A DNA stretch of 22,126 nucleotides, taken from positions 1 through 22,126 of IMG/VR virus record IMGVR_UViG_3300025543_000247; one strand, 5' to 3'. A program made the translations under genes and the position numbers. This document shows, in pieces, positions 1 to 22,126 of the stretch (positions are counted from its first letter, which is position 1; every line of letters starts with the position of its first letter). The DNA is from a virus. The notes beneath the pieces are model-generated. The model did no database searches. It was not told the DNA's origin and saw nothing but the letters and a program-made list of their open reading frames with translations.

Positions 1-3000
1 CTTTTACACGAATATTTGTTCCAGAAACATTTGTCACTGTACCGTTAGCAGAAGAGGTTGAACCAACAAGAGTATCACCAATTGCGATACCGCCCGGTGC
101 AGCCGAAAGTGTGAGTGTTGTTTCACCATGAACATCTTCATTAATACGATTAAAGATTGTTGCGGTATCAGTTGTGTCAATCGTTAGATATTCTTTATCA
201 ATATTTTTAAAGACCGCAGTACCAGTTTGATTTGTACCAAAGTTAGCAAAGTACACATTAAACTTCAAATCTTCGTCTTGTAATGGAGTCCAGTTCTTGT
301 CGTTTGCAGAAGAAAAGAGTGTGCCAATTACTGGTTGTTTTGATACACGATTACCAGAAAGTAAATCTGTTCTTCCAAGACGAGAAGTCCATACTGTATA
401 GTTTGGATTGTTATCTACTGGTTTTACAATAATAGCATAATCAATTGAGTTGAGTAGATATACTGGAGTTTCAAAGATTACTGGAGTAGGCGCAGAACCA
501 TTTGAACTTACGTTAACATCAGCAGAAGGTACGATTACACGACCAAATGGGACAACTCTATTTGTAATGAATGAAGTAGAAGGATCACATTCACGAATTT
601 CAATTGCAACACCTTTTACCGAATCTTTACTCTGGAAATACATGTCAATCTTAGATAAGAACATTCCAGGTGAAGCAACACCAGCAGAACCGAGACCATC
701 ATTTACACTGAATGTTTGGGCAAGTGGATCTGGTTGGGGTATAAATCTAATAGATGTCGTTGATTCGGTAACCGTTCTTGTAAGTGTTTCAATTTCACGA
801 GTTGCAACAATCGTACCTTGCTGTACAACACTTAGTCCACCAGCACTGTATGTTGCATCAGCAAAAGTAGCGACTGCTCCAAAACCAAGACTGTTTGTTG
901 GACTATCGGTTAAGATAAACTTGAGAGATCCAACTGGAAACTTGAGAGCGTCTTCATTTGGAATTCTAAACAATCCACGAATAATACCCGTAGCATCAGT
1001 GATTAATGCGCTGCCCTCCGAAGCAGTGTTGGCAAACGATGTATTTGCTGGAGAACAGAAAGCATTTACATCTGACCCATCAAAGAATGCATAAACACGA
1101 GTACTTGGCTTCATACCTTCGGCTGTAAATTGTACAACACGAGAGCGCATGAATGGAATAATGTTTACGTCTCTGATCGAATCGCCTAAATCAGTCTCAA
1201 TTACGTTACCAGTATTAACAATTAATTGTTGACCTGTGCGACTTTCAGTTGTAGTAATTTGCCTGCCACTTCGAGTAGAACTACTACTCCAATCTCCCCA
1301 CTGAATGCCAGTAAAGTTAGCAACTTCAGCGATTGCTTCAGCAATACCACCAAAATCAATTGTGACAGATGGTACTGTTGTAATATCTTTCCAATAATCA
1401 GTGTCTGGCGTAAGTGTAATTATACCATTATATGTATAAAGTGCACCAGAAGCATTTCTTGTATCTGTCGCAAATGGATTGCTGATTGTTTCATCATGCG
1501 TCCAAGGAAGCATAATTAACTTACCAGCATTTGGTGCTGTTACAGAAGCAATTGTTGATGATGTTGTTGAAGTACCACCAACCGCTGAAGCACCAGCACT
1601 AAATGTACCAGATATATTTGAAAGATAAAGTTTTGTTCCAACTTGATAATCAAGCGTACCAGTAGCAGAACCAGCAGTAATTACTTCGCCGTTTGAATAT
1701 GTTCCAGTTCCAACAACCAACGTGATATCTTTTGATGTTGCGGTTGTGTTTGTTGAGTTGGCAGATTTAAATTCAGCCTGAACATCATCAACTTTAAATG
1801 ATGGGCGAGCTTCTTTGTTAGCTTTATCAATAGCAACTGCATATCCTGGGTCATAGATATCGGATGATGTGAAGTCAACAAACTCATCAACAATAATACC
1901 GTTTTTAAATCTATCTACACCAGAACCATCAGCAAGGAATAATTCTTTCGTATCTGTTTCAAGCAATGAAAGTGATGTGTAATACTCAAGATTATCAATA
2001 CGTGATTCAAGACCTTGAATATCTTTCATTGTGAAGCGACGAATACGAACAGGATCAAGTTTAATCGCAAGGTCAGCACGACCACCTGGAGCAGTTGCAG
2101 TACTAATACGCTTTGCATTATCTTGTGGAAGAGATGGATAAGGTTTTACATTTACAATAGCAATCGTCATACCATCAGATGGTGCAGGTGGTGTTTTTGG
2201 ATCAAGACTTGGAACGCCTTTGATTGATCTTAAAGCATTAGATGAAGTAATAACAATTCTATCTTTGCGTGGAAGATAATAATCAAAGTCTGTAATGAAG
2301 TCTTCATTAGGAGCCATAAATCGTAGCCCACCACTTGGCTCAACAATCGATGTTGAAACTGCTGGGTTACGAGAGATGTTTGTAAGAGTTGTTACATTGT
2401 TTGCAGTGTCAGTGATACGTGGACGAATATCAATATGATTGCGTAAATCGTACCGAGTGCCAGTTGTTGGTGATGTATAAACAGGAATCTCACCAGTAGT
2501 AATCGCAGTTGTATTTGCGCTATTTGTATCATCGATTGGATACGAATCAACTGAGAAGTAACCAACGCCCTGTGAAGTATCATGAGTAAAGTAATCAAAC
2601 TTAACAAGATAGACATTGCCATTTGCTGGTGTATGTGAAGCACCATTCTTTAACTTGAGTTTAGCATGGTCATAGAAGTTATCACGCATACCTGTGTCAA
2701 GCGAGAAACTACTTGTAACATCAGTACCTTCAGATGTCGTTGTAAAGAAAGTATTGCCAGTCTTTACACGAACTTCACGAAGAGCAAATCCATCAGAAGC
2801 GCCAAGATTCCATGGTCCAGCAGTTGTACCAGAATCCGAAACATTAATTTCTACATAACGACTTTCTTGAATATTCTTTGCTTTCTCTTGACCGTTCACT
2901 TTCTTGAGTTCACAAATAACAGAAGCAGCAACAGTAGAGTTTAATGTCTCTTCAATATCAATCGTTGCACTTGTAGTGGAGTTGATTGTAACTGTACGAG

Positions 3001-5011
3001 CAGCAGCATCACCACCAACACCATTGAGACTAATAACTTGACCATCATTAAACTGTTTGAAGAGTGTAGCACTTGAGATAGCAGCACCTTCGCCATTACC
3101 GTGAACACTTACTTGTGTTGCGCTATCAACAGATGAAACGACATATGTGTTTGCTTCGCCTTGAAGTTTAAGAATATCGCCAACATTATACTTAGAAGTG
3201 GCAGATGTAAGACCCGTGATAGTGTTTGCACCTGCGCCACGAGCGGCAGTTGTTTCAAGAGCAGATGCGGTATTTGCAGCAGCATTAAGAACAACATAGA
3301 AGTTTTCACGTTCTTGAGTGTCATTTAATGCACCAGTAGAGAATGGAAACTGTTCTGTCGCATCACCAGTTGCAATTGTTACTGTGCCATCAGCCGCAAT
3401 AGTGACTGGGAATTCTTTGAGAAAACGGAATTCGTTATCAATTTGATCGGATGTATCACGAAGCGTTTTGATGTTTTCAGCAGGAATATTAAATAATGCA
3501 CGGTTGAAACTTGTTTCTAAAATTGTTGCATTGTTAGCAGTCAATACTGTATCAGCAATACCATCTGTTGTACCATCATTATGATAGATTGACCGAACAT
3601 AACTGAAACTGTTTGCAGTCATATTGATATCATAGAGATATAACTTTAATTGACCAGAAGCAGCACCCTTTGAACCTGAGTTATATTCAACAGCACGAAC
3701 ACGAGCTTCACCAATCTTTGTACCAATAGCACTTGGAACAACAGTAGTGAATGAGTTATTTGAAATAGCATTTACAGCAGTATTGTAAAGTTCAACACGG
3801 TCATGACCATTAACGTCCCATGTACCAACTACTTCATTGACTGTTGTGTAGTTGCCATAGTTAGCAGGTATAGAAATATTTTCTACTGAGTTAACGTCTG
3901 TTGCTTTGTCGATTGTAACATGACTAGTTGTAAGAACTTCGTTCTCAAATCCTTTAACATATGCTTTACCTGGAGCAATATCAACGACCAGTTTGTTTAC
4001 ATCACCACCATTACCAGAAGTATAAACACCACCATTATTTGCAGAATTTAAATGTTCACGAAGCCGAGATGTAAGACCGTTAACGATATAGTTACCAGAT
4101 TCATCATATGTGCGACGAGCAATGTATTCGTTAATAACTGAATAAAGAGGCTTATCTGCTTTGAATTCAATAAGACCATTGCGAATACGAGCACGTTCTA
4201 CAAATGCTGTATCATTTTCATCTGTAAGAGATTTTGTTGTAAGAACAGCTTCAAGTTTAAGACGGTCAGCACCTGGAGCAGAATAGTTATACGAACCTTG
4301 TGCTGGATCAAGCAGTGTTGTATCTGAAGAAGATGTTACAATTGTTTCGTTGATAGTATAACCAACTTTGATATTTGTGTTTGCACTATAACGACCGACA
4401 ATTGTATTTGCTGCTGATACATTAATGAAATGGTCTTTGGCATATATGATACCATCACCAAACGAAATACGAGATGCAGAACCTAAAACATTTGTTGATT
4501 GAACACCTTCAGTAATAACGTTTGCTGATAATGCAGTATTAGATGTAAGAACTTCACCACTCAAAAAGGCAGTAGCAGTTCCTGTAGAACCAGCGCCAGT
4601 ATAACGAATGTAAAGAGTTTTTGTATTTGGTGTTTGTGCTTCTGTGCCAGTTGCAGAGTCAATAACATATGCAGTAACACCAGATGTGCCACCAGTAATT
4701 GTTGAACCAACAAATGCAGCAGTATTTACGGTTGTTGCATTTTGATCAGCATCACGAATCTTAACATATTTAATATTACGGTCGTAGTTCATTTCTAAAC
4801 CACGAACAGTACTTCCCTCTACGAAGACATGCTCACCAAAACGGTCAATTTGATTTTGGAGAATAGTCTGCATTTGAGTAAGTTCACGGGCTTGAACAGC
4901 AAGACCTGGACGATATAAAACACGATGAAAGTTTTTACTCTCGTCGAAATCGTCATAGTATGGACTGACATTGAAATCAGTTGTCAATGAATTCGTATTA
5001 GCAGTTGCCAT
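1..5011 (-). CDS. Giant DUF4815-type virion structural protein (3' end outside window)
   Basis: Open frame read by eye from ATG at 5011 to the left edge: about 1670 codons, no stop seen, C-terminus missing. The start has AAGGA (5021-5025, minus strand) nine bases upstream, overlapping the gp8 stop. Residues 31-63 carry the motif RPGLAVQARELTQMQ followed by QNQIDRFGEHVF, which I recognise as the N-terminus of the DUF4815 family of marine T4-like phages. Near residue 985-1015 is a probable helix (RRFTMKDIQGLESRI, then LEYYTSLSLLE). Near 1290 comes FMRSRVVQFTAEGMKPS, and near 1425 DPLAQTFSV begins a probable beta-sandwich seen in other large cyanophage tail proteins. Ser/Thr/Gly-rich beta repeats, some of the ITGGTSG type, are scattered through it. 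It follows gp8, where T4 has gp9-gp12, so a peripheral baseplate or host-contact role is inferred. The exact function is unknown. Confidence 0.8.
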   Translation of the reverse strand, partial: MATANTNSLTTDFNVSPYYDDFDESKNFHRVLYRPGLAVQARELTQMQTILQNQIDRFGEHVFVEGSTVRGLEMNYDRNIKYVKIRDADQNATTVNTAAFVGSTITGGTSGVTAYVIDSATGTEAQTPNTKTLYIRYTGAGSTGTATAFLSGEVLTSNTALSANVITEGVQSTNVLGSASRISFGDGIIYAKDHFINVSAANTIVGRYSANTNIKVGYTINETIVTSSSDTTLLDPAQGSYNYSAPGADRLKLEAVLTTKSLTDENDTAFVERARIRNGLIEFKADKPLYSVINEYIARRTYDESGNYIVNGLTSRLREHLNSANNGGVYTSGNGGDVNKLVVDIAPGKAYVKGFENEVLTTSHVTIDKATDVNSVENISIPANYGNYTTVNEVVGTWDVNGHDRVELYNTAVNAISNNSFTTVVPSAIGTKIGEARVRAVEYNSGSKGAASGQLKLYLYDINMTANSFSYVRSIYHNDGTTDGIADTVLTANNATILETSFNRALFNIPAENIKTLRDTSDQIDNEFRFLKEFPVTIAADGTVTIATGDATEQFPFSTGALNDTQERENFYVVLNAAANTASALETTAARGAGANTITGLTSATSKYNVGDILKLQGEANTYVVSSVDSATQVSVHGNGEGAAISSATLFKQFNDGQVISLNGVGGDAAARTVTINSTTSATIDIEETLNSTVAASVICELKKVNGQEKAKNIQESRYVEINVSDSGTTAGPWNLGASDGFALREVRVKTGNTFFTTTSEGTDVTSSFSLDTGMRDNFYDHAKLKLKNGASHTPANGNVYLVKFDYFTHDTSQGVGYFSVDSYPIDDTNSANTTAITTGEIPVYTSPTTGTRYDLRNHIDIRPRITDTANNVTTLTNISRNPAVSTSIVEPSGGLRFMAPNEDFITDFDYYLPRKDRIVITSSNALRSIKGVPSLDPKTPPAPSDGMTIAIVNVKPYPSLPQDNAKRISTATAPGGRADLAIKLDPVRIRRFTMKDIQGLESRIDNLEYYTSLSLLETDTKELFLADGSGVDRFKNGIIVDEFVDFTSSDIYDPGYAVAIDKANKEARPSFKVDDVQAEFKSANSTNTTATSKDITLVVGTGTYSNGEVITAGSATGTLDYQVGTKLYLSNISGTFSAGASAVGGTSTTSSTIASVTAPNAGKLIMLPWTHDETISNPFATDTRNASGALYTYNGIITLTPDTDYWKDITTVPSVTIDFGGIAEAIAEVANFTGIQWGDWSSSSTRSGRQITTTESRTGQQLIVNTGNVIETDLGDSIRDVNIIPFMRSRVVQFTAEGMKPSTRVYAFFDGSDVNAFCSPANTSFANTASEGSALITDATGIIRGLFRIPNEDALKFPVGSLKFILTDSPTNSLGFGAVATFADATYSAGGLSVVQQGTIVATREIETLTRTVTESTTSIRFIPQPDPLAQTFSVNDGLGSAGVASPGMFLSKIDMYFQSKDSVKGVAIEIRECDPSTSFITNRVVPFGRVIVPSADVNVSSNGSAPTPVIFETPVYLLNSIDYAIIVKPVDNNPNYTVWTSRLGRTDLLSGNRVSKQPVIGTLFSSANDKNWTPLQDEDLKFNVYFANFGTNQTGTAVFKNIDKEYLTIDTTDTATIFNRINEDVHGETTLTLSAAPGGIAIGDTLVGSTSSANGTVTNVSGTNIRVK

Positions 5012-5023
5012 TCAACTTATTCC

Positions 5024-6595
5024 TTAGAATTTAACGATGAGTTTTACATCTTCAATTTGGTCTGATGCACGAGAGATAGGACCACGGTTCTCTGTATATA
5101 GTACATCACCCGTATATGGTTTCAGACTACCAAGAGCAGCACTGCTAACCGTAGCAGTTACACTCGATGTACCGCCTGTGATTGTTTCTGAAGCAGAGAA
5201 TGTTCCATCTGTATCAATTACTCGAACAACACCAGCAGTGTTTGATGCATTTGTATTTGCAAAACTGACAAGTTTACCAGTTGCACCAGAAGTACCACCA
5301 GTAATCGTTTCGTCAAGAGTATAAGCACCTGAACTTGAAACACTTGAAACAGTGATTTGAGTTGTTTGGTCAAATGATGTGCCAGTTGCAATTGAACCAT
5401 TAGCAAGAAGTGGATCACGAATAAGACCAATCGTGCGGAAGTCGTTTGTTGTCATAAACGTACCGGATTCATCACCATCAAGTTGAACATTGACAATGAC
5501 ATTATGACCAGCAAGTTCTTGAACTGGATCAGAACCATGACCGCCTGGAGGTGCAACATATGCAGTTGCAGTAGCACCAGAGCCATGAGAAGTGTTTGCA
5601 GTAATTGCAACCGTTGCTTCTGAATAACCAGCACCAACTGAAACCATATTGATATAGTTGACTGTGTTACCGTTTGCACCACCCGAAACAACGTTTGCAT
5701 ATGCAGTAGCACCAGTACCATCACCAGTAATCGTGACAGTAGGACCAACTGAATATGTTGAAGAAGTATTTGGAGTAATTGAAAGAGCACCACCAAGCGT
5801 AAGTACTTTTGTACTACCAACATAGTTAGTGATATTACTAACTTGACCAGAACCAAGACCAGAAGCAATATACAAAGATGAACCTGTGTAGATATCATCA
5901 CTACCAGAAGCACCAGCGGCAAGTGTCATTGTTGTACTGTTTGCAACAGCAGCAAGAGTACCTGTGTTTGTGAGATAATTATCACCAACAGCATTTACAT
6001 CAATGATATTAATTGCGCCGTTAGCAGCAGCCGCTTGAACGTCCCATTGACCAGAACCATCATCAGCAGCAAGTGTTTTAATTGGTTGCCAGTTTGTCGA
6101 TAAGAACTTCAATGCGTTTGCAGCATCAACAGTGTACATATACTTCCAATGATAACCATCAGCAGTAACGAGAGTTGATGTAGAAGTGCCAGTTGGCTCT
6201 ACTGTAGAAGTAGCCGCTTTGTTATTAAAAAGACATTTGTATACGTTATAAGAACTACTGATTACATAAAGACCATTTGCGCTTGCTGGTGTAGCATGTA
6301 ATGTAGCTGAAGTATTATCGTATTCACGATAGATTTTACCTGAAGTCCAGTCATAACGAGGAACAGCAAACGTTACATCAGATGTTTGCACTTTTTTAGC
6401 TGCAAGCATTTTCTTCCAACTGTTATAGTCAATCTCTTGAACGGAATCAGATGGAGTTGGTGGATCATTATCATCATCCCAAGCGGATACTCTTGCGATA
6501 TAAAGATACATGTTCGTAGCAGCAGATTCACCAAACGCTTCTTGAAACTGTTCTGCATTATGAATTCGGAAATGACGTGTTACAATGCCTGGCAT
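5024..6595 (-). CDS. gp8: Baseplate wedge protein gp8, enlarged
   Basis: 523 residues against 334 in T4 gp8. Both ends match my recollection of T4 gp8. The N-terminal part has PPTPSDSVQEIDYNSW (45-60), then VPRYDW (78-83) and DGYHWKYMY, corresponding to PPYPTDSV, IPRRDW and DGYVWEYLF. The last 28 residues (LYTENRGPISRASDQIEDV, then a hydrophobic end) correspond to the T4 C-terminus, IYMENRPPIIMAMDQTEE. The extra length is mostly Gly/Ser/Thr-rich beta repeats in the middle and second half, including two copies of ETITGGTS near residues 427 and 467. In T4, gp8 is part of the wedge with gp7, gp10, gp6, gp53 and gp25. Start ATG 6595 has AAGGA (6606-6610) ten bases upstream, and a late promoter lies just before it. 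Confidence 0.88.
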   Translation of the reverse strand: MPGIVTRHFRIHNAEQFQEAFGESAATNMYLYIARVSAWDDDNDPPTPSDSVQEIDYNSWKKMLAAKKVQTSDVTFAVPRYDWTSGKIYREYDNTSATLHATPASANGLYVISSSYNVYKCLFNNKAATSTVEPTGTSTSTLVTADGYHWKYMYTVDAANALKFLSTNWQPIKTLAADDGSGQWDVQAAAANGAINIIDVNAVGDNYLTNTGTLAAVANSTTMTLAAGASGSDDIYTGSSLYIASGLGSGQVSNITNYVGSTKVLTLGGALSITPNTSSTYSVGPTVTITGDGTGATAYANVVSGGANGNTVNYINMVSVGAGYSEATVAITANTSHGSGATATAYVAPPGGHGSDPVQELAGHNVIVNVQLDGDESGTFMTTNDFRTIGLIRDPLLANGSIATGTSFDQTTQITVSSVSSSGAYTLDETITGGTSGATGKLVSFANTNASNTAGVVRVIDTDGTFSASETITGGTSSVTATVSSAALGSLKPYTGDVLYTENRGPISRASDQIEDVKLIVKF

Positions 6596-6633
6596 TTTTT
6601 CTCAATCCTTATGACTGAATAATTTATTTTATT

Positions 6634-6641
6634 TATTTATA
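6634..6641 (-). promoter_or_regulatory. T4-type late promoter before gp8
   Basis: Exact TATAAATA on the minus strand (TATTTATA on plus) in the 49-bp gap between the gp7-type gene and gp8. It matches the T4 late -10 element read by the gp55 sigma factor with gp33/gp45. By T4 spacing (-13 to -6) transcription would start near 6628, about 33 bases before the gp8 ATG. It would supply gp8 and the DUF4815 gene. Confidence 0.75.
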
Positions 6642-6644
6642 ATC

Positions 6645-8711
6645 TTAAACTGGGGTTCCAATGTAAAAAGAACCATTTGATAGAGTATTTCCAGAGTATG
6701 GAATCGTAATAGATACAGCAGTATTTGAGAATGTATTGCCTGTATAATACAATCCATTCGCAGTAGAACCATAATTATCTATAATTCTAATAACAGTGTT
6801 ACTATCAGGTATTTCAACTTGGAATACTGTATTATTACCAACAATCAGTTGAGGTGTTCCAATAACGGATACCGCTACATTAGCATAAGTTAGAATTGCT
6901 TCTGATGCATATGTGTTGATTGTTGGGTCATTGTATATAAACAGATCACCTGTACCTGGAGAGAATGTAAATACATTTGTTTCAATGTCACCAAGTGTAG
7001 GTTCAACAAGTGATAGACGTTCAATTGTTGGTGTTGTATTTGCTGCGGTATCAATATATGAATCCACAGAATCTGACACTGCTGTTGGAATATCAATTTC
7101 AATTTCAGAAATAACTTTAAGTGTTCTTGTATCATCTGTATCAATTGTTACAACAGGAGGTTCAACATCAGAGAATAATCTGATACGACCAAACATCTTT
7201 GTACCAGCAGGATGAACAATTTCGTTGACAAGTTTACGATATGTGTTAGTGAACTGGTCTGAACGAATTTCATACGAATATTCTTGATAGTAGAAGTTAT
7301 CTTGTAATCTATTGTTCCAACTCAACCAACCTTTAGTGTCAGTATATTTTCCTGGATAATTGATAATACCAGAAGTTACAGGATTCCCTTTAGCGTCTTG
7401 TGTACCAGAGCGTGTTGAATTAGTAACGGTAACTTCATCAAACTTGCTGTAGTTTGTACCAAAGGTAGACACATTAACTGATGTGATTGCGCCTGGAGCA
7501 TGGTCAGCACTAATTCTTGCATTGGCACCTTTAGTACCGCCGCTTCCATCTGGGATGTTAGCATTAAAAATATTTTGTTGAATTACAGATGCTGTTGGTA
7601 ATGTTGCATAGCCATAACCATAGTTAGTAGTTGTAATCGAACTAATCGTTCCCACAGTATTATTAGCAAAAGATAATACAGATGATAAAACAGAAGATGA
7701 GTTTGCACTTGCAAGATTTGCAGATACCGAAGAAGTATTTGCGCCAGCAGAAACAAACGTTGGTCCTGTATTTAAAACAACATTTTGAAATGGCTCGATT
7801 GTATCTGTGTTTAATGCAATAACTTCTGTATTTGAAATTCCTGTAATAGCAAACGATGTTCCAAAACCACCATTGTCAGTAATTGTAATCGTTGCGTTGG
7901 CTGTATATCCAGAACCACCATCATCAAGTGACCATTGAACAGAACTTGTATCGTTTGTTGCTGTTACACCACCAATTGCACCAGTACCAGATGCACTTGT
8001 TAAGGTAACGATATCATCTTTCTGGTGAAACGCACCACCCTGTGTGATTTGAATCGATTGTAGTGGACCAGCGCCAGCAAAGATAGTAGCGTAGACATCG
8101 TTGTTGCTTACAAGAGCAACTCTTTCGTTATCTTGGAATGTGCCTACAATGTCAAGAAGATAGAGTTCATCAACAATAGCACCACCAGAAATACCACCGA
8201 CAATTCTATCTACCTTTGCAGTAGCACCAGATGTTAGTCCAGTAATATTTTCATTTGCAAACTGTGTAACTAATCCAACTCTCGGTACACCAAGGCGAAT
8301 TGTATTTTCTTTAACCCAACGACCATCTGAAGCACGAAGAATATCTTCGCCTGGATAATAAAATTCAATCTCTTCGTTATAAAGCAGACGGAATAAAAGA
8401 CGATAAGAGAGTTCAGACCCACGAGCACGATACATATCTTTAATATGCTTTGCAAGTTTCTTTCGGTCTGCAAGTGTAGCACGTGGTATTGAACCTAATA
8501 CTTCACGATGAAAATACTCAAGATATTTGTCATACGTAGTATCAATGTCTTGATATTCTCGAAGATTCTTAGAAACCTCAATGACGTTGTTTGCTTGCTC
8601 GGTCCACTCGTAATAAGCCTTCACAAACGCAACGAAGTTAGGACCATCGTCACGAGCAAATTGAGGAAACTGTTGCTCAACAAGAGTAGATATTTTCTTA
8701 TCTGTAGACAT
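6645..8711 (-). CDS. gp7: Short gp7-type baseplate wedge protein
   Basis: 688 residues between gp6 and gp8, the T4 position of gp7 (1032 residues in T4). The N-terminal 130 residues are helical: a DGPNFVAFVKAYYEW segment, then RARGSELSYRLLFRLLYNEEIEFYY. This resembles the C-terminal third of T4 gp7, which I recall as containing SNFEAFCEAYIQYL and KGIEASYKFLFKVLYNEEVEIE. Near residue 485-515, NTYRKLVNEIVHPAGTKMFG resembles the T4 gp7 segment SDVIRFVHPVGFGF. Between them are roughly 350 residues of Gly/Ser/Asn-rich beta repeats (NITGLTSGATA, GGSGYTANATITI, GYGYATLPTASV), followed by a beta-rich tail of about 170 residues. The large N-terminal part of T4 gp7 is absent. The ATG directly abuts the gp6 TAA and has no clear ribosome site, so coupling is likely. 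Many databases call such proteins only virion structural protein. Confidence 0.7.
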   Translation of the reverse strand: MSTDKKISTLVEQQFPQFARDDGPNFVAFVKAYYEWTEQANNVIEVSKNLREYQDIDTTYDKYLEYFHREVLGSIPRATLADRKKLAKHIKDMYRARGSELSYRLLFRLLYNEEIEFYYPGEDILRASDGRWVKENTIRLGVPRVGLVTQFANENITGLTSGATAKVDRIVGGISGGAIVDELYLLDIVGTFQDNERVALVSNNDVYATIFAGAGPLQSIQITQGGAFHQKDDIVTLTSASGTGAIGGVTATNDTSSVQWSLDDGGSGYTANATITITDNGGFGTSFAITGISNTEVIALNTDTIEPFQNVVLNTGPTFVSAGANTSSVSANLASANSSSVLSSVLSFANNTVGTISSITTTNYGYGYATLPTASVIQQNIFNANIPDGSGGTKGANARISADHAPGAITSVNVSTFGTNYSKFDEVTVTNSTRSGTQDAKGNPVTSGIINYPGKYTDTKGWLSWNNRLQDNFYYQEYSYEIRSDQFTNTYRKLVNEIVHPAGTKMFGRIRLFSDVEPPVVTIDTDDTRTLKVISEIEIDIPTAVSDSVDSYIDTAANTTPTIERLSLVEPTLGDIETNVFTFSPGTGDLFIYNDPTINTYASEAILTYANVAVSVIGTPQLIVGNNTVFQVEIPDSNTVIRIIDNYGSTANGLYYTGNTFSNTAVSITIPYSGNTLSNGSFYIGTPV

Positions 8712-10562
8712 TTAGTATACCAATGCAGGTGGATTGGATCCTGGAATTTCTGTTGTAACACCGCTTGTCGTTGCTGTAACTGTTGTAGCAGCAACTAATG
8801 TAGTAGCATCATCAATCAGTGTTACATTCGCTCCAGCAATAAGAAGAATTTGATTTCGGATAGCGTTGACATCATCATCAGCAGAGTCAGCAAAAATACT
8901 GAGAGATGATCCAACAAATGCGCTCGGTAAGAAAGCGTTGATGGTCACAAGACCAGTTCTATAGTTTACTACACCAGCAGTTTCATTTGTATACACTCTT
9001 GTATTTGAACCAGTAATATAGTAAATACGAAGATTACCATTACCATCATCATCAAAATATGATGTATTACCTCGATATGTAAAGGCACTTGAACTAATCG
9101 CATATCGATGACCCGCATGTGGGTTATGAAGAGCGTTGCTAAATGATACGTTATATGTTGTAGAGTTTGTAAGACTTGGCACAAATCTCTTTTCAATTTG
9201 AATTGTAGTTAGGTTACTTACAATCGAAGAATCAGCGGCATCGATTGCCTTTACAAACTGAGAATAACGGAATGTCTTATTATCAAACGTGCCAAGTTTT
9301 GTGCTCTCAAAGTTTGTAATAGCATTCAATACTTTTGTTTGAACCTGTGGTCCAGTCAATGTAGTTGTTTTTGAATCGTATCGAACTTCAACAGTTGGAC
9401 GAATGTATAAGAATGTAGCATCAACAAACTCAGGGTCAATTGAAAGCACATTATATTTTTTGAGTTCAGTTGTGATTTCTGTTTTTCTCTGAGAAGAAAT
9501 TGTATTACCAATTGTTGGTTTGATAGAAATGTATACCTTACCATAAATTGGAGGATTGTTTTCTTCACCACCCCAAACGCTGATTGATTGAACATCACCG
9601 TTGTCACGAAGAATAAGACGTTTATAATCCTCGGCAAGAACAGCACGATTCTGTGTTTCATAGTTCTTTGGTGCATTGAACTTAATTGATTCAATCGTTT
9701 CGTTATTTGCACCGCCAGATGTAGCAGCATCGACTAAAGTTGTAAACGTAGAAGAACCACCAAGTGTTGATGGGCTTGTGAAAGAACTAATACCATTACC
9801 ATCCGTACCATTACAGATTCGATAGTTGGCAATAACAATATTGCCATCGACAGGCGCTTGACCAATCACATCATCACCGAATGTGATTTCATATTGACTA
9901 TCTTCAACTTCCTGTAAGAAGTACACTGCACTATTCGCTTGAACTTCAGTAATATCACTTGCAAGATTATATCGAACTGAACTTGCATCGGAAGATGAAG
10001 TTTGAACGTCAACAGTAATTGATGTTGTATCAACATTTTCGTTTGGAAGAATGTAACGAACAGGTGAGTTAGTATTTACTGTGAACCGATGAGTAACTGG
10101 ACGACCTTCTGTGATTGTAATTGTACCAGAATAGTTATCAGTTGAAGAAAAAGAATATGCTTGTGGAGTAACAAACTTATACGCTTCACCATCAATTGTT
10201 ACAGAGAACTCAGAATCTTTTGCGACTGTGACTGAATCAGGAGCACCAGTTGGTGTGATTTCAACAGTAAGTGTTGTGCTTGCGCCACGAGCAGAGCGAG
10301 GAACGTAGTTTAACATTTTTGCTCGTGATACAACACTGTCTCTTAGTAAAGCAGAGTCAAGAAACATCTCGTTACCGACCATGCTTGTATAAAACGCATT
10401 TTGATATGTGTTGTATGCAAGAAGATCAAGCAACATACTGATTGTTGAGCCTTCAAAGTTATAGTCGGTAAACTCTGGCTTCGAAGCAATATAAGTCTTC
10501 ATCGACTCCTTAATATTGTCGAAGTTGAGACTTGTTACATTGATTGCTGAATTAGCTGCCAT
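8712..10562 (-). CDS. gp6: Baseplate wedge protein gp6 (Baseplate_J family)
   Basis: 616 residues, close to T4 gp6 (660). The N-terminus (INVTSLNFDNIKESMKTYI, then FEGSTISMLLDLLAYNTYQ and MFLDSALLRDSVVSRAKML) is the conserved opening of gp6 in T4-like phages. The middle (AVLAEDYKRLIL, then SISVWGGEENNPP, GKVYISIKP) is the typical Baseplate_J core. In T4, gp6 forms the intertwined ring that joins neighbouring wedges and drives the hexagon-to-star change at contraction. The start follows the gp25 TAG directly (TAGATG), with AGGG about nine bases upstream inside gp25. The gene sits between gp25 and gp7, the T4 order. Confidence 0.93.
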   Translation of the reverse strand: MAANSAINVTSLNFDNIKESMKTYIASKPEFTDYNFEGSTISMLLDLLAYNTYQNAFYTSMVGNEMFLDSALLRDSVVSRAKMLNYVPRSARGASTTLTVEITPTGAPDSVTVAKDSEFSVTIDGEAYKFVTPQAYSFSSTDNYSGTITITEGRPVTHRFTVNTNSPVRYILPNENVDTTSITVDVQTSSSDASSVRYNLASDITEVQANSAVYFLQEVEDSQYEITFGDDVIGQAPVDGNIVIANYRICNGTDGNGISSFTSPSTLGGSSTFTTLVDAATSGGANNETIESIKFNAPKNYETQNRAVLAEDYKRLILRDNGDVQSISVWGGEENNPPIYGKVYISIKPTIGNTISSQRKTEITTELKKYNVLSIDPEFVDATFLYIRPTVEVRYDSKTTTLTGPQVQTKVLNAITNFESTKLGTFDNKTFRYSQFVKAIDAADSSIVSNLTTIQIEKRFVPSLTNSTTYNVSFSNALHNPHAGHRYAISSSAFTYRGNTSYFDDDGNGNLRIYYITGSNTRVYTNETAGVVNYRTGLVTINAFLPSAFVGSSLSIFADSADDDVNAIRNQILLIAGANVTLIDDATTLVAATTVTATTSGVTTEIPGSNPPALVY

Positions 10563-10958
10563 CTATCGCACCCTGTCTAAAAGAACATTTACCGAGATTG
10601 GTTCAGAATTATTTCTCACACGGAATGTAATTGTTACGTTAATTGCATTTTGATCTTCAAAAAAATCTGTTACAATATCATCAATAATTGCTCTTGGTTC
10701 GTAGTTATCTAATGCCTGACGAATATTCGTTGAAATCTCATATTGTGTAATAGAATCCATATTTTCAAATAACTGAGAAAGAATATTACCACCAAGATTT
10801 GGACTATATGGTCGTTCATAAAAGTTAGTCAAAACAATATTCTTTACGCTCTGCTTTACTGCATCACGATTGACTAATGCTTTCACATTACCAGTGACTG
10901 GATGAGCAGTAAAACTCAGAGGAATATCTTTGAATACTGGTTGTTTAAGTTCAGGCAT
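10563..10958 (-). CDS. gp25: Baseplate wedge protein gp25 (GPW/gp25 family)
   Basis: 131 residues, matching T4 gp25 (132). It has the family core: FYERPYSPNLGG (46-57) and NYEPRAIIDDI, with the EPR motif at 87-89. The EPR motif is also conserved in the type VI secretion protein TssE and is needed there for binding sheath and wedge. In T4, gp25 contacts gp6 and gp53 in the inner baseplate and nucleates the first sheath ring. It is the first gene after a late promoter, and its ribosome site is weak (GAGAAG). gp6 follows with no gap. Confidence 0.93.
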   Translation of the reverse strand: MPELKQPVFKDIPLSFTAHPVTGNVKALVNRDAVKQSVKNIVLTNFYERPYSPNLGGNILSQLFENMDSITQYEISTNIRQALDNYEPRAIIDDIVTDFFEDQNAINVTITFRVRNNSEPISVNVLLDRVR

Positions 10959-10979
10959 ATATCTTCTCTTTGTTTTTAT

Positions 10980-10987
10980 TATTTATA
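10980..10987 (-). promoter_or_regulatory. T4-type late promoter before gp25
   Basis: Exact TATAAATA on the minus strand in the 33-bp gap between the 395-residue gene and gp25. By T4 spacing transcription would start near 10974, about 16 bases before the gp25 ATG. It would serve gp25, gp6 and the gp7-type gene. Confidence 0.75.
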
Positions 10988-10991
10988 AAGA

Positions 10992-12179
10992 TTAATCAGC
11001 TTTTATTCCAAAGTTGCCAAGCCATTCACCTTCAGGTTTAGGGCACCAACTTAACTTAGCTTGCTCAACTGAAACGGAATAGACGTTTTCAGAAATCTTA
11101 GTTGCTTGTGTTAAATTAGATTCACCATCAGCTTTAAGAAAAGCAACACAGTCTTTGAGACGTTGTGTTAGGCTATCTATAAGTGCTTGGGATATGTCAC
11201 TTGATAGTGATCCTTCTTCTTGCTTTTTAATAATTGTTTGAAGATTTGTTTTGCACGACACAGCAAAACCACGAACTGTCATATACAACCAAGCCTCAAA
11301 CTCTAATTGAGTAGAATAACCTTTTGGTTTCCAGAAAAAACCACTACCATCTGGCGCTTCTGTTTTAATAAAAATTTTATCAATTGGTTTGCTTGATTTA
11401 GGAAGCAAACATAAACCAAATTCAGAACGCATTCTAACTTTGATGGTTTCTGGTGGAGTAGGTGGTTGAACAGCAGTTGCTGGTGGTGTATTTGTTTCAG
11501 TTGCTTGTTTTAATTCAGGAGTAATAGGTTCTTTTGCTTCGTTTTTTTCAACCGCTGGAGTTACTTCTTCAACAGGTTTTGGTGCTGGTGGTGCTGGTAG
11601 TTTAACAGCATCTATCACTGGTGCTTCAGGCGCAGTTCCTTTTGTTACATATTCATAACCAATAATATCACCAAACTCGTCATATTGTGGTTCGCCATCA
11701 ATATTTGGAACTAACTTACACGGATCGAAACTTGATAATGTGCCAGCAAGATCGCCCAATGTTTTTGTGATGTCGCCAACAAAGTTTGTTAACCCACCTT
11801 CAATGTCACTCAATCCTCCTGTTATTTCTCTGAGAATTTCATCTACATCAAATGTTGGTATATCACCAAACAATTCTCGAATCTTATCAATCTGAGTTTG
11901 TATTTCCAATGCTTTAAATGGATCAGCCATTAAATTGAGTAACTCATTAATCTCTTTCTGAAGATTAGGAAACTCTATTTTAATTTCTGGGATTAAATTT
12001 TCTAAGTCAGCAAGAGCATCATCAAGAGCACTTCCAAGTTGATTTTGGAGGTCGCCAATTGCATCAGCAATACCACCTGCTCCTGATGTGAGTTCTGCAA
12101 GAGCATCTTCAATTGCTTTTTGTGCATCATCTAATGCTTGTAGTTTTAAACTTATACCACAAAGTTCTAATTTAGCCAT
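10992..12179 (-). CDS. Unnamed virion/baseplate protein between gp5 and gp25
   Basis: 395 residues that I cannot assign to a named T4 protein. Three parts are visible. Residues 1-150 are Leu/Ala/Asp-rich and probably helical or coiled-coil (AQKAIEDALAELTSG, NLQKEINELLNLMADPFK). About 175-245 is a Pro/Ala/Glu-rich flexible linker. About 246-395 is a compact domain with aromatic residues and several cysteines (FGLCLLP, FFWKPKGYSTQLEFEAW, VSCKTN, SWCPKPEGEWLG). No PAAR repeats, lysozyme motif or signal peptide are visible. It overlaps gp5 by one base (TAATG), so it is probably coupled to spike synthesis; T4 places small gp5.x genes here, including the PAAR tip gp5.4. A hub-associated structural role is inferred from position only. 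Confidence 0.65.
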   Translation of the reverse strand: MAKLELCGISLKLQALDDAQKAIEDALAELTSGAGGIADAIGDLQNQLGSALDDALADLENLIPEIKIEFPNLQKEINELLNLMADPFKALEIQTQIDKIRELFGDIPTFDVDEILREITGGLSDIEGGLTNFVGDITKTLGDLAGTLSSFDPCKLVPNIDGEPQYDEFGDIIGYEYVTKGTAPEAPVIDAVKLPAPPAPKPVEEVTPAVEKNEAKEPITPELKQATETNTPPATAVQPPTPPETIKVRMRSEFGLCLLPKSSKPIDKIFIKTEAPDGSGFFWKPKGYSTQLEFEAWLYMTVRGFAVSCKTNLQTIIKKQEEGSLSSDISQALIDSLTQRLKDCVAFLKADGESNLTQATKISENVYSVSVEQAKLSWCPKPEGEWLGNFGIKAD

Positions 12180-13672
12180 TATAGATCATCCACTGTATTA
12201 GCATCTGTATCAACTACACCAGTTCTTGCTGGAGCAACTGTATTCGTGTGATCGACCTTACCACCAACAGTAAAGTTGTATGTGTCAGCGCCGATGTGTT
12301 CGTACTTGTCACCATCAAATCGAATGTGAGCGTCACCATTATAATCAATAGAAGACTTCGCATTGTATTTTCTTGTAGCAGCACCAGTAAATGTCATTGA
12401 AGATGTTGACTGAAACTCTTCGTTAGCAGCACCAGTTGATGTATGTTTGAATGTACCACCATTTGCAATACTCATATTACCAGCCGCAGCAAAGTTAATG
12501 TTTTTAATTGAAATAATTTGTGTATTGCCAGAGACTGTAAGTTTACTATTGACTTGAACTGTTTTTGCTTCACTGTATTTAATCGTTGTTTTCTTTTCTT
12601 TACCTACTATTTCAGTGTAATTTCCATCAACAGTGGAACGACGATCACCAGACACTCGTTCTGTTTTGTTTCCATTAATTTGAGTTGATTCATTTGTAAG
12701 AATTTCTTTTAAATCATTACCTTGAATCTTTGTAACACGGTCACCACGAACTGTCACATATTGATTACCATCAACTTCTGTGTAGTGATCGCCTTGAACG
12801 TATAACTTAGCATTACCAACAACAGTGATACTTTGTGTGCCTCTAATATAAATGTTTTCATCACCAACAACAACTTCGTAATTTTTACCAACTACTTTTG
12901 TTACACGAGTGCCATCTGGTTGAATTTCCTCAAACGTACCAGCTTTGTGATATCTGTGCAATCTTTCAGCAGTTGGAGAATCATCAACTTCAAATACATG
13001 ACCAGATTCGGAACGATAAACGTGATTGTATGGATAACCAGAAGCACCAACTCCAACAGGAAAAACATCTTTTGTTTCTCCACCATATCTTGGATTCGGT
13101 TCTCTCCAATAAATTACACTATCTTTACCATCTTCATCAGTAGCATAGTTGGCTGAAGAATACTTGTCTGGAAAAAGAACAGTAAGATCAGGAGCAGAAG
13201 CGGTAGGAATTGAGCCTAATGCATTCTTAGCATTTCTTTTTGCAATTAGTGTATCATCTTCTTCAGCGTTTGCTTTTGCTAATGTTGGAGTATCGGCTTG
13301 TAGAAATGAATCTTTAGTTGGGTATGTTGCAGTTGGATCAGTAAAACCTTTTGGTGAATCTGGTTTTTCAGTTGGAATACCAGCAAGTGTTCCCATAACA
13401 ATCGGTCTTTGTGCTTCTTCACCATCAGCAAAGAAACCAACAACCCATGTACCTTCTACAATACCAGTCGCACTCTTACCAATACCGCTAATTGCAGCAG
13501 ATGTGATATCTTGAACTGGTTGCGCCCATGGCAAATCTTTTGTTGGAAGGTCATCAAGATTGTCTGTGTGCCAACCATAACAGCGGACACGCACACGACC
13601 AAGTTCAAGAGGATCAGCACGATCCTCTACAACTCCATACCACCAGATAAACTGTTCACCCAAACTCTTCAT
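12179..13672 (-). CDS. gp5: Baseplate hub/central spike gp5, no lysozyme domain
   Basis: 497 residues against 575 in T4. Residues 8-98 form the N-terminal OB-fold (WWYGVVEDRADPLELGRVRV, LPWAQP, GTWVVGFFADGEEAQRP, IVMGTLAG), shared with VgrG and P2 gpV. Residues 100-205 are a polar linker where T4 gp5 carries its lysozyme domain; I see no lysozyme catalytic pattern there. About 212-250 is the conserved lead-in to the shaft (GHVFEVDDSPTAERLHRYH). From about 255 to 410, short repeats with Gly-Asp/Asn turns (VVGDENIYIRG, VQGDHYTEVDGN, VRGDRVTKIQGN) predict the trimeric beta-helix needle. It partners gp27, encoded just upstream; gp27's TAA overlaps its ATG, and GAGGT lies eight bases upstream. Confidence 0.9.
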   Translation of the reverse strand: MKSLGEQFIWWYGVVEDRADPLELGRVRVRCYGWHTDNLDDLPTKDLPWAQPVQDITSAAISGIGKSATGIVEGTWVVGFFADGEEAQRPIVMGTLAGIPTEKPDSPKGFTDPTATYPTKDSFLQADTPTLAKANAEEDDTLIAKRNAKNALGSIPTASAPDLTVLFPDKYSSANYATDEDGKDSVIYWREPNPRYGGETKDVFPVGVGASGYPYNHVYRSESGHVFEVDDSPTAERLHRYHKAGTFEEIQPDGTRVTKVVGKNYEVVVGDENIYIRGTQSITVVGNAKLYVQGDHYTEVDGNQYVTVRGDRVTKIQGNDLKEILTNESTQINGNKTERVSGDRRSTVDGNYTEIVGKEKKTTIKYSEAKTVQVNSKLTVSGNTQIISIKNINFAAAGNMSIANGGTFKHTSTGAANEEFQSTSSMTFTGAATRKYNAKSSIDYNGDAHIRFDGDKYEHIGADTYNFTVGGKVDHTNTVAPARTGVVDTDANTVDDL

Positions 13673-15033
13673 TATTCTACCTCAACTAACTCTTTTGCAA
13701 AAGAATCTTTAACACATTCAAATACAGTAAAAAAACTGTTATCTTTTTTATTATAAGTATGCCTCAAAGCAATAATAAAAAATCTTTTATCGTACAAAAT
13801 ATTAACTTTTTTCTCAAAGTCTTTCTTACTCGTTGATTGTGGGATATGTAGATTTACAATATCTCCAATACGAATATCTGAATTGCCAGGCACCGTCACA
13901 CTAAAAGAAATATTTTCAAGTTGTAATCGAGAAGCAATATCATATTTCAAAAATTTATGAATTTTTCTTGGATTACGAATTTGGGCATCATTTGTGACTG
14001 CTGCATTTAAAAAATTTTGTTTTGAATAGTTTTCCCCAATATTAGATATAATCATTATACTCTTCGACGAGCCTGCATCATTTTTAAAAATTGAGTTCTC
14101 AGTTAGATATTTTCTATTATTAAATGATTTTTCTACATGTCCTATCTTTGATGAATCTCTTTCATAAAGATAACTATCTGTAGTAAACCTTTTTGTAATT
14201 GGATCAATCGTTTCAATCGTATTGAAATAAAGACCCATTTCAAGATTTTCAAGCGTGTCAAGTTGACTTTCGAAATCTAAATTACTAATTTTTTGATGAG
14301 GGTTAATCTTGTCTCCCATATCTTTCTCTTGTTCAACCTGAGCATCAACAAGAAAGAAGTTTTCTACGGCATCTTGTGTCAACATACTATCAATCGTTTT
14401 GAAATGCCAACCATCAGCATCTTCAAAGAAAATAAAATTTGATGCTAAACTTTCTTGATTATTTTTACTTTCTGCTTCTCCAGCAAGATAGTTAATGACG
14501 TCAAACGGTTTCTTGTCGGGAACAACGAGTGAAACATTATCCTTTGTCTCTTCAATTTCAAGAACTTTGTTCTTTTTAATGATTCCGTATTCTTCTTCTG
14601 TTGGTTTTAAAAACTCATTGTAAATCGACTTGACAATCGTAGATGCTGGTAAATCAACATAAGACTTTTTTACACCTTTTCGTTGATTGCTTAAACCTTC
14701 TTGACTCACCCCATGAATTACAAACACATCGGATCTTTGTTCTGATTTGTTTTTATCTGTTATGCTATATACTCGAAAAACATATGTAAGTAAATTATCA
14801 AACGTTGGAGTTTTAAATGAAATAACAAGCGTTTCTTCACCAACTATAGGCATGAATTCAACGATACCATTTGAATCAGCAAGAACTAATTCACACGTTA
14901 TCCCGTGATCAAATATATCGTGGTATATATTGAACTCAACAGTCAAATGTCTAATATCAATAACTTTTTTATTATAATTATAAAGAAGACAAGACTTGAG
15001 TTCAACATCACCAGGTTTATATGGTATTGTCAT
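13672..15033 (-). CDS. gp27: Baseplate hub protein gp27-like
   Basis: 453 residues; T4 gp27 has 391. The N-terminal part (DVELKSCLLYNYNKKVIDI, then VEFNIYHDIFDHGITCELVLADSNG) fits the first beta-barrel of gp27-type hubs. An internal FDVINYLAGEAES segment with a following FFEDADGWHFKTID strand pair, and a late IRIGDIVNLHIP segment, are usual in gp27/Mu gp44/VgrG hub proteins. In T4 a gp27 trimer is the torus joining the gp5 spike to the tail tube. Position directly upstream of gp5 with a one-base TAATG overlap supports this. It also overlaps the gp53 stop by one base and has no clear ribosome site of its own. The assignment rests on fold-like patterns and context. Confidence 0.75.
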   Translation of the reverse strand: MTIPYKPGDVELKSCLLYNYNKKVIDIRHLTVEFNIYHDIFDHGITCELVLADSNGIVEFMPIVGEETLVISFKTPTFDNLLTYVFRVYSITDKNKSEQRSDVFVIHGVSQEGLSNQRKGVKKSYVDLPASTIVKSIYNEFLKPTEEEYGIIKKNKVLEIEETKDNVSLVVPDKKPFDVINYLAGEAESKNNQESLASNFIFFEDADGWHFKTIDSMLTQDAVENFFLVDAQVEQEKDMGDKINPHQKISNLDFESQLDTLENLEMGLYFNTIETIDPITKRFTTDSYLYERDSSKIGHVEKSFNNRKYLTENSIFKNDAGSSKSIMIISNIGENYSKQNFLNAAVTNDAQIRNPRKIHKFLKYDIASRLQLENISFSVTVPGNSDIRIGDIVNLHIPQSTSKKDFEKKVNILYDKRFFIIALRHTYNKKDNSFFTVFECVKDSFAKELVEVE

Positions 15034-15599
15034 TATTCAAAAATACTTTCAGCTTCATTTAAGAAATTTGGTATAAAATCGTTATGTAAAATTTTTATAA
15101 CTCTTTTCTTTTCATTTTGACGTTCTTCATATGTATAGTTTGATACTTCACGTCTCTCTGTTGTTGCTAGACCATTATATGTTGTTTCATCAACTATAAT
15201 TGATTTTTCTGGAACGATAGTACCATCAAAAAGAACAGACTGTGTTTGAATGATTTGTTCATAATGGTGCACTGTATTTAATGCAGATTCAACTGAGTTA
15301 TATTTAGATTTCACAAACGCAGTGAATTGTTGATAGTCCAAAGGAAGGTCGTAGTATGGGTCAATAATATCATTAATAATATAAATGATCCAATCAAGTG
15401 TAACATCGTTATAATATCTTTTTGCTATAAACTGAAGCGACTGACCTTCTTGTAAATTATGAGTGTAGTATAACGCCGATCTATTTTCAAGAACTTGTTG
15501 TAACTTGAATCGAACAAGAGGATTTTGAACAATATTAGGCACACCGTTCTTTTGAACGTCATAAGATACCGAAGGATGATTTGCAAAAAAGAATGGCAT
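15033..15599 (-). CDS. gp53: Baseplate wedge protein gp53
   Basis: 188 residues, near T4 gp53 (196). The central segment, HNLQEGQSLQFIAKRYYND then LDWIIYIINDI (about 47-78), is the LysM-like part typical of gp53 and related wedge proteins. The N-terminus MPFFFANHPSVSYD and the NPLVRFKLQ segment also match the family. In T4, gp53 binds gp6/gp25 in the wedge and helps the wedges join around the hub. It begins six bases after gp48, with TAGG about ten bases before the ATG. Its TAA overlaps the gp27 ATG. Confidence 0.88.
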   Translation of the reverse strand: MPFFFANHPSVSYDVQKNGVPNIVQNPLVRFKLQQVLENRSALYYTHNLQEGQSLQFIAKRYYNDVTLDWIIYIINDIIDPYYDLPLDYQQFTAFVKSKYNSVESALNTVHHYEQIIQTQSVLFDGTIVPEKSIIVDETTYNGLATTERREVSNYTYEERQNEKKRVIKILHNDFIPNFLNEAESIFE

Positions 15600-15605
15600 T
15601 TTATC

Positions 15606-16553
15606 TTACCTATTTTGTTTTTTAATTTGTTCTTTGGAAATAATAGAAACTTCAGAAAATTGCAATCCTAAAGTAATTGATAGTGGCGCTTTTTCACTCA
15701 CACCTTCTATTTCAACATCATGATACAACGGTTGTCCTTCGGCATGATACTCAACTGCAACTGAATTAAGAACTGATGGTCCAATATTGTATAGAAACTT
15801 ATCATAATGAAAATCAATATCGAATTGTTCTGGGTAGTCAAAAAAATGTTCTTTACCAGATTTCATTCCAGGTGCAGAATGATATTTGAATGCATAGATA
15901 ATTGATCGAATAATATCTGTTTCTTCCCTTGATTTCGCTATAAGTTTCCAGTTAAAACTATGTGAGCGAATGTTAGGATTACTATACATCGTTGCCATAT
16001 ATGGGTTTCGAGCAAGACCCGCACCAGCAATTCCACCTTTCAGTGCTTGACCAGCCGCTGCACCAGCCAAAGCTCCAGCCGCAGCTCCAACACCGCCACC
16101 TATACTTCCCACTGCACCACCAACAAAAGATCCTACATTTTCTTCTGCTGCTTGCAATCCATAGTACATACCTGCATCTACAATTGAACTTTTTGTCACA
16201 TTTGCTAAACTATCCACTACGCCAGTAATACCACCAGAAACCATAGCACTGCCTAGTTTTGCACCTGCTGCGCCTGCAACTCCAATTCCTTCTGTGTTAT
16301 AATTATGAGAATAGTTTGTTCCAATAGAAGCAGGAAGAGGAAGGAAGATTCTTTTCATATCTTCATTGATTGGGAAATCGTCTTTTCGTAACAGTTCTGG
16401 TCTTTGGATTCTAAACGCCATCCAATGATCAATTTCAACTAAATTTTTAGGAAAAGAAATATTCTTCTCTCCTCCCGTATCCAATGCTGCTGCAAGCTCA
16501 TCTTTTGGTGAAAATTTTCCTGGAGGCGAAGAGACTGGGAATGTATCTGCCAT
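15606..16553 (-). CDS. gp48: Baseplate-tail tube junction protein gp48
   Basis: 315 residues; T4 gp48 has 364. The second half carries the tube-like domain of gp48: NPYMATMYSNPNIRSHSFNW (183-202), then REETDIIRSIIYAFKYHSAPG and a C-terminal LSITLGLQFSEVSIISKEQI strand pair. Residues 141-179 are a Gly/Ala stretch with GxxxG spacing (GGAVGSIGGGVGAAAGALAG), long enough to insert in a hydrophobic environment or line a pore. In T4, gp48 caps the hub and starts the tube with gp54. AAGGA (16563-16567, minus) lies nine bases before the ATG, so the ribosome site shares bases with the plus-strand late promoter spacer. Confidence 0.85.
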   Translation of the reverse strand: MADTFPVSSPPGKFSPKDELAAALDTGGEKNISFPKNLVEIDHWMAFRIQRPELLRKDDFPINEDMKRIFLPLPASIGTNYSHNYNTEGIGVAGAAGAKLGSAMVSGGITGVVDSLANVTKSSIVDAGMYYGLQAAEENVGSFVGGAVGSIGGGVGAAAGALAGAAAGQALKGGIAGAGLARNPYMATMYSNPNIRSHSFNWKLIAKSREETDIIRSIIYAFKYHSAPGMKSGKEHFFDYPEQFDIDFHYDKFLYNIGPSVLNSVAVEYHAEGQPLYHDVEIEGVSEKAPLSITLGLQFSEVSIISKEQIKKQNR

Positions 16554-16554
16554 C

Positions 16555-16562
16555 TATAAATA
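16555..16562 (+). promoter_or_regulatory. T4-type late promoter before gp4
   Basis: Exact TATAAATA on the plus strand, one base beyond the gp48 start codon. T4 spacing puts the start near 16568, giving gp4 a leader of about 27 bases with no good ribosome site. It faces the gp48 promoter. Confidence 0.72.
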
Positions 16563-16586
16563 TCCTTGACTAGAAACTGTTTTGTA

Positions 16587-16594
16587 TATTTATA
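16587..16594 (-). promoter_or_regulatory. T4-type late promoter before gp48
   Basis: Exact TATAAATA on the minus strand, touching the gp4 ATG (16595). T4 spacing puts the start near 16581, about 28 bases before the gp48 ATG. It would drive gp48-gp53-gp27-gp5-395aa, since no other late promoter appears before 10987. Confidence 0.75.
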
Positions 16595-17032
16595 ATGAAA
16601 ACGCTTAAAGGCAAATATATACCACATAATCCTCATAAGTATAGAGGAGACCCAACGAATATTCAATATAGATCATCATGGGAATTAAAGTATTTCAAGT
16701 GGTGTGACTATACGGATATCGTTCTTCAATGGTCAAGCGAAGAGCATGTTATACCATATCGAAGCCCAATCGATGGTAAGATGCATCGTTACTTTCCTGA
16801 TGTATATCTTAAAATAAAAACAAACAAAGGTATTGAAGAGTGGATTGTTGAGATTAAACCATCAGCACAAACAAAAGAACCACGTATTCAAAAGAAAATG
16901 ACTCGTAAGTATATCAACGAAGTCAAGACATATGCGGTCAATCGATATAAATGGGATGCAGCATTAGAGTGGTGTAAAGACCGTAAATACAAGTTTATAA
17001 TACTTACCGAGAGTGAACTTGGAATCAAGTAA
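16595..17032 (+). CDS. gp4: Head completion protein gp4, PD-(D/E)XK nuclease-like
   Basis: 145 residues, near T4 gp4 (150). The sequence shows the order of a PD-(D/E)XK nuclease core: Glu30 in YRSSWELKYFKWCD, Pro68-Asp69 in HRYFPDVYLKI, and Glu86-x-Lys88 in WIVEIKP. The N-terminus MKTLKGKYIPHNPHKYRGD is typical of gp4 in T4-like phages. In T4, gp4 acts with gp50 after packaging so the filled head can accept the tail. The ATG directly abuts the opposing late promoter, and no convincing Shine-Dalgarno sequence precedes it; no alternative in-frame start was found upstream. Confidence 0.88.
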   Translation: MKTLKGKYIPHNPHKYRGDPTNIQYRSSWELKYFKWCDYTDIVLQWSSEEHVIPYRSPIDGKMHRYFPDVYLKIKTNKGIEEWIVEIKPSAQTKEPRIQKKMTRKYINEVKTYAVNRYKWDAALEWCKDRKYKFIILTESELGIK

Positions 17033-17033
17033 C

Positions 17034-17063
17034 TAATAGTATCAAAAGGATACAATCCTATTA
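17034..17063 (+). other. Imperfect RNA hairpin after gp4
   Basis: GTATC (17039-17043) pairs with GATAC (17049-17053) around the loop AAAAG. The flanking TAATA (17034-17038) can pair with TATTA (17059-17063) across a five-base bulge. No U-run follows at once; the nearest T-run is near 17090-17097. It may be a weak terminator or processing site separating gp4 from gp2 mRNA, but this is uncertain. Confidence 0.35.
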
Positions 17064-17101
17064 TAACTCTATTCTACAATCATGTCAACTCTTTTTTTGA
17101 T

Positions 17102-17109
17102 TATAAATA
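17102..17109 (+). promoter_or_regulatory. T4-type late promoter before gp2
   Basis: Exact TATAAATA on the plus strand in the 95-bp gap after gp4. T4 spacing puts the start near 17115, inside or right at the AAGGAG ribosome site, so the leader would be unusually short. If used, it would supply gp2, gp54, gp26, the 58-codon frame and gp29. Confidence 0.7.
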
Positions 17110-17114
17110 AGTAA

Positions 17115-17120
17115 AAGGAG
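17115..17120 (+). promoter_or_regulatory. Ribosome binding site deciding a TTG start
   Basis: AAGGAG, seven bases before TTG at 17128. It is the best Shine-Dalgarno match in the window and has no in-frame ATG nearby, so it fixes the TTG as the start of the gp2 gene. Confidence 0.75.
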
Positions 17121-17127
17121 ATTTACT

Positions 17128-17709
17128 TTGGTTGCATATACATTTGATTCTATTTTAGCAAAAGGTGTTCGTGCTGGTCAGATTCCTGCTCGAACTAATG
17201 CTGCTCGTGAATGGTTTCGAAAAGAAGCAAAGAAAACATCAGTAACACCTGAGTCATTAATGAAAGAGGATCGTACACAACTGAAGAATCGAGCCGCTAT
17301 TGGAAAGATGTATTTGTTTGGTTATGATCCAAAACATAAGAAGACGCTACCATATTACGATACGTTTCCGTTAATCTTTAAGGTGCAGAATGTTCCTGGT
17401 GGGTTTCATGGCATCAATTTGCATTATTTACCACTACCACTTCGTGCGAAACTGATGGATGCTTTATATGATTTAACGACAAATAGCAAATATGATGATT
17501 CAACTAAATTGAAACTCAGCTATAATATATTGAAAGGCATCAGCAAGTATTACAAGCCGACATTTAAAATGTATTTAAATCAACATGTGCGTGGTCGTTT
17601 TTTAGAGATTAGTTCTACAGACTGGGATACAGCATTGTTCTTACCACTAGAGCGTTTCGAAAAGAGTTCCAAGTCAAAAGTTTGGCGTGACTCAAGAGCA
17701 ATGGTATAA
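17128..17709 (+). CDS. gp2: Probable DNA end protector gp2
   Basis: 193 residues from a TTG start. I recognise the family from marine T4-like phages: GKMYLFGYDPKHKKTLPYYD, then TFPLIFKV, GGFHGINLHYLPLPLRAKLM, and near the end RGRFLEISSTDWDTALFLP. I recall it being annotated as gp2, the protein that protects packaged DNA ends and completes the head. T4 gp2 is longer (274 residues), so this would be a shorter form. The position beside gp4 agrees with T4, where genes 2 and 4 are adjacent. The N-terminal 60 residues are basic and helical (GVRAGQIPARTNAAREWFRK), consistent with DNA contact. The gp2 label is less certain than the family recognition. Confidence 0.65.
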   Translation: MVAYTFDSILAKGVRAGQIPARTNAAREWFRKEAKKTSVTPESLMKEDRTQLKNRAAIGKMYLFGYDPKHKKTLPYYDTFPLIFKVQNVPGGFHGINLHYLPLPLRAKLMDALYDLTTNSKYDDSTKLKLSYNILKGISKYYKPTFKMYLNQHVRGRFLEISSTDWDTALFLPLERFEKSSKSKVWRDSRAMV

Positions 17710-17712
17710 GGA
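17708..17712 (+). promoter_or_regulatory. Ribosome binding site deciding the gp54 start
   Basis: AAGGA overlaps the gp2 stop codon (TAA 17707-17709) and lies seven bases before ATG 17720. This favours 17720 over the upstream in-frame ATG at 17687, which would overlap gp2 and has no such site. Confidence 0.7.
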
Positions 17713-17719
17713 AGATAAA

Positions 17720-18490
17720 ATGGCATTTAATATTGACGCATTTACTGCCGAAATGCATAGTGTTGGCTTTGCTCGACCAAGCGACTTTGAAGTTGAGATC
17801 GGGGGAGATATTCTTTCAAAAGTTGGTGGTTCTTTTGGATTATCAAGTTCATTGATGCTTCGTGTCAACAGTGCTATTATTCCTGGTCGTGATGTTCAAA
17901 ACTCTGTATATCTTGATTATGGAGCGCCATATAAAGTTGGCACAAAACTCAATTATGTTGATATTCCTATCTCAATTATCTGTAGTCCAGATTTAAGAGA
18001 GCGTGAATTCTTTATGCGCTGGCAAGACTTAATTGGTGGATTGCATCGCAACCCAGGACTAAATGCTGATGATAGGAAGAAACAATTTAACTCGGGATAC
18101 TATGATGATTATGTTTGTAAAAAAGGCATAACAATATACAAACTCGATCAACAAGGGTTTAAAACATACGCAGTTGATTTGATTGATGCATATCCAGTTA
18201 ACATAAATGCAATGGCACTCAGTTGGTCTTCTGGTGCTGAAATGATGAAACTTGATGTGACTTTCTCATATCGTTATTATGAAGAAAGAGATCAATCAAA
18301 ACTAGGAACACAACTTCGCATTGGAAAAGATGGATTACAAATTGCTGGTGGATTGAACTTACCATTTAGTATTGCAGGTATTAAAAATCAAGCAAAAACA
18401 CAATTGAATCCAAGAAAACTAATGACTCAACTTGGAAGAAAATCTGGAGTGAACTTTACTGGATTACCAAAAATAGGAAATTTATTTTAA
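17720..18490 (+). CDS. gp54: Baseplate tail tube initiator gp54
   Basis: 256 residues from ATG 17720; T4 gp54 has 320. It has the pattern of a tube-fold protein: an N-terminal strand (SDFEVEIGG), RVNSAIIPGRDVQNSVYLDY, then YVDIPISIICSPDLREREFF, and later a KGITIYKLDQQG strand with AVDLIDAYPVNINAMALSWS and KLDVTFSYRYYEE. The same layout occurs in the tail tube protein gp19 and in gp48/gp54. In T4, gp54 sits on gp48 and starts tube polymerisation. The C-terminal 60 residues are basic and glycine-rich. The gene lies between gp2 and the gp26-type gene. A tail tube protein is the main alternative, but tube genes usually pair with the sheath gene gp18, not seen here. Confidence 0.72.
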   Translation: MAFNIDAFTAEMHSVGFARPSDFEVEIGGDILSKVGGSFGLSSSLMLRVNSAIIPGRDVQNSVYLDYGAPYKVGTKLNYVDIPISIICSPDLREREFFMRWQDLIGGLHRNPGLNADDRKKQFNSGYYDDYVCKKGITIYKLDQQGFKTYAVDLIDAYPVNINAMALSWSSGAEMMKLDVTFSYRYYEERDQSKLGTQLRIGKDGLQIAGGLNLPFSIAGIKNQAKTQLNPRKLMTQLGRKSGVNFTGLPKIGNLF

Positions 18491-18510
18491 TTTAATATGG
18501 AGATTATAAT

Positions 18511-19221
18511 ATGGCTTTACCAAAACTAACTACGCCTGAATTTGAAACATTGATTCCATCGACTAAGGACCCAATTAAGTTTCGACCATTTTTAGTTAAA
18601 GAAGAAAAAAATCTATATATTGCTCTTGAGAGCGGCGAAGAAAAAGATATGAAAAATGCAATTCTCAATGTTCTTGAGTCTTGTATTTTAACACCAGATG
18701 TGAATGTAAAAAAACTTACTTCATATGATGTTGAATATATTTTTTTAAAGTTACGGAGCAAATCTGTAGGAGAAGTTATTGAACTTAAAGTTGGTCATAA
18801 AAATAGTGAGTGTAAAGCAATCACAGACGTTTCAATAAACGTTGATGATATTGAAGTTCATTTTGATCAAGAACATAAAGATGTGATTCAGTTTGACAAT
18901 GGTATTGGAATTAAACTAAAATCGCCTGACTTGAATAAACTTCTCGTTGGTGTGAACAATAAAAAGTCTGAGATTGAAAATGTATTTGAAACAATTGCCT
19001 CATGTGTTGTACATGTATTTGACCAAGAAAACGTTTATGAAGATTTTACTGAACAAGAGTTAATGGAATTTTTAGAAAATCTTTCTCAAAACCATTTTCG
19101 TGAAATTCAAAATTTCTTTGATACAATGCCTAAATTATATCATGATATTGAATTTACCTGTAAAGTATGTGGTGAAACTGAATCAATTCGACTTGAAGGT
19201 TTACAAAGTTTTTTTACGTGA
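18511..19221 (+). CDS. gp26: gp26-type baseplate hub / tape-measure chaperone
   Basis: 236 residues. The opening (ALPKLTTPEFETLIPSTKD, then IKFRPFLVKEEKNLYIALES) and the C-terminal CKVCGETESIRLEGLQSFF are features I recognise in gp26-type hub proteins of T4-like phages. Cys217 and Cys220 form one CxxC pair; a second pair is not obvious, so zinc binding is unproven. In T4, gp26 and gp51 are needed for hub assembly around gp29. The position immediately before the tape measure gene is that of tail assembly chaperones in many phages. GGAG lies eight bases before the ATG. The last codons run over a T TTT TTT heptamer, and the TGA overlaps the ATG of the next frame. It could equally be labelled gp51. 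Confidence 0.75.
   Translation: MALPKLTTPEFETLIPSTKDPIKFRPFLVKEEKNLYIALESGEEKDMKNAILNVLESCILTPDVNVKKLTSYDVEYIFLKLRSKSVGEVIELKVGHKNSECKAITDVSINVDDIEVHFDQEHKDVIQFDNGIGIKLKSPDLNKLLVGVNNKKSEIENVFETIASCVVHVFDQENVYEDFTEQELMEFLENLSQNHFREIQNFFDTMPKLYHDIEFTCKVCGETESIRLEGLQSFFT
19209..19215 (+). promoter_or_regulatory. Candidate -1 programmed frameshift site
   Basis: Seven T residues placed exactly as T TTT TTT relative to the gp26 frame, two codons before its stop codon. A -1 slip re-pairs both tRNAs perfectly. Reading then continues TAC GTG ATG into the following frame with no stop until 19395-19397, giving a fused protein of about 295 residues. GAAGG (19195-19199) lies nine bases upstream, where Shine-Dalgarno-like stimulators of -1 shifting are found. 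No strong downstream hairpin was seen. Confidence 0.6.
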
Positions 19222-19397
19222 TGCTCAGTCATGATTCTTTAATGAATATGTATTATACAAATTTTAGTTTAATGCAGCATCACAAATACTCGTTGACTGA
19301 GTTGGAAGAAATGATACCATTTGAAAGACAGATATATGTTCATTTGCTATTAAAATACTTAGAAGAAGAAAAAGAAAGATTAGAGAGTAAGAAATAA
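19221..19397 (+). CDS. Small overlapping frame after gp26 (chaperone extension or gp51-like)
   Basis: 58 codons if started at ATG 19221, which overlaps the gp26 TGA (TGATG). It ends at TAA 19395-19397, which overlaps the gp29 ATG. The product is helical: MLSHDSLMNMYYTNFSLMQH, then KYSLTELEEMIPFERQIYVH and a charged LLLKYLEEEKERLE tail. The pattern Y-S-x-x-E-L-E-x-MIPFER-Y resembles small tail-chaperone C-terminal domains of myophages. There is no Shine-Dalgarno sequence at the right distance, so expression should be by coupling, by -1 frameshifting from gp26, or both. A frame kept open between two overlapping genes strongly suggests it is real. Confidence 0.7.
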   Translation: MLSHDSLMNMYYTNFSLMQHHKYSLTELEEMIPFERQIYVHLLLKYLEEEKERLESKK

Positions 19398-21100
19398 TGG
19401 CCAGTGCTACATTCGAAGACGTAATTCAAAGAATGAAAGATGAAGGTGATCTAAATCGCACCAGCGGATCACATTCCATCAAGTCTGTGAAAACAGAATA
19501 TCTCGCTCCTATGCTCGAATCATTTCAAATGATTGCTGAAAATACATCACGTATGATTGAAGTGATGATGGATAGTATGTTGTTTGACCAGCAAAACGCA
19601 AAGAGAGAGGAACTTGAAGCATTAAAAGAAAAGGATAAAAAAGCCGGAGAAACTGTCGGCGCTGCTGGTACTGTTGAAGATGAAAGTAAAGGTTTATTCG
19701 ATAGTTTAAAAGACATGAATGGTGGATTTGGTAGTATCTTAGGTACTGCAATTCTTGCTGCGGTAACAGCATATGCTTTAGATATCGACAAGTATTTTCG
19801 TACAGTAATGCTTGGCAAATCAATTAAATCTCTTGGAAATATTATAACAGGAATTAGCAAATTTGCTACTAAGGTAGCTGCTTATTTTCGATTATTTGGA
19901 AAAGATGGCTCGGGGTTTTTAAAAAATATTGGTAAGATTTTTCAAAAAATAGGTAAGAGCATAAAGTTTGTAGGAAAAATATTTAAGTCTGTAGGAACAT
20001 TTATTGATACCATTTTTGTAGGTCCGTTTAGAATGATTGGGAAACTTATCGCTCCTATATTAAAATTCGCTCCAAAACTTTTGTCGGTATTTAAAACTAT
20101 ACCTGTTGTCGGACAATTAATTGCTATTCTTTTTGGAGTTTTTGATTTTGTTTCTGGATTCATTGAAGGGTTTTCTTCTAAAGGAGAAAATGATACTCGT
20201 AGTATTGGTCAAAAAGCATTGGATGGATTGTCCGCAGGTTTGATTAAATTAGTGAAAGGTATCTTTATTGTTCCACTAGATTTATTGAAAGATGGTGTTT
20301 CGTGGCTTGCTAAAAAAATGGGATTTGAAAATTTTTCCGCTGCGCTTGATGGCTTTTCTTTTAACGATACGTTCGATAAGATACTAAAGGTTTTCTCAAA
20401 TCTTTTCTCTTCAGAACCAGAGGAAGGTTATTTTAGTATTACCAAATTTATTAGCGACCAGATTGATTCTTTATTCACGTTTTTTGACACTCTTGAAATG
20501 CCTGATCCTATTCAAGTTCTAAAAACCTTATTAGGGAATACTATTCATTTACTAACAAATCCAGTCGATTATATTTACAATCGTGTATTGAAACCAGCGA
20601 TAGATGGAATTGCGAGTTTGTTCGGTAGTGATTTCGAAATGCCAGAAATGGATTTATCATTACCAAGTTTTGATATACCAGCGCCAGGAGATATATTAGC
20701 GACAGTTGGTTCAAAGATAAACGATGTTTTTCAAAGTTTAGCTGAAAGTATCGCTTCAATAAGTTTTCTGCCTGGGAAAGAAACTTTAGCAGGATTTATA
20801 TCTGATGCTGGAACTTCGGCTGGCAATTTATTTGGAGCGGAAAATCTTTCAAAATTCAACGCTGGTTCTGGAAAAATGGAAGTTCCAAAACCTTCTGGAA
20901 TGAAAGCTAGTTCTGAAGTTGGACCAGCTTCTCAAGATATTGCAGCAGAAAAAGAAAATAGAACCTCAACGACTGTTATTGGTGGTCCTACGAATACAGA
21001 TGCAAGTACTGTTAATAACACATCAGTAAGTTATGCTGAACCTGCTGCAAAAGCAAGAAAACAAAGACGAGCATTAGGTTTAAGTGCACAGCCTGGGTAA
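19397..21100 (+). CDS. gp29: Tail tape measure / baseplate hub protein gp29
   Basis: 567 residues, close to T4 gp29 (590). The first 100 residues are charged and helical. About 108-130 (GSILGTAILAAVTAYALDI) is hydrophobic. About 140-330 contains repeated short hydrophobic/Phe-Gly-Lys units (FLKNIGKIFQKIGKSIKFVG, KIFKSVGTF, TIPVVGQLIAILFGVFDFV), typical of tape measures that insert into membranes during DNA entry. The C-terminal 100 residues are polar (Ser, Thr, Asn, Ala) and may be processed or disordered. In T4, six gp29 copies span the tube and fix its length. Start ATG shares its A with the preceding TAA, and the ribosome site is weak (GAGAG). Position after the chaperone genes supports the call. 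Confidence 0.87.
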   Translation: MASATFEDVIQRMKDEGDLNRTSGSHSIKSVKTEYLAPMLESFQMIAENTSRMIEVMMDSMLFDQQNAKREELEALKEKDKKAGETVGAAGTVEDESKGLFDSLKDMNGGFGSILGTAILAAVTAYALDIDKYFRTVMLGKSIKSLGNIITGISKFATKVAAYFRLFGKDGSGFLKNIGKIFQKIGKSIKFVGKIFKSVGTFIDTIFVGPFRMIGKLIAPILKFAPKLLSVFKTIPVVGQLIAILFGVFDFVSGFIEGFSSKGENDTRSIGQKALDGLSAGLIKLVKGIFIVPLDLLKDGVSWLAKKMGFENFSAALDGFSFNDTFDKILKVFSNLFSSEPEEGYFSITKFISDQIDSLFTFFDTLEMPDPIQVLKTLLGNTIHLLTNPVDYIYNRVLKPAIDGIASLFGSDFEMPEMDLSLPSFDIPAPGDILATVGSKINDVFQSLAESIASISFLPGKETLAGFISDAGTSAGNLFGAENLSKFNAGSGKMEVPKPSGMKASSEVGPASQDIAAEKENRTSTTVIGGPTNTDASTVNNTSVSYAEPAAKARKQRRALGLSAQPG

Positions 21101-21101
21101 T

Positions 21102-21131
21102 AAAAAAGGGGAGACTCAGCGAGCCTCCCCT
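21102..21131 (-). terminator. Rho-independent terminator of gp32
   Basis: AGGGGAG (21107-21113) pairs with CTCCCCT (21125-21131), and the inner CTC/GAG can extend the stem after one A-C mismatch. Read on the minus strand, the GC-rich stem is followed by TTTTTT, the classic form for ending gp32 mRNA. On the plus strand the stem lacks a following U-run, so it should stop gp29 mRNA less well. Confidence 0.8.
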
Positions 21132-21132
21132 C

Positions 21133-21151
21133 CAAAAGTATTGCACTTTTG
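21133..21151. other. Second inverted repeat between gp29 and gp32
   Basis: CAAAAGT (21133-21139) and ACTTTTG (21145-21151) are perfect 7-bp arms around ATTGC, just outside the gp32 stop codon. For plus-strand transcripts the stem is followed by only TT, so it may aid termination or protect mRNA 3' ends rather than terminate alone. Confidence 0.45.
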
Positions 21152-22063
21152 TTAGTCTTCCTCAGCCAACTGTTTGAAAAAGTCTAGGCTGTCATCAGAG
21201 GACTCATCACTCCAAGACACTTCTTCTTCTTTTGCCTTGGGTGCAGGAGCTTGACGAGACACACTTGGTGCTTCCATAATATCATCCTCGTCAACCTCAG
21301 AAGCAGTAGAAGATACTGCTGTTGTTCCAAGAACACGGTTGAGTCGAGTTTGTAACTCAGCAAATGTCTTGAAGTTCTTTGGATCCACAAACTCCTGGAG
21401 AGAGTATTGTGAAGACCAAATCTTTTCGAGTTCATCATCATCCTCAGAGAGAGCAGATACACTATCGAACTCAGACTTATCGTAGTTGCGATAACTTTCA
21501 ACGTTACGAATCTTCATTTTGAAGTTGGCACCTTCCCAGAAATCAAATGGGTTGATTGGTGATTCATCTTCAAACTCAGGTGACATCATATCGTTAATCT
21601 TATCAAAGATTTTCTTGCCAAACTTATAGAGACGAACAGTACCGTCGTTCTCAGGATGAGCAGGATCTTTGACAACATAAATGTTAGCGATATAGTTTAA
21701 TTTACGTTTCTGTTTACGAGCCTGTTCCTTACCAGCTTCGTCACCACGATTCCAAAGCATTGAGTTATACTCACCCACTGGATCTTTCTCGTTAAGAGTA
21801 GTGAGGGAGTTCTCAATGTACCAGCCACCTGGACCTTGAAAACCATGTGAGAATAGACGAACCCATGGAAGGTCTTCACCCTTTGGTGAAGGAAGAAAGC
21901 GAATTACGGCATAACCGTTACCAGCTTTATCAACTTCTGGTTGCCAGAACCGAGTATCAGCTCCACCACTTTGTTTACCAGATTGAAGTTTAGTTGACTC
22001 CGCTACGATTTTATCATAAGCAGATTTAGAAGACCGCTTGAGGTCAGCAAAAGATGTAGTCAT
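21152..22063 (-). CDS. gp32: Single-stranded DNA binding protein gp32
   Basis: 303 residues; T4 gp32 has 301. The core is clear: RFWQPEVDKAGNGYAVIRFL (38-57), WVRLFSHGFQGPGGWYIEN (67-85), NYIANIYVVKDPAHPENDG, KFGKKIFDKINDMM, FWEGANFKMKIRNV and NYDKSEFDS. The basic N-terminus (LKRSSKSAYDKI) fits the cooperativity region, and the acidic end (DESSDDSLDFFKQLAEED) fits the tail that contacts replication partners. T4's zinc ligands are H-x12-C-x9-C-x2-C; here His73 remains, but the cysteines align with Ser86, Asp94 and Gly97, and the protein has no cysteine at all. AAGGA lies ten bases before the ATG. Unlike its neighbours it serves replication, recombination and repair and has no TATAAATA promoter in the visible upstream 63 bases. 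Confidence 0.95.
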   Translation of the reverse strand: MTTSFADLKRSSKSAYDKIVAESTKLQSGKQSGGADTRFWQPEVDKAGNGYAVIRFLPSPKGEDLPWVRLFSHGFQGPGGWYIENSLTTLNEKDPVGEYNSMLWNRGDEAGKEQARKQKRKLNYIANIYVVKDPAHPENDGTVRLYKFGKKIFDKINDMMSPEFEDESPINPFDFWEGANFKMKIRNVESYRNYDKSEFDSVSALSEDDDELEKIWSSQYSLQEFVDPKNFKTFAELQTRLNRVLGTTAVSSTASEVDEDDIMEAPSVSRQAPAPKAKEEEVSWSDESSDDSLDFFKQLAEED

Positions 22064-22126
22064 ATTTTTATATTCCTTATATTCGATGTATGTTTTTTAT
22101 ATTTCGGTTTGTCCACATTAACTCAT

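What the first reader, a model, noticed from the sequence alone, without database searches (positions are those of the whole stretch)
16554..16594. Two face-to-face late promoters packed into a 41-bp divergent gap
TATAAATA at 16555-16562 (plus) and at 16594-16587 (minus) point toward each other. By T4 late spacing, starts fall near 16568 (right) and 16581 (left), so each polymerase must cross the other's promoter and the two mRNA 5' ends would be complementary over about 14 bases. The gp48 ribosome site also lies in this stretch, and gp4's ATG touches the opposing TATA. Mutual exclusion could set the balance between baseplate and head-completion/tail-tube expression.
Basis: partly seen in the sequence, partly recalled or inferred. 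Interest (0 to 1): 0.55.

Follow-up and report, generated by a model that had tools for sequence, protein, structure and literature searches.

The report
Conserved face-to-face T4-type late promoters
Two phage late promoters that point at each other across a 41-base gap are really there and recur at the same junction in most related phages examined, where they look like a very compact two-way start point for two sets of virion genes; whether they also regulate each other is untested.

Summary
In detail: exact TATAAATA octamers face each other at 16555-16562 (+) and 16594-16587 (-) in the 41-bp gap between divergent gp48 and gp4; 1 of 1500 shuffled windows held such a pair. Among relatives, 47 of 55 dereplicated gp4 junctions keep a facing pair of late-promoter variants, against 0.3 in shuffles. 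Phage T4 has it too, at its 53|4 junction, so the arrangement looks old. I read it as a minimal bidirectional late-promoter node: T4-type late promoters need only one octamer, so each can sit against the opposing start codon; in 20 of 47 clusters the octamer contains gp4's ATG. Two polymerases on one DNA copy would clash (inference). Balance-setting by mutual exclusion is possible but untested. In nine relatives the gap plus gp4 is about 97-98% identical to the window while gp48 protein is only 36-45% identical, so the node also marks a likely recombination boundary. No mapped 5' ends were available.

The parts
16555..16562 (+). late-promoter octamer TATAAATA for gp4 and the right arm; predicted start about 16568
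   Evidence: conserved in relatives
16587..16594 (-). late-promoter octamer TATAAATA for gp48 and the left arm; predicted start about 16581
   Evidence: conserved in relatives
16554..16594 (.). 41-bp divergent gap holding both promoters
16568..16581 (.). predicted 14-bp overlap of the two transcripts' 5' ends
   Evidence: computed from T4 spacing (PMC1524935 passages); not mapped
16563..16567 (-). AAGGA, Shine-Dalgarno-like site of gp48, 9 nt from its ATG
   Evidence: sequence
15606..16553 (-). gp48-like baseplate tail-tube cap, first gene of the left arm
   Evidence: phrog_230 E 2e-50; Pfam T4_tail_cap E 1.8e-05
15033..15599 (-). gp53-like baseplate wedge subunit, second gene of the left arm
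   Evidence: phrog_232; Pfam Phage_gp53
16595..17032 (+). gp4-like head closure/completion protein, first gene of the right arm
   Evidence: phrog_218 E 7.8e-57; Pfam TnsA-like N-terminal E 1.9e-18
17102..17109 (+). further late octamer TATAAATA upstream of the gp2-like gene
17128..17709 (+). gp2-like DNA end protector (TTG start predicted)
   Evidence: phrog_429
16550..17030 (.). block (gap plus gp4) about 97-98% identical to nine relatives with different gp48 alleles; left edge 16541 or 16550

Best explanation
It is a minimal bidirectional late-promoter node of a T4-type phage. Two single-octamer late promoters face each other, each placed about 32-33 nt upstream of its own gene, so in a 41-bp gap each octamer ends up against the opposite start codon. 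The phage late polymerase would load on either promoter of a given DNA copy, not both at once, melt the shared segment and leave through the other promoter, making gp48-53 mRNA leftward or gp4-gp2 mRNA rightward; across many genome copies both arms are expressed. Shown: the sites, their geometry, their conservation and the neighbouring genes. Inferred: promoter activity, start sites, steric exclusion, and that compaction rather than regulation is the main reason for the geometry.
For: Exact facing octamers, 1 of 1500 shuffles. 47 of 55 clusters facing versus mean 0.30 and at most 3 in 500 shuffles. Every octamer of the 47 pairs has A or C before TAAATA, the known late variants NATAAATA (PMC2984593 passages) and CTAAATA (PMC1524935 passages). 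In 31 of 47 clusters the two octamers differ from each other, so it is two promoters rather than one perfect palindrome. Sense motifs sit 25-36 nt upstream of starts genome-wide, antisense ones are rare there. Upstream neighbour is gp48 in 37, T4-GC334 in 8, a tail-tube gene in 1 and unassigned in 1 of the 47, so the pair persists while neighbours change. T4 53|4 has the pair. T4 late promoters have no -35 element (PMC2988020 passages), which allows the packing.
Against: 8 of 55 clusters lack the pair: 3 minus only, 1 plus only, 1 back-to-back, 3 neither, so it is not indispensable. Vibrio phage D482 and Pelagibacter phage HTVC008M have back-to-back motifs, so divergent late genes can be served otherwise, even in a 26-bp gap. 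Genome-wide counts of the loose facing pattern in 7 phages (18) are not far above the reversed-pattern control (11); the signal is at this junction. No mapped 5' ends. gp55/gp33/gp45 of this phage were not examined; the record is a 22-kb fragment.
Confidence: 0.75

Rival explanations
1. The facing pair is a regulatory device: promoter occlusion and collision make the two arms mutually exclusive per DNA copy and fix the ratio of baseplate to head-completion transcripts.
For: Predicted starts are 14 bp apart and each lies inside the other's promoter region, so simultaneous occupancy is unlikely; spacing stays within 24-43 bp in 47 clusters and 21 bp in T4, always close enough to clash; face-to-face promoters with transcriptional interference are discussed for phage 186 (PMC7498355, search listing only).
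Against: No measurement. Spacing and transcript overlap vary; 8 of 55 clusters have lost or rearranged the pair. Short gaps alone would produce the same geometry.
Confidence: 0.2
2. Only one of the two octamers is an active promoter in the window's phage; the other is a relic or an A/T-rich leader that helps SD-less translation of gp4.
For: gp4 has no Shine-Dalgarno core in 44 of 47 facing clusters; in some relatives one of the two sites is lost (11 loci minus only, 5 plus only of 264).
Against: SD cores are uncommon in these marine phages anyway (41 of 128, 37 of 128 and 55 of 208 ORFs in Syn9, ACG-2014b and P-SSM2), so no special leader is needed. TATTTAD is rare upstream of other starts (5 motifs in 153 starts, 4 in 151, 9 in 246), and changes in the - site run between known promoter variants.
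Confidence: 0.12
3. The inverted repeat is a hairpin, terminator or operator, not two promoters.
For: In the window the arms are perfectly complementary over 9 bp (16555-16563 and 16586-16594).
Against: In 31 of 47 clusters the two octamers differ; the arms are A/T-only and the spacer varies; neither predicted transcript contains both arms.
Confidence: 0.03

Closest known systems
T4 gene 53 | gene 4 divergent junction (NC_000866, 77338-77384)
   Same: Facing exact TATAAATA octamers between gp4 and a baseplate gene; conserved arm order gp4-gp2 on one side, gp53 on the other.
   Different: In T4 the inner gap is 7 bp, predicted starts do not overlap, both genes have room for a Shine-Dalgarno outside the octamers, and the partner is gp53 rather than gp48.
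Same junction in marine cyanomyoviruses (Syn9, Syn19, ACG-2014b, P-SSM4, P-RSM4, S-ShM2)
   Same: gp48 | gp4 with facing late motifs; gp4 start codon overlapped by the opposing octamer in Syn9, Syn19, ACG-2014b, P-SSM4 and P-RSM4.
   Different: Variants CTAAATA/CATAAATA instead of TATAAATA on both strands; different spacers.
Face-to-face interfering promoters such as phage 186 pR-pL (search listing PMC7498355; otherwise recalled)
   Same: Two promoters pointing at each other, so transcription passes through the opposing promoter.
   Different: Here both are late promoters of one class in a lytic-type gene set, separated by tens of bp; interference not measured.

Membership tests
T4-type late promoter | 8-bp TATA box matching TATAAATA or known variants | tested here: met
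   Both exact.
T4-type late promoter | sense orientation a short distance upstream of a late (virion) gene | tested here: met
   32 and 33 nt from octamer to gp4 and gp48 start codons; virion genes by profile; genome-wide position peak in three relatives.
T4-type late promoter | transcription start about one helical turn downstream of the box | not testable with these tools
   No 5'-end data; the Syn9 transcriptome paper recalled by DOI is not held.
T4-type late promoter | dependence on gp55, gp33 and the gp45 clamp | not tested
   Not searched in this 22-kb record; PMC2984593 passages report these genes in cyanomyoviruses.
Orthologous gp4-junction promoter pair of T4-like phages | two facing late octamers between divergent gp4 and a baseplate or tail gene | tested here: met
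   47 of 55 clusters, 243 of 264 divergent loci; T4; 6 of 11 further named phages and 8 of 9 T4-gp4 loci, one of these (BUCT608) with weaker variants.
Interfering face-to-face promoter pair | activity of one promoter lowers that of the other | not testable with these tools
   Needs reporter or in vitro transcription.

The most novel reading that the evidence does not exclude
The gp4 junction is an ancient control node of the T4 superfamily: one 40-bp element whose two facing late promoters exclude each other on each DNA copy and so divide late polymerase between the baseplate arm and the head-completion arm, with the opposing start codon built into the promoter itself, and which serves as the joint at which phages swap baseplate arms without losing expression of either side.
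Probability: 0.2. Interest if true: 0.65.

Novelty: new variant of a known kind. Interest (0 to 1): 0.42.

Why it matters
It shows how far T4-type late promoters, which need a single octamer, can be compressed: promoter, opposing start codon and leader share the same bases. Because the pair is conserved from T4 to marine cyanophages, a single dual-reporter or in vitro experiment with the well-studied T4 late system could test whether facing late promoters interfere, and whether phages use that to fix virion-part ratios. The sharp identity step at the node also offers a concrete place to study modular exchange of baseplate genes.

Tried and rejected
sigma-70 reading of the gap: TTGACT at 16566-16571 could mimic a -35, but close relatives read TTAACT or TTAAAT there, so it is not conserved. 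Conserved RNA-RNA pairing of the 5' ends: rejected as the main function because predicted overlap is 0-19 nt and none in T4. Loss of gp4's Shine-Dalgarno caused by the opposing octamer: considered, but SD cores are uncommon in the three cyanophages examined even at other late-motif genes (9 of 22, 9 of 27, 6 of 44), so I do not claim it. General facing of late promoters at divergent junctions: not found. In script-called ORFs 1 of 11 divergent junctions in Syn9, 1 of 7 in ACG-2014b (both this node) and 1 of 10 in P-SSM2 carried a facing pair; the P-SSM2 one is a different junction, because the crude ORF caller misplaced the gp4 junction there, which does carry the pair by annotation. Other facing pairs: of the 12 listed outside the gp4 node in seven genomes, five were looked up and none is at a divergent junction.

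Rows dropped: of 272 loci given to, 269 had a gp4 match, 266 a usable start, 264 a divergent ORF; per-locus counts contain repeats of the same contig fetched twice (for example L001/L258, L002/L259), hence the clusters. In one search the reported gp4 start was off by one base, so its gap values are 1 too large; no count depends on it. Papers: the Syn9 transcriptome paper and the T4 genome review are not held. Prior description of the facing pair was sought (open-access library, listings plus the passages cited); none seen, which is weak evidence of absence.

Full report
What is there. The window is a 22,126-base virus record of a marine T4-like phage: the DNA matches in the phage collection for 14000-19000 are all 60-80% identical, in 34 records of cyanophages, Pelagibacter phages and marine single-cell viruses. 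Left of the gap, on the minus strand, lie gp48, gp53, a tail protein and the gp5-like hub lysozyme; right of it, on the plus strand, gp4, gp2, a tail-tube-like gene and gp26-like hub. The 41-bp gap 16554-16594 holds TATAAATA on + at 16555-16562 and on - at 16594-16587. Each octamer ends 32-33 nt before its own start codon and lies against the opposite one.

More than chance. TATAAATA is found five times, 1.77 expected, with 3 of 100 shuffles reaching five; all five are in sense orientation upstream of an ORF. A facing exact pair turned up in 1 of 1500 shuffles.

Conservation. Relatives were collected by gp4 similarity with three queries and by gp48 similarity, 80 + 80 + 80 + 20 loci from capped lists, plus 12 named phage regions. 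Of 272 loci, 264 have a divergent ORF upstream of gp4; 243 carry a facing pair of HTAAATA motifs, 11 only the minus one, 5 only the plus one, 1 back-to-back and 4 neither. Clustered at 80% identity over 55 nt this is 47 facing, 3 minus only, 1 plus only, 1 back-to-back and 3 neither of 55; shuffling the same stretches 500 times gives 0.30 facing on average and never more than 3. In all 47 pairs the base before TAAATA is A or C, the variants reported for T4-like late promoters (PMC2984593 passages; PMC1524935 passages). The two octamers of a pair are identical in 16 and different in 31 clusters. The upstream partner is gp48 in 37, T4-GC334 in 8, a tail-tube gene in 1 and unassigned in 1; in P-SSM2 gp4 has changed sides and the facing pair still divides the arms.

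T4 itself. Gene 4 (-, start 77337) and gene 53 (+, start 77385) of T4 are divergent with a 47-bp gap holding TATAAATA, 7 bp, TATTTATA. Among ten further named phages read the same way, Serratia X20, E. coli VR7 and SAP, Acinetobacter AB-Navy4 and, with weaker variants, Stenotrophomonas BUCT608 face; Vibrio D482 is back-to-back; Enterobacter Nando and Klebsiella P-KP2 show only the minus motif; in Aeromonas 44RR and Rhizobium IG49 gp4 is not at a divergent junction. Of nine loci found with T4 gp4, eight face and one shows neither.

Are they promoters? In Syn9, ACG-2014b and P-SSM2 the sense motif clusters about 25-36 nt before script-called starts (16 of 25, 18 of 34 and 30 of 54 motifs in the 60 nt upstream), whereas the antisense motif is rare there (5, 4 and 9 motifs over 153, 151 and 246 starts). 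So TATTTA before gp4 is not a general leader feature. Counts of the loose facing pattern over seven whole genomes are 18 against 11 for the reversed-pattern control, and the back-to-back pattern gives 7; the gp4 node is among the hits in 6 of 7 genomes. The excess is thus local to this junction. No 5'-end data could be reached.

How it most likely works. A T4 late promoter is one 8-bp box about a helical turn before the start, with no -35 element, used by RNA polymerase with gp55, gp33 and the gp45 clamp (PMC2988020 passages). Nothing upstream is needed, so a box can abut, or even contain, the opposite gene's start codon: in 20 of 47 clusters the minus octamer is CATAAATA, which contains gp4's ATG. 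Box-to-box spacing (7-mers, outer edges) is 24-43 bp, median 33, and predicted transcript overlap 0-19 nt; in T4 it is 21 bp with no overlap. That two polymerases cannot sit there together is inference from size. I therefore favour a compact bidirectional node; active balancing by exclusion is a live but untested addition.

Recombination joint. Nine relatives (L003-L010, L014) share gp4 at 97-99% protein identity but have gp48 at only 36-45%. The near-identity (39-40 of 41 bases of the gap; about 97-98% of gp4) stops 4 or 13 bases into gp48. Flanks are 65-78% identical on the left where they align and 76-87% on the right in seven of the nine (L003-L008, L010); L014 ends inside gp4; in L009 the first 300 bases to the right of gp4 are identical to the window. 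Recent exchange of a gap-plus-gp4 block, or of arms at this joint, is the simplest reading (inference).

Novelty. The parts are known; facing late promoters are already present in T4's own sequence. I found no description of the conserved facing arrangement in the searches listed, which cover only an open-access library. I rate it a new variant of a known kind.

Noticed in passing
L087 (Pelagibacter phage HTVC008M) 2418-2445 and whole genome: Late motifs sit exactly 5 nt before ATG in 11 of the 33 cases with an ORF start within 60 nt; raw motif-N5-ATG count 13 against at most 6 at any other spacing from 0 to 40. With T4 spacing the transcript would start at the A of ATG, i.e. leaderless late mRNAs. 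PMC7029224 (passages) reports that late promoters could not be predicted in pelagimyophages.
   Followed up: partly
L061, L063-L066 upstream of gp4: Only the gp4-directed octamer is left and it lies 5 nt before ATG (TATAAATA-N5-ATG), again a predicted leaderless start.
   Followed up: no
window 16595-17032: gp4 matches the TnsA-like endonuclease N-terminal domain in Pfam (E 1.9e-18) and two endonuclease PHROGs.
   Followed up: no
Syn9 NC_008296 84411-84442: A second facing pair lies between co-directional genes just before the gp8-like gene; if active, its minus promoter would run antisense into the upstream fibre-like gene. Could be chance.
   Followed up: no
L093 (S-WAM1) 1489-1490: gp48 and gp4 start codons overlap as CCATGG with no gap and no late motif in the 71 nt upstream of gp4.
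   Followed up: no
L018 just upstream of gp4 (about 2990-3003): The gp4 start region is duplicated, ATGAAAACAC followed by ATGAAAACA.
   Followed up: no

Follow-up and report, generated by a model that had tools for sequence, protein, structure and literature searches.

The closest described systems are the tail assembly chaperone genes of the T4-like phages and of lambda. Vladimirov, Gautam and Davidson reportedly identified gp26 and gp51 as tail assembly chaperones (TAC-N/TAC-NC) in Virology in 2022, and the abstract of that work is said to describe frameshifting as conserved in several T4-like groups, with genes 26 and 51 forming the T4 pair. Where the PRFect paper cites the 2022 Virology work, it describes some T4-like phages as having one short gene and one longer fusion gene (PMC10885494), and the passage of the phage Adele paper that cites the same work mentions poly-T slip sites in T4-like TAC-N genes (2025, PMC12846349). 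In the review by Atkins, lambda G/GT frameshifting before the tape measure gene is described as widely conserved "except T4" (PMC5009743).

The locus examined here comes from a marine T4-like phage. The window, which is the whole stretch of DNA analysed, comprises 22,126 bases of virus record IMGVR_UViG_3300025543_000247 and carries T4-like tail genes. From its sequence and that of its relatives, we conclude that the gp26 gene and the -1 frame following it very probably constitute one programmed -1 ribosomal frameshift gene for two forms of a tail assembly chaperone. The chaperone role we infer from gene order, homology to T4 gp26/gp51, and analogy with lambda.

The gp26-type gene and its -1 continuation

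The genes and the slip site are arranged as follows.

18511 to 19221, + strand: gp26-type gene, putative short chaperone (TAC-N), 236 aa, starting at the ATG at 18511
19209 to 19215, + strand: slippery heptamer T TTT TTT, in phase
19215 to 19397, + strand: -1 frame continuation, putative C-terminal chaperone domain (TAC-C; "gp51" in cyanophage annotation), 60 codons plus TAA
19397 to 21100, + strand: tape measure protein gene, 567 aa, directly after the chaperone; matches to the phrog_305, phrog_1272 and phrog_6090 profiles with E values of 2e-8 to 1e-4

The junction reads GAA GGT TTA CAA AGT TTT TTT ACG TGA TGC, with gp26 codons TTT at 19210, TTT at 19213, ACG at 19216, and TGA at 19219. Counted from the ATG at 18511, these codon positions place T TTT TTT in the canonical X XXY YYZ phase, as the first-pass annotation had claimed; that annotation set the heptamer two codons before the gp26 stop, but only one codon, ACG, separates it from the TGA. 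After the slip, the -1 frame would continue as TAC GTG ATG CTC AGT CAT ... and is open for 60 codons up to the TAA at 19395-19397, the last A of which is the first base of the tape measure ATG at 19397, again in agreement with the earlier reading. The predicted fusion has 235 + 60 = 295 residues, with ...LQSFFYVMLSHDSLMNMYY... predicted across the junction, so that the 236-residue form and the fusion of about 295 residues proposed earlier both have the expected lengths.

The gp26-type protein matches PF12322 (T4_baseplate; E 1.4e-58) and the phrog_150 profile (baseplate hub; E 2.7e-63), and it is homologous to T4 gp26 over its length (hhalign E 2.8e-19). Its AlphaFold model is confident (pLDDT 89). 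A fold search of this model against the PDB gave no significant match, the hit of highest probability being the HK97 tail assembly chaperone 2ob9 (0.47; a weak match, with E 0.73 and TM 0.46 by target length), and the top matches in a viral fold library were for the most part further proteins of the gp26 type. When the profiles of gp26 and of the C-domain were searched against the sequences of solved structures, nothing credible was returned. The gene preceding gp26 (17720-18490) matches a tail tube profile (phrog_45, E 2.6e-32), and the gene at this position in relatives is annotated as tail tube or baseplate tail tube initiator.

The C-domain, for which three helices are predicted, matches phrog_634 (baseplate hub assembly catalyst, gp51) with an E value of 8.6e-23. 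The fusion had been suggested to exist "in place of, or in addition to" a separate gp51-like product, and this match identifies the -1 frame as the gp51-type domain itself. The C-domain is also similar to the last 50 residues of T4 gp51 (blastp E 1e-6; hhalign E 7.7e-6). In addition, it matches positions 236-279 of phrog_150, the gp26 family, which means that in some proteins of this family the two parts are joined. The gene for this domain is unannotated in the records of S-CAM4, Klebsiella T765, Vibrio SUMAE, and Acinetobacter SH-Ab 15599, and none of the annotated phage records examined marks the join between gp26 and the C-domain.

According to the proposed mechanism, most ribosomes would stop at the TGA at 19219 and release the 236-residue TAC-N, while a minority would slip back one base on T TTT TTT, helped by a Shine-Dalgarno-like GAAGG upstream and by RNA structure downstream. 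The slipped ribosomes would produce the 295-residue TAC-NC with its gp51-type helical C-terminal domain. If the analogy with lambda gpG/gpGT holds, both forms would bind the tape measure protein encoded by the neighbouring gene, and tube subunits would be recruited through the C-terminal domain as the tail is assembled.

Conservation of the frame relation and the slip site

Taken by itself, the window's heptamer is weak evidence, since T TTT TTN arises near the gp26 end in 40% of synonymous draws (last 8 residues fixed, window's codon usage). In-phase XXXYYYZ heptamers number 34 across the 5,491 codons of the window's genes, so such sites are common in this genome of 37% G+C. The 60-codon -1 frame following the heptamer is unmatched in the window, where the next longest after any in-phase heptamer has 35 codons. 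It is conservation among relatives that makes the frameshift observation secure; a chance origin of the heptamer and the -1 frame was considered and rejected.

Relatives were collected by three viral-contig scans, using the gp26 protein and profiles of both domains, together with named phage records. Both domains were found at 234 loci, on the same strand in 231; the remaining three loci (T4, phiAS4, and KM16) belong to T4-type phages with the domains on opposite strands. Relative to gp26, the C-domain lies in the -1 frame at every one of the 231 same-strand loci and never in the +1 frame, and a search for in-frame fusions of the two domains on one strand found none among them. An in-phase T TTT TTN with an open -1 frame is present in 229 of the 231. 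This uniformity bears on the reading that a sequencing error or recent mutation broke one continuous gene. Homopolymer runs are error-prone and phrog_150, the gp26 profile, spans both frames, but two further contigs carry the same sequence and the same -1 relation recurs in 231/231 relatives, so that the reading is already refuted by conservation and its probability is negligible. Stop-codon readthrough was likewise rejected, because the frames differ.

Removal of near-duplicates left 175 distinct junctions that are less than 85% identical, that is, they differ by more than 15% in nucleotides, and 173 of these have an in-phase T TTT TTN. The codon preceding the Phe codons of the heptamer ends in T in 173/173 junctions, and the first Phe codon is TTT in 173/173, compared to 71% of the Phe codons elsewhere in these genes. 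The log-probabilities attached to these codon statistics (about 1e-26 each) are overstated, because related junctions were treated as independent; the wobble-T and first-TTT rules themselves have no exception among the 173 junctions. Heptamer conservation and synonymous constraint, for which the first-pass annotation had proposed aligning relatives, are therefore both found (173/175 junctions; invariant wobble T and TTT). The pattern that it had named as speaking against the frameshift, relatives lacking the heptamer while keeping the TGATG overlap, does not occur in the 175 distinct junctions.

The heptamer is TTTTTTC in 111 of the 173 junctions, TTTTTTT in 53, TTTTTTA in 7, and TTTTTTG in 2. 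As a rival to ribosomal slippage, transcriptional slippage on the run of T would add a base to some mRNAs and so join the frames. Seven consecutive T are present in the window, and polymerases can slip on long T runs, with high efficiency on a run of nine (PMC5009743). However, the run stops after six T in 120/173 relatives, where the next base is C, A, or G; a run of six is short for efficient polymerase slippage, and the X XXY YYZ phase, the Shine-Dalgarno-like element, and the downstream RNA structure fit slippage of the ribosome. We consider transcriptional slippage very unlikely.

The start codons at the junction bear on a further alternative, termination-coupled reinitiation, in which ribosomes would stop at the TGA at 19219 and restart at the following ATG to make a separate 58-residue gp51-like protein and no fusion.

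19221 to 19223, + strand: ATG overlapping the gp26 stop (TGATG), possible reinitiation start, not conserved (read from the sequence and the relatives' junctions)

The TGATG overlap is present at the gp26 stop, "gp51" is annotated as a separate gene in cyanophage records, and 70/173 junctions have an ATG in the usable stretch. In 90/173 junctions, however, the -1 frame offers no ATG, GTG, or TTG as far as 15 nt beyond the stop, yet the -1 frame and the heptamer are kept, which argues against reinitiation as the general mechanism. In the window, no Shine-Dalgarno-like sequence stands at the right spacing before 19221. Moreover, reinitiation leaves unexplained the invariant wobble T, the TTT codons, and the union of the two domains in a single T4 polypeptide, gp51. 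We therefore give reinitiation in place of a fusion only a slim chance. The TGATG alternative raised in the first-pass annotation thus falls as a general mechanism but stands in one respect: the ATG at 19221 is there, and a free 58-residue product is possible in this phage as a minor extra alongside the frameshift product.

Several loci depart from the common arrangement. In Ackermannviridae (Klebsiella T765, Salmonella Det7, and 15 viral contigs; L068:2285-2320, L074:2270-2310, L239-L253), the C-domain is kept in the -1 frame, and the junction reads GAR ATT TTC ATT TAA, without a canonical heptamer. In Vibrio phages SUMAE and D533 (L070:2115-2135, L071:2065-2085), CTT TTC (A CTT TTC) replaces T TTT TTN and is followed by an open -1 frame; A CTT TTC is perhaps a related non-canonical slip site. 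No relatives of the D533 gp26 turned up in a scan for them. The C-domain and the tape measure gene are separated by one or two additional small genes in Pelagibacter phage Mosig (L055:3186-3588), Sinorhizobium phiM12 (L062:2394-2813), and Rhizobium phages (L064:2369-2794).

Sequence elements flanking the slip site

Three further elements flank the heptamer in the window.

19195 to 19199, + strand: Shine-Dalgarno-like GAAGG, likely 5' stimulator, 9 nt before the heptamer and at the same position in relatives
19223 to 19231, + strand: 5' arm of a predicted stem, GCTCAGTCA, 7 nt after the heptamer, predicted to pair with 19294-19302
19294 to 19302, + strand: 3' arm of the predicted stem, TGACTGAGT, forming a 9-pair stem with 19223-19231

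The GAAGG at 19195-19199 lies nine bases upstream of the heptamer, where it had been noticed at first reading. A GAGGG/GAAGG-type motif starting 12-13 nt before the heptamer is present in 151/173 junctions, mostly encoding a conserved Glu-Gly. GAG accounts for 89/128 (70%) of its Glu codons, compared to 28% elsewhere in the gene, and its Gly codon is less often GGT (23% versus 48%). The excess of GAG and the depletion of GGT indicate that the nucleotides of the motif are themselves selected, beyond the protein that they encode.

Downstream of the slip, the following 75 nt are more stable than expected from protein-preserving resampling of each gene's codons, with a dMFE of -3.85 +/- 0.44 kcal/mol, versus -0.9 to -1.9 kcal/mol in control windows put to the same test (six gp26 windows and one further downstream). 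A column-wise codon shuffle agrees (-15.9 versus -11.7 kcal/mol). Like the motif upstream, the additional downstream structure is thus under selection on the nucleotides. All 9 pairs of the stem predicted in the window are kept in 9/161 relatives, compared to 1.5 expected under codon shuffling, and some relatives keep the predicted stem with changes on both sides, as in L081 (CTCAGCCA/TGGCTGAG) and L165 (CTCTGTCA/TGACAGAG). One conserved stem for all relatives was considered and rejected: only 14/161 relatives can form at least 8 of the 9 pairs of the window's stem, the average pairing of 0.564 is close to the codon-shuffled null of 0.555, and other relatives fold differently. Since most relatives use other pairings, what can be claimed in general is that the region is structured, not that it forms the window's particular stem.

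A selected RNA element within the C-domain frame may set the level of frameshifting and change between lineages while the heptamer stays fixed, making the TAC-N:TAC-NC ratio tunable in each lineage, with a long-range stem (~62-nt loop) here and in some relatives and a compact hairpin in others. We put this forward tentatively and regard it as less likely to be right than wrong. The fusion of the gp26-type gene to the downstream frame, as originally proposed, is supported by the frame relation, the conservation of the heptamer, the synonymous constraint, the missing start codons, and the downstream RNA structure together.

Comparison with known chaperone systems

The system is already known in T4-like phages, and the phage of the window is a well-supported further case. 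It shares with the TAC-N/TAC-NC system the same genes in the same order before the tape measure gene, the N part being homologous to T4 gp26 and the C part to the C terminus of T4 gp51, directly before the tape measure gene. In this analysis, we measured both the constraint acting on the upstream element and the structure downstream. The labels "gp26 baseplate hub subunit" and "gp51 baseplate hub assembly catalyst", which stand in hundreds of phage records, would in marine and many other T4-like phages denote one frameshifted tail assembly chaperone gene.

In phage Adele (Vandenendeviridae/Andersonviridae), too, a -1 frameshift precedes the tape measure gene and takes place at a poly-T motif, but the motif is GTTTTT and the phage belongs to a different group (PMC12846349). 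The likeness to lambda gpG/gpGT lies in the place before the tape measure gene and in the pairing of a short form with a rarer -1 extended form (PMC5009743), with no sequence similarity claimed. In contrast to lambda, the phage of the window is a contractile-tailed, T4-like phage with a larger N domain (236 aa). The heptamer of lambda gpG/gpGT also differs from T TTT TTT.

T4 differs in that genes 26 and 51 stand apart, on opposite strands, and its second domain does not continue gene 26 in the -1 frame. The N-terminal part of T4 gp51 (249 aa) aligns with T4 gp26 (E 2e-6), and profile comparisons agree. T4 gp51 thus consists of a gp26-like part plus the C-domain, suggesting that two genes in T4 do what a frameshift does in these phages. 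Judged by these alignments, gene 26 of T4 appears to supply the short form and gene 51 the long one. The two arrangements would provide a natural contrast for the study of tail assembly, most lineages producing the two forms by frameshift and the T4 lineage producing the same two from separate genes.
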